Source: Croceivirga radicis
GTDB lineage: Bacteria; Bacteroidota; Bacteroidia; Flavobacteriales; Flavobacteriaceae
Direction: 5' to 3'
NCBI RefSeq assembly: GCF_002072105.2
Contig: NZ_MTBC01000002.1
Span: forward strand, 1 to 64,000
Length of the DNA: 64,000 nucleotides
The notes below the pieces were generated by a model that did no database searches, was not told the DNA's origin, and saw only the letters and a list, made by a program, of their open reading frames with translations. The translations under genes were made by a program, and so were the position numbers. Shown piece after piece: positions 1 through 64,000 of this stretch. Position 1 is the first letter of the stretch. The number at the start of each line of letters is the position of its first letter.

Positions 1-77
1 ATCAACCATCAACCATCAACCATCAACCATCAACCATCAACCATCAACCATCAACCATCAACCATCAACCATCAACC
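1..77. repeat. Heptamer tandem repeat (ATCAACC)x11
   Basis: Eleven perfect copies of the 7-base unit ATCAACC run from the first base of the window to the base before the mfd stop codon. The array probably continues outside the window. Read on the minus strand it is GGTTGAT repeated directly after the mfd stop. A 7-base unit is typical of slipped-strand simple repeats. Because it lies outside the coding frame, copy-number change would not alter Mfd itself. Confidence 0.97.
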
Positions 78-3000
78 CTAATTAGCTAAAGGCTGTAAAA
101 TACGTAAGGCAACATCTACGTTGGTAATCCGATCCATGGTTAAAAGAAGGCGTAAACCGTTTCGGGTTTCTTTTTCTTTTAGTTTTACTTTATTAGGATT
201 GGTTTGCACATATTGCAATACGCGGGTAAAGGCACTGGTTTGGTAAAAATCGGATTGCTGGTCGGCAAGAAAGTAACCCACAAATTTACCTTTTTTCATC
301 ACTACCTTTTCCAAGCCAATTTTGTTGGCAATCCATTTTACACGTACGGAGTTTAAAAGGTCAACCGCTTCGTCTGGCAGCTCGCCAAAACGGTCTTTTA
401 GTTGTTGTTCAAATTGCTGCAACTCGGTTTCGTTGGTGGTTTCGTTTAACTTGGTGTACAAGTTTAAACGCTCCGTAATGTTATTGATATACTCATCTGG
501 GAATAACAACTGAAAATCGGTATCCAAAGTAGTTTCTTTAACATAGACTTTTTTACGGTCGTTCCCTTCCACTTCGTCGTACAACTCCTTAAACTCGTTT
601 TCTTTTAACTCATCTATAGCTTCAGAAAGAATTTTTTGGTAGGTTTCAAAACCAATTTCGTTGATAAAACCGCTTTGCTCACCACCCAATAAATCGCCAG
701 CTCCACGGATTTCTAAATCCTTCATGGCAATATTAAACCCACTTCCCAAATCCGTAAACTGCTCCAAGGCTTCAATACGTTTACGGGCTTCTGGTGTCAT
801 GGACTCATATGGAGGGGTAATAAAATAACAGAAGGCTTTTTTATTGCTTCGCCCCACACGACCACGCATTTGGTGCAAATCACTCAATCCAAAATTATTG
901 GCATTGTGGATAAATATGGTGTTGGCATTGGGTACATCTAACCCACTTTCAATTATGGTTGTAGACACCAATACATCAAACTCACCGTTCATAAAAGAAA
1001 TCATGAGTTCTTCTAGTTTTTTACCGTCCATTTGCCCATGGCCAATGCCAATTTTAGCATCGGGTACCAGCCGTTGTAGCATACCTGCTACTTCTTTTAT
1101 ATTTTCTATTCGGTTGTGGATAAAAAATACTTGTCCGCCGCGAGAAATCTCGTAAGAAACCGCATCCCTTATTACTTCTTCGTTTAGACCAATAACCCTA
1201 CTTTCTATAGGATAACGGTTGGGTGGTGGTGTGGTAATCACAGACAAATCCCTGGCTGCCATTAAACTGAACTGCAAGGTTCTTGGTATAGGTGTCGCCG
1301 TTAGGGTAAGAACATCTACATTTTCTTTTATCGCCTTTAATTTATCTTTTACGGCTACACCAAATTTTTGTTCCTCATCAACAATAAGTAGCCCTAAATC
1401 TTTAAATTTTACGTTCTTGTTCACCAATTGGTGCGTGCCAATAATAATGTCTACTTGGCCAGCTTCTAGGCGTTCTAAAACGTCTCTTTTTTCTTTGGTG
1501 GTTCTAAATCGGTTTAAATAGTCTATGGTAACCGGAAACTCTTCTAGTCGTTTTCTAAAGGTCTTGGCATGCTGAAAAGCCAAAATGGTCGTAGGCACCA
1601 AAACGGCAACTTGTTTGCCATTGTCCACAGCCTTAAAAGCGGCTCTAATGGCAACTTCGGTTTTTCCAAAGCCTACATCCCCACAAATAAGGCGGTCCAT
1701 AGGACGCTCACTCTCCATATCTTTTTTAAAATCCTCCGTAGCTTTTGCCTGGTCCGGTGTATCCTCGTATATAAAAGAAGCCTCTAGCTCGTGTTGTAGA
1801 TAGCTGTCTGGCGCATATTGAAACCCTTTTTCCGTACGTCTTTTGGCGTATAATTTTATAAGGTTAAATGCAATATGTTTAACCCTACTTTTGGTTTTTT
1901 GCTTCAGCTTTTTCCAGGCGGCAGAACCTAACTTAAACACCTTGGGCGGCGCACCATCTTTGCCGTTGTATTTACTTATTTTATGTAGGGAGTGTATGCT
2001 AACGTAGAGTATGTCTCTATCGCCGTAAATAAGTTTTATGGCTTCTTGCTTTTTGCCTTCTACATCTATTTTTTGTAAACCGCCAAATTTACCTATACCA
2101 TGGTCTATGTGGGTTACATAATCCCCTACCTCTAACTTGGTGAGTTCTTTTAAAGAAATGGCTTGCTTTTTAGAATAGCCATTCTTTAGGTGAAATTTAT
2201 GGTAACGTTCAAAAACCTGATGGTCTGTATAACAAGCTAGTTTTAGTTCCTGGTCTATAAAGCCATTGAATATTGGAGTCACTACCGCTTGGTAGTGTAC
2301 CTTTTCTTCCATGTCTTTAAAAATATCTTCAAAACGCTTGGCTTGCTGCTCCGTTGCGCAGAAAATAAAATTAACAAAACCGTCTTTATGGTTTTGGTTC
2401 AGGTTATTTATGAGCAGTTCAAACTTTTTATTAAAGGTAGGCTGCGGCTTATTTTGAAACTGAATAATATCCGTCCGTTCGGTATCCTTGGCATTTAATT
2501 GACCCAATTGAACCAGATTGAATTGATGCAATTGTTCCTGTAACAATGCACTGCTGGCAAAAAGCTCATCAGGTGTTGCGCGTTTAACCTCGTTGCCTAG
2601 TTTATTGAAACTTTCTTCCGCACGTTCAAAATTTTCGTTAATACGATTGTACACCAAAGGCAGGTCTTTGGCAAAAATCACCGTATTGTTAGCTATGTAT
2701 TTTAGAAAGCTTTGTCGGCTTTCTTGTAAGGTTTTGTTCTCTACGTTCGGGATAATGGTAATTTTATTCACCTTATCCGTAGATAATTGTGTTTCTACAT
2801 CAAACGTACGGATGCTATCTACCTCGTCACCAAAAAATTCTAGTCGGTACGGTTTATCATGACTAAAAGAAAAGACATCTACTATACCCCCACGTACAGA
2901 GAATTCTCCCGGCTCTGTAACAAAGTCTACACGTTTAAATTTGTATTCAAATAGTACTTCGTTTAAAAAATCTAACGATAAGGTATCGTCCAACTTAATT

Positions 3001-3440
3001 TTGAGCGTACTTTTTTCCAGTTCTTTACGGGTTACCACTTTTTCAAAAAGGGCATCGGCATAGGTAACAATCAATGCAGGTTTCTTACGAGAGTTTATCC
3101 GGTTTAGCACCTCTGCTCTCAAAAGTACATTGGCATTGTCCGTTTCTTCTATTTGATAGGGCCTACGGTAGCTGCCTGGATAGAACAGTACATCCTTATC
3201 GCCTAGTAGTTGTTCTAAATCGTTAAGTACATAGGCGGCCTCTTCCTTATCGCTTAGCAACACCAAAAATGGCTTTTCGGCTGTTTTAAACGTATTTGCT
3301 AAGGCAAATGAGAGTGAAGAACCTACCAGGCCTTGAACGGTAGTTTTTAAGGGCGATGCAGAATCTTGGGCAATAGTGTTTTGCAGTTTCCTAAGGGTAG
3401 GAGACTGTTCAAATAGCTGAAGTACGGACGCTTTGGTCAA
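78..3440 (-). CDS. mfd: Transcription-repair coupling factor Mfd
   Basis: Mfd is an ATP-driven translocase that displaces RNA polymerase stalled at DNA lesions and recruits UvrA for nucleotide excision repair. Numbered from the longest open frame (start 3464, 1128 residues), the N-terminus is UvrB-like (about 1-330), the RNA-polymerase-interacting CarD-like domain is near 441-505, Walker A GDVGFGKT is at 595-602, the DEEQ box at 696-699, TATPIPRTL near 722 and QMRGRVGRS near 865. The C-terminal domain follows. No ATG precedes the conserved region. The upstream TTG at 3464 overlaps a promoter-like TATCTTTG, so I prefer the TTG at 3440, giving 1120 residues. Family identity is certain; the start is not. 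The stop codon abuts the heptamer array. Confidence 0.95.
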   Translation of the reverse strand: MTKASVLQLFEQSPTLRKLQNTIAQDSASPLKTTVQGLVGSSLSFALANTFKTAEKPFLVLLSDKEEAAYVLNDLEQLLGDKDVLFYPGSYRRPYQIEETDNANVLLRAEVLNRINSRKKPALIVTYADALFEKVVTRKELEKSTLKIKLDDTLSLDFLNEVLFEYKFKRVDFVTEPGEFSVRGGIVDVFSFSHDKPYRLEFFGDEVDSIRTFDVETQLSTDKVNKITIIPNVENKTLQESRQSFLKYIANNTVIFAKDLPLVYNRINENFERAEESFNKLGNEVKRATPDELFASSALLQEQLHQFNLVQLGQLNAKDTERTDIIQFQNKPQPTFNKKFELLINNLNQNHKDGFVNFIFCATEQQAKRFEDIFKDMEEKVHYQAVVTPIFNGFIDQELKLACYTDHQVFERYHKFHLKNGYSKKQAISLKELTKLEVGDYVTHIDHGIGKFGGLQKIDVEGKKQEAIKLIYGDRDILYVSIHSLHKISKYNGKDGAPPKVFKLGSAAWKKLKQKTKSRVKHIAFNLIKLYAKRRTEKGFQYAPDSYLQHELEASFIYEDTPDQAKATEDFKKDMESERPMDRLICGDVGFGKTEVAIRAAFKAVDNGKQVAVLVPTTILAFQHAKTFRKRLEEFPVTIDYLNRFRTTKEKRDVLERLEAGQVDIIIGTHQLVNKNVKFKDLGLLIVDEEQKFGVAVKDKLKAIKENVDVLTLTATPIPRTLQFSLMAARDLSVITTPPPNRYPIESRVIGLNEEVIRDAVSYEISRGGQVFFIHNRIENIKEVAGMLQRLVPDAKIGIGHGQMDGKKLEELMISFMNGEFDVLVSTTIIESGLDVPNANTIFIHNANNFGLSDLHQMRGRVGRSNKKAFCYFITPPYESMTPEARKRIEALEQFTDLGSGFNIAMKDLEIRGAGDLLGGEQSGFINEIGFETYQKILSEAIDELKENEFKELYDEVEGNDRKKVYVKETTLDTDFQLLFPDEYINNITERLNLYTKLNETTNETELQQFEQQLKDRFGELPDEAVDLLNSVRVKWIANKIGLEKVVMKKGKFVGYFLADQQSDFYQTSAFTRVLQYVQTNPNKVKLKEKETRNGLRLLLTMDRITNVDVALRILQPLAN

Positions 3441-3461
3441 TCCTGTAATTTTTTTGAATTG

Positions 3462-3491
3462 CAAAGATACGCATCGTTCCTAAATCGATGC
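3462..3491 (-). promoter_or_regulatory. Possible mfd promoter with adjoining dyad
   Basis: On the minus strand TATCTTTG (3462-3469) fits the Bacteroidetes -7 consensus TAnnTTTG. Just upstream lies an inverted repeat, GCATCG and CGATGC with a 9-base spacer (3471-3491), where the -33 contact would be expected. This could be a promoter with an operator. No -33 TTTG was found. Confidence 0.4.
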
Positions 3492-3591
3492 CATCCATTT
3501 TTGATGGAAATGCGTTAGTCCTTGACGCTAAAAATGAACACCTTGCCAAAATTCTCTTTTTGTAAATTTAAAAGAGACCAATACTTTTTAT

Positions 3592-4941
3592 ATGGAAGCC
3601 AAGAAGTTTAATGTTTTTGTAATAGGAAGTGGCATTGCGGGGCAAACCGTGGCTACTAGTTGTGCCAAAGCTGGCCTTAAGGTGGCCATTGCCGATAAGC
3701 GAGCGTTTGGAGGAACTTGTGCCAATAGGGGGTGCGACCCTAAAAAGGTGCTACTAGCTGCTACTGAAGCACTACAGCAAACAGCGCAATTAAAGGGTAT
3801 TGGCTTAGAAGGTAAAATGGAGATCAACTGGAAAAAGCTACAGAAGTTTAAGCGTACATTTACTAAATCTGTACCCAAAGCCACCGAAAAAAAACTACTA
3901 GAAGCGGGTATAACGCTGTACCACCAATCGCCTAAATTTCTAGATAGAAATACGTTATCCGTAGAAGGTAAGATGATTAAGGCAGACCATATTGTAATTG
4001 CAACCGGTTTGGAACCTGTGAATTTGCCTATAAACGGGAGTAAACACTTAAATACTAGTGACGACTTCCTAAATCTTAAAACACTCCCAGAAAAACTGGT
4101 ATTTATTGGCGGTGGCTATGTTGGGATGGAGTTTGCGCATATAGCCGCCAGAGCAGGGGCAAAAGTAACGGTCATAGATTCTGGAGATTTGCCTTTAAAG
4201 GGTTTTGACCAAGACTTAGTTGAGCGCTTAGTAGCATATTCTAAAACTTTGGGAATTGAATTTATTATGAATGCTAAGGCAAGTACTATAAAAAAACTGA
4301 AAAAAAATTATAAAGTATATTACAAACAAGGCGATAAAAAGCACCATTTAAAAACAGCTATGGTCTTTAATACGGCAGGCAGAGTGCCTGCGTTAAAAGC
4401 CTTAGACTTAGAAAAAGGGCGTGTAGATTTTAATGCCAATGGTATAGAAGTAAACACCTTCTTACAGAGTAAAAGCAATGATTTGGTGTATGCCTGTGGC
4501 GATGTAGCAGATAGTAACCTTCCTCTAACGCCATTATCGGGGAGAGAAGGTTACGTAGTAGCAGAAAATATTATCAGGAACAGGAAAAAACGAATAGATG
4601 TTCCGGTTATTCCTTCTGCAGTATTTACCCTGCCCAATTTGGCTTCTGTGGGGTATAGCGAAGAGGAAGCTAAAAAGCGTTACAAAAATGTAATTGTAAA
4701 GTCTGGTGATGCTAGCAGTTGGTTTAACGCTAAACGATGGAACGCGCCAGTATACGCCTATAAAATTTTGTTGAATGAACGTACAGGTGAAATTGTAGGC
4801 GCGCACCTATTGGGTCCGGATGCAGGTGAGACCATTAATACTTTTGCCTTGGCCATAAACCATAAAATGACGGAAGACGATTTACAGGGCACTATATTCT
4901 CTTACCCATCTTGGGTGTATGATACTAAAAGTATGGTGTAG
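3592..4941 (+). CDS. FAD-dependent pyridine nucleotide-disulfide oxidoreductase, lipoamide dehydrogenase-like
   Basis: This 449-residue flavoprotein belongs to the glutathione reductase / dihydrolipoamide dehydrogenase / mercuric reductase superfamily. It has an N-terminal FAD Rossmann motif (IGSGIAG, from residue 11) and the redox-active disulfide C43-x4-C48 in GGTCANRGC. An NAD(P)-binding GGGYVGMEFA starts near 173, with a C-terminal dimerisation domain after it. In classical members the dimerisation domain carries an HPTxxE pair that protonates the active-site thiol. Here the equivalent stretch appears to read FSYPSWVYD, so that His-Glu dyad is missing. The substrate is therefore unlikely to be lipoamide or glutathione and is unknown. 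The gene converges directly on the next one, with zero bases between stop codons. Confidence 0.85.
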   Translation: MEAKKFNVFVIGSGIAGQTVATSCAKAGLKVAIADKRAFGGTCANRGCDPKKVLLAATEALQQTAQLKGIGLEGKMEINWKKLQKFKRTFTKSVPKATEKKLLEAGITLYHQSPKFLDRNTLSVEGKMIKADHIVIATGLEPVNLPINGSKHLNTSDDFLNLKTLPEKLVFIGGGYVGMEFAHIAARAGAKVTVIDSGDLPLKGFDQDLVERLVAYSKTLGIEFIMNAKASTIKKLKKNYKVYYKQGDKKHHLKTAMVFNTAGRVPALKALDLEKGRVDFNANGIEVNTFLQSKSNDLVYACGDVADSNLPLTPLSGREGYVVAENIIRNRKKRIDVPVIPSAVFTLPNLASVGYSEEEAKKRYKNVIVKSGDASSWFNAKRWNAPVYAYKILLNERTGEIVGAHLLGPDAGETINTFALAINHKMTEDDLQGTIFSYPSWVYDTKSMV

Positions 4942-5751
4942 TTATTTTAACCCCCAGCGTTCTTTACATTTTTCTACTGGGCTTGTGGTTCTATTTTGAT
5001 AAGCGTGGATTCCTGTAGCAATAAATAAAACAATGGCCCCGCCCAGAGCGGTAAATGCTATACTTGGAAGAGCGGTTTTATGGCGAATGTAAATAGCTGC
5101 CAACGCCCAAATCCCTACCAGTGCAAACTCGCGCATATTTCGTTTTAGGATGATAAGTAGGTTGATGAGTACCGCGGCAATAATCATCACAATAGTCCAT
5201 GTTGCTTCAGAAAGTGGGCCGCCGTCCCAACCCAATTTGGTTAAGTAGGCCGAAACGTTGGCGATGGTAGCCACGGTTATCCAACCAGAATACAAACATA
5301 TGGGCCACCATACAAAAGCGATAATTTCTATGGGAGCATCCCAGCATTCCATATCCGTATTTCGTATTATTTGAATCAAGGAGACCAAAATTCCTAGCAT
5401 GATGAGTACGGAAAGTCCAACCAAATCATAACTAAAAGCAACCACCCAACTGGCATTTAGAATATTAGCTAGAGCGAACCAAAAGCCGGTTTGTAGGATA
5501 AATTCGTCTGTTTTTTTACTGAAAAATGCGCGTCTAACCTGAAAAGTAGCATAACCAATTAAGCTTAAAAAGATTAGTCCCCAAATGGAAAATGCGTAAC
5601 CTGCAGGTGTAAAAAGATTATCGTATTGGGCACTAACCTCACCAATAGTGGTGTTGTTTAAACGGTAAATTTGAGAAAGCGCATTTACCAAAAGCACCAG
5701 TACTACAGATAATGCATTTATGATTGTTAGTCGTTTTACCATTTGTGCCAA
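4942..5751 (-). CDS. TspO/MBR-related tryptophan-rich membrane protein
   Basis: A 269-residue hydrophobic protein with roughly eight predicted membrane segments. The motif TPAGYAFSIWGLIF near the N-terminus and the tryptophan-rich stretches (VWWPICLYSGW, WTIVM) resemble the TspO/MBR family, whose members bind porphyrins or sterols. It is about 100 residues longer than classical TspO (about 160 residues, five helices), so it belongs to the extended bacterial relatives and the ligand cannot be inferred. It follows pdeM on the same strand after 71 bases, and its last codon abuts that of the convergent oxidoreductase. Confidence 0.6.
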   Translation of the reverse strand: MAQMVKRLTIINALSVVLVLLVNALSQIYRLNNTTIGEVSAQYDNLFTPAGYAFSIWGLIFLSLIGYATFQVRRAFFSKKTDEFILQTGFWFALANILNASWVVAFSYDLVGLSVLIMLGILVSLIQIIRNTDMECWDAPIEIIAFVWWPICLYSGWITVATIANVSAYLTKLGWDGGPLSEATWTIVMIIAAVLINLLIILKRNMREFALVGIWALAAIYIRHKTALPSIAFTALGGAIVLFIATGIHAYQNRTTSPVEKCKERWGLK

Positions 5752-5822
5752 TTTAGTTGGGAAAATTAAGCAAATGGTACTGGTTTGTTGGTCTGGATTG
5801 CTATAAAAAGGCGTTCTTTTGG

Positions 5823-6449
5823 CTATACCTTAATCACTTGTTGGTCTGCCAACACAAAAACTTCGTCTTCTGGTTGGGGTGTCAAAACATACGTTCCCGT
5901 AAACTCCCCAAATGCAGGTAAAATAAGTTGTTTGTCCGTTTTATAAAAGCAGGGCAGTTTTAGATGCTGCCGGCCAAACCCCTTTAGTTTAACCGCAGGG
6001 TGTATGTGGCCACAAAAGTTATAGTGGCCTTCTTTTTCTTCTGGATGATGCGTCAATAGAAAGCCTTCCGTTAGTATCTCTTCATGCAATTCAATGTGTA
6101 AGGCTTCAAATTTTTCTGGGGCAATAATGTCGTGGTTTCCGGTAATTAGGGTGATTTTAGCCGGAGTCTTTGCGACCCAATTCTCAAATAACAACCACTC
6201 TTTGTTTAAAGAAGAGTGGAACAAATCCCCCAAAAAACAAATTTCAAAAGGCTGAAATGTTTGGATGACTTCATCTAGCATTACATAATTCCGATGCACT
6301 GCTTGTTTGGGTACTGCTGCACCAAATTTTCTAAAATGCGATACCTTTCCTAAATGCACATCGCTAATAAATAAGCACGATTTTTCGTGCCAGAAAAGTG
6401 CCCCATAAGGATGTAAGGTAAAGTTTTGATTTAAAATAGTAATCTTCAT
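5823..6449 (-). CDS. pdeM: Ligase-associated DNA damage response endonuclease PdeM
   Basis: A 208-residue calcineurin-like metallophosphoesterase. Metal-binding motifs are in order: D30-V-H32 (SDVHLG), GDLFHS (74-79), GNHD (104-107) and a late GHIHP. Length and spacing match the PdeM family, which occurs with an ATP-dependent ligase, an MBL-fold exonuclease and a DEXH helicase as a predicted repair module. All three partners lie upstream on the same strand (11011-16619). PdeM is separated from them by the exported nuclease gene and a strong terminator, and it has its own promoter-like TATCTTTG. It is therefore probably transcribed alone or with the downstream TspO-like gene. Confidence 0.9.
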   Translation of the reverse strand: MKITILNQNFTLHPYGALFWHEKSCLFISDVHLGKVSHFRKFGAAVPKQAVHRNYVMLDEVIQTFQPFEICFLGDLFHSSLNKEWLLFENWVAKTPAKITLITGNHDIIAPEKFEALHIELHEEILTEGFLLTHHPEEKEGHYNFCGHIHPAVKLKGFGRQHLKLPCFYKTDKQLILPAFGEFTGTYVLTPQPEDEVFVLADQQVIKV

Positions 6450-6474
6450 TGAGCAACTGCAAGAATCCAGATGG

Positions 6475-6482
6475 CAAAGATA
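6475..6482 (-). promoter_or_regulatory. -7 promoter element of pdeM
   Basis: TATCTTTG on the minus strand fits TAnnTTTG and lies 26 bases before the pdeM start codon, just after the upstream gene's terminator. No convincing -33 element was found. Confidence 0.45.
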
Positions 6483-6487
6483 CGAGC

Positions 6488-6521
6488 CAAAAAAAGAACG
6501 CCCAGCATAATGCTGGGCGTT
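6488..6521 (-). terminator. Rho-independent terminator of the exported nuclease gene
   Basis: An 11-base-pair perfect stem (AACGCCCAGCA, loop TAA, TGCTGGGCGTT; 6497-6521) is followed on the minus strand by seven consecutive T. It lies 25 bases after the stop of the exported nuclease and isolates pdeM from it. Confidence 0.88.
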
Positions 6522-6546
6522 ACCTATTATCTGGAAAGTGTGTATG

Positions 6547-9500
6547 CTATTCTTTAATCAATTTAATGCTTTTTACTACCTCTCTACCTTCATAAAGGTT
6601 TAAAAAGTAGATGCCTTTATAGAGGTAATTTAAGTATAGTTTTTGACTTTCACATCCTTCTCTTATCCAAGTTCGGTGTACTACACGTCCGTAGCTGTTA
6701 AAAACAACTGCATAGTATCGTTCTTGGGTAGGTGTGCTAAAATTAATTTCGGTATAGGAGTTAAACGGATTTGGACTCGCGGTAATTACCTGCGCTACAG
6801 GGGGTACATTCTCACAACTACCCAAAGTAGCTCCTTTTTCCAATAAACGTGCTGCAGCCCTTTTGGAAACACAAAGGCTTCTGCCTTTAAAACAAACAGT
6901 AACTTTAGGGTTTCTGTAGTTGTTGCCACAACTCACGTCTTCTACAGTTACCGTAATATCTTTTATGGTTTCGCAACCGTTGGCATCGGTAACCGTAACG
7001 CTATACGTGGTGGTTTCTTCTGGGCAAACATGTATTTGCTCTGTAGCTTCGCCCGTATTCCACAGGTAGTTGTAGGGTGCAGTGCCACCCATAGTTTCCA
7101 GAATGCTAAGAGTAGTGCAATTGGCATCATTATACCCAATAAAAACCTTAACGTCTTCAGAAGTAATCACATCTAAAACCGCTGGCTCCATTAGGGTAAA
7201 ACTAGCACTCACACTTGCAGAAAGCGCATCGGTAATGGTAACGGTATAATCACCAGCTTCCAATCCAGAAACACTTGGGGTACTAGCGCCATTACTCCAT
7301 GCATATGTATACGGAGCTGCACCGCCAGATATGTTAACACTGGCCGTTCCATCAGCGTTTCCAAAACAACTGATGTCCGTACTAGCCAATTGCTCCAAAC
7401 TTAGTGGCTTAATGAGCATGCGTACAGAAACAGGAAAATGGTCCGATGCTGTATTGGTATAATCACCATCGTAAAATTCGTAATGCACCCGAGCAGATTG
7501 GTCAATGTAATTAGGTGCTACCTCGTTAGACACCAAAATATGGTCTATCATATTTTCTCTAAACGCGTAAGACCTAAAACCTTGTTCGCTTAAAACATCC
7601 GTAAGTACATCAAAGTTGGTAGCATCTGCTACGTAGGCCTCGTAACTAGAAAGGGTAGTGTTAATACCATCTGCAACCGTTTCGTCTACATCATCATTAA
7701 AATCGCCCAAAAGAACCAAGTTGTTCGTAGGGTAATATTGATTTAAGCTATCGCGAAGCATCTCAACATCATACTTACGCATATCGTAACGTTCTTGAGG
7801 ACCATTACTGCTATTGGCTCTTGCATGTAACACGATAAAGTCGTAATCAACTTCAGTACTATCAATAGTTACTTGGGTAGACATCATAAACGGTAAACGC
7901 CCGCTGGCATAGAAACGGTCTGGAGTACTAGGATAATCGGTTAAGAACGATGTGTCTCCACCATTGTAATACGGATGTACACTTTCTAACAACACCTTGG
8001 TATCCGTAATGTTTACCGTACTATTCTTATAAATAAAACCTACTTTCTGTTGGTTGCCCGATGTATCGTCTGGGTAAGAAACGGCAGGAGAAAGCACATA
8101 ACTGTATCCTTCTAATTCGTTTACCATGGTGGTAAATAAAGCTTCGTCTGCTATCTCTTGTACGGCTAAAACGTCTGGGTTTAATTGCTGAATAATTGTT
8201 TTAACGCTGTCTTTTTGTATGGCGTCCGAGTTAGGGTTGCCCGCCGCTGGCGAATTGCTGTCATCTCCAAACCATTCTATATTCCACGTAGTGATTTCTA
8301 GTGTACTAGCAGGGTCTACTGGTATGGGTAAAGGTGGATTCTCATACGGTTGCGCACAAGCCAAATCTGAGCGTTGTCTTGGTAATAATTGGTAGAAGTC
8401 GCGAAATTTACCAACTACTCCAATAACTTCTCCGCAATTTTCTGGTTGTGCCAAACCTACAAGTTCAGTTACGTCATTGTCTATTCGCATTTCACCCGTA
8501 CCACTTGTATCTGTAAGTTGATAATTGCTATTACCGAACAACAAATCGTTTGGTCTAGGAAAGCTAACATTGTTAATTTTTACCAGCTGTCCGTCGTACG
8601 CTCCTAATTGGTCTAGGGTTATCGTTGCCGGAATAATGGGTTGGTTAGGGGTGCCGTTTGCACTTACCGAAGTAACCGGGCCTAGTTGTAGTTGTTCGTT
8701 AAAAGAGCTACGTACCGCGGTAACGGTAATGCTGTCTCCAATCTGGAATAGCCCCTCGCCATGAACTTGAGGGTCAAAAATGGCAATACCCGCAGTAGCA
8801 TCTTGTAGGTATGCAGAACCACCAAATTCGTCCGCTACGGTTAATACGCCAGTAACGGTAACCAAGGTGCCCTCTGCGGCATTTCGCGCTTCGCTAATAG
8901 TAATTACGTCAGGATTTTCGTCCACTCCACCATCACCACCAGCGTAGGTTTTAACAGGGTAAGGTACGCTTGCTGTGGCATTGGTAGTGGTGCCATCTAG
9001 CGCATTGGTGCCACTAAAACTCCAATCGGTTAAAACAAAAGAGCCGTTATTTAATGTACCTGTTTTACGGTAGGCCCATCCATCCAGATATTCCCAAGCT
9101 TGTCCTGTGCCATCTGTATTGCTATCGCCAAAAACATCTATAATTTCATTGTTGTAAAAAAGTTCAACGGCATCATCCCCATTAATGGCTAAGGCTCCAG
9201 AAGTAAAATCTGGTGCAAAGCCCAAGTAAGCGGTAAAATTATCGGTTTCAGAAGCAACGTAAATGTATGTTCCCGCCGCTACGCTCACGGCCGGAAAGGT
9301 AAATTCTACTCCATCCGTACCGCCACCATTGTTGGCAGAGCCAACAGCATAGCTACTTAAATCAGCAATAGCATTTCTTGCATACAATTCCATAGCTTTT
9401 GGCGTTCCACCAGAAAGTGGGCCATCTATAACCCCAGTAATCAATAAATCGGGTCCAAAAGCTTTTGTAGGGAATGGTGTAGTGGCAGTGGCATTATCTG

Positions 9501-10902
9501 TGCTACCATCTAGAGCATCCGTTCCAGAGAATATCCAGTTGCTGGAGTCAAAAGAACCACCATTAGCTATGCTATTGTCTTTACGATATGCCCAACCGTC
9601 TACATGGTCCCAAGCTGTTCCTGTTCCATCGGTATTAATATCCCCAAAAACGTCTATGACATTACCATTTAAAAATAGTTCCACGGCGTCGTCACCATTA
9701 ATTCCCATTGCACCAGTGGTGTAGTCGGGTTCAAATCCAAAGAAGCTGGTAAAACCATCCGTTTCTGAGGCCACATAGATAAACGTGCCAGCAGCTACTG
9801 AAACCGCATCAAATGTAAATTCTTGTCCGTCTGTACCACCACCGTTATTGGCAGAACCCAAACCATAAGTAGATAGATCATCAATAGCAGCCGTAGCATA
9901 TAATTCTACGCCTTTTGGTACACCGCCAGAAAGCGGCCCGTCAAAAACGCCTGTAATAATAAGATTTGCACTAATTGGACTGTCAGATTGGGTATTAGCA
10001 GTAGTAGTTACTCCAGTAGAATACTTAAAACTGTCAGAAACCGACCAAATTTTGTAGTAGTACGATGTATTTGGTGTTAAACCTACATGATTAAAACTAC
10101 TGTTATTTCCGGAAAGTAAAATGGTACTACCATCGCTTAATTGTTCTCCAGGTACATAAGGAATGCCTTCTTCTGGGCTAGCAGTAATTGGGGCAGTAGT
10201 AGAAAATGCCAATAAAATATTATCGTTATTTGGATTCAATGCCCATGTTAAATCGATAGCAGTAGTGCTAATGGCCAAGCTGTTGAAATTAGTAGGATTG
10301 GCAATGATATCTACTTGACCGCCTCCAAAGGTTGCGGTTGGGAAAGGCACTGGTGCATTGGCATTACTCGTTTGCCCATCTAAGGCATTGGGGCCACTGT
10401 AGGTCCAATTGTCCAATACAAAAGTTGCTCCATCTGGGCCTGTGTCATTTTTACGATATGCCCAACCATCTAAGTACTCCCATGGTTGCCCAGTTCCGTC
10501 TGTGTTGATGTCGCCAAAAGTATCAATTACAGTGCCCTGGTAGAATAATTCTATAGCATCATCTCCATTTATATTCGCTGTACTATCCACGTAGTCTGGA
10601 GTAAAACCAAAAAAGGAAGCGAATTGTACCTCTTCTGAAGCTATATAAATAAAAGAACCCGCTGTTACACTGGTTACCGGAAAAACAAATTCTTCGCCAT
10701 CTGTTCCACCGCCATTATTGGCAGAGCCAAGACTGTAAAAACTAAGATCGGCAATATCATTAACGGCATAAAGTTCTACCGCTTTTGGTAGTCCGCCGCT
10801 AAGTGGACCGTCTATAACCCCAGTAATTCTTAGGTCTTGAGCTAGGCCGCTAAAACCAAAAAAGAGGGTTGCTAAAAAGAGAAGCGCGTAATTTTTTTTC
10901 AT
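6547..10902 (-). CDS. T9SS-exported multidomain nuclease with three lamin-tail domains
   Basis: A 1451-residue secreted protein. Residues 1-22 are a signal peptide ending SGLAQ. Three lamin-tail-like domains (about 23-195, 313-484, 485-655) share the motifs ITGV-DGPLSGG, GSANNGGGTDG and INGDDA-ELF. A fibronectin/Ig-like segment (about 200-305) separates the first two. An OB-like region (about 666-850) precedes an endonuclease/exonuclease/phosphatase catalytic domain (about 866-1163) with TTWNIEWFGD, AVQEIAD, LLGDFNDD and a terminal SDHFPVSV. SprB-like and PKD-like repeats (about 1173-1320) and a T9SS type A sorting domain (about 1375-1451) complete it. Known relatives are extracellular DNases or phosphatases used for nutrient scavenging. 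It sits inside the intracellular ligase-associated repair cluster but has its own terminator, so shared regulation is doubtful. Confidence 0.9.
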   Translation of the reverse strand: MKKNYALLFLATLFFGFSGLAQDLRITGVIDGPLSGGLPKAVELYAVNDIADLSFYSLGSANNGGGTDGEEFVFPVTSVTAGSFIYIASEEVQFASFFGFTPDYVDSTANINGDDAIELFYQGTVIDTFGDINTDGTGQPWEYLDGWAYRKNDTGPDGATFVLDNWTYSGPNALDGQTSNANAPVPFPTATFGGGQVDIIANPTNFNSLAISTTAIDLTWALNPNNDNILLAFSTTAPITASPEEGIPYVPGEQLSDGSTILLSGNNSSFNHVGLTPNTSYYYKIWSVSDSFKYSTGVTTTANTQSDSPISANLIITGVFDGPLSGGVPKGVELYATAAIDDLSTYGLGSANNGGGTDGQEFTFDAVSVAAGTFIYVASETDGFTSFFGFEPDYTTGAMGINGDDAVELFLNGNVIDVFGDINTDGTGTAWDHVDGWAYRKDNSIANGGSFDSSNWIFSGTDALDGSTDNATATTPFPTKAFGPDLLITGVIDGPLSGGTPKAMELYARNAIADLSSYAVGSANNGGGTDGVEFTFPAVSVAAGTYIYVASETDNFTAYLGFAPDFTSGALAINGDDAVELFYNNEIIDVFGDSNTDGTGQAWEYLDGWAYRKTGTLNNGSFVLTDWSFSGTNALDGTTTNATASVPYPVKTYAGGDGGVDENPDVITISEARNAAEGTLVTVTGVLTVADEFGGSAYLQDATAGIAIFDPQVHGEGLFQIGDSITVTAVRSSFNEQLQLGPVTSVSANGTPNQPIIPATITLDQLGAYDGQLVKINNVSFPRPNDLLFGNSNYQLTDTSGTGEMRIDNDVTELVGLAQPENCGEVIGVVGKFRDFYQLLPRQRSDLACAQPYENPPLPIPVDPASTLEITTWNIEWFGDDSNSPAAGNPNSDAIQKDSVKTIIQQLNPDVLAVQEIADEALFTTMVNELEGYSYVLSPAVSYPDDTSGNQQKVGFIYKNSTVNITDTKVLLESVHPYYNGGDTSFLTDYPSTPDRFYASGRLPFMMSTQVTIDSTEVDYDFIVLHARANSSNGPQERYDMRKYDVEMLRDSLNQYYPTNNLVLLGDFNDDVDETVADGINTTLSSYEAYVADATNFDVLTDVLSEQGFRSYAFRENMIDHILVSNEVAPNYIDQSARVHYEFYDGDYTNTASDHFPVSVRMLIKPLSLEQLASTDISCFGNADGTASVNISGGAAPYTYAWSNGASTPSVSGLEAGDYTVTITDALSASVSASFTLMEPAVLDVITSEDVKVFIGYNDANCTTLSILETMGGTAPYNYLWNTGEATEQIHVCPEETTTYSVTVTDANGCETIKDITVTVEDVSCGNNYRNPKVTVCFKGRSLCVSKRAAARLLEKGATLGSCENVPPVAQVITASPNPFNSYTEINFSTPTQERYYAVVFNSYGRVVHRTWIREGCESQKLYLNYLYKGIYFLNLYEGREVVKSIKLIKE
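8938..10836. repeat. Three direct repeats encoding lamin-tail domains
   Basis: The three lamin-tail domains are encoded by DNA copies at about 10318-10836, 9451-9966 and 8938-9450. The second and third abut with no linker. Shared protein blocks such as SANNGGGTDG and FGDINTDGTG (FGDSNTDGTG in the third) indicate duplication within the gene. Confidence 0.85.
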
Positions 10903-10920
10903 ATAGTGGGTTTAAGAATA

Positions 10921-10948
10921 AAAAAACGCTTAAAGGTGCGGCGTTTTT
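10921..10948. terminator. Hairpin between helicase and exported nuclease genes
   Basis: AAAAACGC and GCGTTTTT form an 8-base-pair stem around an 11-base loop (10922-10948), with T or A runs on both sides. It lies after the helicase stop and before the nuclease start on the minus strand, so it could terminate or attenuate helicase transcripts. Confidence 0.5.
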
Positions 10949-11010
10949 GTGTCATAGAGGTGTGCTAAAAATTAAGGTTAGGTTAACAATTTTAACACAT
11001 AGGCGAACCG

Positions 11011-13470
11011 TTATTTGGTAAGCATGCGAGTCATACGCTTAATACGGTCTGCCAGTTTTTCTGAAGATAGTTTTTCTCGTAATCGGTCTGTAATGATAGG
11101 AAAAGAAAAAGGAGTAGGTTTTTCGCAATTTTTCCAAATAATGTTTTGCTGCGCGATGCGTTCCAGCGCTAATCGCAAACGGCCTTCTTCCAATTGATGT
11201 TCAAAAGTTTCGGTAAAAGCCTGTTGAAATAAAAGATTGTCTGGTTCATAATCCCGAAAAACATCGAATAATAATTGTGAACTGCTTTGCAGGTGCTTCA
11301 TTTTTACGCCTTTCTCTGGATAACCGGTAAAAACCATTCCACTGATTACCGCAATATCACGAAACTTGCGCCTTGCCATTTCGTTGCTGTTTAGGCTCTT
11401 TTGTAAATCGGCCAATAAGTAATCTGTAGTAAACAAATCATTATCCAGTATGGCTTGTATGTCAATAGGTTTATCGCTCAACATCTCAAAACCATAATCG
11501 TTAAAGGCCAAAGAAGCGGTAATTGGACTTAATAGGCTTATACGATACGAAAGTAGGCTGCTCATGGCTTCATGTACCGCACGACCCTCGAACGGATAAA
11601 AAATATGATGATACCCGTCTCGGGTTTTAAAGGTTTCAATGAGAAATTCGTCTGGTTTGGGTACAATGCTTTCTTGACGTTGCTTGTCAAAAATAGGTTG
11701 TAGTGATTTCAATTCCGACCCCTGTAATTCGTCGGCAGCGGCTTTATAGAGTTCCTGGCGTAGCAATTCGGACATTTGGGCACTAAAACTGAGTCTACCG
11801 CCCATCCAACTGGGTACTTTGTTGGTTTTTTTATTGGAATTTCGCACGTGGGCCTGCATGCCTTTGATACGGATGAACTCCAAGTTTCTTCCCGCAAAAG
11901 TAAATACATCGCCTTGCGTTAATTTCGAAATAAAATATTCTTCTATAGAACCAATATATCCTCCTTTTTGGTATCTAACACTTATGGTAGCATCGCCTAC
12001 GATGGTCCCAATTTGAAACCGATGCCGCATAGCTACACCTCGATTGTTCACTTTAAACTTGCCGTCTGCTTCCACTTCCACCTTTTTGTACTCGTCATAG
12101 CTGCTCAGACTTTGGCTGCCCATGACCAAAAAATTTAGGAGCCATTGCCACTGGTCTTCCGTAATGCCTTGATAGCAAAAGGTCTGCTGAATTTCAGGAT
12201 AGATTTCTTCTGGGTAAAAACCATCCGAAACTGCTAAAGTGGTGAGGTATTGCAACAACACATCATAACTGTTGAGGTAGGGTAGGCGGTCTTCCACCGC
12301 ATTTTCCTTAACGGCCACCTGCAAGGCAGAAGCTTCTATCAATTCCATGGCATGTGTAGGCAAAAAGTGGATAACACTCTCTTTTCCGGGTCGGTGCCCA
12401 CTACGCCCTGCACGTTGTAAAAAACGAGCTACGCCCTTGGGGCCACCAATTTGTATTACCGTTTCTACAGGAGCAAAATCTACACCTAAATCCAAACTAG
12501 AAGTACACACCACGGCTTTTAAGCTTTCGTTACGAATGGCCTGTTCTACCCACAAGCGTGTTTCCTTGTTTAGACTGCCATGGTGCATGGCCATTTCCCC
12601 TGCGAATTCCGGATACTTTTCCAAGATTTTCTGAAACCAAATTTCGCACTGGCTACGGGTGTTGGTGAATAGTAAAGTGGTCTTACTGTTGTTGATGATG
12701 GGGACCACTTCGTCTAACAAATGCAAGCCTAAATGCCCACGCCACGGAAAGGTTTCCATGGTTTTTGGGATGATGCTTTTTACGGTAATTTTCTTTTGTA
12801 GGTTGGCGCGCACCATGACGGAATTTTCCAGTTCTGGACTTATGGGACCCAGTAACACCTGTCTGGCCTGTTCTAGATTACCAATGGTTGCCGAAATGCC
12901 CCAGATACGTAAATTTTTGCAGATGGTTTTGAGTCGGCTAAGACCCAGTTCCATTTGTACACCACGTTTGGTACCTAAAAGTTCGTGCCACTCATCTACC
13001 ACAATAGCGGAACAGCTTTTAAAGACTTTTTTATAATCCTTGGAAGACAGTAGTAATTGTAAACTTTCTGGTGTGGTAATGAGCAAATCTGGCATGGCAG
13101 TGCGTTGCTTGGCGCGCTCTTTAGTGCTGGTGTCTCCCGTGCGGATGCCTACCGTCATTTGAGTGCCTAAATCTTCCGTAATGCGTTCTGCGGATTGTTT
13201 TATTTCTTGGGAAAGGGCTCGTAATGGTGTTATCCAAATAGCCTTTAACCCCTTTTTGTGTTTGTTCTTGTAATCAGGATTTTGTTTGATGTAGTTGAGA
13301 ACGATGGGGAACCAAAGTGCGTAGGTTTTTCCGCTGCCCGTGGGTGCATTTAGCAGGCCGTGTTTGCCCGCCAAAAAGGCTTTCCAGGTCTCTTTTTGAA
13401 ACGGAAAGGGTTTCCAACCTTGCTGCTGAAACCAATCTTGGGCTATATGGAATAATTCTTTTTGGGTCAT
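11011..13470 (-). CDS. Ligase-associated DNA damage response DEXH box helicase
   Basis: An 819-residue superfamily 2 helicase of the Lhr-like group. Walker A is APTGSGKT at 42-49, the DEXH box is DEWH at 159-162, SATIGN follows as motif III, and motif VI is QRAGRSGHRPG. A long C-terminal region follows the two RecA domains. Length and motifs match the family that is genetically linked to the ATP-dependent ligase, exonuclease and PdeM. It lies downstream of the ligase but is separated from it by the DUF559 gene and a palindrome-rich spacer. Its specific role in repair is inferred from this association. Confidence 0.92.
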   Translation of the reverse strand: MTQKELFHIAQDWFQQQGWKPFPFQKETWKAFLAGKHGLLNAPTGSGKTYALWFPIVLNYIKQNPDYKNKHKKGLKAIWITPLRALSQEIKQSAERITEDLGTQMTVGIRTGDTSTKERAKQRTAMPDLLITTPESLQLLLSSKDYKKVFKSCSAIVVDEWHELLGTKRGVQMELGLSRLKTICKNLRIWGISATIGNLEQARQVLLGPISPELENSVMVRANLQKKITVKSIIPKTMETFPWRGHLGLHLLDEVVPIINNSKTTLLFTNTRSQCEIWFQKILEKYPEFAGEMAMHHGSLNKETRLWVEQAIRNESLKAVVCTSSLDLGVDFAPVETVIQIGGPKGVARFLQRAGRSGHRPGKESVIHFLPTHAMELIEASALQVAVKENAVEDRLPYLNSYDVLLQYLTTLAVSDGFYPEEIYPEIQQTFCYQGITEDQWQWLLNFLVMGSQSLSSYDEYKKVEVEADGKFKVNNRGVAMRHRFQIGTIVGDATISVRYQKGGYIGSIEEYFISKLTQGDVFTFAGRNLEFIRIKGMQAHVRNSNKKTNKVPSWMGGRLSFSAQMSELLRQELYKAAADELQGSELKSLQPIFDKQRQESIVPKPDEFLIETFKTRDGYHHIFYPFEGRAVHEAMSSLLSYRISLLSPITASLAFNDYGFEMLSDKPIDIQAILDNDLFTTDYLLADLQKSLNSNEMARRKFRDIAVISGMVFTGYPEKGVKMKHLQSSSQLLFDVFRDYEPDNLLFQQAFTETFEHQLEEGRLRLALERIAQQNIIWKNCEKPTPFSFPIITDRLREKLSSEKLADRIKRMTRMLTK

Positions 13471-13481
13471 ATCATTTTTTA

Positions 13482-13600
13482 GTTCCTTCCCTTACTTAAG
13501 GGAAGGTGAATTGATGGTAATCAATTCGGAAGGGTTGCCTTTTTCCCTTTCCGAGGTAGCTATGCTACCCCACCTTTCCCATTGCAAAGGGAAAGGAATT
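13482..13600. repeat. Palindrome-rich intergenic element next to DUF559 gene
   Basis: About 120 bases hold successive inverted repeats: CCTTCCCTT-ACTT-AAGGGAAGG (13485-13506), GAATTGAT-GGTA-ATCAATTC (13508-13527), CGGAAGGG with CCCTTTCCG (13527-13553, one bulge), GGTAGC-TAT-GCTACC (13555-13569) and CCTTTCCC-8 bases-GGGAAAGG (13573-13596). The CCTT(T)CCC motif recurs in both orientations at the two ends. This looks like a REP/BIME- or MITE-like dispersed element rather than a simple terminator. Copies elsewhere in the genome cannot be seen from here. Confidence 0.75.
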
Positions 13601-13601
13601 A

Positions 13602-13952
13602 TTATACGTTCTTAAAATTAGATTCAATTTCATTTAGTATTTGCTTCAAATCTTCAAAAACTTGCTTATTTTCAAAACGAAGTACTTTGTATCCTAGTTT
13701 CATTAAATGTTTATCTCTTAGATAATCTTGTTCTCTGTTTACCGTGTTAAAATGGATTTCTCCGTCCAATTCAATAATAATTTTCTCTTTTGCACAGTAA
13801 AAATCTACTATATAATTTTCTATTTGATGTTGTCTTCTAAATTTTCGGCCTGCTAATTGTTTTTTTTGAATGTACTTCCATAATTGTGCTTCAGCAGGGG
13901 TGAGATTTTGTCTTAGTTCTCTTCTAGAAGTAATTAGGTTTTTCTTTTTCAT
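13602..13952 (-). CDS. DUF559 domain protein (Vsr/restriction-like endonuclease fold)
   Basis: A small basic protein of 116 residues if started at the ATG at 13952 (MKKKNLITSRRELR). The open frame extends to 13994 but would overlap the ligase stop. It carries the DUF559 hallmarks LTPAEAQLWKYI, KFRRQHQIENYIVDFYC, IIIELDGEIH and VLRFENKQV. The D in YIVDF and the E-x-D in IELDG match a PD-(D/E)xK-type metal site, so nuclease activity is plausible but unproven for most of the family. It lies between the ligase and the helicase and is bounded by the palindrome-rich element. DUF559 genes are not standard members of this repair cluster, so insertion is likely. Confidence 0.85.
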   Translation of the reverse strand: MKKKNLITSRRELRQNLTPAEAQLWKYIQKKQLAGRKFRRQHQIENYIVDFYCAKEKIIIELDGEIHFNTVNREQDYLRDKHLMKLGYKVLRFENKQVFEDLKQILNEIESNFKNV

Positions 13953-13980
13953 TGCTGATTTGCCAATCTTTTTGCTATTA

Positions 13981-15597
13981 CTATCCCTCCCCATTCGGAA
14001 TCAAAGCTTTTAAATCTTCCAAGCTATTGGCTTCTTCAATTTTCTTGTCTTGCCGCCAGCGTAAAATTCTTGGGAACCTTGTGGCAACACCGCTTTTGTG
14101 TCTTTTGGAAAGCGCTATGCCTTCAAAGGCAATTTCAAAGACATGATGTGGGGTTACGCTGCGTACCGGTCCAAAGCGTTCTAAGGTGTTTTTCTTTATC
14201 CAAGCGTCTACTTTTCGGAATTCGGCATCCGTAAGTCCGGAGTAGGCTTTTGCAAAGGTGACCAGCTCTTTTTCGCCATCTTCATTTTCGTCCCAAAGGG
14301 CAAAGGTATAATCAGTGAACAGGTTGCTACGCCTACCATGGCCCCTCATGGCATAAGTAAGTACGGCATCTATGGATAGTGGGTCTACCTTCCATTTCCA
14401 CCAGTCGCCCTTTTTACGGCCTACCAAATAGGGGGAAGCGTTTTTCTTTAGCATGAGGCCTTCACTGCGTTTTTCTCTAGAGGTCTCCCGTTCTGCGGCT
14501 ACTTCTTCCCATGAATTAAATGCCATTTTTTGGGATAGCAATAGAGGTGCACCCTTAGCTGAGGTTACTTGACTATGCAGTTGTTCTAGCAGCTTTCGCC
14601 TTTCTAAATAGGGTAATTCCCTGCAATCTTTACCTTCCCATTCCAACAGATCATAAGCCTTTAACACAACAGGAGTTTTTTTAAGCAAAGCCTTGGATAC
14701 TGTCTTGCGTCCTATACGGGTTTGCAAATCGTTAAACGTACCAATTTCCCCATTGGGATAGGGTAGAATTTCGCCGTCTAGAACAGTACCGTTAGGGATA
14801 GCTCCCACAAACGCTTCAAACTCCGGATATTTATCCGTTACCAATTCTTCTCCACGGCTCCAAACAAACAATTCATTGTTGCGAAGAATAACCTGAGCAC
14901 GAATGCCATCCCATTTGTGTTCAAAAGACCATTGGGTAACATCGCCTAAATCCTTGGGCTCATCCTCCAAGGCATATGCCAAATAGAAAGGATAGGGTTT
15001 GGAAAGGAAATCACTGGCCTTTTCTTCCAATACCAAATCTTGAAAACTAATGGTATTCGGGTCCCAATTCCCCATTAGTTTGTAGGCAAGGATATCTTCA
15101 TCTATACCGGTAGCCTTGGCCAAAGCTCGGGTCATTAATTTTTGACTTACCCCAATGCGGAAGCCCCCGGTAATCAGTTTGGTAAATACAAAACGACCGT
15201 AATAATCCAATTGTTTCCAATTGGCGAAGAGGTAGACTTTTTTATCAGCATCTTCCTGTTTTTTGAGCCAAATCATTTCTTGCAAAAACTGGGTCAATGA
15301 TTTGTCTGTCGCGGTTTCGTCTTGAGGTACAACCAAGGCAATGGTTTCTGCCAAATCACCAACAATATGATAGCTTTCCTCAAAAAGCCACAGCGGAATA
15401 TTCGCAAGTTCAGAAGCCCATTCGCGCAACAAAGTAGTGTTTACCGGGCGCGGAGGCCTTCTATGAGATAATATGGCGATGGTCCACACCTTGTCTTGGT
15501 CTGTAGCGGAAGCAAAATAATTAGCCAAGGCCGCTACTTTTACATTGGTCTTGTTGGTGCCGTCCAAGGTTTTTATAAGTTGGGAGAACTGCTTCAT
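13981..15597 (-). CDS. ATP-dependent DNA ligase (ligase-associated repair cluster)
   Basis: A 538-residue ATP-dependent DNA ligase that seals nicks through an enzyme-AMP intermediate. The adenylation motif EHKWDGIR places the nucleophile at K228. An N-terminal DNA-binding domain (about 1-200) precedes it. Later motifs include LDGEIL (motif III), SEGLMLKK (motif IV) and WWKWK (motif V), followed by an OB fold. This is the ligase that defines the ligase-associated damage-response module; it is distinct from the NAD-dependent replicative LigA, which is not in this window. Its start overlaps the upstream exonuclease stop by 4 bases, suggesting translational coupling. Confidence 0.93.
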   Translation of the reverse strand: MKQFSQLIKTLDGTNKTNVKVAALANYFASATDQDKVWTIAILSHRRPPRPVNTTLLREWASELANIPLWLFEESYHIVGDLAETIALVVPQDETATDKSLTQFLQEMIWLKKQEDADKKVYLFANWKQLDYYGRFVFTKLITGGFRIGVSQKLMTRALAKATGIDEDILAYKLMGNWDPNTISFQDLVLEEKASDFLSKPYPFYLAYALEDEPKDLGDVTQWSFEHKWDGIRAQVILRNNELFVWSRGEELVTDKYPEFEAFVGAIPNGTVLDGEILPYPNGEIGTFNDLQTRIGRKTVSKALLKKTPVVLKAYDLLEWEGKDCRELPYLERRKLLEQLHSQVTSAKGAPLLLSQKMAFNSWEEVAAERETSREKRSEGLMLKKNASPYLVGRKKGDWWKWKVDPLSIDAVLTYAMRGHGRRSNLFTDYTFALWDENEDGEKELVTFAKAYSGLTDAEFRKVDAWIKKNTLERFGPVRSVTPHHVFEIAFEGIALSKRHKSGVATRFPRILRWRQDKKIEEANSLEDLKALIPNGEG

Positions 15598-16619
15598 GCC
15601 GATTCTTGGGTTTCGGGTTCTGCATTCACTTCGGCATTTTCTCCTTCAAATTGTGTAGCTTCTGTACGGGCGTCATAACCCAAATCGCGCAAGTATTTAG
15701 AAAAAATATCAGTATAACCGTGGGTACAAATTACCTTTTCTGCTCCTGTGTCTTTAATAGCTTTGAGCAATGATGGCCAATCGCAATGATCGCTCAACAC
15801 AAAACCTTTGTCTATGGCGCGTCTGCGGCGTGCACCCCTAAAGGCCATCCAACCACTGGCAGAAGCGGTAACAAAGGGAACCATTTTACGTATCCAAGTA
15901 CTGCCGTGCGCAGAAGGCGGTGCTAGCACCAAATTGCCTTTTATGGCTTCCTTTTTGGTATCTTTTGTAATTAGTTCCGTTTCTGGGAAATCCACTAATG
16001 GGCGTAAAACTTCCGTCATATTCTCAATGGCACCATGGGTATAGATTTTGCCAATGCTGGGGTCTAAATGCTTTAACAGGCGTTGTGCCTTGCCCAATGA
16101 ATATCCGAATAAAATAGAGGTTTGGCCGTTGGCTTTGTTCTGGGCCCACCAGTTGTTAATGTCCGTGAATACTTCGGTTTGTGGCCGCCATAAAAAAGCG
16201 GGTAGGCCAAAGGTGCATTCGGTGATAAAACTATGGCATTTTACGGATTCGTAAGGTGTAGCTACCCCATCGTCCTCTAATTTATAGTCCCCCGTAAATA
16301 CCCAGATTTCTCCTTTGTGCTCTACTTTTATCTGGGAAGAACCAATGATGTGTCCTGCAGGGTAAAAGGTGAATTTTACATTGTTTATGGTAAAGGGTTG
16401 TCCCCAGTTTACACCAGAAACATTTATATCTCCTAGCCGGTGTTTTATAATGGGAACGTTGCTGTTGTGTGTAATATATTGTTGGTGTCCCCAGCGGCTA
16501 TGGTCTGCATGGCCATGGGTTATCAAGGCTTTGTCTACCGGTTTCCAAGGGTCTAAATATACCTTTGCCGGATGGCAGTAAATGCCTCGGTTCGTAAATT
16601 CCAATAAGGTTTTTTTCAT
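15594..16619 (-). CDS. Ligase-associated DNA damage response exonuclease (MBL fold)
   Basis: A 341-residue metallo-beta-lactamase-fold nuclease of the SNM1/beta-CASP-like group. The metal motif HGHADH is at 35-40 (H35, H37, D39, H40), with further ligands around GHIIGSSQI, FTGDYK and a late LSDHCDW. It is the first gene of the ligase-associated transcript and overlaps the ligase by 4 bases. An end-trimming role before ligation is inferred from the fold and partners. The acidic C-terminal tail (about 25 residues) is unlikely to be catalytic. Confidence 0.92.
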   Translation of the reverse strand: MKKTLLEFTNRGIYCHPAKVYLDPWKPVDKALITHGHADHSRWGHQQYITHNSNVPIIKHRLGDINVSGVNWGQPFTINNVKFTFYPAGHIIGSSQIKVEHKGEIWVFTGDYKLEDDGVATPYESVKCHSFITECTFGLPAFLWRPQTEVFTDINNWWAQNKANGQTSILFGYSLGKAQRLLKHLDPSIGKIYTHGAIENMTEVLRPLVDFPETELITKDTKKEAIKGNLVLAPPSAHGSTWIRKMVPFVTASASGWMAFRGARRRRAIDKGFVLSDHCDWPSLLKAIKDTGAEKVICTHGYTDIFSKYLRDLGYDARTEATQFEGENAEVNAEPETQESA

Positions 16620-16680
16620 AGCAGTGTGAATTTACGAATTCTTTCTAGCATTTCTTACTGTGGCATTTATCCATAAAAAC

Positions 16681-16688
16681 TATATTTG
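16681..16688 (+). promoter_or_regulatory. -7 promoter element of the TerB-like gene
   Basis: TATATTTG fits TAnnTTTG and lies 18 bases before the ATG at 16707. A possible in-frame TTG start at 16686 falls inside this element, which argues for the ATG. Confidence 0.55.
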
Positions 16689-16706
16689 CGGAACAAAAAT
16701 TTGAAG

Positions 16707-17132
16707 ATGCCAATTATAGATTTATACGAGCACGGAGAAAGAAGAAAAGAAGTGGCCCACTTTGCTACTTTGGCTACATTAGCTGCTGTGGACGGAGAAA
16801 TTAATCCGGAAGAAAAAGCTGTTTTGGACAAGTTTGCTTTTAGACTGCATATTAGTGATGCAGAGTATGCCGAAATCTTGGATAAAGAGAATAAATATCC
16901 TATTGAGACACCGCATAGCGCAGAGAAGCGTTTAAAGCGACTTCATGACTTTTTTCAAATTATCTTTTCGGATAATGAGATGGACGAATCACAGCACCGA
17001 ATGGTTAAGCGGTATGCTTTAGGACTAGGATTTACCTCAGAACAGTCTGAAGTGATCATAAAAAAATCAATAGAGCTATTTTCTGGTAAAATCTCTTTTG
17101 AGGATTACCAATATGTAATGGCAAGAAAATAG
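16707..17132 (+). CDS. TerB-like tellurite resistance domain protein
   Basis: A 141-residue soluble helical protein. The segment from HFATLATLAAVDGEINPEEKA onwards, with its acidic DGEI, resembles the TerB/DjlA N-terminal domain, and a second acidic helix pair contains FSDNEMDESQHRMVKRYA. TerB-like domains are proposed metal-binding or scaffold modules. No other ter gene is nearby, so a tellurite function should not be assumed. I start it at the ATG at 16707 because the alternative upstream TTG lies within the promoter. The gene is monocistronic and converges on fbp. Confidence 0.7.
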   Translation: MPIIDLYEHGERRKEVAHFATLATLAAVDGEINPEEKAVLDKFAFRLHISDAEYAEILDKENKYPIETPHSAEKRLKRLHDFFQIIFSDNEMDESQHRMVKRYALGLGFTSEQSEVIIKKSIELFSGKISFEDYQYVMARK

Positions 17133-17147
17133 CCCTATCTACAATAA

Positions 17148-18152
17148 CTAAGGTCGGAGAAATTCTTCGACCTTATCTACCATATTTTTACTGCCACAGA
17201 AAAAAGGTACACGCTGGTGTAGCTCCGTTGGTTCTATATCCATAATTCTTTGTGTGCCATCACTTGCTTTGCCATTGGCTTGTTCTGCTAAGAAAGCCAT
17301 GGGATTACACTCGTATAATAAACGTAGCTTACCATTTTTAGCTTTGCTGGTTTGTGGGTACATATAAATACCACCTTTAATCATATTACGGTGAAAGTCC
17401 GATACCAAAGAACCAATGTATCTGGAGGTATATGGTCTATCTCCCTCTTCTTTTTGACAATACTTTATATAGTCTTTTACCCCTTGCGGAAAGTGTACAT
17501 AATTACCTTCATTTACGGAGTAAATTGTACCATCTTCTGGGAATTGCATGTTTGGGTGACTTAAATAGAAGGTGCCCAAAGCAGGGTTTAGGGTAAAACC
17601 ATTTACGCCATGCCCAGTTGTATACACGTACATGGTAGAGGTGCCATAAATAATGTAGCCCGCAGCAATTTGCTTGTTGCCTGGCTGTAAGAAGTCTTCC
17701 ATGGTCACCGGTGTACCTACCGGCGTAACCCTGCGGTATATAGAAAAAATAGTACCTACGGAAACGTTTACATCTATATTAGAAGAACCATCTAATGGAT
17801 CTATAAGAACCACATATTTGTTTTGGTGATTTTCGTCAAAACTATTGATGGTGATAAAATCATCTTCTTCTTCAGAAGCAATACCACAAACAATTTCACG
17901 ATTTTTTAATGTTTGGATAAACTTTTCATTAGCCAGTACATCAAGTTTTTGTTGGTCTTCTCCTTGTATATTGGTTTCACCGGCGGCCCCGGTAATATCT
18001 ACTAGGCCTGCTTTGTTTACTTCATGGTTTACTACTTTTGCCGCTAAACGGATACCATTTAATAGTCTTGATAGTTCGCCAGAAGTGTATTTAAAGGAGT
18101 TTTGATTGGCGATGATGAACTCGCCCATGGTTAGGTGTTTCTTTTGGAACAT
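17148..18152 (-). CDS. fbp: Class 1 fructose-1,6-bisphosphatase
   Basis: A 334-residue enzyme that hydrolyses fructose-1,6-bisphosphate to fructose-6-phosphate, the committed step of gluconeogenesis. The signature [24 protein letters not shown] is present, with its metal-binding DPLDGSSN core, along with the upstream acidic SEEEDDF and a C-terminal [15 protein letters not shown]. The length is normal for class 1 FBPase. It may start at 18152 or at the ATG eight codons later (MGEFIIANQ). It diverges from the GNAT gene at 18265. Confidence 0.95.
17150..17174. terminator. Hairpin at the convergent TerB/fbp junction
   Basis: AAGGTCG and CGACCTT, with further inner pairing, form a long stem over the last codons of fbp, 18 bases after the TerB-like gene stop. 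It could act as a terminator for the plus-strand transcript, but no clear T run follows. Confidence 0.35.
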
Positions 18153-18264
18153 GAATGTGTGTTGTGTTATTTAAAGGCAAATATCGTACATTTTGTGAAA
18201 CTACAACGTTTTCGAGTGTTCCATGTTGTGAAGTATTATAACTATTTGTTTTATTTGCAACAAT

Positions 18265-18741
18265 ATGGAAACAATTATCAGAACAGCTACAAAAGCAGAT
18301 GTGCCAAGTCTTTATAGATTGATTATGGAATTGGCCGTTTTTGAAAAGGAACCCAATGCCGTAAATGTAACGGAAGAAGAATTAGCAGCTGCAGGTTTTG
18401 GAGAAAAACCCTTGTACCACTGTTTTGTTGCCCAAGAGGGCGAGGAGATTGTTGGTATGGCTTTGGTATATCCAAGATATTCTACTTGGGAAGGTCCTAT
18501 AATACACCTAGAAGATTTAATAGTTACGCAATCTAGCCGGGGTAAAGGTATTGGTACTTTATTGCTAGATGCTGTAGTAGCTTACGGTCAAGAGAAAAAA
18601 GTTAGGCGTATTAGCTGGGAGGTTTTAGACTGGAATAGCCCGGCCATACGTTTTTATAAAAGCAAAGGTGCAGATGTCAAGAGAGATTGGGACGTGGTAC
18701 ACCTGCGCAAAGATGCAATAGATAATTATTTTAACGTATAG
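18265..18741 (+). CDS. GNAT family N-acetyltransferase
   Basis: A 158-residue single-domain acetyltransferase. The acetyl-CoA pyrophosphate loop is SSRGKGIGT, preceded by the beta-strand IHLEDLIVTQ and followed by a helix and WNSPAIRFYKSKGA. The pattern resembles diamine (SSAT-like) or general GNAT acetyltransferases; LEDLIV and NxxAIxFY are found in the SSAT group, but substrate assignment would be a guess. It lies 30 bases upstream of the aspartate kinase on the same strand and may be cotranscribed with it. Confidence 0.85.
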   Translation: METIIRTATKADVPSLYRLIMELAVFEKEPNAVNVTEEELAAAGFGEKPLYHCFVAQEGEEIVGMALVYPRYSTWEGPIIHLEDLIVTQSSRGKGIGTLLLDAVVAYGQEKKVRRISWEVLDWNSPAIRFYKSKGADVKRDWDVVHLRKDAIDNYFNV

Positions 18742-18771
18742 TCCTAAAAGCAGGACGGTGATAAAAAATAT

Positions 18772-20022
18772 ATGAGAATATTTAAGTTTGGTGGGGCTTC
18801 TGTAAAAGATGCCGAGGGTGTTAAGAATGTTGTTAATGTTCTAAGAACGGTAGGGCATACCAATACGCTATTGGTAATTTCTGCAATGGGCAAAACAACC
18901 AATGCCATGGAGCGCGTGGTTAATGGTTATTTTAATGACAAACCCGATATGGATGCTGCTATTGAAGAATTGGTAACCTATCATAAAACAATACTTAACG
19001 ATCTGTTTGAGGCTAAAAATCACGAGGTGCACCATGCGGTAAATAGGCTAATAGAAGAGGTTAAAGGATTTTTAATCTGGAACAAGTCGCCTAAATATGC
19101 CTTTGTTTATGACCAAGTGGTAGGTTACGGTGAGTTAATTTCTACCACTATTGTTAGTGCTTATCTTAAAGAAGTTGGTTTAGACAATCAATGGCTAGAT
19201 GTAAGGGAGTTAATTAAAACAGATAACAGTTATAGAGACGCCCAAGTAGATTGGGAAAAAACTGAAGCAGCGGTAAAAACAACTGTGGATAAGTCTAAGT
19301 TAAACATTGCCCAAGGTTTTTTAGGAAGCGATGAAAATAACTTTACCACGACTTTAGGTAGGGAAGGTTCTGATTATACCGCAGCAATTTTAGCGTATTG
19401 TTTGGATGCAGCATCTGTTACCATTTGGAAAGATGTACCCGGTGTATTAAATGCAGATCCCAGACACTTTACAGAAACCCAATTACTAAATAAAATAAAT
19501 TACAGAGAGGCTATAGAGTTGGCATTCTATGGTGCCTCGGTAATACACCCCAAAACGCTACAGCCATTGCAGCGCAAAGAAATTCCTTTGCATGTAAAAT
19601 CCTTTATTAACCCAAAAGAGCCTGGTACAACCGTGGGTAAAGGGGTTAAAATTGAGCCAGAAGTACCTTGTTTTATTGTTAAGAAAAACCAAGTTCTTTT
19701 AAAGTTATCTTCTTTAGATTTCTCTTTTATTGTAGAAAACAATATAAGCGAGCTGTTTAAATTATTTCATGAACACCGTTTAAAAGTAGATTTAATACAG
19801 AACTCCGCCATTAGTTTTTCTGTTTGTGTAGATAATAAATTTTGTGGGCTGTCCGCGGTTTTGCCAGAACTGGAAAAGAAGTTTAAAGTGGTTTGTCATG
19901 AAGAGGTTTCCTTATACACGGTAAGACATTTTACTGAAGAGGCGGTAAAATCCGTACTTAATGGTTATGAGGTACTTGTAGAGCAACGTGGAAAACAAAC
20001 TACGCAGTTGGTCGTAAAATAA
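18772..20022 (+). CDS. Aspartate kinase (monofunctional)
   Basis: A 416-residue aspartokinase that phosphorylates aspartate at the entry to lysine, threonine, methionine and diaminopimelate synthesis. It opens with the family motif KFGGASV (residues 4-10, usual form KFGGTSV), has the substrate loop TTLGREGSDYTA and VTIWKDVPGVLNADPR, and ends with a C-terminal regulatory region with ACT-like segments. There is no homoserine dehydrogenase domain, so it is the monofunctional type. No other biosynthetic gene of the pathway is adjacent. Confidence 0.93.
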   Translation: MRIFKFGGASVKDAEGVKNVVNVLRTVGHTNTLLVISAMGKTTNAMERVVNGYFNDKPDMDAAIEELVTYHKTILNDLFEAKNHEVHHAVNRLIEEVKGFLIWNKSPKYAFVYDQVVGYGELISTTIVSAYLKEVGLDNQWLDVRELIKTDNSYRDAQVDWEKTEAAVKTTVDKSKLNIAQGFLGSDENNFTTTLGREGSDYTAAILAYCLDAASVTIWKDVPGVLNADPRHFTETQLLNKINYREAIELAFYGASVIHPKTLQPLQRKEIPLHVKSFINPKEPGTTVGKGVKIEPEVPCFIVKKNQVLLKLSSLDFSFIVENNISELFKLFHEHRLKVDLIQNSAISFSVCVDNKFCGLSAVLPELEKKFKVVCHEEVSLYTVRHFTEEAVKSVLNGYEVLVEQRGKQTTQLVVK

Positions 20023-20082
20023 GGTTAAGGCGGCCTACTTCCTCTTTCTATTTTTCTATATTTACGTTTAGATATAGTGATA

Positions 20083-21915
20083 ATGGGATTGGTTTCCGCA
20101 AAAGAAGTAGCGCAGGTTTTACACCTAGAGAAGTATGGTTTTATTGGAACATTCATTGGTTGGTTACTAATGAAAGTTACCCGGATTACCACTATAAACA
20201 GGTTTTACGATAATCATAAGGATTTAGACGCTCCTGAGTTCCTAGATAAAATCTTAGAGCATTACGAAATTAATTTTGAGATTGTAGAAGAGGATTTAAA
20301 ACGTTTGCCTAAAGACGGGGCTTTTATTACTATTTCTAACCATCCGCTTGGCGGCATAGACGGGGTGTTGTTACTTAAACTTTTATTAGGTCAGCGACCA
20401 GATTTTAAGATAATAGCTAACTTTTTATTACATAGGATAGAGCCGTTAAGGTCCTATATAATGCCTGTTAATCCGTTTGAAAATCACAAGGATGCCAAGA
20501 GTAGTGTAGCTGGGTTTAAAAACGCATTGGCACATTTGCGCAATGGCCATCCATTGGGTATTTTTCCTGCTGGGGAAGTATCTACCTACAGAGATGGAAA
20601 ATTAGTGGTAGATAAGCCTTGGGAAGAAGCCGCGTTGAAATTGATACGAAAGGCAGAAGTACCCGTGGTACCTATCTATTTTCATGCAAAAAATAGTCGG
20701 TTGTTTTATAGGTTATCCAAAATAGACGATGTGTTTAGAACGGCAAAATTACCTTCAGAATTGACCACACAGAATAGAAGGCCCATTAAAGTGCGTATTG
20801 GAAAGCCAATTTCCGTAGCGGTACAACAAGAAGAACCAACTTTGGAAAGCTTTACCGAGTTACTACGTAAAAAAACATATTTGTTGTCTAATGCCTTTGA
20901 AAAAGAGCGCTTTATAGACAAGGTTCCCTCATCTTTAAAAATACCTAAGCCCCCTAAAAAAATTGTTTCTGCAGTTCGTACCGAGGTAATCCAAGGCGAA
21001 ATTGAGAAGCTAAGAGAAAAGGATTTAAGACTGTTACAGAGCAAAAACTACGAAGTTTTTTTAGCTCAAGAAAAAGACATGCCCTTTATCCTAAAAGAAA
21101 TAGGAAGGCAGCGTGAGGTAACCTTTAGGGCAATTGGAGAAGGTACCAACAATGCTATAGATTTGGACCACTTTGATACGTATTACCATCATTTGTTTTT
21201 ATGGGACGATGAGCAAAAGGCAATAGTGGGCGCTTACCGCATGGGTCTTGGTTCTGAAATTTTTGAAGCATATGGAATAGACGGCTTCTATTTACAAGAT
21301 TTATTCCGGTTTGAGCCGGAACTGTACCCAATGATGCGAGATAGTATTGAAATGGGAAGGGCATACATTGTGGCCGAATACCAGCAAAAACCCATGCCTT
21401 TGTTTTTATTGTGGAAAGGAATTGTACATACCACGCTACGTTATCCGGAGCATAAATATTTAATTGGCGGGGTTAGTATTAGCAATCAATTCTCTAACTT
21501 CTCTAAATCCTTGATGATAGAGTTTATGAAGTCGCATTATTGGGATCCGTACGTAGCCCAATATGTTAGACCTAAAAAGGAATTTAAGGTGAAGCTTAAA
21601 GATGCCGATAAAGAATTTGTTTTTGATGAAACACAGGCAGATTTAAACAAGTTTGATAAGCTTATTGAAGAAGTAGAGCCAGGTAGTTTGCGTTTACCCG
21701 TATTGATAAAAAAATATATTAAACAGAATGCCAAAGTGGTTTCTTTTAATGTTGATCCCTTGTTCAATAATTCTGTAGATGGATTAATGTATATTAAAAT
21801 TGCAGATTTGCCAGAAAGCACGGTTAAACCGGTTATGGAGGAGTTTCAGGCAGAATTGGAACGCAAGCATATGGAGGCCATGCAAGAACAGGCCAATCAA
21901 AATAAAGACGCTTAA
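20083..21915 (+). CDS. olsF: OlsF-like bifunctional acyltransferase (aminolipid synthesis)
   Basis: A protein of about 610 residues with two acyltransferase halves. The N-terminal half (about 1-290) is a PlsC-type O-acyltransferase with NHPLGGID (catalytic H and D, near residues 86-93) and FPAGEVS. The C-terminal half (about 320-560) is a GNAT-like N-acyltransferase similar to OlsB, containing AYRMGLG, DSIEMGRAYI and GGVSISN. This fusion architecture matches OlsF, which makes ornithine lipids in several bacteria including flavobacteria; related glycine or serine lipids are also possible products. Starts at GTG 20077 or ATG 20083 are two codons apart. Its stop overlaps the convergent GNAT stop. 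Confidence 0.75.
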   Translation: MGLVSAKEVAQVLHLEKYGFIGTFIGWLLMKVTRITTINRFYDNHKDLDAPEFLDKILEHYEINFEIVEEDLKRLPKDGAFITISNHPLGGIDGVLLLKLLLGQRPDFKIIANFLLHRIEPLRSYIMPVNPFENHKDAKSSVAGFKNALAHLRNGHPLGIFPAGEVSTYRDGKLVVDKPWEEAALKLIRKAEVPVVPIYFHAKNSRLFYRLSKIDDVFRTAKLPSELTTQNRRPIKVRIGKPISVAVQQEEPTLESFTELLRKKTYLLSNAFEKERFIDKVPSSLKIPKPPKKIVSAVRTEVIQGEIEKLREKDLRLLQSKNYEVFLAQEKDMPFILKEIGRQREVTFRAIGEGTNNAIDLDHFDTYYHHLFLWDDEQKAIVGAYRMGLGSEIFEAYGIDGFYLQDLFRFEPELYPMMRDSIEMGRAYIVAEYQQKPMPLFLLWKGIVHTTLRYPEHKYLIGGVSISNQFSNFSKSLMIEFMKSHYWDPYVAQYVRPKKEFKVKLKDADKEFVFDETQADLNKFDKLIEEVEPGSLRLPVLIKKYIKQNAKVVSFNVDPLFNNSVDGLMYIKIADLPESTVKPVMEEFQAELERKHMEAMQEQANQNKDA

Positions 21916-22406
21916 GCAGTACCTACGGTATCGCTTCTTCTTTCATATAGCAAATTATCTTTCCATATGCCTTCTATGGTCTTAGCTATACGTTCCCGTT
22001 TGCCCAAATAACGGAAACCCATTTTCTCGTGTAACCTAATGCTAGATTTGTTTTCTGGGAAAATACTGGATTGCAAACTCCATATTCCATTTTCTTCACT
22101 GGCGGTAATTAACGCTTTAAATAGCAATTGGGCCAAGCCTTTACCTTGAGCCCGCTTGGAGACATAAATACTCACTTCTGCAACACCTTTATAAACCATG
22201 CGTGTTGAAGTGGGAGATAGGGCGGCCCAACCCAAAATTTCTTCATTTTTTGTAATTACCAGTCTACAAAAATTTAATTTCTTGGCAGACCAAGTGTCAA
22301 AATCTGGAACATCAGTTTCAAAACTAGCAAAACCAGTTGCCAATCCTTCTTTGTAAATACGGGCAACACTGGGCCAATCTTCTATTTGCATAGTTCTTAT
22401 AACCAT
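21912..22406 (-). CDS. GNAT N-acetyltransferase, phosphinothricin acetyltransferase-like
   Basis: A 164-residue GNAT of the Pat/methionine-sulfoximine acetyltransferase group. Supporting motifs are IYKEGLATGFASFET near the N-terminus, AEVSIYVSKRAQGKGLAQ (acetyl-CoA loop) and NKSSIRLHEKMGFRYLG. These enzymes acetylate amino-acid-like amines such as phosphinothricin or methionine sulfoximine; housekeeping members have unclear substrates. It lies downstream of a terminator, so it is probably transcribed independently, and it overlaps the olsF-like stop by 4 bases in convergent orientation. Confidence 0.83.
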   Translation of the reverse strand: MVIRTMQIEDWPSVARIYKEGLATGFASFETDVPDFDTWSAKKLNFCRLVITKNEEILGWAALSPTSTRMVYKGVAEVSIYVSKRAQGKGLAQLLFKALITASEENGIWSLQSSIFPENKSSIRLHEKMGFRYLGKRERIAKTIEGIWKDNLLYERRSDTVGTA

Positions 22407-22436
22407 ATAATCGTAATATTGCGATTAATAAAACAT

Positions 22437-22462
22437 CAAAAAAGCCGGCAATAAGCCGGCTT
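22437..22462 (-). terminator. Rho-independent terminator of the TM2 gene
   Basis: AAGCCGGC, loop AATAA, GCCGGCTT (22442-22462) forms an 8-base-pair GC-rich stem. On the minus strand it is followed by TTTTTTGATG. It lies 7 bases beyond the TM2 gene stop. Confidence 0.85.
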
Positions 22463-22468
22463 ATACTA

Positions 22469-22891
22469 TTAGAACCAAGGTTTTCTACCCACTTGGTAGG
22501 TGTTGTAGAACTCCTCATCTGACTTTGTTAAATAGATGATACCTTCTACTAAACCAATTAAACCTACTATTGATGTAGGTATTCCACAAAGAAACCAACC
22601 CACCACACCAATAGCGGCCATGATAATTCCTTCTTTTTGATACCCTAAGATGAACTTGTGAACACCTAACCACCCTAATACTATAGCTAAAATTCCAGCA
22701 AGTATTTTTTTATTCTCAGCGTTACCTGCACCTTTTAAACCTTCTGCGAATTCGTTAGCAGTTTTTTTAGCGCCTTCACTAAAGTCTTTAGCGCCATCTT
22801 TTGCATCTTCTGCGGCTTCTTTGGCCGCCTCTTTTGCTTTATCAAATGCTTCTTCGGCTTTATCGCCTAGGTCTTTGTTTTCTTCAGACAT
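22469..22891 (-). CDS. TM2 domain-containing membrane protein
   Basis: A 140-residue protein with two parts. Residues 1-65 are a charged, alanine- and lysine-rich amphipathic helix with an 11-residue-like periodicity (AKEAAKEAAEDAKDGAKDF), resembling LEA or apolipoprotein-like segments. Residues about 70-130 form a TM2 domain: two hydrophobic helices with KFILGYQKEGI between them and GWFLCGIPTSIVGLIGLVEGIIYL in the second. TM2 proteins are small inner-membrane proteins of unknown function. It may share a transcript with the VOC gene 53 bases upstream, and it ends at a good terminator. Confidence 0.8.
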   Translation of the reverse strand: MSEENKDLGDKAEEAFDKAKEAAKEAAEDAKDGAKDFSEGAKKTANEFAEGLKGAGNAENKKILAGILAIVLGWLGVHKFILGYQKEGIIMAAIGVVGWFLCGIPTSIVGLIGLVEGIIYLTKSDEEFYNTYQVGRKPWF

Positions 22892-22944
22892 TGTTTTTCT
22901 AATTGTTGGTTAATCTGGAATAAATGTAGCAAATAAATCAATAC

Positions 22945-23331
22945 CTACAGAAAAGCTTGATCTACAGGTTCCCAAAGTTCTATTTTATTGCCTTCTGGGT
23001 CTAGTATCCAGCCAAACTTACCATACTCAAATTCTTCAATTTTATCAATAACCGTAACGCCTTCTTTTTTTAGCGTTGCAAGTAATTCTTTAAGGTTTTC
23101 TACCCTAAAATTTATCATGAACGGTTTTTGGCTAGGCTCAAAATAGTTGGTGTCTTTACTCATGGGACTCCACTGGGTTAGGGCATCATTACCTTGCTTG
23201 TCCTTCCACCAAAAACTACAGCCGTATTGATCTGTGTTTAAGCCTAGATGGTTGTTGTACCAATTTTTAATTTTATCTGGGTCATCGCACTTAAAGAAGA
23301 TTCCGCCCAATCCTGTAACTCGTTTTTTCAT
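22945..23331 (-). CDS. VOC (glyoxalase/bleomycin resistance) family protein
   Basis: A 128-residue single VOC domain built from two beta-alpha-beta-beta-beta units. The first is GLGGIFFKCDDPDKIKNWY; the second ends ILDPEGNKIELWEPVD, where E carries the usual metal position. The substrate is unknown; homologues include fosfomycin and bleomycin resistance proteins, glyoxalases and dioxygenases, and this one has no distinguishing feature. It sits between DUF1801 and TM2 genes on the same strand. Confidence 0.8.
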   Translation of the reverse strand: MKKRVTGLGGIFFKCDDPDKIKNWYNNHLGLNTDQYGCSFWWKDKQGNDALTQWSPMSKDTNYFEPSQKPFMINFRVENLKELLATLKKEGVTVIDKIEEFEYGKFGWILDPEGNKIELWEPVDQAFL

Positions 23332-23351
23332 CTTTTTATGTATTTCTAACT

Positions 23352-23392
23352 CGCCACTAAAAAGGTTAGGTGGCGGTATTATTTGTGCCGCC
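23352..23392. repeat. Overlapping inverted repeats between DUF1801 and VOC genes
   Basis: CGCCAC and GTGGCG pair across 12 bases (23352-23375), and GGCGG and CCGCC pair across 11 bases (23372-23392). The two stems share GGCG, so they would be mutually exclusive, as in an attenuator. No T run follows, so function is uncertain. Confidence 0.45.
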
Positions 23393-23395
23393 TAT

Positions 23396-23854
23396 TTATT
23401 TGCGCTTTAGATTTTTCTCATATATATTAATCCAGTCTTTGGCGCTCATTTTTTGTGCTAATTCCCCAATTAGGGGGTAAGGTATTTGGTCCATTTTCTT
23501 AAACCGAATACAGCTTTTACCCATATCTAGTTTTGTTTTTGCGTACTTGCAATATTCCGTAACAAACCAGTCCAATACTTGTTTATCTGCATATAAACCA
23601 GAATGGTACAGGGCAACATAATTTTTTTGGGAAGCAATATTTATAAACGGCAAGGGTAATTTGGGGTTACAATGGTACTCATTAGGATAAACCGAATGGG
23701 GTACATAAAACCCAATCATACTATACGAAATACCTTCTTCAAAACCATCTGGTAGGTTTTCTTTTACGGTATCTCTTAGTTTGGTTACAGCTTGCTTGCT
23801 TTCTTCTGGTAGTTTAGAAATGTATTCTTCTACGGTTTTTGCTTCTATGGTCAT
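23396..23854 (-). CDS. DUF1801 (YdhG-like) domain protein
   Basis: A 152-residue protein of the DUF1801/YdhG family. Recognisable features are the N-terminal YISKLPEESKQAVTKLRDTVKENLPDGF helix, GISYSMIGFYVP, FINIASQKNYVALYHSG and CIRFKKMDQIP. The family is small, soluble and of unknown biochemical function; some relatives are annotated as iron-chaperone-like. It lies 27 bases downstream of the dehydrogenase on the same strand. Confidence 0.82.
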   Translation of the reverse strand: MTIEAKTVEEYISKLPEESKQAVTKLRDTVKENLPDGFEEGISYSMIGFYVPHSVYPNEYHCNPKLPLPFINIASQKNYVALYHSGLYADKQVLDWFVTEYCKYAKTKLDMGKSCIRFKKMDQIPYPLIGELAQKMSAKDWINIYEKNLKRK

Positions 23855-23881
23855 TTAACTAAATTGGCTAGACCAATAAAG

Positions 23882-24814
23882 TTAAGAAAATTGAGCTTTT
23901 ACCTTGTCTACTATGGTTTGTGCCAACTTAATTTTACTTTCTACGGTCCAACCCGCTACATGAGGGGTTAAAAGCACATTGTCTGCTTGCTTTAAATATT
24001 CAAAAGGTTTAGGACTTTTAGTAAACCAATCTTCAAAAGATTTTTTTTCGTATTCCAGAACATCTAGCCCGGCACCTAAGATTTTACCTTCTTTTAGGCC
24101 TACTACCAAATCTTCCGTTTTAATACACGTGCCACGTGCGGTGTTTAGAATCCAAAATGGTTTATTAAACCCAAATATAAATTCAGCATCTACCATGCCA
24201 ATAGTTTCTTCGGTTTGTGGTACATGTAGGCTTACCACGTCAGCGTGTTGCTTAAACTCTAAAATACCTACTTGTCTGGCATTTTCATCGCCTACACCCC
24301 CAAGAATATCATAACAGATAACCTCTACATCAAAACCACGTAATTTTTTTGCAAAAGCTTTGCCCATATTACCATAGCCTATAATGCCCACAACTTTTCC
24401 GTCTAATTCTACGCCGCGATTATCCTCTCTATTCCATTGGCCGTTCAAGACTTCTCTATGGGCCTTATTCATTTTATTCATTAAGGAAAGCAACATGCCT
24501 AAGGCATGTTCCCCAACCGCATTTCTATTTCCTTCTGGTGCGCTGGCCAAAAATATGCCTAGTCTTTTGGCGTATTGGATATCTATGTTCTCCAAACCTG
24601 CACCAACCCTGCCTATGAACTTTAAATTTTTTGCCGCGTCTAAAAACTGCTGATCAATGGTAAACCTACTTCTAATTATAATACCATCATATTCGTGGAT
24701 TTTAGCCTCAATCTGTTCTTTGGTACTGGTGTAATCTTCATGATTTTCCCAGCCCAGTTCTTGAAAACCCTGGATTAATATAGCGTGATTGGTATCTAAA
24801 TGAAGTACTTTCAT
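23882..24814 (-). CDS. D-isomer 2-hydroxyacid dehydrogenase (phosphoglycerate dehydrogenase-like)
   Basis: A 310-residue NAD-dependent oxidoreductase. The coenzyme fold shows VVGIIGYGNMGKAFA, the catalytic Arg lies in LNTARGTCIKTEDL, and the catalytic His in LLTPHVAGWT. It has no C-terminal ACT domain, unlike SerA of many bacteria. The substrate could be 3-phosphoglycerate or another 2-hydroxyacid such as glyoxylate; neighbours do not decide, since serC is not present. Its start codon overlaps the cupin gene stop (ATGA), so the two are translationally coupled. Confidence 0.87.
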   Translation of the reverse strand: MKVLHLDTNHAILIQGFQELGWENHEDYTSTKEQIEAKIHEYDGIIIRSRFTIDQQFLDAAKNLKFIGRVGAGLENIDIQYAKRLGIFLASAPEGNRNAVGEHALGMLLSLMNKMNKAHREVLNGQWNREDNRGVELDGKVVGIIGYGNMGKAFAKKLRGFDVEVICYDILGGVGDENARQVGILEFKQHADVVSLHVPQTEETIGMVDAEFIFGFNKPFWILNTARGTCIKTEDLVVGLKEGKILGAGLDVLEYEKKSFEDWFTKSPKPFEYLKQADNVLLTPHVAGWTVESKIKLAQTIVDKVKAQFS

Positions 24815-25176
24815 ATTTTAGGATATGCTGTTTTTGTAAGTTGGTGTTTTGTTTTGCCCGTATGTGCGGTAGTTAGTTTTTCAAAAAGCAAGACCTCTAC
24901 AATTTCATTGTTTTTGGTCAATGGGCAGTGTTCTATACCTTTTGGCACAATAATGATTTCACCTTCTTTTACTATTTCTGTTCGGTCTCTAAATTGCATA
25001 TATAGGGTGCCCTTTACTACCTGAAAAAGTTCGTCTTCTTTTTCATGGCTATGCCAAACAAACTCTCCTTGTAATTTAGCCAACAACACTTGCATTTGGT
25101 CTACCACGCCAATTTGTTGTGGGTGCCACTTAGCTTCGAATTGTTCAAATTTTTGTTGAATGTTTATCGATTTCAT
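24811..25176 (-). CDS. Cupin domain protein
   Basis: A 121-residue single cupin barrel. The metal motif 1 is HSHEKEDELFQVVKG (H-x-H-x4-E type), and motif 2 includes IIIVPKGIEHCP. It probably binds Fe, Mn or Zn, with isomerase, dioxygenase or ligand-binding activity; the sequence does not say which. It is translationally coupled to the hydroxyacid dehydrogenase that follows, suggesting shared metabolism. It lies 30 bases after mgtE. Confidence 0.8.
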   Translation of the reverse strand: MKSINIQQKFEQFEAKWHPQQIGVVDQMQVLLAKLQGEFVWHSHEKEDELFQVVKGTLYMQFRDRTEIVKEGEIIIVPKGIEHCPLTKNNEIVEVLLFEKLTTAHTGKTKHQLTKTAYPKI

Positions 25177-25206
25177 GCCAATTTACTTTACTGCTCTTAG
25201 CCGCTC

Positions 25207-26559
25207 TTATAAACCTAAGATAAGCTTGGCGATGCTAAAATAGATAAGAATGCCAAAAATGTCATTGCTGGTGGTTATAAACGGCCCGGTTGCTATGGCA
25301 GGGTCTATACCTCTTTTATCTAGAAAAAGTGGTACAAAAGTGCCAATAAACCCGGCTACTACAATAACCGCAATCAAAGAAATGGAGATGGCAATAGAAG
25401 TCATTAAATCCCCTTTCCAAAGCCAAGTAAACAATAGTAATAAAATAGAAAGGATAAACCCGTTAAGTAATGCTAAAAGCATTTCTTTGATTAAACGGTT
25501 GCTTATACTCCCCTTTATATCATCATTGGCCAAGCCTTGTACAATTATGGCGCTGGATTGTACCCCAACATTACCAGCCATGGCCGCAATAAGTGGCGTA
25601 AACAGGAATAGGATGGTGTAAGCCTTAAACATTTCTTCAAAACCACCCATTATTACCGCGGCTGCTGCACCGCCAAAAAGGCCAAGAATAAGCCAAGGCA
25701 AGCGGGCACGCGTTAACTCCCAAATACTATCATCAGAATCTACATCTTGAGAAATACCGGCCGCCATCTGGTAATCTTTGTCGGCTTCTTCCCGTATTAC
25801 GTCTACAATATCATCAATGGTAATGCGGCCAACCAAGCGTCCTATTTCATCTACTACGGGTATGGCTTCCAAATCATATTTAGACATGATTTTAGCTACC
25901 TCTTCTGGTTTCTCGTTAACGTTAACAGAATCTACCTTATTAATGTAAACGTCTCTAATATTGGCACGGGTACTTGTGGTAAGTAGGTCTTTTAAAGATA
26001 GTCTACCTTTTAATTTATCCTCGTCATCTACTACATAGATACTGTGCACGCGCGTAACATTTTCTGCCTGTATGCGCATTTCTTTTACACAGGTGAGTAC
26101 ATTCCAATTTTCATTAACCTTTACCAATTCTTTTGCCATTAAACCACCAGCGGTACTTTCATCATAGCGTAATAAATCTACAATGTCCTTGGCGTGTTCA
26201 CGGTCGTCTATCTCAGAGATTACTTCTTGTACAATACTTTTGGGTAATTCTCCTATAATATCAGCAGCATCATCCGTATCTAGTTCTTCTAGCTCAACAG
26301 CTATTTCTTTTGGCGAAAGGTTGCCCAAAATGGCTTCACGTACGTCTTCATCTAACTCTGTAAGCGCATCAGAAGTTTTTTCACTATCCAATTGCTTAAT
26401 TAGATAAGTGGCTTCTTCAATTTCCAGGTCGTTTACAATCTCCGCAATATCCGCATAGTGAAATTCCGTGAGCATTTCTCTAAGCTGATCATGTGCTTCT
26501 TCTGAGATAAGCTGCTGAATTTCCACTAAAAGTTCTTCTGTTAACTTAAATGGCGTCAT
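25207..26559 (-). CDS. mgtE: Magnesium transporter MgtE
   Basis: A 450-residue Mg2+ channel/transporter. The N-terminal superhelical Mg-sensing domain (about 1-130) has the repeats [17 protein letters not shown] and [18 protein letters not shown] tandem CBS domain (about 135-255) follows, then five membrane helices (about 280-450) including [20 protein letters not shown] and the conserved acidic late segment [21 protein letters not shown]. Family knowledge: high cytoplasmic Mg2+ closes the pore through the N and CBS domains. Its start overlaps the rsmA end by 14 bases. Confidence 0.95.
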
Positions 26560-27418
26560 TTTCTATGCGTTTGGTTAGCTCTAAAAATTGTGCCACAGAC
26601 AATTGTTCTGGGCGTTGGTCAAATATAGCGTCTTCTTTTAATTCTGTTGAAAGCTCTAGCGGTTTTAAACTGTTTCTAATGGTTTTTCTACGTTGGTTAA
26701 AGGCCATTTTTACCACTCTAAAGAACAGGCGTTCATCACAAGCTAGAGAAAAGTCTTTTTTACGTACTAAACGCAGCACGCCAGATTGCACCTTTGGTGG
26801 TGGATCAAAAACTTCTGGGTGTACCGTGAACAGATATTCTGCTTCATAAAAAGCCTGAACCAAAACAGACAAAATACCGTACGTTTTGCTGCCTTCTTTT
26901 TCGCAAATACGTTTGGCTACTTCTTTTTGAAACATACCGGAAAATTCTGGAATGGCATGTCTTAACTCCAGAACCTTAAAAACAATTTGACTGGATATAT
27001 TGTAAGGAAAATTACCCGTTATGGCAAATAGTTCCTCGCCGTATAATTTGGTTAAATCAAACTGAAGAAAATCGGCCTCTATAACCTTAAGTTTTCCATT
27101 TTTATTGAACACGTTGGGGTGTTCTAAGGTAAAGCTGTGGTTTAAATAAACTATAGAATCTGCATCTAAATCCATAGCCACCAAGTCTATACCCCTTTGT
27201 AGCAAGTATTTAGTTAAAACTCCTGTGCCGGGGCCTATTTCTAGCACCTTGTCATAGCCATTTAAAGAAAGGGTTTCTGCAATTTGTTGTGCTATTTTCT
27301 CGTCCTTCAGAAAATGTTGTCCTAAGTGTTTTTTGGCTTTTACCGGTCCATTGTCATGGCCGTGGTTTGCAGGAACATCCCGTTGGCCACGAAACTTGTC
27401 TTTTCTCTTTTTAGGCAT
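26546..27418 (-). CDS. rsmA: 16S rRNA dimethyladenosine transferase RsmA (KsgA)
   Basis: A 290-residue SAM-dependent enzyme that dimethylates A1518 and A1519 near the 3' end of 16S rRNA during small-subunit assembly. It has [18 protein letters not shown], the SAM motif [16 protein letters not shown], and the catalytic [16 protein letters not shown] start at the ATG at 27418 ([12 protein letters not shown]); an in-frame ATG five codons earlier is possible. A basic, His/Asn-containing N-terminal extension of about 30 residues precedes the conserved core. It overlaps mgtE by 14 bases. Confidence 0.95.
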
Positions 27419-27452
27419 AAGGAGGTTTTGCACGCAAGGTACGACCCTAAAA

Positions 27453-27749
27453 TTAATTTTCTATATAAACCCAGGCTTTAATCCCAGAATTGAGTTGTAG
27501 CATTTTTCGTTTGTATGCTTCACCTTCATACTGGTCCGTAATTTGTAATTGTTGGGTGGTAAGGTTAAATACCGTGCCTTTAACAACTTGGTTCAACGCT
27601 TTTCTAACTGCTGGATATTTACCGTATACCACATTGTTCAACAGCTCATAATCTTTTAATTGGTCTGTAATACCTTCTAAGGTTGTACCATAAAGGTCTA
27701 GTTGAATAGTTGTCTGTTGCAGGGTGCCATAGCTAAAAACCAGATGCAT
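27453..27749 (-). CDS. Gamma-glutamylcyclotransferase-like (AIG2/GGCT) protein
   Basis: A 98-residue GGCT-fold protein. The substrate loop is FSYGTLQ at residues 4-10 and the catalytic glutamate is probably the E in [12 protein letters not shown]. Family members cyclise gamma-glutamyl amines, but many bacterial ones are of unknown specificity. It is somewhat short for the family (usually 110-150 residues) but both active-site motifs are present. It lies between DUF4286 and rsmA with 3- and 34-base gaps. Confidence 0.8.
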
Positions 27750-27752
27750 ATA

Positions 27753-28070
27753 TTAACTTTCTTGCTCGCTAATAACCTCTAGTTCTGTTCTAAAAGAGAC
27801 AAATTTATTTGGAAACAGACGCTCTCCTTGAAGTCTCATGTTTTCTGCATGCTCCGTGTAATAGCTTTCTAAGGTGGGCCTATCTATACTTCTGTATTGA
27901 ACGGAGTAGGTTGTGCCACCCATTTCTTCCTTAACTACTACTTTGCACATCTTGGCTTCTACAAACTTTTTTGTAGCTAACATTGCTGGTATGTGAATAT
28001 CTTTCATCCAACTTAACCATTCGTCATGTACAGAATCGTCTATGTTGGTAGTAACGTTATATATAATCAT
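27753..28070 (-). CDS. DUF4286 family protein
   Basis: A 105-residue protein matching DUF4286, a Bacteroidetes family with a ferredoxin-like, dimeric alpha-beta-barrel appearance. Characteristic features are IIYNVTTNIDDSVHDEWLSWMKDIHIPAMLATKKF at the start and YSVQYRSIDRPTLESYY in the middle. The biochemical role is unknown. It follows the TPR gene by 6 bases and precedes the GGCT gene by 3 bases, so it belongs to the same transcript as rsmA. Confidence 0.83.
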   Translation of the reverse strand: MIIYNVTTNIDDSVHDEWLSWMKDIHIPAMLATKKFVEAKMCKVVVKEEMGGTTYSVQYRSIDRPTLESYYTEHAENMRLQGERLFPNKFVSFRTELEVISEQES

Positions 28071-28076
28071 GTTTCT

Positions 28077-29864
28077 CTAATTTATGGTGTCTCCCCTTAG
28101 CCTTCTATAATTTTTACGAGCTTGCGGAAAATAGTAACTGTCTTTAAAATTGAAAATAATTTTCTCGTAATACTCTTTTGCCTTTTCCGGTTGGCCTAAT
28201 TTATTTTCTAATAATTCTGCTAATCTAAAATGGGCATCATCCGCTAAAATACCATCGGCATAAAATTCTATGATTTTAATGTAATTAAAGCGGGCATCAT
28301 CATATTTGTTCTGCGATTCTAACAATTGCGCCTGTTTTAATAGTGCTTCGTCTTCTATACTTTCACCTTTATGCTCGGTTAAAATTGCAGTTAGAGCATC
28401 TATAGCCTCTTGGGTTTTATTTTGATAGGCCAATAAATCTGCTCTTGCATATTTTTTTAGTGCGGTTTGTGTGGAATCTTCCTGGGAATTATCAGAAATT
28501 AGAAGGCTTAGCTGCATGGCATCATTAGCAATTAATTGCGAAGTAGAACTCCTTAAAACCTTTAATTGGGTTAATGCCCAGTCAAAATCGCCTTTGTAAA
28601 AACTGGTTTGCGCAACTTTAAACCTAGCATCTTGCGCCAACACATCGTTTTTAAGGCTTTGTTGTACTTGCGTAAAATAGATAAGTGCCTGATTAAATTT
28701 TTGGTCAAAAACCAAAATGTCTCCTAACGCCATTTTTAAATATGCGGTGCCAAACCTGCCCATCGGTAAGTCCATACTCTCCCTTAGTAGGGCTATTGCT
28801 GGCGCTGCATTACTCATTTTAAAGGTTAGAAAATTGGCATAGGCAATTTGTAAATTTAGTGTGTTTAGTTCTTGCCCATAAGTAACCAATAAATTTTGAT
28901 ATTGTTTGTCTAGGTCTTTTAGGTTTGGATTGGGATTGGTTTTTAATTCAATTTCTATAAGTTCTAGTGCAGCATTTAATTGGGTGTCTTTATCATTGGA
29001 TTTATCCGTGATAAAAGAAAAGATATTCTCTGCGGTATCCCAAGCTTGGTTTTCCAAGCAGATTTGCCCTAAATTTTTGAGTCGCTCCAAAGAGGCTTCA
29101 TCCGTACGCTTAAATATTGCCTTTTCTTGGGCAAATGCGCTTTTGTATTGTTGTTGTTGTATAAAAAGCCAGCTCAACATTTCGTTCCAAAATACATCGG
29201 GTTGTTGTTGCGCGTTTTGCAGCAGAATCTTACGTAGCAAAATGTTATTGGTGTTTTCTGGGTTTTCCGTAATAAAATCTTCTAAATAACGCTGAACACT
29301 AGACCTACTGGTCTTGCCATCGTAAACCAAGCTTAGGTATGCCCTAAACATTTTTTGAACTTCGCCCTGCTCTCCGTAAATACGGGCCAATTGCAAGTCA
29401 AAATTTGCCTGCGGATTCAATTGCATGGCCAAACTATAAGCTTCTACGGCTTGGTTTAACAAGGAGTATTTTTGAAATCTGTGCCCAATGGCATAACCAT
29501 AATTCGGGTTGGTTTGTATGCTGGCAATGGCGCGATCATAAAATAAATCGGCCTCTTCTTCCCGTTTCATTAAAGCATAGTTGTAACCGGTTTCAATATA
29601 AAAGGTTGGGAAAACCCTAGGCTGCTCTAATTTCTTTAGTAAAAAAGATTCTGCGGTTTGGTAGTCTTCTAATTGTTGTAATGTGGTAATATAATATTCT
29701 GCGAAATCTGTTCTACCAGGTGATTTTTTCACTAGTTTTTGGTACAATACCTTAGCTTTCTCAAATTCACCATCGTTAAAATACTGCTTAGCCAAAAAGT
29801 CTTCCTGAGAAAAGCCAATGGCACTTAGCATAAAAGCAATTAAAACGAAAAAGATAAAACGCAT
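28077..29864 (-). CDS. Secreted tetratricopeptide repeat protein
   Basis: A 595-residue protein with a signal peptide (about 1-19, AIGFSQ) and tandem TPR helices throughout. Examples are FNDGEFEKAKVLYQKLVKKSP near the start, ALIYFTQVQQSLKNDVLAQDARFKVAQTSFYKGDFDWAL in the middle and AEDARFN/LAELLENKLGQPEKAKEYYEKIIFNF-like repeats at the end. It is likely a periplasmic scaffold. The last repeats resemble those of YbgF/BamD-like proteins. It heads a run of minus-strand genes through DUF4286, GGCT, rsmA and mgtE. Confidence 0.8.
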   Translation of the reverse strand: MRFIFFVLIAFMLSAIGFSQEDFLAKQYFNDGEFEKAKVLYQKLVKKSPGRTDFAEYYITTLQQLEDYQTAESFLLKKLEQPRVFPTFYIETGYNYALMKREEEADLFYDRAIASIQTNPNYGYAIGHRFQKYSLLNQAVEAYSLAMQLNPQANFDLQLARIYGEQGEVQKMFRAYLSLVYDGKTSRSSVQRYLEDFITENPENTNNILLRKILLQNAQQQPDVFWNEMLSWLFIQQQQYKSAFAQEKAIFKRTDEASLERLKNLGQICLENQAWDTAENIFSFITDKSNDKDTQLNAALELIEIELKTNPNPNLKDLDKQYQNLLVTYGQELNTLNLQIAYANFLTFKMSNAAPAIALLRESMDLPMGRFGTAYLKMALGDILVFDQKFNQALIYFTQVQQSLKNDVLAQDARFKVAQTSFYKGDFDWALTQLKVLRSSTSQLIANDAMQLSLLISDNSQEDSTQTALKKYARADLLAYQNKTQEAIDALTAILTEHKGESIEDEALLKQAQLLESQNKYDDARFNYIKIIEFYADGILADDAHFRLAELLENKLGQPEKAKEYYEKIIFNFKDSYYFPQARKNYRRLRGDTIN

Positions 29865-29934
29865 AGGATAAATATAACGTTGCTTTTTAGAGTTTTGTGT
29901 TAAGGGGATTAGAATTTATTGGGTAAAATCTGGC

Positions 29935-32130
29935 TTAATAGCAATCTGAAAGTATTTGACCTTTTTCTTCAAAAATACGCAAAGGCTGGTTTATGTAGGT
30001 TAGCGTAGCCTGGTCTAGAACTTCTAAAACTTGTTTGTGCATGGCTAATGAACCGCAAATCATGATGGCACCACCGTTATGTAATTTTTCGGCTATTTCC
30101 TTACTATGCAATTCTAGTAATTGTTGTATGTACTGTTTTGTTCCTTCTTGGGAGTAGGCCAAATGTACCTGTTGTAGCTGTTTTGATTCTAAATGCGTGG
30201 ATAGGAACGGTTCATAAATTTGGTAAGAGGCCTTTGTGCGGCCACCCCAAAATAGATCCAAGGGAATCCTTTTCTTGTTCTCTGCAATTAATCCTAAAAA
30301 TGGAGCCAAACCTGTACCGTTAGCAATACAAGTGACACTTGTTGCCTTTTTTGGAAAATGAAAGTGTGTGTTCTTTTGAATGTTGGCAGTTATCTTATTG
30401 CCAGTTTCTAAGGTTGAAAAATACCTAGAACAGATACCATGCTCATGAATTTTAATGCTCAATAAAAGGGTTCCGTTGTATTTTGCTATAGAATATAGTC
30501 TTGGTGCTTGGTCTTCCTTGGGTCTGTATGCAAGTAAATCTCCCGATTGAAATTTTATTTTTTTTCTAGGTTTTAACTGCAACAAGAAGGTTTGGTCTAC
30601 ATTTACTTCAGTTTTAAAGATAACTTCAAACTTTTTGGGTTTAAGAAAATTACTTTTAGGCAAGTAGGCCTCTACACGTAAACGCTCTCCCGTTCTTTGG
30701 TTATATTTTTCTATCCAATCTAAAAACGTTTCCTTAGCTTGGTTGTTTATTTTTACCAATGGAAGGGTTTCTTTAAAGTTATCCTGTTTGCGTAAGTTTT
30801 GTGCAACATCTATCGCAAATTGGCAGTAGAGCGGATAGGATAAAGAACCAAAACCAATAACTGAATAGTTGAGTTGGTTGGGTTGTACTACGGTTTCAAG
30901 TTTGTCTAAGAATTTATTTGCATTGGTAGGCGCCTCACCTTCGCCATAGGTAGAGGTAAGAATAAAAATATCCGTTGCCTTTTTGTAGGTGGTGTAGGAA
31001 TTCAAAGGAGCAACAAAAACCCTTTTACCTGCCTTAATCAATCCTTTTTGTAAGGCCAAAACAAAACCATTGGTATTACCGGTTTCCGAACCATATAATA
31101 GTATGTGAGAACTTTCGTCTTCACTAAACTTAGACTTGCCTACGGAATTTTTTACGCGTTTGCGCCACATGACAAAACCGGAATAAATAAAGAAAAGGAT
31201 TGAACTACTTGCGAGTAATAATATTAAAGACCATAGAACAGACCCTTGTCCTGTATGCAGGGTTAAACTAAGTCTACTGGCCAAATAGGTAAAAGGATAA
31301 GGTTGTTCACTTAAAATAGCACCGGTATATTGGTGTACGTATAGCTCTCTGTTTTGTAGGGCTAGCTCAAAATAATCTTCTGGAAATGGGGAAAACGGAA
31401 AGGTAACCAATCGCACTTGGTCCATGGTTATTTCTTTGAAGATGGCAAGGTCTGACGCTTGTATATTTTCATCTACATGGTCTTCTGGTTCCATAATCTT
31501 ATGGGTAACCCGTGTGGATGGCAAGAGTGAAAATTTTTCCGCAGACAGATAAACTCCTGTGGCGGCAATTAGTATAATGGGTAGTAGAAACCAACGCCCA
31601 AGTACCACGTGGTAACGTAATTCAAAATAGTCTGGCTGTACTTTATTAAAAAATTTTAATAAACCGCCTTGGCGTTTAATAATCAGTAACAAACCGGTAA
31701 CGGCAATTAAACAAAGTAAGAATGATACCAAGCCAACAAAAAAACGCCCCACACTTTTTAGGAATAAAGACCGGTGTAGATTGGTAGTAAAGCTAAAAAT
31801 AGGATGTTGTGGTTCTGGTACACCTAAAACTTTGGCGGTTTTTGGGTGTACGTATAGCGCCTTGTTATCCCCTTCTTTGGTTACAACATTGGCCAATATA
31901 TAATCATCTTGGTCTACTTTAAAGGATAGTACCTCATCGTATTCTTGCTGTAAAGCAGCAATTGTTTCGGACAGTCTTACTTCGTTTAGTGGAACAGGAT
32001 TATACCCATTGGTAGCGGTTTGCATGGGCTCAAAGGCCAATACAATTCCGGTAACCGATGCCAGAATTAAAAAAAGGCCCGATGATAGGGCCAATACCAG
32101 ATGACTATACCTCCAAATAGAGATGGTCAT
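29935..32130 (-). CDS. PepSY membrane domain fused to flavodoxin and NADPH-flavin reductase
   Basis: A 731-residue inner-membrane flavoprotein. The N-terminal part is a PepSY-TM unit with helices near 10-35, about 130-150, about 165-190 and about 290-320 and PepSY segments between. A flavodoxin domain then starts at LLYGSETGNTNGFV (about 345), followed by a ferredoxin-NADP reductase module with RLYSIAKY (FAD) and NGTGLAPFLGLIAE (NADPH). Architecture resembles sulfite-reductase-flavoprotein-type reductases fused to iron-uptake PepSY proteins. The inferred job is to carry NADPH electrons across the inner membrane, for example to reduce periplasmic ferric iron. It is the last gene of a four-gene operon. 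Confidence 0.85.
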   Translation of the reverse strand: MTISIWRYSHLVLALSSGLFLILASVTGIVLAFEPMQTATNGYNPVPLNEVRLSETIAALQQEYDEVLSFKVDQDDYILANVVTKEGDNKALYVHPKTAKVLGVPEPQHPIFSFTTNLHRSLFLKSVGRFFVGLVSFLLCLIAVTGLLLIIKRQGGLLKFFNKVQPDYFELRYHVVLGRWFLLPIILIAATGVYLSAEKFSLLPSTRVTHKIMEPEDHVDENIQASDLAIFKEITMDQVRLVTFPFSPFPEDYFELALQNRELYVHQYTGAILSEQPYPFTYLASRLSLTLHTGQGSVLWSLILLLASSSILFFIYSGFVMWRKRVKNSVGKSKFSEDESSHILLYGSETGNTNGFVLALQKGLIKAGKRVFVAPLNSYTTYKKATDIFILTSTYGEGEAPTNANKFLDKLETVVQPNQLNYSVIGFGSLSYPLYCQFAIDVAQNLRKQDNFKETLPLVKINNQAKETFLDWIEKYNQRTGERLRVEAYLPKSNFLKPKKFEVIFKTEVNVDQTFLLQLKPRKKIKFQSGDLLAYRPKEDQAPRLYSIAKYNGTLLLSIKIHEHGICSRYFSTLETGNKITANIQKNTHFHFPKKATSVTCIANGTGLAPFLGLIAENKKRIPLDLFWGGRTKASYQIYEPFLSTHLESKQLQQVHLAYSQEGTKQYIQQLLELHSKEIAEKLHNGGAIMICGSLAMHKQVLEVLDQATLTYINQPLRIFEEKGQILSDCY

Positions 32131-32137
32131 AAGTAAT

Positions 32138-32626
32138 TTATTGTTTAATCATTCTAACATATCTAATGTAACCCTTACCTTCTTTTTTGGTGGCAAGATT
32201 TTCGGTAGTTAAGTCAAACTCTACATCGTCCTTGTAATATTCATGGTCTTCAACGGCCGATTCAAATCGTAATTTGAATCCCGTATCGATTTTGTCTGAA
32301 GGAATTTGTAAAACAGTCATCTTTCGCTGTCCTCCGGTAACGGTTTCACCAACGATACCATCTAGGGTAGGTCTTTTTACTCCATAAAGGTTTTTCCACC
32401 ATGCTGTTAAATCTCGGTACCATTCTTCGTCATCTCCTTGAACATAAAGGGTCTCCACATATTTATCTTCCTTATCTACCACAGAAACTACCACATAGGC
32501 TCCTTCGCCCTCGTAATTGGTTAATTGAATCATGCACTTATAACCAACAGTGTCTGGTGCCTGCACAAAGGCAATTAGGGTAGTTAGTATTACTAAACTA
32601 AAGGCTAATCCTAGTATTCTTTTCAT
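32138..32626 (-). CDS. DUF2271 domain secreted protein
   Basis: A 162-residue protein with a signal peptide (1-20) and a beta-rich body containing CMIQLTNYEGEGAYVVVSVVDKEDKYVETLYVQGDDEEWY and a terminal GYIRYVRMIK. It matches DUF2271, a family that commonly accompanies PepSY-type iron uptake proteins. It is periplasmic by prediction, of unknown function. It is transcribed 7 bases after the ankyrin gene and 7 bases before the PepSY reductase. Confidence 0.8.
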   Translation of the reverse strand: MKRILGLAFSLVILTTLIAFVQAPDTVGYKCMIQLTNYEGEGAYVVVSVVDKEDKYVETLYVQGDDEEWYRDLTAWWKNLYGVKRPTLDGIVGETVTGGQRKMTVLQIPSDKIDTGFKLRFESAVEDHEYYKDDVEFDLTTENLATKKEGKGYIRYVRMIKQ

Positions 32627-32633
32627 TTTGTTC

Positions 32634-34124
32634 TTAAGGTTTTAAAAAATCTAGTTTGATGTTGTTTTTTCTTAGCATTTCGTTTTCAGAAGCCAAATCA
32701 AATACTGTTTCCTCAAAGTCTGTAGTGGCCGAAACATCTGCGCCAATAGCAATTAAATACTTTAAAATATCATCGTTCTTAGAAGACATGGCCGCAAGGT
32801 GTAGTGCCGTGTTGCCCTCGTTGTTCTTCTGGTTTACATTTATCTGGAAAGCAGCTAACTGTTTTAGTAGTTTTAGGTTATTCTCTTTAGCAGCCAAATG
32901 CAGTAGGGTATTGCCATTGTTTTGCGGTGCGGTAAAATCTACATTCGCTTTTTGCAACAAAGCAAGTTTGGCCTCATATAAATCTACATTTCTTGGATTG
33001 TAATTTTGTAATAAATAGTAGGCTAGACCATTACCATCTTTATCTTTTGCATTTATATTGCCTCCTTGTTCAATTAAATAGGCCACCACATCTGCAGAAT
33101 TGCGCTCTACTGCGAGCATTAAAGCCGTTTGCCCTTTTTTGTTTACGGGATTAGTTGCTTTTTTAGGGGCCAAGAGCTGTAGTACTTCCAAGGTATTGCC
33201 GCTAGCAGCATTTAAATAAGGGGTCTGGCCATTGTTGTCTGCCAATTCTGAATCAAGACCTGCTTGGATAAAATGTTTAAAAAGCGCCAAATCTTTATTA
33301 TTTCTGGCAATAAGATGCAGTAGGGATTGCCCATCAGAATTAATTAAATTATTGGCTAATCCTAGCCCCTCTAAATAGTCAAAAACTTTTTTATCATTCT
33401 GGCTACGACGCGTACCTTGGGCGGCCAAAAAAAGCGCGTTTTCTCCATTATTGTTAATAGCTTTATAAGCTACGCCTTTGTCTTTAAGTGTTTTTAGGAG
33501 GTTAATATTTCCGCTACGTGAGGCATACATAAAAGCGCCATTACCATCATTGTCTTTGCTGTTTAAAGAAAGCCCCTTATCTATAAAATATTGGATAATT
33601 TTATAGTCTTTGGCACTAGAAGAAGAGAGTAAAAGAGCATTGGCCCCGTTGTGTGTGGTTGCTTTTAAATCGGCTCCTTTAGCCAGTAAGGCATCGTAGA
33701 TTGTAGTGTCATTTAATCCTGCATTAGCAGAAAAATTTATCACAGAATAACCATGGGCATCTACTGCTGCAGCATCTGCGCCATTTTTTAGTAGATAATC
33801 TACAACTTGTTTGTTGCCAGAATAGGCTGCCCAATGTAGATAAATTCTTCCGTCATGGGTAAGTTTGTCCACACCATTTCCTTCTTTTTCTATAATGTAG
33901 GCAATAGTTTTTGGGTCAACTTTTTGTAAAATGGCGTATGTTGGTCCATCAAAAAATGCTGGGTTCCTTTCCGTGATATCATTGCCGGCAGCAATTTGTT
34001 CGTCTATCGTGCTTATACTTGGATTATTGCTCCAAAAATCTCGATTTAAAAAGACATTTTTTTGAGCTAGTAGTTGCGCAAAACAACCTAATGTAAGTAT
34101 ACTTAAAATTGCTAATTTTTTCAT
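32634..34124 (-). CDS. Secreted ankyrin-repeat protein
   Basis: A 496-residue protein with a signal peptide (about 1-20, AQLLAQ) and about twelve ankyrin repeats covering most of its length. Clear examples are DGRIYLHWAAYSGNKQVVDYLLKNGADAAA near residue 90, GQTALMLAVERNSADVVAYLIEQGGNINAK in the middle and GNTALHLAAMSSKNDDILKYLIAIGADVSA near the end. It probably acts in the periplasm as a binding scaffold. Periplasmic ankyrin proteins in other bacteria protect catalase or bind metal enzymes; here the partner is unknown. It sits in the tight operon between DUF6607 and DUF2271. Confidence 0.87.
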   Translation of the reverse strand: MKKLAILSILTLGCFAQLLAQKNVFLNRDFWSNNPSISTIDEQIAAGNDITERNPAFFDGPTYAILQKVDPKTIAYIIEKEGNGVDKLTHDGRIYLHWAAYSGNKQVVDYLLKNGADAAAVDAHGYSVINFSANAGLNDTTIYDALLAKGADLKATTHNGANALLLSSSSAKDYKIIQYFIDKGLSLNSKDNDGNGAFMYASRSGNINLLKTLKDKGVAYKAINNNGENALFLAAQGTRRSQNDKKVFDYLEGLGLANNLINSDGQSLLHLIARNNKDLALFKHFIQAGLDSELADNNGQTPYLNAASGNTLEVLQLLAPKKATNPVNKKGQTALMLAVERNSADVVAYLIEQGGNINAKDKDGNGLAYYLLQNYNPRNVDLYEAKLALLQKANVDFTAPQNNGNTLLHLAAKENNLKLLKQLAAFQINVNQKNNEGNTALHLAAMSSKNDDILKYLIAIGADVSATTDFEETVFDLASENEMLRKNNIKLDFLKP

Positions 34125-34130
34125 TTATAA

Positions 34131-35060
34131 TTAGTTTTTACTGTTGTCCTTGGGGTTCTTTACTACAAAGGCATTTATTGTTTTTTCAATTTCCAATTTG
34201 CTGGTAAGCTCTTCATCAAACAAATGCTTGTAAAGCACTTTGTGGTCTACTTTTTCTTTAAGGGTAAGGTCTTGGTTGTTTTTATAAACTTTATCCCATA
34301 CGGCACGCACGGTTGCCCATTTTTCTTTGTGCGTAGACCACCAATTGATAGCGCCTTGGCAGCGTTCATCTGGTACACGCACGTAGGTGTTGTAGCCCTT
34401 TTCTTTGGCAAGGACCACATCTTTTTGGTTTGGTGTGCGTATTAGTTTGCTGTTATCTTGGTCATGTACCCAACCGTCTGCGGTTATCTCGTGCCTATTA
34501 CCTCTTAACGTTATGTTGTAATCTGCTCTGGTGGTATATTCTCTTCTTGGCAAGGGTGCTGGGGTGGTATTTTCCCAATAGCTTTTTCCATCCACATGTA
34601 CCCATGTGGCGGAGCCTTCATATCTGGGGCTGTCATCTACCTGATAGACTTTTTGTGTCCATTGGCCTTTAACCTCTTTTATTGGTTTTTCTATAAAGGT
34701 CCAGTTGTTATCTCCATTGTAGGTGTATAAATCCGTATTTTCAAATAACCAGTCCTGTCTCCAGTGTTTAACAATGTACGGGTCTTTAGGGTCGCCAACT
34801 TGTAGTAAGTGTTGTATCACTATTTTATTATCCGTGTCGGTTACTAATTGGGCCCACTCCAAACCTTTGTCCACTTTTGTTTTAGAAGGTTTGTAGAGCG
34901 AATCTTTACTGTAGTTAAAAGTTTCGGCAAAGTTGAAAGTTACCTCAAAACAACCGCACATCTTTTTAATAGATTTTTGGTCTAGCTCCTTTTTAGTTTG
35001 GGCAACAAGGTGTAAGCAAAGAAGAGAAGCAATTAAAAAAGCACTAATGGTCTTGCTCAT
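34131..35060 (-). CDS. DUF6607 family secreted protein
   Basis: A 309-residue protein with a signal peptide (about 1-20) and the conserved core GKGCFEVTF-like MCGCFEVTFNFAETF, WVHVDGKSYWENTTPAPLPRREYT and ADYNITLRGNRHEITADGWVHDQDNSKLIR. I recognise this as the DUF6607 family of Bacteroidetes, which often neighbours TonB-dependent receptor and PepSY genes. It is periplasmic or outer-membrane associated, role unknown. It is the first gene of the operon, behind a promoter-like element (35122-35129) and the serS terminator. Confidence 0.75.
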   Translation of the reverse strand: MSKTISAFLIASLLCLHLVAQTKKELDQKSIKKMCGCFEVTFNFAETFNYSKDSLYKPSKTKVDKGLEWAQLVTDTDNKIVIQHLLQVGDPKDPYIVKHWRQDWLFENTDLYTYNGDNNWTFIEKPIKEVKGQWTQKVYQVDDSPRYEGSATWVHVDGKSYWENTTPAPLPRREYTTRADYNITLRGNRHEITADGWVHDQDNSKLIRTPNQKDVVLAKEKGYNTYVRVPDERCQGAINWWSTHKEKWATVRAVWDKVYKNNQDLTLKEKVDHKVLYKHLFDEELTSKLEIEKTINAFVVKNPKDNSKN

Positions 35061-35121
35061 TTTTTGATGCGTTGTATCGTTTACGTAATTGAATAAATTC
35101 TATTGTAGAATTATTTGGCAT

Positions 35122-35129
35122 CAAAGTTA
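35122..35129 (-). promoter_or_regulatory. -7 promoter element of the DUF6607-PepSY operon
   Basis: TAACTTTG on the minus strand fits TAnnTTTG, 61 bases before the start codon. The AT-rich sequence just upstream, TTTAGACTCATTATA, resembles an imperfect Fur-type box, but I cannot confirm this. Confidence 0.5.
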
Positions 35130-35218
35130 TATATAATGAGTCTAAATAAAAACAAAACTTTATTCTTTTTTTCTATATGTAGTTGGTTTGATTTTACCTC
35201 ATATACTCTTGGGCAAAA

Positions 35219-35248
35219 TAAAAAAGGAGCCATTAGCTCCTTTTTTAT
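35219..35248. terminator. Bidirectional-type terminator after serS
   Basis: GGAGC, loop CATTA, GCTCC (35226-35240) with A and T runs on both sides, which can extend the stem. On the minus strand it lies 26 bases past the serS stop and ends in T6, giving a good rho-independent terminator. Confidence 0.85.
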
Positions 35249-35273
35249 TTACATTTTGAATATCGAAATTTTT

Positions 35274-36545
35274 CTAATCGATAAAGTCAAAACCGCAATA
35301 GGGTACCAATACTTCCGGAATCCTAATACCGTTTTCAGTTTGATAATTTTCTAAAATACCTGCCAATACCCTAGGTAGAGCTAATGAACTGCCGTTTAGG
35401 GTATGTGCCAACTGCTTTTTGCCATTCTCGTCTTTAAAACGTAGTTTAAGACGATTAGCCTGATAGGTTTCAAAATTAGATACGGAACTAATTTCTAACC
35501 ATCTATCTTGTGCTGTGGAGAACACTTCAAAATCGTACGTTAACGCAGCGGTAAAACCTAAGTCGCCTCCACATAATCTTAATATACGGTAGGGTAGTTT
35601 AAGTTCGTTTAGTAGTTCTTTAATGTGATTGGTCATATCTTCTAAAGCAGCGTAACTAGTATCTGGGTGTTCTACCCTAACAATTTCTACTTTATCAAAC
35701 TGATGTAGTCTATTTAAACCTCTTACGTGGGCCCCATAACTACCGGCTTCTCTTCTAAAGCAGGGTGTGTATCCGGTGTATTTTATAGGGAAATCTTTTG
35801 CGTTTAAAATTTCGTCCCTAAAAATATTGGTAATTGGTACTTCTGCCGTTGGTATTAGGTACAAATCATCTTCACCTACATGATACATTTGTCCTTCCTT
35901 ATCTGGCAATTGACCGGTGCCAAAGCCAGAGGCCTCGTTCACTAGGTGTGGCACTTGGATCTCCGTATAGCCTGCAGCCGTGTTTTTATCTAAGAAATAT
36001 TGAATTAAAGCTCGCTGTAAACGAGCACCTTTTCCCTTGTAAATTGGAAATCCGGCTCCAGTGACTTTAACCCCCAATTCAAAATCGATGATGTCATATT
36101 TTTTAGCCAATTCCCAATGGGGTAGTGCACCTTCTACCAGACTAGGGATGTTACCTTCCCTAAAAATTTCCTCATTATCTTCATCGCTATTACCCGCAGG
36201 AACGCTACTATGCGGAACGTTGGGTAATTGATACAGCTCTTGTTGCAGGGCAGTAGCTATTATGGATAGTTGCTCGTTTAAGGTTTTGGATTGTTCTTTT
36301 AAAGTTGCCGTTTTTTCCTTTAATTCCTTGGCTTCCTCGGCTTTTCCACTTTTAAATAATATGCCAATTTCTTTGGAAAGTTTGTTGCTTTCTGCTAAGG
36401 TGTTGTCCAGTTCGGTTTGGGTAGCACGCCTTTGTTCATCTAGCTCTAGAATTTTATCTAGAATAGGTAGAGCCTCTAAATTTCTTTTCTTTAAGGCTTC
36501 TGCCAATGCTTCTTTCTGATTCCTTATTTCTTGAAGTTGCAACAT
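35274..36545 (-). CDS. serS: Seryl-tRNA synthetase
   Basis: A 423-residue class II synthetase that charges tRNA-Ser. It has the N-terminal coiled-coil arm (about 1-105: charged heptads such as LDELRRATQTELDNTLAESNK), class II motif 2 PCFRREAGSYG and motif 3 NGSSLALPRVLAGILENYQ near the end, and the TAEVPITN serine-binding region. Length is normal. Its terminator isolates it from the following DUF6607 operon. Confidence 0.97.
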   Translation of the reverse strand: MLQLQEIRNQKEALAEALKKRNLEALPILDKILELDEQRRATQTELDNTLAESNKLSKEIGILFKSGKAEEAKELKEKTATLKEQSKTLNEQLSIIATALQQELYQLPNVPHSSVPAGNSDEDNEEIFREGNIPSLVEGALPHWELAKKYDIIDFELGVKVTGAGFPIYKGKGARLQRALIQYFLDKNTAAGYTEIQVPHLVNEASGFGTGQLPDKEGQMYHVGEDDLYLIPTAEVPITNIFRDEILNAKDFPIKYTGYTPCFRREAGSYGAHVRGLNRLHQFDKVEIVRVEHPDTSYAALEDMTNHIKELLNELKLPYRILRLCGGDLGFTAALTYDFEVFSTAQDRWLEISSVSNFETYQANRLKLRFKDENGKKQLAHTLNGSSLALPRVLAGILENYQTENGIRIPEVLVPYCGFDFID

Positions 36546-36565
36546 CTAATTTGTTCTTTATGCTG

Positions 36566-36573
36566 CAAATTTA
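36566..36573 (-). promoter_or_regulatory. -7 promoter element of serS
   Basis: TAAATTTG on the minus strand fits TAnnTTTG and sits 20 bases before the serS start codon. Confidence 0.55.
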
Positions 36574-36662
36574 AGTTAATAGGCGAATTATTAAAGCATT
36601 TCTTTTGCTAATGAAAACTTATGACTAGCGTTTGCCAACCATAGAATTACTAATGCCAAGAT

Positions 36663-37994
36663 TTACTTTTTAGTCTTAGATGGGTAGGGTAAAACCCACG
36701 GATTGGGCTTTATATGATGCCATTTTACACTTGCTAGGTCCACTTTAGGGTCTATAAGCGGTGCGTATTCTCCTTGATTTACCTTGGCTTTAGAGGTTAC
36801 GTAAACAGCTATATCTTCACCTTTTTGGGCGTACTCTTTCTTTAGATGTTGGGCAAATTGCCAAGCAAAGTCGGGATAACAGGCAACCTTTCTTCGTTGT
36901 TTTTTAGTAAGGTAGTCGTTCATGTTAACGCGTGTACTTGCTTTGGTTTTTTTATTCACTACCCTAAAGCGAATTGTGCCCGCTCTACTTCTGAGCATCA
37001 TACGCCAACTTAATCGGTGGCCTTCTTCTGTCCATAAAACATCGCTACCAATAAAATGATGCCTAATCGGTAGGGCAATCTGTACTATTAGGTAGACCAG
37101 TATAGCTGCGGTTGTCCATTTTGCATGGGCGGGCAAGGTACCGGTAATTGGAACAGACCATTTTTTTTCCCGAAGAAATAAATTACGGATGGTTTTAGGT
37201 TCAAAAAAGAACAGGCAAAATGCTAAAGATAAATAGGGAAAAATACCAATTCTAAAGACGATGCTGTTAAATAAGTGAAAGAAAATAGCAGCTACAAAGG
37301 CAAATTTCCGTGTTCGTTTCCATAGTAATGCCGGTACAATAAGAAGGTCAAAAAATATACCAAAAAATGCAACGGATTTATGTACCCAGGTTTGTTGTAA
37401 AAATGCACCTACCAAGGCATAATCTTTTTTCCCTTTTAATAATAGTTCTACAAAACTAAAATCTAGCCAATCTGCATATAATTTGGCAACAGCTGCATAG
37501 GTATATACGATAAATAATTGGGCAATTATTAGCCATCTGCACCAATTGTACATCCATTCTTTTTTGGTGGTAGGCTTAATTCTTGAATCTAGTGAAAAAC
37601 TAGCTGCGGCTGGTAAAAATGCCATGATGTAGGCTAACAACATTAAAAGATAATAATGGTTGTTATAAGAGGTCTTTTGCATTAAATAAACCCCTGTCCA
37701 AAGTATGGCAAACCCTAAAGCGGCAAACCGGTACCGATAACCAAGCATGATCAAAATGCCAAAAATGCCCATTAGTGCAAAATAGATGTACATGCCGTTA
37801 CCGGGCAACGGCTGTAAAAATTCAAAACCAATAAAATTAAAGGTAAATTTAGGTTCTATTAAGGTTCGCCTTACCCAACCTGTGGCAATAGCGCCAAAAC
37901 TCTCTGCTGCAACTAAAATTCCATAAAACACCCTAAAAACCAAAAGTTGGGCATTATCTACTTTTTTGAACAAGAACTTATTAAGGTGTTCCAT
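36663..37994 (-). CDS. HTTM domain membrane protein (gamma-carboxylase-like)
   Basis: A 443-residue membrane protein of the HTTM (horizontally transferred transmembrane) family, related to vitamin K-dependent gamma-carboxylase. About eight hydrophobic segments fill residues 60-310: GYRYRFAALGFAILWTGVYLM, HYYLLMLLAYIMAFLPAA, WLIIAQLFIVYTYAAVAKL and FGIFFDLLIVPALLW. A soluble region with KHHFIGSDVLWTEEGHRLSWRMMLRSR follows. Bacterial HTTM proteins have no proven carboxylase activity. It overlaps the ribF stop by 14 bases on the same strand, so it is cotranscribed with it. Confidence 0.82.
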   Translation of the reverse strand: MEHLNKFLFKKVDNAQLLVFRVFYGILVAAESFGAIATGWVRRTLIEPKFTFNFIGFEFLQPLPGNGMYIYFALMGIFGILIMLGYRYRFAALGFAILWTGVYLMQKTSYNNHYYLLMLLAYIMAFLPAAASFSLDSRIKPTTKKEWMYNWCRWLIIAQLFIVYTYAAVAKLYADWLDFSFVELLLKGKKDYALVGAFLQQTWVHKSVAFFGIFFDLLIVPALLWKRTRKFAFVAAIFFHLFNSIVFRIGIFPYLSLAFCLFFFEPKTIRNLFLREKKWSVPITGTLPAHAKWTTAAILVYLIVQIALPIRHHFIGSDVLWTEEGHRLSWRMMLRSRAGTIRFRVVNKKTKASTRVNMNDYLTKKQRRKVACYPDFAWQFAQHLKKEYAQKGEDIAVYVTSKAKVNQGEYAPLIDPKVDLASVKWHHIKPNPWVLPYPSKTKK

Positions 37995-38916
37995 TCTCTA
38001 GATAGGCTAAGGAGGTAATTTTATCTTGTTCTAGTTGGGCAATCAACTTTTCTAGCGAGTCAAACTTCTTCTCGTTCCTTATTTTTTTAAGTAGGCGCAA
38101 TTGTAATTTTTGACCGTATAAATCTTGGTCTACACCAAAAAAATGAATCTCGATACTTTGCTGGGTTCCAGAAACGGTTGGGTTAAAGCCAATGTTCATC
38201 ATGCCATAAACCGTTTTTCCTGCCAATTCTGATTGGGCAATATAAACCCCATTTTGCGGTATAAGCTTGTAAGCTTCTTTTATCTGTAGGTTGGCCGTTG
38301 GAAATCCCATTTTTTTACCAATCCCCTTTCCTTTGACTATATGTCCCGTTAGTAAATACGGATAGCCCAAATAAGAGTTGGCTGTTTCAATATCTCCTTC
38401 ATTTAAGGCAGCTCTAATTTTTGTAGAACTTACAGAAACATCGGATATTTCTTGGGCAGGTATTTCTTCTACATCAAAATCGTACGTTTCGCCGTATAAT
38501 TTCAAGTCGTTTATATTGGCATTTCTATTCCTTCCAAATCTGTGGTCATATCCAATTACCACATTTTTTACCTTTAGTTGATTGGCCAAAACATCACGTA
38601 CAAATTCTAAAGCGGTAAGCCTAGAAAATTTTTGCGTAAATGGATGTACAATAAGGTAGTCTAGCCCTATTTCTTTTAAAATTTGCTCTTTTTCCTCTAA
38701 GGTATTTAGCAGTTTTATGTTGGCATCTTTTTGCAAGACCATTCTTGGATGCGGAAAAAAAGTAAGTACCAGAGACTTGGTGCCCGTACTTTTGGCATTA
38801 TTTATGAGGCGTTCTAAAATCTTACGATGACCAATATGAACCCCATCAAACGTACCAATGGTAATAGCCGTTCTGTTGCTGGTTGTAAATTCAAAAATAT
38901 CTTGGATTGCTTCCAC
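37981..38916 (-). CDS. ribF: Bifunctional riboflavin kinase / FAD synthetase
   Basis: A 311-residue RibF that converts riboflavin to FMN and FMN to FAD. The N-terminal nucleotidyltransferase domain has TIGTFDGVHIGHRKIL, FFPHP and VVIGYDHRFGRNRNAN. The C-terminal kinase domain has GKGIGKKMGFPTANL and NIGFNPT. Length and motifs are standard for bacterial RibF. It overlaps the HTTM gene by 14 bases and diverges from the metalloprotease gene. Confidence 0.96.
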   Translation of the reverse strand: MEAIQDIFEFTTSNRTAITIGTFDGVHIGHRKILERLINNAKSTGTKSLVLTFFPHPRMVLQKDANIKLLNTLEEKEQILKEIGLDYLIVHPFTQKFSRLTALEFVRDVLANQLKVKNVVIGYDHRFGRNRNANINDLKLYGETYDFDVEEIPAQEISDVSVSSTKIRAALNEGDIETANSYLGYPYLLTGHIVKGKGIGKKMGFPTANLQIKEAYKLIPQNGVYIAQSELAGKTVYGMMNIGFNPTVSGTQQSIEIHFFGVDQDLYGQKLQLRLLKKIRNEKKFDSLEKLIAQLEQDKITSLAYLENGTP

Positions 38917-38938
38917 AGAATAACAAATAAAAAAGGCT

Positions 38939-38946
38939 TACATTTG
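38939..38946 (+). promoter_or_regulatory. -7 promoter element of the metalloprotease gene
   Basis: TACATTTG fits TAnnTTTG, 24 bases upstream of the chosen ATG (38971). The open frame extends upstream to 38827, but that would overlap ribF and pass through the promoter. Confidence 0.5.
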
Positions 38947-38970
38947 ATAGCAATACGCCCCTTTTTCAGG

Positions 38971-41900
38971 ATGAGAGCTAAGTTACACCTTGTTTTATCA
39001 ATATCCATATTTTTTATTGTCTTTTCCGGATGGTCTCAAGATAATTATTGGAAACCTGCAGCAAATCAGTCAGTTGTACATACCGGTAAATTATTGGTAA
39101 AAACCCAGAACTACACCCTTAACGCACAAAAATTTGGTGCTGTGTTAAAGGAAGCCAACAATAAACGGCAATTGGTGTATCTGCCAATAGCCGGCCTAGG
39201 CACCAAATCTTTTATGGTTAAAGAGGCCAGTGTGCTGCATCCTAGTTTAGCAGCGCAATTTCCAGAAATAAAATCGTACCAAGCAGTAAGTGCGGATAAA
39301 AAGTATACGGCTAAAATTAGTTTTACCCCAAAAGGTGCAGATATAACCATTAGAGATAATAGTAGTGGTAAAACGCAAATAGTTGCATTAGATAAAAATA
39401 CGGGTACATATAAAAGCTATGAGCGTAATCTGGTGCCAAAAGCATTTGGTGCTTTTGTATGTAAAACGCCAGAAAGTTCTCCAAAACAAAGTGCTTACCA
39501 AGATATTCCCAGAAATCTAGTACAAGACCAAACCTTGCGTAAATTTAGAATTGCAGTTTCTGCTACAGGAGAATATACGGACCATCATGGAGGTACGGTA
39601 GCCGATGCTTTAGCAGCAATAAATGCTACTATTACAAGGGTAAATACCGTTTTTGAAAGGGATTTGGCTATTACTTTAGAAGTTATACCTAATACTACTG
39701 ATGTTATTTATACCAATGCGGATACCGATCCATATAATGGCAGCCTAAATGCTGAGGTTCAAGAAACCTTAACAACCATCATTGGGTCAGAAAATTATGA
39801 TGTAGGTCACTTATTTCATGATGCAAATCCTAGTGGAAATGCAGGCTCTATTGGAGCGGTTTGTAATGATAGTAGAAAGGGCAGTGCTTTTTCCGCAAGT
39901 TTTGAACCAGAAGGGGACCGGTTTGATTTGGATTATGTAGCGCATGAACTTGGACATCAGTTTGGTGCAAACCATACTTGGTCTTTTGAAAGTGAAGGTA
40001 CGGGAGTGCAAGTAGAGCCGGCCAGTGGTACAACCATAATGGCATACGCAGGTATTGTAGAAGGCGATAACGTGGCTGCCTTTGGGAGCGATTACTTTCA
40101 CCATGCAAGTATTGCTCAAATCACCAATTTTGTAGCTGGTTTAAGTTGTCAGCAAACCGTAAGTATTAGCAATACAGCACCAACCATAGCAGCGCAGGAA
40201 AATTATATTATACCTAGGAATACCCCTTTTAAATTGGAGTCGACAGCTACGGATGCGGAAGTAGATAATCTTACCTATGCCTGGGAACAAATAGATAATG
40301 GTGTGGTTACCACGCAATCTTTTGGACCAGAGAATACCTCAGGCGCTAACTTTAGGTCGGTGGCGCCAAGTGCCAATAACTATCGTTATTTTCCAAGAAT
40401 TACTAGAATCTTGGCAGGCCAATTAACACAAACATTGCCTACCGTAGATTCTGTCTGGGAAACGTTGTCTAGCGTAGAGCGCGATTTGAATTTTGCCGTA
40501 ACCGTGAGAGATAACAATCCGTTAGGGGGGCAGGTAGCTACAGATTCTGTTAACGTAAAGGTGGTTAATACACCAAGTGCTTTTGAGGTGGTGTCGCAAA
40601 GAACTAGGGTAGTCTATAATGCCGGCAGTGTACAAGAGGTGCGTTGGCAAGTGGCAGAAACTAATTTGGCGCCTATTAATACAGAATTTGTAGATATTTT
40701 TCTGTCAACAGATGGCGGTTTTAATTTTGATTTGGTCTTGGCAGAGAATTTGCCTAATACGGGTGTTGCAAAAGTACAATTACCAAGTACAAACACAGAA
40801 ATGGCAAGGATTATGGTCAAGGGAAAAGGTAACATCTTTTTTTCGGTAAACACAGCAAATTTTACTATTGCTTCTAGTCCTATAGTTTTGAAAACAGAAC
40901 AGCTTACCTACGAAGTCTGTAAGCCTAGTACGTTAACCATACCTTTTATTTTAGAGCTTAATGATGGTTTTGCCGAAACGGTAAATTTTTCGGCTGATCT
41001 ACCTAGTGGTATAACAGCGGTATTTACACCTGATAATAGTAATGTTGATGGAACTTCGGTAACGGTGGAATTAAATATTATTTCTTCTATTCCAGTTGGT
41101 ATATATGATGTTGAATTGATTGGCACGGCAAGTAGTAATGCTACTTCGGTACCACTTAGCCTAAATGTATTGGATGATGCCTTAGATGATATAACTCCAG
41201 AATCCCCGGCAGATGGAGCTATCAATATTGGTTTGGAACCAATATTAACTTGGGCAGACAACGATAATCATAGTTTTTATGAAGTAGAAATTGCCACGGA
41301 TAATGCTTTTGCCAACGTAGTTTATACCAGAACCGTAAATACAAATTCAGTTAATGTAGAGCGTTTAAGCGCAGAGACCACCTATTATTGGCGGGTAAGG
41401 CCAAACAATAGTTGCGCAGCCGGAACATTTAATTCGGGCAGTTCATTTACAACTACAGTGGTAAATTGTGATGCTTTTGACGCTCCTTGGTTGCCATTGG
41501 ATATTTCGCCAGAAACAGCATCCGTTGTGGAGTCCAAGATTACGTTTTTTCAAGATGCACCAATTGCAGATTTAAACGTAAACTTAGAATTGTCTCATAC
41601 ATATTTAGAAGACTTAATTATTAGTCTAACTTCACCGGCGGGCACTAAAGTATTTTTGGTTTCTAAAAACTGCGGCAACTTAAATAATATAGTAGCCACT
41701 TTTGATGATGATGGTGAAACCTTGGTGTGTGGTAATAACCCTGCTGTGAGTGGTATTGTAAAGCCCTTGGGAACGTTGGCCAGCTTTAATGGAGAAAGTT
41801 TGTTGGGCGAGTGGGTATTAAGAATTGAAGACACGGCTTCATCAGATGGAGGCCAATTGGAAGCGTTTTCTATTGATGCTTGTATAGAAGGTATTTTTAG

Positions 41901-42723
41901 GCCAGATGAGGATGGTGATGGGGTTTTTGATGATGGAGATGACCTTTGCTTAGGGACTCCTAAAGGAGCCTTGGTAGATGCCAATGGTTGTGCAATTAAT
42001 ACGTTTGAGGCCTCTAACTTTTCAATTGAGATTAATAGTGAATCTTGCCGTTCCAATGAGGATGGTAGCATAAACGTCGTGGTACAGAACACAAGCTTAT
42101 TGTATACGGCAACATTAAGTGGAAACAGTGGGGAGACGCAATTGGAATTTACCGAAAACGTAGTTTTTTCTAACCTATCTTCTGGAACGTATCAATTATG
42201 CTTAACCGCTACAGACGGTGTTTTAAACTACAGGGAAACTTGTTTTGATGTGGTAATTTCTGAGCCGCAGTCTTTAGAAATTTTGAACCAAACCTTAACC
42301 GAAGAAGGTTTTTTAAGCTTGGCGCTCTCAGGTTCGGAATTTTATAATATTGAAATTGATGGGGTAACGTATCAAACACAGGAGCATATTTTTGAAAAGC
42401 AATTAGGGGTTGGGGTCCATAACCTAAAAGTAAGTTCTTCATTAGCTTGTCAAGGCGTTTATGAACGTATACTGGTTGTGGCTGGTAATCCTACTTTAAT
42501 GGAAAACCCAGTTGTAAATACTGCAAGAATCCTTCTAGATTGGCCAGAAGATACGGTTCATGTTCGAGTTTTTGGAATGGACGGAAGCTTATTGTGGTCT
42601 GGTAAACAAACGGTAGCTGCCAATCAATTTCAAGTGCCCGTAAGCAATTTGGCCAGCGGTTTTTACTTGTTACAGATTCAGGGCGAAGTAAAAACGGAAA
42701 CCATAAAACTAATAAAACGATGA
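38971..42723 (+). CDS. T9SS-exported reprolysin-like metalloprotease with P-domain
   Basis: A 1250-residue exported zinc protease. I start it at the ATG at 38971, which begins a signal peptide (MRAKLHLVLSISIFFIVFSGWSQ). A propeptide (about 30-185) precedes the catalytic domain, whose zinc motif HELGHQFGANH lies at 325-335 with a Met-turn TIMAYAG. Fibronectin-type and Ig-like beta domains follow; a proprotein-convertase P-domain contains LELSHTYLEDLIISLTSPAGT and LGEWVLRIEDTA; the C-terminus is a T9SS sorting domain ending GFYLLQIQGEVKTETIKLIKR. It is expected on the cell surface or in the medium, degrading protein. Its stop overlaps the start of the downstream lipoprotein (ATGA). Confidence 0.9.
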   Translation: MRAKLHLVLSISIFFIVFSGWSQDNYWKPAANQSVVHTGKLLVKTQNYTLNAQKFGAVLKEANNKRQLVYLPIAGLGTKSFMVKEASVLHPSLAAQFPEIKSYQAVSADKKYTAKISFTPKGADITIRDNSSGKTQIVALDKNTGTYKSYERNLVPKAFGAFVCKTPESSPKQSAYQDIPRNLVQDQTLRKFRIAVSATGEYTDHHGGTVADALAAINATITRVNTVFERDLAITLEVIPNTTDVIYTNADTDPYNGSLNAEVQETLTTIIGSENYDVGHLFHDANPSGNAGSIGAVCNDSRKGSAFSASFEPEGDRFDLDYVAHELGHQFGANHTWSFESEGTGVQVEPASGTTIMAYAGIVEGDNVAAFGSDYFHHASIAQITNFVAGLSCQQTVSISNTAPTIAAQENYIIPRNTPFKLESTATDAEVDNLTYAWEQIDNGVVTTQSFGPENTSGANFRSVAPSANNYRYFPRITRILAGQLTQTLPTVDSVWETLSSVERDLNFAVTVRDNNPLGGQVATDSVNVKVVNTPSAFEVVSQRTRVVYNAGSVQEVRWQVAETNLAPINTEFVDIFLSTDGGFNFDLVLAENLPNTGVAKVQLPSTNTEMARIMVKGKGNIFFSVNTANFTIASSPIVLKTEQLTYEVCKPSTLTIPFILELNDGFAETVNFSADLPSGITAVFTPDNSNVDGTSVTVELNIISSIPVGIYDVELIGTASSNATSVPLSLNVLDDALDDITPESPADGAINIGLEPILTWADNDNHSFYEVEIATDNAFANVVYTRTVNTNSVNVERLSAETTYYWRVRPNNSCAAGTFNSGSSFTTTVVNCDAFDAPWLPLDISPETASVVESKITFFQDAPIADLNVNLELSHTYLEDLIISLTSPAGTKVFLVSKNCGNLNNIVATFDDDGETLVCGNNPAVSGIVKPLGTLASFNGESLLGEWVLRIEDTASSDGGQLEAFSIDACIEGIFRPDEDGDGVFDDGDDLCLGTPKGALVDANGCAINTFEASNFSIEINSESCRSNEDGSINVVVQNTSLLYTATLSGNSGETQLEFTENVVFSNLSSGTYQLCLTATDGVLNYRETCFDVVISEPQSLEILNQTLTEEGFLSLALSGSEFYNIEIDGVTYQTQEHIFEKQLGVGVHNLKVSSSLACQGVYERILVVAGNPTLMENPVVNTARILLDWPEDTVHVRVFGMDGSLLWSGKQTVAANQFQVPVSNLASGFYLLQIQGEVKTETIKLIKR

Positions 42724-43412
42724 TGGGTAAATTATTAGTTGCGTTTGTAGTGCTATCAGCAGTTTTTAGCTGTGGTAAAAATGATGATGGTCCTCCACCA
42801 GCTCCAGAGGCCGTGTTGCTTGTTTTTCCAGAACAGAATTCAGAATGTACTACGGGAGCGGTTATAAATGAAAATCAAACCCAAGTAACATTTTCTTGGC
42901 AAACATCTGCAAACACAGATGAGTACATACTTACGGTTATTAATCTAGAGACCAATAGTCCACAGGCCATAAGAACCAGAAATACTTCGGCTAGTGTGGC
43001 CATAGAAAAAGGTACTCCTTTTTCTTGGTCGGTGGTGTCTACCAATAGCAATAGTACAGAAACGGCTACTAGTGAAAATTGGCTATTTTATAATGCTGGT
43101 GCGCAAACAAATTATGCACCATTTCCTGCCCAAATACTAGCTCCCAAATCTGGTAGTACGGTATTTATGGATCAAGATGGCCAGGTGGTTTTGCAATGGT
43201 CCGGAACAGACGTGGAAGAAGATATTGAAACTTTTGAGGTTTATTTTTCAGCCACCAATCCACCGGAAGAATTAGTGCAGGTTTTAGATAATACAACCAG
43301 TAGTTTAAGCGTTTCCGTAGCTTCGGGCAATACGTATTATTGGCGTGTGGTTACTATAGATGCCCTGGGCAACACTTCTGATTCTGGAGTGTTCGATTTT
43401 AAAGTGTATTAG
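42720..43412 (+). CDS. Lipoprotein with fibronectin type III domains
   Basis: A 230-residue protein with a lipoprotein signal (lipobox ending VFSC, near residue 18) followed by a proline/aspartate-rich linker. Two fibronectin type III-like beta domains cover the rest: TFSWQTSANTDEYILTVIN with SWSVVSTNSN, and VVLQWSGTDVEEDIETFEVYF with YYWRVVTIDALGN. It is probably outer-membrane anchored, and could be surface exposed, although no SLE-like surface signal is recognisable. Its start overlaps the metalloprotease stop, so the two are translationally coupled, suggesting a retention or substrate-binding partner. Confidence 0.75.
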   Translation: MMGKLLVAFVVLSAVFSCGKNDDGPPPAPEAVLLVFPEQNSECTTGAVINENQTQVTFSWQTSANTDEYILTVINLETNSPQAIRTRNTSASVAIEKGTPFSWSVVSTNSNSTETATSENWLFYNAGAQTNYAPFPAQILAPKSGSTVFMDQDGQVVLQWSGTDVEEDIETFEVYFSATNPPEELVQVLDNTTSSLSVSVASGNTYYWRVVTIDALGNTSDSGVFDFKVY

Positions 43413-43416
43413 TAAA

Positions 43417-43983
43417 TTAAGTGTTGTTGTATTGGTTCATGGTGTTTTTAATACCAGCAAAAATAAAAGAACGAATTAAGTCCGTAGAACGTTGTAGCCG
43501 TTCTTTTAATAATGCATTTTCTTGAGCCGTCCACTTGCCCAATACAAAATCTACTTGCTTTCCTTTGGAATAGTTGGCTCCTACGCCAAAACGGAACCTT
43601 GGATAAGTTGTGGTATTTAGTATTTTTTGAATGTCTTTTAGGCCATTGTGTCCGCCATCGCTTCCTTTGCCTTTTAAACGAAGCGTGCCAAAATCCAAGT
43701 TTAAGTCGTCTGTAATTATCAATACATGGTCTAACGGAATATTTTCTTTGTCCATCCAATACTTCACTGCCTTTCCGCTTAAATTCATGTAGGTGTTGGG
43801 TTTTAAGCAAACAACGCTTTTTCCTTTGTGTTTAAAGCTTCCTACGGAACCTAATTTGTCAGACTCAAAAGAAAATTGCTCCTCTTCGGCCAAAGCATCT
43901 AGTATTTTAAAACCAATATTGTGTCTGGTATCGTCGTATTCTGTGCCTATGTTACCAAGGCCAACAACTAAAAACTTTTTCAT
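43417..43983 (-). CDS. pth: Peptidyl-tRNA hydrolase
   Basis: Pth rescues stalled peptidyl-tRNA by cleaving peptide from tRNA. The core begins MKKFLVVGLGNIGTEYDDTRHNIGF, whose His is catalytic, and continues with KPNTYMNLSGKAV and GGHNGLKDI. I start at the ATG at 43983 (188 residues). The open frame extends upstream to 44046, adding a basic segment MLKWLFKNRKEVSN; flavobacterial annotations sometimes include it. It follows a strong terminator, so it is independently transcribed from rplY. Confidence 0.95.
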   Translation of the reverse strand: MKKFLVVGLGNIGTEYDDTRHNIGFKILDALAEEEQFSFESDKLGSVGSFKHKGKSVVCLKPNTYMNLSGKAVKYWMDKENIPLDHVLIITDDLNLDFGTLRLKGKGSDGGHNGLKDIQKILNTTTYPRFRFGVGANYSKGKQVDFVLGKWTAQENALLKERLQRSTDLIRSFIFAGIKNTMNQYNNT

Positions 43984-44057
43984 GGGGTCTGTTTCTGTAA
44001 TTAGGTTAGAAACTTCTTTTCTGTTTTTAAACAACCATTTTAGCATGGTCTAAAAAT

Positions 44058-44094
44058 ACAAAAGCATCCTTTTGCAAAAAAAGGATGCTTTTGT
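44058..44094 (-). terminator. Terminator of the prs-rplY transcript
   Basis: A 16-base-pair inverted repeat, ACAAAAGCATCCTTTT and its complement, with a 5-base loop lies 17 bases past the rplY stop. On the minus strand it ends in a T-rich stretch. Confidence 0.85.
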
Positions 44095-44111
44095 TATTGG
44101 GTAGAAGTGGA

Positions 44112-44726
44112 TTAAGCTTCTGCAGCTTCGCCACCTTCTTCTTCGCCTTCTTCTTCGTCTTCATCAGAACCAACAGCAGCGTTTCTAGAGGCCTTAACCT
44201 GTACTACGGTAATGTTGTCTGGTTGCATGATGGTGTACTCATCTACTCTTAGGCTTTCAACGGCAATTTTACCACCAATTTTAAGTTTAGAGATATCTAC
44301 AACAATCTCGTCTGGTAATAAGTTAGGTAATGCTTTAACAGAAAGCTTACGGTTTCTGAACAACAATCTACCACCGTTTCTAACACCTGGAGAGTTACCT
44401 TCTAAACGAACTGGGATGTTCATTGTTACAGGTTTGTCATCAAACAACTGGAAGAAATCTATGTGCAAGATACTATCTGTTACTGGGTGGAACTGGATGT
44501 CTTGCAGTACTGCGTTTATAGACTGTCCGTTTTCCAACTCAATTACAGCGGTATACGCGTTAGGAGTGTACACCAACTCTTTGAACGATAGCTCTTCTGC
44601 TGAAAAGTGTATCGGTGATTCCCCTCCGTATATAACGCAAGGGACCTTTCCAGCATTACGTAGGGCTTTGGTTGCAACCTTGCCCACGCTTTCTCTTTGG
44701 GATCCTTTGATAGTAATTGACTTCAT
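44112..44726 (-). CDS. rplY: 50S ribosomal protein L25/Ctc family
   Basis: A 204-residue L25 of the long CTC/TL5 type, which binds 5S rRNA. The N-terminal L25 domain has [29 protein letters not shown]; the C-terminal TL5 domain (about 95-180) has [17 protein letters not shown]. It ends in a very acidic tail (about 185-204). It follows prs after 20 bases, so it is in the same transcript, and ends at a strong hairpin. Confidence 0.95.
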
Positions 44727-44746
44727 TTTATCTATTTATTAAAAAA

Positions 44747-45688
44747 TTACATTAAAAATTTAGAAGATATAGAGGTGTTGTGGTGTACCCTATGCATTAC
44801 ATCTGCAAATAAATTGGCACAACTTAGCACTCTAATCTTTTCAAAATTTTCCCTTGACGGAATTGAATCTGTTATGATCAATTCTTTAAGTTGGGATTTT
44901 TCTATTCTTTCATAAGCGTTGCCAGAAAGCAATCCGTGGGTAGTAATGGCACGTACGCTTAATGCGCCACGTTCTATCATCAAATCGGCTGCCTTGGTCA
45001 AGGTACCAGCGGTATCTACCATATCGTCTACCAAAACAACGTTCTTTCCGGTAACGTCTCCAATTAATTCCATTTTAGAAATTATATTGGCTTTTTCACG
45101 TTGCTTATAACAAATAACTACATCGCTTTCCAATGCTTTGGAATAGGCATAAGCTCTTTTAGAACCACCCATATCTGGAGATGCAATACATAAATTGTCT
45201 AAGTTTAATTCTTTAAGGTAAGGTAAGAACAAAGTAGAGGCAAACAGATGGTCTACAGGCTTTTCAAAGAACCCTTGTATCTGATCCGCATGTAAATCCA
45301 TGGTAATGATTCTTGTAGCACCAGCCGTTTCTAGCATTTTTGCCACTAGTTTAGCTGCTATGGGTACTCTAGGCTTGTCTTTCCTATCTTGTCTTGCCCA
45401 ACCAAAATAAGGCAATACGGCGGTAATGTGTCTGGCAGAGGCTCTTTTGGCAGCATCTAACATCAACAACATCTCCATCAAGTTTTCCGGACCGGGATTG
45501 GTAGAACCAATAATAAAAATTCTTGCACCCCTAACAGATTCTTCAAAAGAAGGTTGAAATTCCCCATCACTATATCTAGAGAATTTTATGTTTCCTAGTT
45601 CTGCGCCATAGGCAGCTGCTATTTTTTCCCCTAAAGCGGTACTTTGGGTACAGGCAAAAATTTTCGGTTCTGGTACTTGATACGGCAT
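44747..45688 (-). CDS. prs: Ribose-phosphate pyrophosphokinase
   Basis: A 313-residue PRPP synthase supplying PRPP for purine, pyrimidine, histidine, tryptophan and NAD synthesis. Motifs include PYFGWARQDRKDKPRVPI, TMDLHADQIQGFF and the PRPP-binding VVLVDDMVDTAGTLTKA. Length is normal. Two TAAATTTG elements lie upstream (45709-45716 and 45743-45750). An inverted repeat CAGGCA/TGCCTG flanks the nearer one. It is cotranscribed with rplY. Confidence 0.96.
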   Translation of the reverse strand: MPYQVPEPKIFACTQSTALGEKIAAAYGAELGNIKFSRYSDGEFQPSFEESVRGARIFIIGSTNPGPENLMEMLLMLDAAKRASARHITAVLPYFGWARQDRKDKPRVPIAAKLVAKMLETAGATRIITMDLHADQIQGFFEKPVDHLFASTLFLPYLKELNLDNLCIASPDMGGSKRAYAYSKALESDVVICYKQREKANIISKMELIGDVTGKNVVLVDDMVDTAGTLTKAADLMIERGALSVRAITTHGLLSGNAYERIEKSQLKELIITDSIPSRENFEKIRVLSCANLFADVMHRVHHNTSISSKFLM

Positions 45689-45704
45689 TGCTAAAAATTG
45701 AAAA

Positions 45705-45750
45705 CAGGCAAATTTACATAAAATGCCTGCTTAAAATCGCTGCAAATTTA
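45705..45750 (-). promoter_or_regulatory. prs promoter region: two -7 elements and a dyad
   Basis: On the minus strand two copies of TAAATTTG fit TAnnTTTG: 45709-45716 (20 bases before the prs start) and 45743-45750. CAGGCA and TGCCTG (45705-45729) form an inverted repeat spanning the nearer one. One could be the true promoter; the dyad may be an operator or a leader hairpin. Confidence 0.5.
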
Positions 45751-45792
45751 CACAATAATCTGGGTTGCTAAAGAATATTTTTGTAATTATTG

Positions 45793-45822
45793 ATTGGGGA
45801 TTCAAATTATTTTATAATTTTG
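45793..45822 (+). promoter_or_regulatory. Promoter of tRNA-Leu
   Basis: ATTG (45793-45796) and TAATTTTG (45815-45822) fit the Bacteroidetes -33/-7 pattern with 18-base spacing. The mature tRNA begins 13 bases after the -7 element. Confidence 0.65.
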
Positions 45823-45834
45823 CCATCCGTTTTA

Positions 45835-45916
45835 GCCTTGGTGGCGGAACTGGTAGACGCGCTGGATTCAAAATCCAGTGTCTTCGGACGTGTGGGTTCG
45901 ATTCCCACCCAAGGTA
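45835..45916 (+). tRNA. tRNA-Leu (anticodon CAA)
   Basis: An 82-base class II tRNA. The acceptor stem pairs GCCTTGG with CCAAGGT, with one G-U at the first pair and A as discriminator. The anticodon stem CTGGA/TCCAG encloses the loop TTCAAAA, giving anticodon CAA for UUG codons. A long variable arm (TGTCTTCGGACG) and the T arm GTGGG-TTCGATT-CCCAC follow. CCA is not encoded. Confidence 0.97.
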
Positions 45917-45920
45917 CTTG

Positions 45921-45955
45921 AAGCCTCTTAATCTTAGATTTTGAGGCTTTTTTTA
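45921..45955 (+). terminator. Terminator of tRNA-Leu
   Basis: AAGCCTC and GAGGCTT (45921-45927, 45943-45949) form a 7-base-pair stem followed by TTTTTATT. It is 5 bases past the tRNA 3' end. Confidence 0.85.
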
Positions 45956-46069
45956 TTGTTTTCCACCTAATTTCCTTCTCTTTTTTATATGATTTTATTG
46001 CAGCCTCGAGTAGCTGAACAAGCTTGTGGTTTTCTTGTTGATATTTTAACATGGATAAAATCCAAATAA

Positions 46070-46084
46070 ATGGAATAATTCCAT
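46070..46084. promoter_or_regulatory. 15-base palindrome upstream of dinB
   Basis: ATGGAATAATTCCAT is a perfect palindrome (7-base arms, single-base centre) 86 bases upstream of the dinB ATG. It could be an operator for the dinB-dnaE2 unit, perhaps for a damage response regulator. No repressor gene is visible nearby. Confidence 0.4.
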
Positions 46085-46170
46085 AATTTAGCTTCCCTCT
46101 TTTTGTGGATTGCCTTTTTGATTGTTAAAAAGGGATTTCTAACAAGTTAGCAGTAGGGGAGTTAAGTGGT

Positions 46171-47385
46171 ATGAACAAGACTATTCTACATTTGGATTTA
46201 GATACGTTTTATGTGTCTGTAGAGCGACTCATACAACCAGCGTTAAAGCACCGTCCATTATTGGTTGGCGGTACAAGTGATCGTGGTGTGGTGGCGGCCT
46301 GTAGTTATGAAACCCGTGGTTTTGGGGTGCATTCTGGTATGCCCATGCGTATGGCCAAACAGCTGTGTCCAGAGGCGGTGGTAATTAGGGGCAATGCGGG
46401 TACGTACAGCAAGCATTCAGATGTGGTTACGGAAATTATTAAAGAGCAGGTACCTGTTTTTGAAAAATCTAGTATAGATGAGTTTTATGCGGATTTAACA
46501 GGGATGGACCGTTTTTTTGGCTCGTATAAATACGCTACGGAGCTGCGGAAAAAAATAATCAAGGAGACGGGTTTACCCATTTCCTTTGGGCTTTCGGTAA
46601 ATAAAGTGGTCTCTAAAGTTGCTACCAATGAGGCAAAGCCTAACAATCAAATAAAAATAGATTTTGGGTACGAAAAGCCTTTTTTGGCTCCTTTGTCCAT
46701 CAAAAAAATACCTATGGTAGGTGATAAAACCTACCAAACCCTACGTAATCTGGGAATACGCCAAGTAAAAACCGTGCAAGAAATGCCCAAAGATGTTATT
46801 CACCAAGTGCTGGGTGCCAACGGGGTGCTTATTTGGAAAAGGGCACAAGGCATAGATAACACGCCAGTGGTTCCTTTTAACGAGCGTAAATCTATTTCTA
46901 CTGAGCGCACTTTTGATAAAGACACGATAGACGTGGTTAAGTTAAAGGGTATTTTAACGGCAATGACAGAGAATTTGGCCTATCAGTTAAGGCGTGGCGA
47001 AAAGCTTACCGCTTGTATTACGGTAAAAATTCGCTATTCAGATTTTAACACCTATTCCAAGCAAAAACGAATTGCCTACACCAGTGCGGACCATATTTTA
47101 ATACCTAAGGTGATGGAGTTGTTTCAATCACTTTACAATAAAAGAATGTTGGTGCGCTTGGTTGGGGTGCGGTTTAGTCATCTGGTATCTGGAAACTACC
47201 AGATAAACTTGTTCGAGGATACGGAAGAAACCTTGAATTTATACCAAGCCATGGATAAAGTGCGGCAGCGCTTTGGGGACAGGGCCGTATTGCGAGCGTC
47301 TGCTATGGGGGCCAAAACCATTGGTAGAATGCAAAACCCATTCAATGGGCAGCCACCTGTTGTTTTAGCGCACAGAAAACAGTAA
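46171..47385 (+). CDS. dinB: DNA polymerase IV (Y-family)
   Basis: A 404-residue Y-family translesion polymerase. The catalytic acidic residues are in LHLDLDTFYVSVE (D9) and SSIDEFYADLTG (D103, E104). SYETRGFGVHSGMPM is the finger region. A helix-hairpin-helix-like thumb (KKIPMVGDKTYQTLRNLGI) and a little-finger domain follow. It has no obvious beta-clamp motif at the very C-terminus. It is directly followed by a second DnaE, a pairing reminiscent of the ImuB-DnaE2 mutasome but with DinB in place of ImuB. A LexA-type regulation is likely but not shown. Confidence 0.95.
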   Translation: MNKTILHLDLDTFYVSVERLIQPALKHRPLLVGGTSDRGVVAACSYETRGFGVHSGMPMRMAKQLCPEAVVIRGNAGTYSKHSDVVTEIIKEQVPVFEKSSIDEFYADLTGMDRFFGSYKYATELRKKIIKETGLPISFGLSVNKVVSKVATNEAKPNNQIKIDFGYEKPFLAPLSIKKIPMVGDKTYQTLRNLGIRQVKTVQEMPKDVIHQVLGANGVLIWKRAQGIDNTPVVPFNERKSISTERTFDKDTIDVVKLKGILTAMTENLAYQLRRGEKLTACITVKIRYSDFNTYSKQKRIAYTSADHILIPKVMELFQSLYNKRMLVRLVGVRFSHLVSGNYQINLFEDTEETLNLYQAMDKVRQRFGDRAVLRASAMGAKTIGRMQNPFNGQPPVVLAHRKQ

Positions 47386-47425
47386 AACCTAGTTGCAAGC
47401 AGTATCAATTCAAAAAAAATGCATG

Positions 47426-47488
47426 CAACAAACAACAAACAACAAACAACAAACAACGAACAACGAACAACGAATAACGAATAACGAA
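47426..47488. repeat. Heptamer tandem repeat before dnaE2
   Basis: Nine 7-base units: four CAACAAA, three CAACGAA, two TAACGAA. The units change in order along the array, which suggests expansion with point changes. It occupies the 115-base gap between dinB and dnaE2 and ends 12 bases before the GTG start. No ribosome-binding site is recognisable in it. Confidence 0.95.
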
Positions 47489-47500
47489 AAATAAAACACC

Positions 47501-50500
47501 GTGTATCTAAATTGCCATACTTATTACAGCCTGCGTTTTGGAACCTTTTCTGAAGTAGCGCTTTTGCAATTGGCACAAGAGCATCATGTACGGCAATTGG
47601 TGTTAACAGATATAAATAATACTTCTGCGGCGCTCAATTTTATGCGTAAGGCGCCAGAATATGGCGTAAAACCTATTTTGGGTATCGATTTTAGAAATGG
47701 CGTAGACCAGTGTTTTGTTGGTGTGGCACAGAATAATGAAGGGTTTCAAGAATTGAATACTTATTTGTCCCATTTTTTACATCAGCATATTCCTATTCCA
47801 GAACGGGCTCCTGTTTTTAAAAATGCCTTTGTGGTATATCCATTTGAGAAAGTATTGCTGAATGAGTATGATGAATTTCTGCTGCATGAGTTTATAGGTA
47901 TTTCTGTGCGCGATTTGCGGAGACTGCCTTTTTCTCGACTTAAAAATTATACGGACAAGCTGGTAGTGCAGCAACCGGTTACTTTTAGAAACAAGCGCGA
48001 TTTTAATGCGCATAGGCTATTACGTGCCATTGATAATAATGTGTTGTTAAGCAAGCTAGACGATGACCAGGTGGCCAGCGAAGAAGAGAAAATGTATCCT
48101 ATCGCCAATTTGGCCCAAGTGTTCTCAGAATACAGTTTTATTTTGGAAAACACCCAAAAACTGTTGGATGGCTGTGAGCTGTTTTTTGATTTTTCTGCCG
48201 ATAAAAAGACCCAAAACTTACGGCACTATACTGGCAATGCCTCAGAAGACGTAGCCTTGCTCAAAAAATTGGCAGAAGAAGGGCTGCCGTATCGGTATCC
48301 AGAGGTAACCCAGGCCGTAAAAGACCGTATGGCAAAAGAGCTAGATTTAATTATCCAGATGGATTTTGTGTCTTACTTTCTCATTAATTGGGATATTGTG
48401 AGTTATGCTCGCGAGCAGGGTTTTTTCTATGTGGGTAGGGGTAGTGGCGCCAATAGTGTGGTGGCGTATTTATTGCGAATTACAGATGTGGACCCAATGG
48501 ATTTGGATTTGTACTTTGAAAGGTTCATCAACCTCTATCGTGCCAACCCACCAGATTTCGACATTGATTTTTCGTGGCGAGACCGCGAGCACATGACGCA
48601 GTATATTTTTAATAGGTTTAATCATGTAGCGCTGGTAGGTACCTATGTTACATTTAAGGAAAGAGGGGTAATCCGGGAATTGGGCAAGGTGTTTGGGTTG
48701 CCTAAAGAAGAAATAGATGCTTTGAGTGCGGGGCAAACCAACCTAAAACAACTAGATACTATAGCGCAGTTGGTACTCAAATACGGAAGGCTTATTCATG
48801 GAATGCCCAATTATGTAAGCGTACATGCTAGCGGTATTTTAATAAGCGAGGGCCCGTTGCAGCAATTTTCGGCCACATTTTTGCCGCCAAAAGGTTTTGC
48901 TACCGTTCATTTTGATATGATAGCTGCAGAAGATGTGGGCTTGTATAAGTTTGATATTCTTGCACAGCGCGGTCTAGGTAAAATCAAAGATACCTTGGGT
49001 ATTGTACAATACAATCAGCCAGAGAAATTCACTTTTGATATTCATGATGTAAAGACATTTTTTAAAGACCCTACCATCAATAATTTAATAAAAACAGCAC
49101 AATGCATGGGGTGTTTTTATGTGGAGTCTCCCGCTATGCGCATGCTGCTTAAAAAATTGGAGGTAGATAATTATCTGGGGTTGGTGGCGGCCAGTTCTAT
49201 AATTAGGCCTGGGGTGGCTAAAAGCGGTATGATGCGGGAGTATATTCTTAGGCATCGTAATCCAGGAAGGGCAGAAGAAAAAGGGCATCCGGTGTTATTG
49301 TCTATTATGCCAGAAACCTATGGGGTTATGGTGTACCAAGAAGATGTGATAAAGGTGGCGCATCATTTTGCAGATTTGGATTTAGGAGAGGCAGATGTGC
49401 TCCGTAGGGGCATGAGTGGTAAATTTCGCTCGCGCGAAGAGTTTGAAAAAGTCAAGGATAAATTCCGAAGCAATTGCTTGGCCAAAGGGTATGCAGAAGC
49501 GTTGATAGATGAAGTGTGGCACCAAGTGGCTAGTTTTGCTGGTTATGCTTTCGCCAAGGGGCATTCGGCCTCTTATGCGGTAGAGAGCTACCAGAGTTTA
49601 TTTTTGCGGGCCTATTTTCCGTTGGAATATATGGTGGCGGTACTCAATAATGGGGGCGGATTTTATAGTGCCGAATTTTACATTCATGATGCCCGTATGC
49701 TTGGGGCAACAATACATCCGCCTTGCGTAAACCAAAGTGTGGCGGCTAATGTTATCTACGGCACCCATATTTACTTAGGCTTTATGTACCTGCGCGATTT
49801 GGAGGAGCGTGTAATGCAACGCATTGTTAACGAACGCGTGGCGCAAGGACGTTTTTTATCTCTGGAAGATTTTCTAGACCGTGTGCCTATTGCTATGGAG
49901 CAGTTGAGTATTTTAATACGTATAGATGCTTTTAGGTTTACGGGAATCAATAAACATGAATTACTTTGGAAAGCACATTTTGCGTTGGCCAAGGGCAAAC
50001 GTGTAGAACATCCAAAGCTTTTTAAGCCTAAGCAACCCAAGTTCCAAATTCCCAAACTACACACTACGGATTTAGAAACGGCTTTTGAACAGTGGGAGCT
50101 ATTGGGTTTTCCGCTGTGTAGCCCTTTTGCATTGTTGGCAGAGCCTGCTAAAAACAGCAACGGGCAGCAGCATTTGCAGGCATATTTAAACAAGCATATA
50201 GATATTTACGGGTATTTGGTTACGGTAAAAAATACCAAAACACATACGGGTAAGCGCATGCATTTTGCTACGCTTTTAGATTGTTACGGAGAGGTGTTTG
50301 ATACGGTTCTTTTTCCGCCAGTAGCCGCCAAATATAGTTTTAGGGGCAAAGGTATCTATCGGTTTTACGGCAAAGTGGTGAGCGAATTTGGTTTTTTAAG
50401 TATTGAAGTGATAAAAATGCAAAAGCAAGATTATGTACCAGACCCACGTTACGCGGATATGCGCGCCGGTAAAAAAGCATTGGAGGATAAGAAAAAAGAC

Positions 50501-50515
50501 GAAGAAAGGGTTTAG
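47501..50515 (+). CDS. dnaE2: Second DNA polymerase III alpha subunit, DnaE2/ImuC-like
   Basis: A 1004-residue C-family polymerase, shorter than the main DnaE. The PHP domain at the N-terminus reads NCHTYYSLRFGTFS where intact PHP domains read HxHxxYS, so one metal ligand is lost. The polymerase core has VGRGSGANSVVAY, the catalytic PDFDIDF (D352, D354, D356), and EDVIKVAHHFADLDLGEADVLRRGMSGKF. C-terminal DNA-binding HhH and OB folds follow. GTG at 47501 is the only reasonable start: an in-frame TAA precedes it. It lies downstream of dinB with no imuA or imuB, so a DinB-DnaE2 translesion pair is inferred. Confidence 0.9.
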   Translation: MYLNCHTYYSLRFGTFSEVALLQLAQEHHVRQLVLTDINNTSAALNFMRKAPEYGVKPILGIDFRNGVDQCFVGVAQNNEGFQELNTYLSHFLHQHIPIPERAPVFKNAFVVYPFEKVLLNEYDEFLLHEFIGISVRDLRRLPFSRLKNYTDKLVVQQPVTFRNKRDFNAHRLLRAIDNNVLLSKLDDDQVASEEEKMYPIANLAQVFSEYSFILENTQKLLDGCELFFDFSADKKTQNLRHYTGNASEDVALLKKLAEEGLPYRYPEVTQAVKDRMAKELDLIIQMDFVSYFLINWDIVSYAREQGFFYVGRGSGANSVVAYLLRITDVDPMDLDLYFERFINLYRANPPDFDIDFSWRDREHMTQYIFNRFNHVALVGTYVTFKERGVIRELGKVFGLPKEEIDALSAGQTNLKQLDTIAQLVLKYGRLIHGMPNYVSVHASGILISEGPLQQFSATFLPPKGFATVHFDMIAAEDVGLYKFDILAQRGLGKIKDTLGIVQYNQPEKFTFDIHDVKTFFKDPTINNLIKTAQCMGCFYVESPAMRMLLKKLEVDNYLGLVAASSIIRPGVAKSGMMREYILRHRNPGRAEEKGHPVLLSIMPETYGVMVYQEDVIKVAHHFADLDLGEADVLRRGMSGKFRSREEFEKVKDKFRSNCLAKGYAEALIDEVWHQVASFAGYAFAKGHSASYAVESYQSLFLRAYFPLEYMVAVLNNGGGFYSAEFYIHDARMLGATIHPPCVNQSVAANVIYGTHIYLGFMYLRDLEERVMQRIVNERVAQGRFLSLEDFLDRVPIAMEQLSILIRIDAFRFTGINKHELLWKAHFALAKGKRVEHPKLFKPKQPKFQIPKLHTTDLETAFEQWELLGFPLCSPFALLAEPAKNSNGQQHLQAYLNKHIDIYGYLVTVKNTKTHTGKRMHFATLLDCYGEVFDTVLFPPVAAKYSFRGKGIYRFYGKVVSEFGFLSIEVIKMQKQDYVPDPRYADMRAGKKALEDKKKDEERV

Positions 50516-50670
50516 TAGTTATCACAAGTAGGTTCAAATTATTTTGCTATTGACACCGCATATTTTTCAGAATCAGTAAAATTGGTTTTAAAAGAATAAA
50601 GGATAGGTGCAAATGGGGTAAAGAACTATTGGCTAATGCGTACCTTAGTGGGTAGGTTAAAAATTGCTCC

Positions 50671-51036
50671 ATGAAAATTAGAATAAAAGGAAATTCGGTA
50701 CGGTTTAGACTTACACAGTCCGAAGTAAAAAAGCTTTCTACAGAAGGTATAGTGGTAGAAACCACAGCTTTTGAAAGCGCAAACTTTACCTATCAAGTAA
50801 AGCAATATGCTGGTATTACCGCGTTGCAAGCAAATTTTGAAAATAATTGTATTTCCATGTTGGTGCCAGAACCAGAGGCCAAAGAGTGGTATGCTAACAA
50901 TTTGGTTGGTCATGATAATACCATGCTGCTGCCATCTGGAGAAAAATTATACCTGCTGTTAGAAAAAGATTTTACGTGTATGGATAATACCATAGAGGAT
51001 CAATCAGACAACTATCCCAATCCTAAACTGCAATAA
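50671..51036 (+). CDS. Small conserved protein upstream of FdhF/YdeP oxidoreductase
   Basis: A 121-residue soluble protein. It begins MKIRIKGNSVRFRLTQSEVKKL and alternates beta strands with short helices (TTAFESANFTYQVKQYAG, NNCISMLVPEPEAKEWYANNLVGHDNT). There are two cysteines (NNCIS, FTCMD) and no recognisable domain that I am sure of; it may correspond to a family of unknown function (DUF7009-like). One base separates it from the oxidoreductase, so it is very likely its dedicated partner. A role in cofactor insertion or as a subunit is inference. Confidence 0.75.
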   Translation: MKIRIKGNSVRFRLTQSEVKKLSTEGIVVETTAFESANFTYQVKQYAGITALQANFENNCISMLVPEPEAKEWYANNLVGHDNTMLLPSGEKLYLLLEKDFTCMDNTIEDQSDNYPNPKLQ

Positions 51037-51037
51037 A

Positions 51038-53329
51038 ATGTTAGAGAAAAAAAGAAACGTTTCCCATACGGGCTCCACGGAGTTTACAGGTTTAAGATTA
51101 GGTAATCCCGTACAACATGCTGCAGGAGCTCTGGGTGTAAAAGAGGCGCTAAAGCATACGTTTAAAGAAATGGGGGTGGTGCGATCTACCCGAGCACTAT
51201 TCAAAATGAACCAAAAAGACGGATTTGATTGTCCTAGCTGTGCTTGGCCAGACCCAGAACACCCTTCTAAGATTGCAGAATACTGCGAAAATGGAGCAAA
51301 AGCCTTGGCAGATGAGGCTACTACAGATAAAATAGATGCTGCTTTTTTTGCTAAACATTCGGTAGAGGAATTATCGCAACTAACGGATTACGAATTAAAT
51401 AGGTTTGGGCGTTTGGTGTCGCCTTTGGTATTACGCCCCAATAGCATCCACTACGAGCCTATTTCTTGGGAAGAATCCTATCAACTTATTGCAGAGCATT
51501 TACACAAGCTTAGCAACCCAAATGAAGCTATTTTTTATACCTCCGGGCGTTCTAGTAACGAGGCCGCTTTTTTATACGGCACGTTTGCAAGAGCTTTTGG
51601 TACCAATAACATGCCAGATTGCTCCAATATGTGTCATGAAAGCAGTGGGGTGGCATTGGGCGAAACCCTAGGTATTGGCAAAGGTTCTGTAACCTTAGAT
51701 GATTTGTATGGGGCAGAAGTGATTATCATAGCTGGGCAAAACCCAGGGACAAATCACCCTAGAATGTTATCGGCCTTAGAAAAATGCAAGCAAAATGGAG
51801 GTAAGGTGATTAGTATTAATCCGCTAGAAGAATCAGGACTTGTGCATTTTAAAAATCCACAGCATGTAAAAGGAATGCTTAGTGGGGAAGACATGGCAGA
51901 CATTCATTTGCAGGTGCGCATAAATCAAGATATTCCTTTGATAAAGGCTATTCTAAAGAAATTAAAGGCTTTAGATGCAGAAGAAAATTCTGTTTTTGAC
52001 CACGATTTTATTGCGAAGTACACAGAAGGTTATGAAGCGGTAATGAACGATTTGGACCAGCATAATTTGCAAGATTTAATTGCAATGACTGGTGTTTCCG
52101 AGGCCAAAATAGACGAGACGGTACAGTTATTGGCGCCATCTTCTAAAATAATTGTGTGCTGGGCCATGGGGCTTACACAGCACAAAAATGGGGTAGAAAC
52201 CATACGGGAATTCATCAATTTATTACTACTTAAAGGAGCTATAGGTAAACCCCATGCGGGTACCTGTCCAGTACGGGGGCATAGCAATGTACAAGGAGAC
52301 CGTAGCGTTGGTATACAACATTTTGTAGATGAGGCGATGAACCAGCGTATTAAAGAACATTTGGGTTTTGATGCGCCTACGGAAGAAGGTGTGGATGTGG
52401 TAAAAGCCATAATGGCAATGCACAAGGGCGATGCTAAAGTGTTTATGTGTTTGGGGGGTAATTTTTTAATGGCGGCATCAGACACGGCATATACTGCAGA
52501 AGCTATTCAGAATTGTGATTTAACCGTCCAAATTAGTACTAAGTTGAATCGTTCGCATTTAGTCACTGGTAAAACTGCTTTGATTTTGCCTACTATGGGG
52601 CGTTCCGAAAAGGATATGAAAAATGGTAAACTGCGTAGCTTTACCGTAGAAAACAGCATGGGAAGAGTAAGGCATAGCAAAGGTTTGCTAAAACCTGCTT
52701 CTGGCGATTTGGTAAGCGAACCCGAAATTATTGCCCATATTGCAGATGCCTATTTTAAAGGGAATCATTCTGTAGACTGGAGAACACTTGGCGATAACTA
52801 TGAAATGGTTCGCGAGTTGATAGATAAGGTGGCAAAAGGCTTTAAAAATACGGAGGAACGTGCCAAAGGTTCTGGGTATTATTTGCCCAATAATGCTAGG
52901 GATAAAGATTTTAGTCATTTACCCAATGGTAAAGCGCAGTTAATGGTCAATAACTTGCCGAATCATGATTTAAATGAGGACGAATTTATGTTGATGACCA
53001 TTCGCTCTCATGACCAATTTAATACTACCATTTACGGATTGCACGATCGTTACCGTGGGGTTTATAATGAAAGACGGGTCTTGTTCATGAATAAGAAGGA
53101 TATGGCCGCTAAAGGTTTAGCTAAGCGCGATGTGGTGAACCTACATAGCCATTATGATGGTGTAAAGCGTACTGCAGAAAAATTCTTGGTAATACCTTAT
53201 AATATTCCAGAAGGAAATTTGGGGGCCTATTTTCCAGAAACCAATGTTTTGGTGCCCATAAACCATTATGCAGACCGTAGTTACACGCCTATAAGTAAAA
53301 GTGTAAAGGTTACTGTGGAGAAACTGTAG
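51038..53329 (+). CDS. FdhF/YdeP family molybdopterin oxidoreductase
   Basis: A 763-residue molybdopterin-guanine-dinucleotide oxidoreductase of the YdeP/FdhF type. Residues 65-68 contain CPSC (DCPSCAWPDP), a CxxC rather than the full 4Fe-4S four-cysteine set. CSNMCHESSGVALGETLGIG (C195, C199) is the cofactor/active-site region, where formate dehydrogenases carry the Mo-ligating Cys. DDLYGAEVIIIAGQNPGTNHPRM and GHSNVQGDRSVGIQ follow. The C-terminal dinucleotide-binding domain starts near LMTIRSHDQFNTTIYG. No signal peptide, so cytoplasmic. Its substrate is unknown; YdeP of E. coli is linked to acid resistance. Confidence 0.88.
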   Translation: MLEKKRNVSHTGSTEFTGLRLGNPVQHAAGALGVKEALKHTFKEMGVVRSTRALFKMNQKDGFDCPSCAWPDPEHPSKIAEYCENGAKALADEATTDKIDAAFFAKHSVEELSQLTDYELNRFGRLVSPLVLRPNSIHYEPISWEESYQLIAEHLHKLSNPNEAIFYTSGRSSNEAAFLYGTFARAFGTNNMPDCSNMCHESSGVALGETLGIGKGSVTLDDLYGAEVIIIAGQNPGTNHPRMLSALEKCKQNGGKVISINPLEESGLVHFKNPQHVKGMLSGEDMADIHLQVRINQDIPLIKAILKKLKALDAEENSVFDHDFIAKYTEGYEAVMNDLDQHNLQDLIAMTGVSEAKIDETVQLLAPSSKIIVCWAMGLTQHKNGVETIREFINLLLLKGAIGKPHAGTCPVRGHSNVQGDRSVGIQHFVDEAMNQRIKEHLGFDAPTEEGVDVVKAIMAMHKGDAKVFMCLGGNFLMAASDTAYTAEAIQNCDLTVQISTKLNRSHLVTGKTALILPTMGRSEKDMKNGKLRSFTVENSMGRVRHSKGLLKPASGDLVSEPEIIAHIADAYFKGNHSVDWRTLGDNYEMVRELIDKVAKGFKNTEERAKGSGYYLPNNARDKDFSHLPNGKAQLMVNNLPNHDLNEDEFMLMTIRSHDQFNTTIYGLHDRYRGVYNERRVLFMNKKDMAAKGLAKRDVVNLHSHYDGVKRTAEKFLVIPYNIPEGNLGAYFPETNVLVPINHYADRSYTPISKSVKVTVEKL

Positions 53330-53388
53330 CTTTTTTAGAATTTTAATTTCTTATTTTTAAGTGTTAGAGAATTAATTCATAGTGAAAA

Positions 53389-54066
53389 ATGAAAGCAGCG
53401 CTTTATCTTTTAGTGGTTTTGTTTAGTTGTTCTAATTCTCTGGCCCAAAAGAGTGGGAATAATCTAGAAAAAGTTGACGGCTGGTATTTTAGGGTAACAG
53501 GTGGTTATCCAGCAGCCATATCATTTGAACCTATAGTCTTGTTTAAGGATGGAACCTATTTTGAAATAGGAGAAGAAGCGCTTTCTGAGGTTGATATTTC
53601 ACAGTCTAAAATTACAGATGTCAATCTTTGGGGTAAATGGACAAGAAACGGAACTATTTTTACGTTGACCAACGAGGAGAACAAGTCCTATCAGTATGAT
53701 TTGGATTCCGGTAATTGGTTCGTGGCATTTCCTTATAACCCCAAAATTAAATTAATCGGAACGTATGAGAAGGTTTCTGGGGGTGTCTATGGTAATGGGT
53801 TAATGGCTCTTTTTAGTTCTAAACTAACGTTTTTGGATGATAAGCATTTTACCCATGCAAAAAATGGCGGGGTAACCGCGTACGGTTCTTCCGCTTGGAA
53901 AAACGATGAAAATTCTGGTGTTTACCATATTAAGGGTAACGAAATCAGTTTGTCGTACAATAATGGTGCTACTATAAAACTTTCCTTTGCCATAGGTGCA
54001 GAAGGAGATAATGTTATAGATACGGATATGTTATTTATAGGAGGCAAAGCGTATGTTATCGAATAA
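53389..54066 (+). CDS. Secreted beta-rich protein of unknown function
   Basis: A 225-residue protein with an N-terminal signal (MKAALYLLVVLFSCSNSLAQ). LFSC could be a lipobox, but the AQ cleavage site is equally likely, so exported or lipoprotein. The rest is rich in beta strands with repeated aromatic-glycine turns (GWYFRVTGG, GKWTRNG, SSAWKNDENSGVYHIKGNEISLSY), which suggests a lipocalin-like or beta-sandwich fold. I recognise no family. It may be an independent gene: 59 bases follow the oxidoreductase. Confidence 0.7.
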   Translation: MKAALYLLVVLFSCSNSLAQKSGNNLEKVDGWYFRVTGGYPAAISFEPIVLFKDGTYFEIGEEALSEVDISQSKITDVNLWGKWTRNGTIFTLTNEENKSYQYDLDSGNWFVAFPYNPKIKLIGTYEKVSGGVYGNGLMALFSSKLTFLDDKHFTHAKNGGVTAYGSSAWKNDENSGVYHIKGNEISLSYNNGATIKLSFAIGAEGDNVIDTDMLFIGGKAYVIE

Positions 54067-54092
54067 TGAATATTATCCGTAAGCAAAAGTTG

Positions 54093-55682
54093 CTATTGTT
54101 CCAACTCCTTTTTTAGCGCTAGGTATACACCATTACTCCAACCAAAGCCATCTTGCACGGGGTATTCTCCACCGCCCGCTTCTAAGGTTAAATCCTCTAC
54201 GTTGTATTTTTCTACGAATTTGCCAGTGTTCTCATAAACCTTTTCGTTCAATTGTACCCAGCGGGTAGCAATAGTCTTGGCTAATGCCTGGTGACCATAA
54301 TTTTTTAACCCAACATAGGTCATCCACTGTAGCGGTGCCCATCCATTAGGAGCATCCCACTGTTGTCCAGAATGGTTCAAAGTACTAAGCACGCCACCGG
54401 GTCTTAAAAACTCTTGCTCTATGGTTTTGGCTATAGCGTCTGCCTGCTCTTGGGTTGCCATTTCAAAAAATAATGGATAAACGGTAGCCAAAGATTTTAC
54501 GCCTGTTCCCTTATTTTTAATAAAATTGTAATCTTCAAAAAGGCCTAATTCTGGATTCCAGCATTTATTATTTAAGAAGGCAATTCGGTTTTGTTGTTGG
54601 GTTTTTAATTGGTCCACATAATCTGGATGGTCTTTATAACATTCTATAAGTACACTTTCTAAACCGTAAAGAAGTGCATTTAAGTCTACAGGAATAATAT
54701 CCGTTGTTTCTATAGTCTCTATGCTTTTGGCGTCTGCAAACCAACGTGTGGAATAATCCCAGCCAGATTCGGCGCCAGCGCGCAAATCTTGGTACATTTT
54801 TATACCTCCGTTCATTTTGGCAACTTGGAGGGAATCTTCTTTAAAAGATTCTTGTCTTGGGCCAGTTCCTTTATCAAAATAGCGATTCATTGGGCCGTAG
54901 ACTGTTTTTACTACATGTTGGCTTGCTGCTTGCTCCGCGATATCCGTATGCATCCAGAACTCGTATTCTGCTTTTAGTGATTTAGCATATTTGCTATAGA
55001 TTTCTGAGCCTTTATGCTTTGCTAATAATGCCACCATTTGTGCAAAAAATGGAGGTTGGGAACGTGTTAGATAATACGTTCTATTGCCGTTGGGTATATG
55101 CCCTATGGTAGAAATTAAATGCGAAAAATTGTCTAGCATGTTTTCAATCAGTTCAAACTCGCCGCTTTCGGCTAAGCCTAGCATAGTAAAATAGCTATCC
55201 CAATAGTAAACCTCTCTAAAGCGTCCGCCTGGTACCACATAGGCATTAGGTAACGGTATTAGGGAGCCCATCTGTTGTACGGTGTCATTGGTCCTAGTTA
55301 AAACGGGCCAGAGCGATGCGACATGCTCCGCTGCATTTTTTGCGGGGTCCGATTCAAAATCTGATGATATGGACGGTGGAAGCTCAAAATAAGTAGTTAC
55401 AAATGTCTCTAGATTAAAACCCTCTTCTGATTTTTCGTTTTGATACGCTTGCAATATAACCTCTGAATCCTTCTTTGGGATACAATCTACAAAGGTCTTA
55501 CTGTCCTCAAAAAGCGAACTCATTTGTACGGCTACAAACAAATCGCCATACAGCTCGTCTGGAGTTTGTAAGTTGAGTTGAGGTGATGCTGTTGTAACAG
55601 TAGATTTATTCGCTGTAGATTTAGGTTCTTGCTTGCAAGCGAGAAGTAAAAGGGATATCAAAAGGAAATAGATGTTTTTCAT
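54093..55682 (-). CDS. treF: Trehalase, lipoprotein
   Basis: A 529-residue glycoside hydrolase family 37 alpha,alpha-trehalase that splits trehalose to two glucose. Signature 1 is PGGRFREVYYWDSYFTMLGL and signature 2 QWDAPNGWAPLQW; GGGEYPVQDGFGWSNGV is close to the C-terminus. I start it at 55682 because MKNIYFLLISLLLLACKQ there makes a lipoprotein signal with a cysteine at residue 16. The open frame to 55772 would lack a signal sequence. It is predicted to act in the periplasm or at the outer membrane. It follows the acyl-CoA dehydrogenase by 10 bases. Confidence 0.92.
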   Translation of the reverse strand: MKNIYFLLISLLLLACKQEPKSTANKSTVTTASPQLNLQTPDELYGDLFVAVQMSSLFEDSKTFVDCIPKKDSEVILQAYQNEKSEEGFNLETFVTTYFELPPSISSDFESDPAKNAAEHVASLWPVLTRTNDTVQQMGSLIPLPNAYVVPGGRFREVYYWDSYFTMLGLAESGEFELIENMLDNFSHLISTIGHIPNGNRTYYLTRSQPPFFAQMVALLAKHKGSEIYSKYAKSLKAEYEFWMHTDIAEQAASQHVVKTVYGPMNRYFDKGTGPRQESFKEDSLQVAKMNGGIKMYQDLRAGAESGWDYSTRWFADAKSIETIETTDIIPVDLNALLYGLESVLIECYKDHPDYVDQLKTQQQNRIAFLNNKCWNPELGLFEDYNFIKNKGTGVKSLATVYPLFFEMATQEQADAIAKTIEQEFLRPGGVLSTLNHSGQQWDAPNGWAPLQWMTYVGLKNYGHQALAKTIATRWVQLNEKVYENTGKFVEKYNVEDLTLEAGGGEYPVQDGFGWSNGVYLALKKELEQ

Positions 55683-55692
55683 GATTGCGGTA

Positions 55693-56871
55693 TTATTTAA
55701 ATGCAGGGATTCCGGTGATGTCTGCTCCCGTGATAAGTAGGTGAATATCATGTGTGCCTTCGTAAGTAACAACGCTTTCTAAGTTCATCATATGGCGCAT
55801 GATGCTAAACTCCCCAGAAATCCCCATAGCGCCCAAAATTTGCCTAGATTCCCTAGCTACTTGCAATGCCATGGCAACGTTATTTCGTTTGGCCATGGAA
55901 ATCATGGCAGAGCTCGCTTTACCTTTATTCTTTAATTGTCCTAACCGATGCGCTAACAATTGCGCTTTGGTGATTTCTGTGACCATTTCGGCTAACTTTT
56001 TTTGTTGTAGTTGAAAAGCAGCAATAGGTTTGCCAAACTGCATACGTTCCTTGGCATAGCGTAGAGCGGTATCATAACAATCCATTGCGGCTCCTATTGC
56101 GCCCCAAGAAATGCCGTACCGTGCAGAGTCTAAACAATGTAGAGGGGCGGATAGCCCATTTTTACCGGGTAACAGATTTTTCTTTGGAATTTTTACATTA
56201 TCAAAATGCAGTTCTCCCGTGGCAGATGCGCGTAAGGACCATTTGTTGTGGGTTTCTGGGGTGGTAAAGCCTTCCATGCCACGTTCTACCAAAAGACCAT
56301 GGATTCTGCCATTTTCATCCTTGGCCCATACCACGGCCACATCTGCAAATGGGGCATTGGAAATCCACATTTTGGCCCCGTTTAATAAGTAATGGTCTCC
56401 TTGGTCTTTGAACTTGGTTTCCATGCCTCCAGGGTTAGAACCGTGGTTGGGTTCCGTTAGTCCAAAGGCGCCCATATATTCCCCAGATGCCAGTTTGGGT
56501 AAAAAATGTTTTTTTTGCGCTTCGGTACCATAAGCATAAATGGGATACATGACCAAAGAAGATTGTACGGAAGCGGTAGAGCGTATACCACTATCGCCAC
56601 GCTCTATTTCTTGCATTAATAAACCGTAACTAATGTAGTCTAAACCAGCACCACCGTAGTTTTCTGGAATCATGGGGCCAAAAGCGCCAATTTCTGCCAA
56701 GCCGCCTATTACTTGCTTGGGAAAAGTAGCATTTTGCGCATGCTCATCAATAATAGGGATAATAGCTTTGTTTACCCATGACCGTGCTGCATCACGGACC
56801 ATTATATGTTCGCTACTCAAAACATCGTCTAATAAATAATAATCGGGTGCAGAAAATGCCTTTGGGTCCAT
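55693..56871 (-). CDS. Acyl-CoA dehydrogenase, glutaryl-CoA dehydrogenase-like
   Basis: A 392-residue FAD enzyme of the acyl-CoA dehydrogenase family. It has GAFGLTEPNHGSNPGGMET, KMWISNAPFADVAVVWAK and the C-terminal MNLESVVTYEGTHDIHLLITGADITGIPAF, whose glutamate (YEGTHD) is the catalytic base. The latter block and the length match glutaryl-CoA dehydrogenase (crotonyl-CoA formation in lysine/tryptophan breakdown) better than short-chain enzymes. Substrate is inferred. It lies between trmN6 and the trehalase. Confidence 0.87.
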   Translation of the reverse strand: MDPKAFSAPDYYLLDDVLSSEHIMVRDAARSWVNKAIIPIIDEHAQNATFPKQVIGGLAEIGAFGPMIPENYGGAGLDYISYGLLMQEIERGDSGIRSTASVQSSLVMYPIYAYGTEAQKKHFLPKLASGEYMGAFGLTEPNHGSNPGGMETKFKDQGDHYLLNGAKMWISNAPFADVAVVWAKDENGRIHGLLVERGMEGFTTPETHNKWSLRASATGELHFDNVKIPKKNLLPGKNGLSAPLHCLDSARYGISWGAIGAAMDCYDTALRYAKERMQFGKPIAAFQLQQKKLAEMVTEITKAQLLAHRLGQLKNKGKASSAMISMAKRNNVAMALQVARESRQILGAMGISGEFSIMRHMMNLESVVTYEGTHDIHLLITGADITGIPAFK

Positions 56872-56920
56872 ATGCTTCAGTTTAGTCTCTTTTCAAAGAT
56901 AAGAAGCACTTGGGAGGTCT

Positions 56921-57637
56921 TTACATTTTTAAATAAAAATCCTTGGTAAGGTTAATGTAATCTTCGGTGTATTGGTGGCGCTCTTTTTCTATTACCAAGT
57001 CGTTCACCAGAGGCTGCTTTTCTTCAAAAGTTAAATACAGTAAACTACGTTTTATGGGAGCGGTATGGTTGCCTTTTATATGGGTTATCTTGGTAGCATA
57101 AAGGCCGTAATTTCTTGCTGTAGCCAAAAAAGATTTTTCTTCGCTAAACGGAATAATGCAAGCGAACCCGCCTTCTGGAGTCAAAAGTTTGGCAACGCCT
57201 TCCAATAAATTTGGAAAGGGTAATGAAGATTCTTGCCGGGCTGCATCTCTTTCTAAAGAACCGCTGTTTACCTGTTCCGTATAAAAAGGAGGATTGGCAA
57301 CAATTAGGTCGTACTCCTCTGCATCCATTTCGGTTACAAATTCAGAGAATTCTGCATGGTAGCAAAACAAGCGGTCTGCCCAATCCGATGCTTCAAAATT
57401 GGCAACGCATTGTTCATAAGCGGCATCGTCTAACTCCAAAGCGTCTATAAGTTCTGCGGGGCTGCGTTGGGCCAATTGCAAGGCTATTATGCCGGTTCCG
57501 GTACCCACGTCTAAAATGGAATCGGGTTGGTTGTGCAAGGGTGCCCAAGCGCCAAGTAGTACCCCATCTGTGCCAATTTTCATGGCGCAGCGGTCTTGGT
57601 GCACCGTAAATTGTTTAAATGTGAAAGGTTCTGCCAT
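56921..57637 (-). CDS. tRNA1(Val) (adenine-N6)-methyltransferase TrmN6 (YfiC)
   Basis: A 238-residue class I SAM methyltransferase. SAM motif I is ILDVGTGTGIIALQLAQRSP, the acidic loop is DALELDDAAYEQC, and the target-base motif IV is VANPPFYTEQ, typical of N6-adenine methyltransferases. Size and motifs fit the YfiC/TrmN6 family, which methylates A37 of tRNA1(Val). Its start codon region abuts rimM (both at 57637), so it is cotranscribed with rimM and rpsP, a natural link to translation. Confidence 0.87.
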   Translation of the reverse strand: MAEPFTFKQFTVHQDRCAMKIGTDGVLLGAWAPLHNQPDSILDVGTGTGIIALQLAQRSPAELIDALELDDAAYEQCVANFEASDWADRLFCYHAEFSEFVTEMDAEEYDLIVANPPFYTEQVNSGSLERDAARQESSLPFPNLLEGVAKLLTPEGGFACIIPFSEEKSFLATARNYGLYATKITHIKGNHTAPIKRSLLYLTFEEKQPLVNDLVIEKERHQYTEDYINLTKDFYLKM

Positions 57638-58167
57638 TATTCGCCTAAATACAATTCTACCAATCCATCAGGGGTGGATACATGTATTTCTTTTTTTGCC
57701 CGGTCTAGTTTGGTGATGATATCGTCGTTCAAGGGAATCAATAACTCTTTGCCTTCTTTATCTACCTCAAACAAAACTTGACTAGCACTGTCGTTAATGG
57801 AAACAACGGCACCTATATCGCCATGAACGGCATCTATCATTCTAAACCCGATTACCTCATGATAGTAGAACTGGTCCCCACTAAGTTTAGGTAAAAAGGA
57901 AAGCGGTAAATATAGTTCACTTCCCATAATACGATCTGCGGCAGCTTCGTCTTTTACATCTTCAAAATCTATACGGAGTAGGGCCGATTTGTGTAAGCGG
58001 CACCTTTCAATAAAAAATGGAACCAGATTTCGCCCTAAAAGGACAAATACTGATTCCATGTTTTCGTAGATTTCAGGTTCATCGGTATCTAGTTTTACTA
58101 GAACCTCACCTTTGAAGCTATATTTTGAAACGATTTTGCCCAGGTAGAAACAATCTTCCTTGCGCAT
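57637..58167 (-). CDS. rimM: 16S rRNA processing protein RimM
   Basis: A 176-residue RimM, which binds ribosomal protein S19 and assists 30S maturation. The N-terminal RimM domain (about 1-90) begins CFYLGKIVSKYSFKGEVLVKLDTDEPE; the C-terminal PRC-barrel (about 95-175) contains FYYHEVIGFRMIDAVHGDIG and LLIPLNDDIITKLDRAKKEI. It is the second gene of the rpsP-rimM-trmN6 transcript, 10 bases after rpsP, an arrangement conserved in many bacteria. Confidence 0.95.
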   Translation of the reverse strand: MRKEDCFYLGKIVSKYSFKGEVLVKLDTDEPEIYENMESVFVLLGRNLVPFFIERCRLHKSALLRIDFEDVKDEAAADRIMGSELYLPLSFLPKLSGDQFYYHEVIGFRMIDAVHGDIGAVVSINDSASQVLFEVDKEGKELLIPLNDDIITKLDRAKKEIHVSTPDGLVELYLGE

Positions 58168-58177
58168 CGTCTACAAA

Positions 58178-58762
58178 TTATTCTTTATCAGCTTCGCCTT
58201 CTTTCATTTCTGGAGCTGCAGGAGCCTCTTCTGGTACTTCTGGTGCAGCTTCAACAGCTTCTACTTCTGCAGATGCATCACCAGCAACTTCAGTTTCTGG
58301 AGTTTCTTCTACTTCTGGTTGCTGTGCAGCAATACGCGCTTCGTTCACTTCTTTTTCAGCTGCCAAAGCTTTTGCTTTTTCTTCTTCTTTAGCTTGGTCT
58401 AAGCCTTCTACTTTAGCTTGTACCGCTTTTTCTTTTTCTTCTACCCAAGCATTAAAACGCTTTTCTGCTTCTTCTTCAGAGAAAGCACCTTTTCTAACAC
58501 CACCTAATAAGTGATGCTTTAAAAGTGCACCTTTATAAGAAAGGATAGCTCTAGCAGTATCTGTTGGTTGTGCTCCATTGTTCAACCATTTTACAGCACC
58601 ATCAACATCTAGGTTAATAGTTGCAGGGTTAGTGTTAGGATTGTAAGTACCTAATTTTTCTAAAAATTTACCGTCTCTTTTAGAGCGGCTATCCGCTGCT
58701 ACTACCCAATAGAATGGTTTTCCTTTTTTACCGTGGCGTTGTAATCTAATTTTTACTGGCAT
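58178..58762 (-). CDS. rpsP: 30S ribosomal protein S16
   Basis: A 194-residue S16. The conserved S16 domain is 1-85 ([26 protein letters not shown] and [16 protein letters not shown]). The remaining 100 residues are an alanine-, glutamate- and lysine-rich extension seen in Bacteroidetes S16. It is the first gene of a translation operon with rimM and trmN6. A good promoter and a structured 5' leader precede it (58763-58864). Confidence 0.95.
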
Positions 58763-58834
58763 ATCACATTAATTTGTTGGGTGCCCGACCCTTGATTATT
58801 AATTCATTTTTTGCTTTTACCCGAAAAGCGGGTG
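58763..58834 (-). promoter_or_regulatory. Structured 5' leader of rpsP (candidate S16 leader)
   Basis: Between promoter and start codon are 72 bases with two short hairpins: ACCCG-5 bases-CGGGT (58819-58833), next to the transcription start, and GGGT-GCCCG-ACCC (58779-58791) near the start codon. A CG-rich leader before an autoregulated ribosomal gene suggests a protein-binding leader. I recall an S16 leader motif proposed in flavobacteria but cannot verify a match. Confidence 0.45.
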
Positions 58835-58864
58835 CAAATATAGCCTTATTTTCCCATATGCCAA
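58835..58864 (-). promoter_or_regulatory. Promoter of rpsP
   Basis: TATATTTG (58835-58842, minus) fits TAnnTTTG and is preceded, after 19 bases, by TTG (58862-58864). This is the best consensus promoter in the window. Confidence 0.75.
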
Positions 58865-59027
58865 CTAATTAGCTTTAAAAAAGTTAATTCTCTTAACAGC
58901 TGCTTTCTAGCTTGTTAAATCCCTTATAAACCCTGTTAAATACTTGATATTGCGATGAATAATATTATCTTAAGTACTGTTGTTGATAGTCAATAACACG
59001 TATGTTGAATTAAAATGAAAGAGAATA

Positions 59028-59483
59028 ATGGAGTACACAGTAGAAATGTCTAACAAATTAAATGAATTATTGGAAAAAACGTATGATGCAGAAAAGGGCT
59101 TTAAGCAAGCTGCAGAAAATGTGAACAATCCGGTAATACAGAAGTTTTTTAAAGAGCGTGCCAACCAGCGATACGATTTTGGGCACGAATTGAAAAAAGA
59201 AATAAGAGCCTTTGGCCAAGACCCTGATAAAGGTGGTAGTACCAAAGGAACATTACATAGAAATTGGATGAATTTAAGATCCTACTTTGAGTCGAATAAT
59301 GAGGAAGCTATGTTGAACGAGGTAGAACGTGGCGAAAAAGAAGCCATTAATACCTACAACGACATTATTAACGACAAAAAATTTGTGTTACCACCCTCAA
59401 CAGAGAACCTGTTGATGAAACAACGTAATGCAATTAGAGAGACATTGGACACGGCAAGTGTTTATGAGAACGCAGTGTCCTAG
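59028..59483 (+). CDS. PA2169-type four-helix-bundle protein (DUF2383)
   Basis: A 151-residue soluble helical protein of the DUF2383 ferritin-like family. It comprises four predicted amphipathic helices: NKLNELLEKTYDAEKGFKQAAE, VIQKFFKERANQRYDFGHELKKEIRAFG, WMNLRSYFESNNEEAMLNEVERGEKEAINTYNDI and TENLLMKQRNAIRETLDTASVYEN. E and H residues in helices 2 and 3 could bind metal, as in ferritin-like bundles, though it is often found in stress-induced genes of unknown function. It is isolated and ends at a strong terminator. Confidence 0.8.
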   Translation: MEYTVEMSNKLNELLEKTYDAEKGFKQAAENVNNPVIQKFFKERANQRYDFGHELKKEIRAFGQDPDKGGSTKGTLHRNWMNLRSYFESNNEEAMLNEVERGEKEAINTYNDIINDKKFVLPPSTENLLMKQRNAIRETLDTASVYENAVS

Positions 59484-59503
59484 TTTAGATTCAACATAGT
59501 TTT

Positions 59504-59532
59504 AAAAGCCAGGTTTTGCCTGGCTTTTTTAT
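59504..59532 (+). terminator. Terminator of the DUF2383 gene
   Basis: AAAAGCCAGG, loop TTTTG, CCTGGCTTTT (59504-59528) forms a 10-base-pair stem followed by further T. It lies 21 bases past the DUF2383 stop. Confidence 0.88.
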
Positions 59533-59591
59533 TGGTTCATAACTACTGAAAAGTTGAGCGGTTCTGGTTTTAATAAACGGGCATCTTTGCC

Positions 59592-59599
59592 TAATTTTG
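59592..59599 (+). promoter_or_regulatory. -7 promoter element of dnaE
   Basis: TAATTTTG fits TAnnTTTG and lies 21 bases before the dnaE ATG at 59620, after the upstream terminator. Confidence 0.5.
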
Positions 59600-59619
59600 G
59601 GGGTTACAATTTTCTGTCT

Positions 59620-62600
59620 ATGTATTTGATTTTTGATACGGAAACAACGGGTTTGCCCAAGCGTTGGGACGCTCCTATTTCTGACACCGATAACTGGCCC
59701 AGATGTATACAGATTGCATGGCAATTGCATGATGAAATGGGTAGGCTTATTGAAAGCCAGGATTATTTGGTAAAACCAGAAGGCTTTAATATTCCGTATG
59801 AGGCAGAACAGATTCATGGGATATCCACTGCCTTGGCAGAGGCAGAAGGCGTGCCGCTGAGGGAGGTATTGGAGAAATTTAATGCCGCAATGGCCCAAAC
59901 AAAATTTATTGTTGGGCAAAACGTGGGATTTGATGTTAATGTTATGGGCTCCGAATTTTATAGGGAATCCGTGGCCAATCCATTACAAGAACTCCCAGTA
60001 TTGGATACTTGTACGGAACATACGGCAGAACTTTGCCAAATTCCCGGAGGTAGAGGGGGTAAATTTAAATTGCCCACGTTAACAGAATTACATCAATATT
60101 TATTTGGCGAGCCTTTTGCAGAGGCACATAATGCAACTGCGGATGTGGAAGCAACCACGCGTTGCTTTTTAGAACTGGTTCGTAAAAAACAATATACGCT
60201 AGAGCAATTAGACGTTGCACCAGATTATTTTGAGCGCTTTTCAGAGGCTAATCCGCAAGAAATACAGCTAATTGGTTTAAAGCACATCAACCTAAAGGCA
60301 GCTTCTAAAAAAATTGCAGATGCACTTTGGGAAAAAGATACAGGTGGTGTAAGCGATAAGGAACTTAAGCAAAATGCAGCCGAATTAGCAGCTGTAGATT
60401 TTGTGCACTTGCACAACCATACCCAGTATTCCATTTTGCAATCTACCATGAGTACCAAAGAATTGGTCTCACAAGCGGCAAAAGCTAAAATGCCTGCGGT
60501 AGCCATAACGGACCATGCAAATATGATGGGGGCTTTTCACTTTGTTAAAGAAGTAAAAGGGCATAACAAGGCTGCTAAGGATAAAAATGAAGAGCTCATT
60601 GCCAATGGCGAACAACCTACGGAGGTAGAAATAACACCAATCATAGGTTGTGAGTTTCAGGTATGTGAAGATCACACCAATAAATCTGTTAAAGACAACG
60701 GTTACCAAATCGTGTTTTTGGCAAAGAACAAGGCTGGGTATCAAAACCTAATTAAAATGGCCTCTTTGGCCTATACAGATGGGTTTTATTACGTCCCAAG
60801 GATAGACCGCAAAATTGTAGCCCAATACAAGGAAAATGTTATGGTGCTCTCCGGTAATTTGTATGGTGAAATACCAAACAAAATACTAAACGTAGGTCAA
60901 AACCAAGCGGAAGAAGCCTTATTATGGTGGAAAGAGCAGTTTGGAGACGATTTTTACTTGGAAATAATGCGTCATGGCCAAGAAGACGAAGACCGTGTAA
61001 ACATGGTATTGTTAGAGTTGGCCAAAAAGTATGATGTAAAGTTGGTGGCCACCAATAATACCTACTACGGCAAAAAAGAGGATGCAGAAGCGCATGATAT
61101 TTTATTATGTGTTAAAGATGGAGAAAAGGTAACAACACCTATTGGTCGTGGTCGTGGCTACCGTTATGGATTGCCCAATCAAGAATATTATTTTAAATCG
61201 TCCGAAGAAATGCGTGAGCTTTTCACGGATTTGCCAGAGGCGATACAAAACTTGCATGAGATTGTTGCCAAAGTAGAGCCGTATGATTTAGCGCGAGACG
61301 TACTACTTCCTAAATTTGATATACCAGACGAGTTTAAAGTAGCGGAGGACGAGGTTGATGGTGGTAAACGGGGAGAGAATGCGTATCTAAGGCATATTAC
61401 CTACGAGGGCGCTAAAGTACGTTATGGCGAAATAACCCCAGAAATTACGGAGCGGATAGATTTTGAGCTTGCTACCATAGAAAATTCTGGTTATCCGGGT
61501 TATTTTTTGATTGTAGAAGACTTTATTCGTGAGGCCCGTAACATGGGGGTTTCCGTAGGTCCTGGTAGGGGTTCTGCTGCAGGTTCTGTGGTAGCTTATT
61601 GCTTAACCATTACCAATATAGATCCAATTAAGTACGATTTACTTTTTGAGCGTTTCTTAAATCCGGATAGGGTGTCCATGCCCGATATTGATATTGACTT
61701 TGATGATGAGGGTCGTGGGCGTGTGATGGATTATGTAATCAAAAAATATGGTGCCAATCAAGTAGCGCAAATTATTACCTACGGTACCATGGCGGCCAAA
61801 TCGTCTATTCGTGATACGGCTAGGGTTTTAGATTTACCGCTTAGTGATGCCGACCGTATTGCCAAGCTTATTCCGCAAATGAGTAAGCTAGGTAAAATAT
61901 TTGGGGTAGACGAGGCTACCTTAAAAAAGAAGTTTAGAGCAGAAGATTTAGAGAAAATCAACGAGCTGTTGAATATCTCTGAAACAGATGATTTGGAAGG
62001 CCGTACCGTGAACATGGCGCGTATTTTAGAAGGTTCTGTGCGTAATACCGGTATACATGCTTGTGGGGTAATCATTACTCCAGATGATATTACCAAGTTT
62101 GTACCTGTTTCTACCGCAAAGGATTCCGATTTGTATGTGACCCAGTTTGATAACTCTGTGGTAGAAAGTGCGGGGTTACTAAAAATGGATTTCTTGGGGT
62201 TAAAAACGCTAACCCTTATTAAGGATACGGTAAAAATTGTAAAAGCAAGAACGGGGGTAGAATTGATTCCAGATGACTTTCCGCTAGATGATGAAAAGAC
62301 GTATGAGCTTTTTCAACGCGGAGAAACAATTGGGGTGTTCCAGTACGAATCGCCTGGGATGCAAAAACACATGAAGAGTCTTAAGCCTACGGTTTTTGAC
62401 GATTTAATTGCCATGAACGCCTTGTACCGTCCGGGGCCCATGGAATACATACCAAGTTTTATTGCCCGTAAACATGGCGATGAAGAGATTTCTTATGATT
62501 TGCCAGAGATGGAAGAGTATCTGCAAGATACCTACGGTATTACGGTGTATCAAGAGCAGGTGATGCGTTTGTCTCAGAAACTGGCAGGTTTTTCTAAGGG

Positions 62601-64000
62601 TGATGCAGATGTTTTGCGGAAGGCTATGGGTAAAAAGATTTTTGCCCTACTAGAAAAGTTAAAACCACAGTTCTTGGACGGGGGCGAAAAAAATGGACAT
62701 CCAAGAGATGTTTTGGCAAAAATTTGGAAAGACTGGGAGGCTTTTGCATCCTATGCTTTTAATAAAAGTCACTCTACCTGCTATGCGTACATTGCTTACC
62801 AAACGGCCTATTTAAAAGCGCACTATCCGGCGGAATACATGGCGGCGGTTTTGTCCAATAACATGAATGACATTAAGCAGGTCACCTTTTTTATGGAAGA
62901 GTGTAAGCGAATGGGCTTGCAGGTATTGGGTCCAGATGTAAACGAATCGTTCTACAAATTTGCCGTAAATAAAGACTATGCAGTTCGTTTTGGATTGGGA
63001 GCCATTAAAGGGGTTGGTAGGGCAGCCGTAGAAGCAATCGTAAAGGAACGTGCAGAAAATGGTCCTTATAAATCTGTATTTGATATGACCAAAAGAGTAG
63101 ACCTTCGCGCAGCAAATAAAAAAGCATTTGAAAATTTAGCTTTAGCTGGTGGGTTCGATTCCTTTGGCGGCACACATAGGGCACAGTATTTTCATCAAGA
63201 AGCAGACGGTATCATGTTCTTGGAAAAAGTAATAAAATATGGTTCCAAGTTTCAAGAGAATCAAAATAGTTCTCAAGTAAGTTTGTTTGGCGAAGCCAGT
63301 GAGGTTCAAATTCCGGAACCGGTGGTGCCTCCTTGTGATGATTGGGGTACCATGGAAAAATTAAGAAGGGAAAAAGAAGTGGTAGGTATTTACCTTTCTG
63401 GGCACCCTTTAGATGACTTTAAAAAAGAAATGGATGCCTTTTGCACCGCAAGTTTGTCTCATTTAAAGGGCGATTTGAACGAAGTGGTGAATAGGGAGCT
63501 TTCTGTTGCGGGGGTAATTACAGATGTGCAACACCGAGTATCTAAAAACGGAAAAGGTTGGGCCGCATTCACAGTAGAAGATTATATGGATTCTTATGAG
63601 TTTAGGATTTTTGGTGAAGAATACCTGCGTTTTAGGCACTTTTTAATGATGAATTCTTTTATTTACCTAAAGGTGTTTATTAGAGAAGGTTGGGTTAATA
63701 GGGAAACCGGTAAAAAGGGAGACCCTAGGTTGCAGTTTAATGATTTTAAGCAGTTGCAGGATGTAATGGAAACCTACGCTAAAAAGTTGACTATAAAACT
63801 AAATGTGGCAGCCTTGCAAGAACAGCGGATCAAGGAGTTAAAAGAAGCTATTTTAGAACATGCCGGGAGCCATACCCTAAATTTTGTGGTGTACGAACAA
63901 GAAGAAAAGATAAAGCTAAATTTATCTAGCAGAAAGCAAAAAGTAAATATTACCACAGACTTATTAAATACATTAGAAAAACAAGAGGTGGTTTATAAAT
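59620..64000 (+). CDS. dnaE: DNA polymerase III alpha subunit with fused N-terminal exonuclease (partial)
   Basis: The main replicative polymerase, open from ATG 59620 to the window end (1460 codons, 3' end missing). Residues 1-185 are a DnaQ-like 3'-5' proofreading exonuclease: Exo I DTETTG (D6, E8), Exo II GQNVGFDVNV, Exo III HNATADVEAT. A PHP domain follows with intact HLHNHTQYS (H263, H265). The polymerase has PDIDIDFDDEGRGR (from about 688), GRGSAAGSVVAY, and a C-terminal OB fold. Fusion of exonuclease and polymerase is a known Bacteroidetes arrangement. About 40 residues or fewer are probably lacking. It has its own promoter-like element. Confidence 0.95.
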   Translation, partial: MYLIFDTETTGLPKRWDAPISDTDNWPRCIQIAWQLHDEMGRLIESQDYLVKPEGFNIPYEAEQIHGISTALAEAEGVPLREVLEKFNAAMAQTKFIVGQNVGFDVNVMGSEFYRESVANPLQELPVLDTCTEHTAELCQIPGGRGGKFKLPTLTELHQYLFGEPFAEAHNATADVEATTRCFLELVRKKQYTLEQLDVAPDYFERFSEANPQEIQLIGLKHINLKAASKKIADALWEKDTGGVSDKELKQNAAELAAVDFVHLHNHTQYSILQSTMSTKELVSQAAKAKMPAVAITDHANMMGAFHFVKEVKGHNKAAKDKNEELIANGEQPTEVEITPIIGCEFQVCEDHTNKSVKDNGYQIVFLAKNKAGYQNLIKMASLAYTDGFYYVPRIDRKIVAQYKENVMVLSGNLYGEIPNKILNVGQNQAEEALLWWKEQFGDDFYLEIMRHGQEDEDRVNMVLLELAKKYDVKLVATNNTYYGKKEDAEAHDILLCVKDGEKVTTPIGRGRGYRYGLPNQEYYFKSSEEMRELFTDLPEAIQNLHEIVAKVEPYDLARDVLLPKFDIPDEFKVAEDEVDGGKRGENAYLRHITYEGAKVRYGEITPEITERIDFELATIENSGYPGYFLIVEDFIREARNMGVSVGPGRGSAAGSVVAYCLTITNIDPIKYDLLFERFLNPDRVSMPDIDIDFDDEGRGRVMDYVIKKYGANQVAQIITYGTMAAKSSIRDTARVLDLPLSDADRIAKLIPQMSKLGKIFGVDEATLKKKFRAEDLEKINELLNISETDDLEGRTVNMARILEGSVRNTGIHACGVIITPDDITKFVPVSTAKDSDLYVTQFDNSVVESAGLLKMDFLGLKTLTLIKDTVKIVKARTGVELIPDDFPLDDEKTYELFQRGETIGVFQYESPGMQKHMKSLKPTVFDDLIAMNALYRPGPMEYIPSFIARKHGDEEISYDLPEMEEYLQDTYGITVYQEQVMRLSQKLAGFSKGDADVLRKAMGKKIFALLEKLKPQFLDGGEKNGHPRDVLAKIWKDWEAFASYAFNKSHSTCYAYIAYQTAYLKAHYPAEYMAAVLSNNMNDIKQVTFFMEECKRMGLQVLGPDVNESFYKFAVNKDYAVRFGLGAIKGVGRAAVEAIVKERAENGPYKSVFDMTKRVDLRAANKKAFENLALAGGFDSFGGTHRAQYFHQEADGIMFLEKVIKYGSKFQENQNSSQVSLFGEASEVQIPEPVVPPCDDWGTMEKLRREKEVVGIYLSGHPLDDFKKEMDAFCTASLSHLKGDLNEVVNRELSVAGVITDVQHRVSKNGKGWAAFTVEDYMDSYEFRIFGEEYLRFRHFLMMNSFIYLKVFIREGWVNRETGKKGDPRLQFNDFKQLQDVMETYAKKLTIKLNVAALQEQRIKELKEAILEHAGSHTLNFVVYEQEEKIKLNLSSRKQKVNITTDLLNTLEKQEVVYK

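Follow-up and report, generated by a model that had tools for sequence, protein, structure and literature searches.

The window analysed here (a stretch of 64,000 nucleotides of Croceivirga radicis DNA) raises the question of why a small nuclease-type gene and a run of palindromic repeats lie together between a ligase and a helicase gene, and whether the two could form a mobile unit. The gene (13602..13952, minus strand) encodes 116 aa, or 130 aa if the in-frame ATG upstream at 13994 is taken as the start. It is located between an ATP-dependent DNA ligase gene (13981..15597, minus strand, identified by Pfam and our ligase search) and an Lhr-type DEAD-box helicase gene (11011..13470, minus strand, identified by Pfam), the host neighbours that form the upstream and downstream edges of the insertion site respectively. 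The protein belongs to the Pfam family DUF559 (PF04480; E 6.6e-35, 119.7 bits against a curated cut-off of 20.6), and in an alignment of nine DUF559 proteins the residues D50, E61, D63 and H67 (window numbering) are invariant. An AlphaFold2 model from eight sequences (pLDDT 83) has a Vsr/I-Bth0305I-like PD-(D/E)XK fold, so that the description of the gene as PD-(D/E)XK-like in an earlier note on this DNA is supported by both the Pfam and the fold match. The top Foldseek match is a gonococcal endonuclease-like protein (3hrl, E 4.5e-7), the best among those with known activity is the catalytic domain of the homing endonuclease I-Bth0305I (PDB 3r3p, E 1.8e-4), and a weaker match is Vsr, the very-short-patch repair endonuclease (PDB 1cw0, E 0.06). 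It may be noted that ranks 5, 6, 11 and 12 of the Foldseek search are domains of Toxoplasma mitochondrial ribosome proteins, which are presumably RAP domains. Also, the same genome has a second, partial DUF559-domain match (L011, G000:C1:251460-251585) in a 161-aa frame; similar frames are present in several congeners and probably belong to a different protein family.

The whole element (13483-13600) lies directly 3′ of the DUF559 gene and consists of two opposed units, each having a pyrimidine arm (arm1), a short loop, an arm2 that is its reverse complement, TG, a second hairpin and arm3. Both units were identified from the sequence, an exact three-arm scan and the fold. Unit A (13483..13536, plus strand) has the order CCTTCCC..GGGAAGG-TG-AATTGAT ggta ATCAATT-C-GGAAGGG, with arm1 CCTTCCC at 13485-13491, arm2 GGGAAGG at 13500-13506 followed by TG, hairpin 2 (AATTGAT/ATCAATT) at 13509-13526 and arm3 GGAAGGG at 13528-13534. 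Unit B (13545..13600, minus strand, inverted relative to A) has the order CCTTTCCC..GGGAAAGG-TG-..GGTAGC ata GCTACC..-GGAAAGGG on the minus strand, where the hairpin arms CCTTTCCC/GGGAAAGG are at 13573-13580 and 13589-13596, hairpin 2 (GGTAGC/GCTACC) is at 13555-13569 and arm3 GGAAAGGG is the reverse complement of 13545-13552. In each unit arm3 is the mirror image of arm2 and not its complement, where A stays A or becomes T, and under the class II triplex arm rule (mirror arm3, G to G, A to A or T) both units are exact at 7 nt. Their second loops of 22-23 nt, folded as a hairpin, are longer than the 1-6 nt allowed by ITxF; the limits of the published finders are 1-6 nt for ITxF and 0-10 nt for Hoyne according to PMC4666352. 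Judged by its letters, the element is an intrastrand purine-motif DNA triplex code and is related to the BoxC/PIT/TM-ECO repeats of E. coli, with a hairpin as its linker. We call such a unit a triplex motif (TM).

The exact three-arm scan with 7-nt arms found these two units and no others in the 64-kb window, while 60 dinucleotide shuffles of the window gave one match in total (0.017 per window). Folded as single-stranded DNA, the plus strand gives five stems at -30.7 kcal/mol (z -7.0; none of 200 shuffles did as well), of which the middle one is simply the two arm3 copies paired together. The earlier note had counted five adjacent inverted repeats, which is right, and had read them as hairpins; the stems are real, but they are better read as two inverted triplex motifs. 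It had also placed the repeats on both ends of the gene, whereas in the window the element lies only on the 3′ side. No second copy of the whole element was found in the genome by blastn. As blastn is blind to copies with a different second hairpin, hairpin patterns were also scanned: the loose pattern matched three other places in the genome, all of them without the three-arm motif when read, and the second hairpin pattern matched this locus only. The element taken to be dispersed was thus found at one locus only in this genome, and a single occurrence is one of the two findings that the note itself had named as speaking against its proposal. A search of Rfam with the element gave three matches, all far under the gathering scores.

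The arm rule was found to hold across Flavobacteriaceae. In a set of elements collected blind to arm3 (found by two adjacent hairpins only; 93 distinct from 108 in 43 loci), arm3 is the mirror of arm2 at 7 of 7 positions, with A going to A or T, in 56 of the 93. On the same elements the controls gave 0 of 93 for a direct copy and 3.3% of trials for swapped arms. In the aligned arm cells, G lies opposite G 322 times out of 335, and A has A or T opposite it 215 times out of 229; as the alignment step is biased towards G on G and towards non-G on A, the informative part is that A meets A or T 215 times as against C 12 times. Readings of arm3 as a direct repeat or a reverse complement were also tried and fit worse than the mirror reading, with 118 exact mirror arms within 500 bp of DUF559 genes against 17 direct copies and 4 reverse complements. 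When one mismatch is allowed in the same range the direct reading still reaches 88 (mirror, 135), because all arms are G-rich. Hairpin 2 is nearly always different in sequence (81 of 93), and it is confirmed by TMs found from their arms only, where a stem of at least 5 bp is present in 74 of 93 distinct long loops compared with 11% of shuffled ones. The second loop measures 20-35 nt in 87 of 151 flavobacterial units. Purine-motif triplexes cannot form in RNA according to PMC4666352, and therefore the acting form, if it is a triplex, should be DNA.

The arrangement of the TMs is also regular. All 37 pairs of neighbouring TMs within 60 bp of each other, from 17 loci, are inverted (20 being convergent and 17 divergent), and the arms differ in 34 of these pairs. 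A hairpin with matches on the two strands entered this count once, so that single orientations may be wrong. The same inversion rule is seen in the five close TM-ECO pairs of E. coli described in PMC4666352, which are all inverted and combine types A plus B. Counting the window, TMs are present on both sides of the gene in 25 of the 53 loci that have any. For 34 free-standing loci with TMs on both sides, arm3 points inward on both in 24, outward on both in 3, and is mixed in 7. In one locus (L165, query 1380-1830) the stretch upstream of DUF559 appears to be duplicated ~320 bp apart, TMs included.

We then matched the TMs to the positions of DUF559 genes. A DUF559 match, partial matches included, is present in 130 of 249 Flavobacteriaceae genomes, and the family sample was made of 60 free-standing DUF559 genes of Flavobacteriaceae with up to 20 kb around each, taken in rank order among the matches listed, with the window and seven loci on short contigs or near contig ends left out. 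An exact TM with 8-nt arms lies within 1 kb in 51 of the 60 loci (52 with 7-nt arms) and is absent from this range in the other 9. By distance there are 118 exact 8-nt TMs within 500 bp and 31 at 0.5-1 kb, compared with 13 farther out (4 at 1-2 kb, 4 at 2-5 kb and 5 at 5-10 kb). The density is 1.97 per kb within 500 bp versus 0.008 at 5-10 kb, where the densities of the far bins are slightly low, since at four of the 60 loci less than 20 kb of sequence was covered. Outside the family, 20 free-standing loci from 14 genomes of other Bacteroidota families have a TM within 1 kb in 16 cases with 7-nt arms and 14 with 8-nt arms. Two sets of small loci gave similar results, with TMs at 14 of 17 (1.5-kb flanks, one of the 17 being Flavobacteriaceae) and at 13 of 18.

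For other phyla, 16 loci were chosen from 44 records with a DUF559 match in a plasmid collection (some being chromosomes filed as plasmids) for taxonomic spread, with the flanks unseen beforehand. Under a TM-ECO-like rule (9-nt arms, one mismatch per pairing), which is looser than the family rule, 13 of the 16 have a match within 1 kb, and under a stricter rule (8-nt arms, one arm3 mismatch) 11 do. There are 40 TM-like matches within 1 kb versus 15 beyond, or 1.25 versus 0.153 per kb. The matching loci are from E. coli (two), Klebsiella, Sinorhizobium, Azospirillum, Sphingomonas, Neisseria and Photobacterium; the others are from Deinococcus (two), Synechocystis (two) and Pseudanabaena (one, inside a large frame). 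The rule missed Picosynechococcus and a second Pseudanabaena, where shorter G-run repeats in the same style are seen by eye, and at the P. aeruginosa locus no TM was found either by rule or by eye. A Clostridia locus (L048) has no TM. The gonococcal locus with TMs around its gene (L176) encodes the 3hrl protein, the top fold match of the window protein, or a near copy of it (E 2.6e-60). DUF559-like matches are also present in 11 phage records. The linkage between DUF559 and the TMs is, in our judgement, practically certain to be real, and it spans four phyla, namely Bacteroidota, Pseudomonadota, Cyanobacteriota and Deinococcota. The remark in the earlier note that DUF559 genes stand beside similar repeats in other Bacteroidota is therefore confirmed (51 of 60 family loci, 16 of 20 other Bacteroidota loci), as is the tendency of the repeats to flank DUF559 that it proposed to check, which also extends to the 13 of 16 loci of other phyla found with the looser rule. 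We found no published report of a DUF559-repeat link, or of a test of the nuclease on the repeats, in the open-licence literature.

To see what the site looks like in relatives, the sequence after the ligase was compared by reading, as far as listed, at the 23 loci of the 60 genomes searched (own included) in which the ligase is present. The closest relative (G010, ligase 97% identical) has a small GIY-YIG-like frame with a different repeat in the same gap. Frames similar to it occupy the ligase-Lhr gap in four other genomes (G002, G004, G006 and G007; Pfam GIY-YIG E 5.5e-14 for G002, L055), and the gaps are short in G009, G011 and G021. In G017, which is another genus, the gap holds its own DUF559 gene with TMs on both sides; the protein is 57% identical to that of the window and the two are not sisters in the tree. 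From these gap contents and the separate position of the G017 protein, the cassette at the window site looks like a recent arrival, and the gap would appear to have been used repeatedly by nuclease-plus-repeat units. The GIY-YIG frame is accompanied by a GATTGCTTCG..CGCAATG-style repeat in five loci of congeners (L052, L053, L055, L056 and L057, the gaps of G010, G004, G002, G007 and G006), which is possibly a second, unrelated nuclease-plus-palindrome system. In the 21 ligase loci without DUF559 no TM was found in the ligase-Lhr gap, the one TM seen in L053 being across the other side of the ligase. Orthologues of the left flank of L165 that are without DUF559 have no TM either, in six genomes. 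A solitary TM persisting at an empty site was thus found in none of these places, and the empty-site check proposed in the earlier note has come out in its favour, as relatives without the gene are also without the motif.

DUF559 is also found inside other proteins. The large frames containing it are mostly in-frame insertions into conserved genes: among the 23 frames above 800 aa first scanned, 14 have a LeuRS motif, 8 a MetH motif and 1 neither. Pfam pairs DUF559 with the LeuRS editing domain in L102, B12-dependent methionine synthase in L229, HsdR in L221 and DNA methylase in L218. LeuRS itself is present in all 60 family genomes and carries the insert in 4 of them (G012, G033, G069 and G082, with frames of 1,106-1,154 aa). 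The insertion point is one hairpin, the editing hairpin, and the span between two conserved LeuRS motifs is 33-56 aa in 29 uninserted loci against 165-234 aa in 15 loci with the insert, L088 and L287 being one gene and counted once. In four LeuRS inserts (L102, L105, L096 and L099) TM arms are present at both junctions, by scan or by eye, with arm3 outermost; this outward orientation differs from that of the free-standing loci, which is mostly inward. An exact 8-nt TM was found in only 5 of the 23 large-frame loci first scanned; these could not serve as a negative control, as most are LeuRS or MetH insertions. In the phylum sample all 8 of the large frames scanned have a TM. On the protein tree the MetH inserts form one group while the LeuRS inserts need three changes, and therefore we take them to be few old events followed by patchy survival or spread. 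The LeuRS editing hairpin also holds short translated insertions resembling other dispersed palindromes in five loci (L267, L269, L278, L280 and L282), for example IASEAKQS from GTCATTGCGAGCGAAGCGAAGCAATCT in L269. In L240, DUF559 is present in an apparent LeuRS (by eye) at a second site, near the catalytic core.

On a DUF559 tree of 55 of 61 loci (fragments below 90 aa were left out, three TM-less loci being among those) the arm types follow the proteins. The GGGAGG type needs 5 changes versus 13.1 when shuffled and GGAGGAG 3 versus 6.7, while the weakest, GGAGGGG, needs 6 versus 8.4, a value that 11 of 500 shuffles also reached. Part of this agreement would follow from linked transmission by itself, but the arms stay exact although the proteins within a clade differ widely and hairpin 2 is nearly always different. 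The absence of TMs (five loci) is a single change on the tree, and therefore a DUF559 group can live without them. This free-standing group (L113, L118, L134, L141 and L155), with no triplex motif nearby, is a natural contrast set; several of its proteins have an N-terminal GA..F.(K/N)A..LR stretch.

A hairpin pattern scan over the same 249 Flavobacteriaceae genomes gave at least three TM hairpins in 23 of the 74 genomes for which a free-standing DUF559 gene was listed, compared with 2 of 119 genomes without DUF559 (p 3e-9; raw counts, with some elements counted more than once). The figure was 5 of 56 for genomes with other DUF559 matches; the group of 74 is defined by a free-standing match among the matches listed, so some of these 56 may hold weaker ones. 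The mean number of matches is 4.84 for the free-standing group versus 0.25 without DUF559. Raw counts reach 28 in G117, 48 in G177 and 34 in G274. A genome without DUF559 (G200) has 10 matches, i.e. orphan TMs, and on reading these 10, arm3 is GGATGGT in 8 and GAGGGTT in 2, both of which the A-to-T code allows. What the dispersed copies in G117, G216, G184 and G200 have in common is mostly ~50-110 nt, or a single TM and little more; longer shared stretches are of 171, 231 and 394 nt. Hairpin 2 has the letters TTCAGC in four of the G117 copies as well as at the DUF559 locus of G117. The copies in G248 (L188-L199) were considered as a case of dispersal by DUF559 and rejected: nine aligned dispersed copies form a MITE of ~264 bp around a TM pair, with ~14-bp terminal inverted repeats (TTAACGTGAATCTT), eight copies having both ends and one being without the right end. 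As the copies form a MITE with terminal repeats, a transposase probably did the copying there.

Taken as a whole, we lean towards reading the gene and the element as a copy of a small mobile nuclease cassette, in which the DUF559 enzyme acts on the motif. The architecture, the triplex code, the linkage, the presence or absence at orthologous sites and the in-frame insertions are observed here, and from there on we infer binding, cutting and copying by DUF559 at the TM. In a TM, the polypyrimidine arm is followed by a polypurine arm complementary to it, by a spacer (in this case a hairpin whose sequence is free) and by a third arm of purines, which can fold back antiparallel on the purine arm by reverse-Hoogsteen pairing, G on G-C and A or T on A-T. 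TMs often come as inverted pairs with unlike arms. The DUF559 protein would recognise the TM, probably folded while single-stranded in replication, and nick or cut at or beside it. Repair or recombination may then copy the TM-bounded segment (a TM, a TM pair or TM-DUF559) to new sites in the style of a homing endonuclease, and solitary TMs such as the E. coli BoxC/PIT could be dispersed products or relics of cassettes. Counting against this reading are the orphan TMs without DUF559, the TM-less DUF559 loci, the G248 MITE, the mixed TM orientation and the single locus in this genome. To these come the small share of the large frames first scanned that have an exact TM (5 of 23, though all 8 of the phylum sample have one), the tie of ycjD to phylogroup in E. 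coli, and the report in PMC4666352 of no mobility genes around the E. coli TMs and of an in vivo footprint that did not support a stable triplex; linked inheritance by itself would also let the arm types follow the tree.

The G248 copies, being nine copies of a ~264-bp MITE with terminal inverted repeats around a TM pair, would be expected if TMs and DUF559 were the cargo of MITEs moved by insertion-sequence transposases and the nuclease had no action on the repeat. Yet the homology of the copies in G117, G216, G184 and G200 mostly ends at or soon after the TM, the LeuRS inserts read have TM arms at the junctions with no outer repeat seen, and DUF559 as a neighbour in four phyla is left unexplained, so that we regard such a passenger role as fairly unlikely. 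No target-site duplication or outer terminal repeats were noticed by eye at the window or at the LeuRS inserts read. The I-Bth0305I match, the best of known activity, and the fixed-site insertion in conserved genes, which resembles intein and intron homing sites, would instead suit a plain homing endonuclease that targets the empty insertion site, with the TMs as inert end sequences. It does not account for the symmetry of the three arms, for arm types being tied to nuclease clades or for gene-less TM copies, and we hold it to be unlikely.

The Vsr-like fold, together with the tie of triplex repeats to instability in E. coli given in PMC4666352, would agree with DUF559 being a repair enzyme, namely a structure-specific nuclease that removes blocking triplexes or hairpins, the TMs gathering near it for other reasons. 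Such an enzyme predicts fewer TMs where the nuclease is present, but genomes with DUF559 show more. Its presence is also patchy (26 of 60 relatives and 130 of 249 family genomes, partial matches included), and the several copies per genome, the fragmentary copies and the residence in LeuRS and MetH look selfish; this housekeeping role too is unlikely. The position of the TMs immediately beside the gene, which they flank on both sides in 25 of the 53 loci having any, could mean that they are terminators, attenuators or operators of a DUF559 gene whose real job lies elsewhere. However, they can lie on either strand and far from DUF559, form inverted pairs and are also found in frame within LeuRS, which makes a regulatory role very unlikely.

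The mobile nuclease cassette may be compared with known systems. REP elements are tetranucleotide-tagged hairpins, found also as REPINs, that go with the RAYT (TnpA-REP) transposases of the Y1 HUH type. As in REP/RAYT, a small gene of nuclease type stands next to a palindromic repeat that is dispersed and forms inverted pairs, and gene-less genomes can hold orphan repeats, while the protein is of the PD-(D/E)XK (Vsr-like) type and not a Y1 HUH transposase, and the repeat is a triplex code and not a tagged hairpin. The likeness to REP-associated transposases drawn in the earlier note is thus fair in the sense of working alike, but no Y1 HUH protein is involved and the element is not multi-copy here. 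Rickettsia palindromic elements are palindromic repeats inserted in frame in protein genes, without a nuclease gene, and we know of no triplex symmetry in them; the in-frame insertion is therefore shared, unlike the nuclease gene and the triplex symmetry. With the EDxHD homing endonucleases (I-Bth0305I) the DUF559 units share the fold of the catalytic domain and the insertion into conserved genes, but they differ in having no intron or intein seen, a single small domain and triplex-repeat bounds. For the E, D, H, D active site of these enzymes, the invariant D50, E61, D63 and H67 are putative counterparts, and LeuRS alleles both with and without the insert exist. A cyanobacterial DUF559 gene was called a member of the EDxHD homing endonuclease family in 2022 (PMC9403480). 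The fold is likewise that of Vsr, from which DUF559 differs by its link to repeats, and a YcjD profile detected Vsr according to PMC1189080.

The closest relatives of the repeat are those of E. coli. TM-ECO is the older BoxC or PIT element (PMC4666352; Hoyne and Maher 2000, 2002 cited there), and E. coli was known to hold BoxC/PIT/TM repeats from the 1990s on; a count over 262 proteobacterial genomes followed, with no partner gene or function assigned to them in that paper. It also reports 23 TM-ECO sites in K-12, a stable triplex in vitro by CD and NMR, an in vivo DMS footprint that did not support a stable TM-ECO triplex, and no mobility genes seen around the E. coli TMs, and the words 'endonuclease' and 'DUF' are absent from its text. 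The pyrimidine arm, the purine arm and the second purine arm in mirror order (class II), the intergenic position and the inverted pairs of two types are common to both, unlike the often long second loop of the flavobacterial units, which is usually itself a hairpin. In E. coli the DUF559 gene, ycjD, is flanked by sapF and fabI, and 3,365 of the 5,426 complete genomes have a match to it. The gene is present in phylogroups A, B1 and C, while the others carry an efflux operon there, except ST69, which belongs to phylogroup D, and ST182, as stated in PMC12817139. We compared 58 of 60 listed rows (two plasmid-size rows were dropped) among 5,418 records with a match, and found a median of 23 TM-like places in rows with ycjD (n=37, range 14-31, the ycjD place itself counted) versus 4 in rows without it (n=21, range 2-19), a comparison that is confounded by phylogroup, to which the ycjD status is tied.

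We therefore put forward, tentatively and as something we think possible rather than probable, that DUF559 is the missing enzyme of the bacterial triplex repeats, a Vsr-fold nuclease that reads a DNA triple helix as the end of an element and carries TM, TM-pair and TM-DUF559 units to new places, in-frame sites in essential proteins among them, the E. coli BoxC repeats being products of YcjD. If true, this would be a widespread transposition or homing system with a three-stranded DNA recognition signal, and, should the folded form be what the enzyme reads, intrastrand purine triplexes could have a role in biology, namely as recognition signals. The cassette would also explain the extra nuclease domain in LeuRS and MetH of some Bacteroidota. 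DUF559, a nuclease-fold family found across phyla, and the BoxC/TM repeats would become one testable system in E. coli K-12, where (L183) ycjD ends at 2697 and a TM-ECO (a BoxC copy) starts at 2865, ~170 bp apart.
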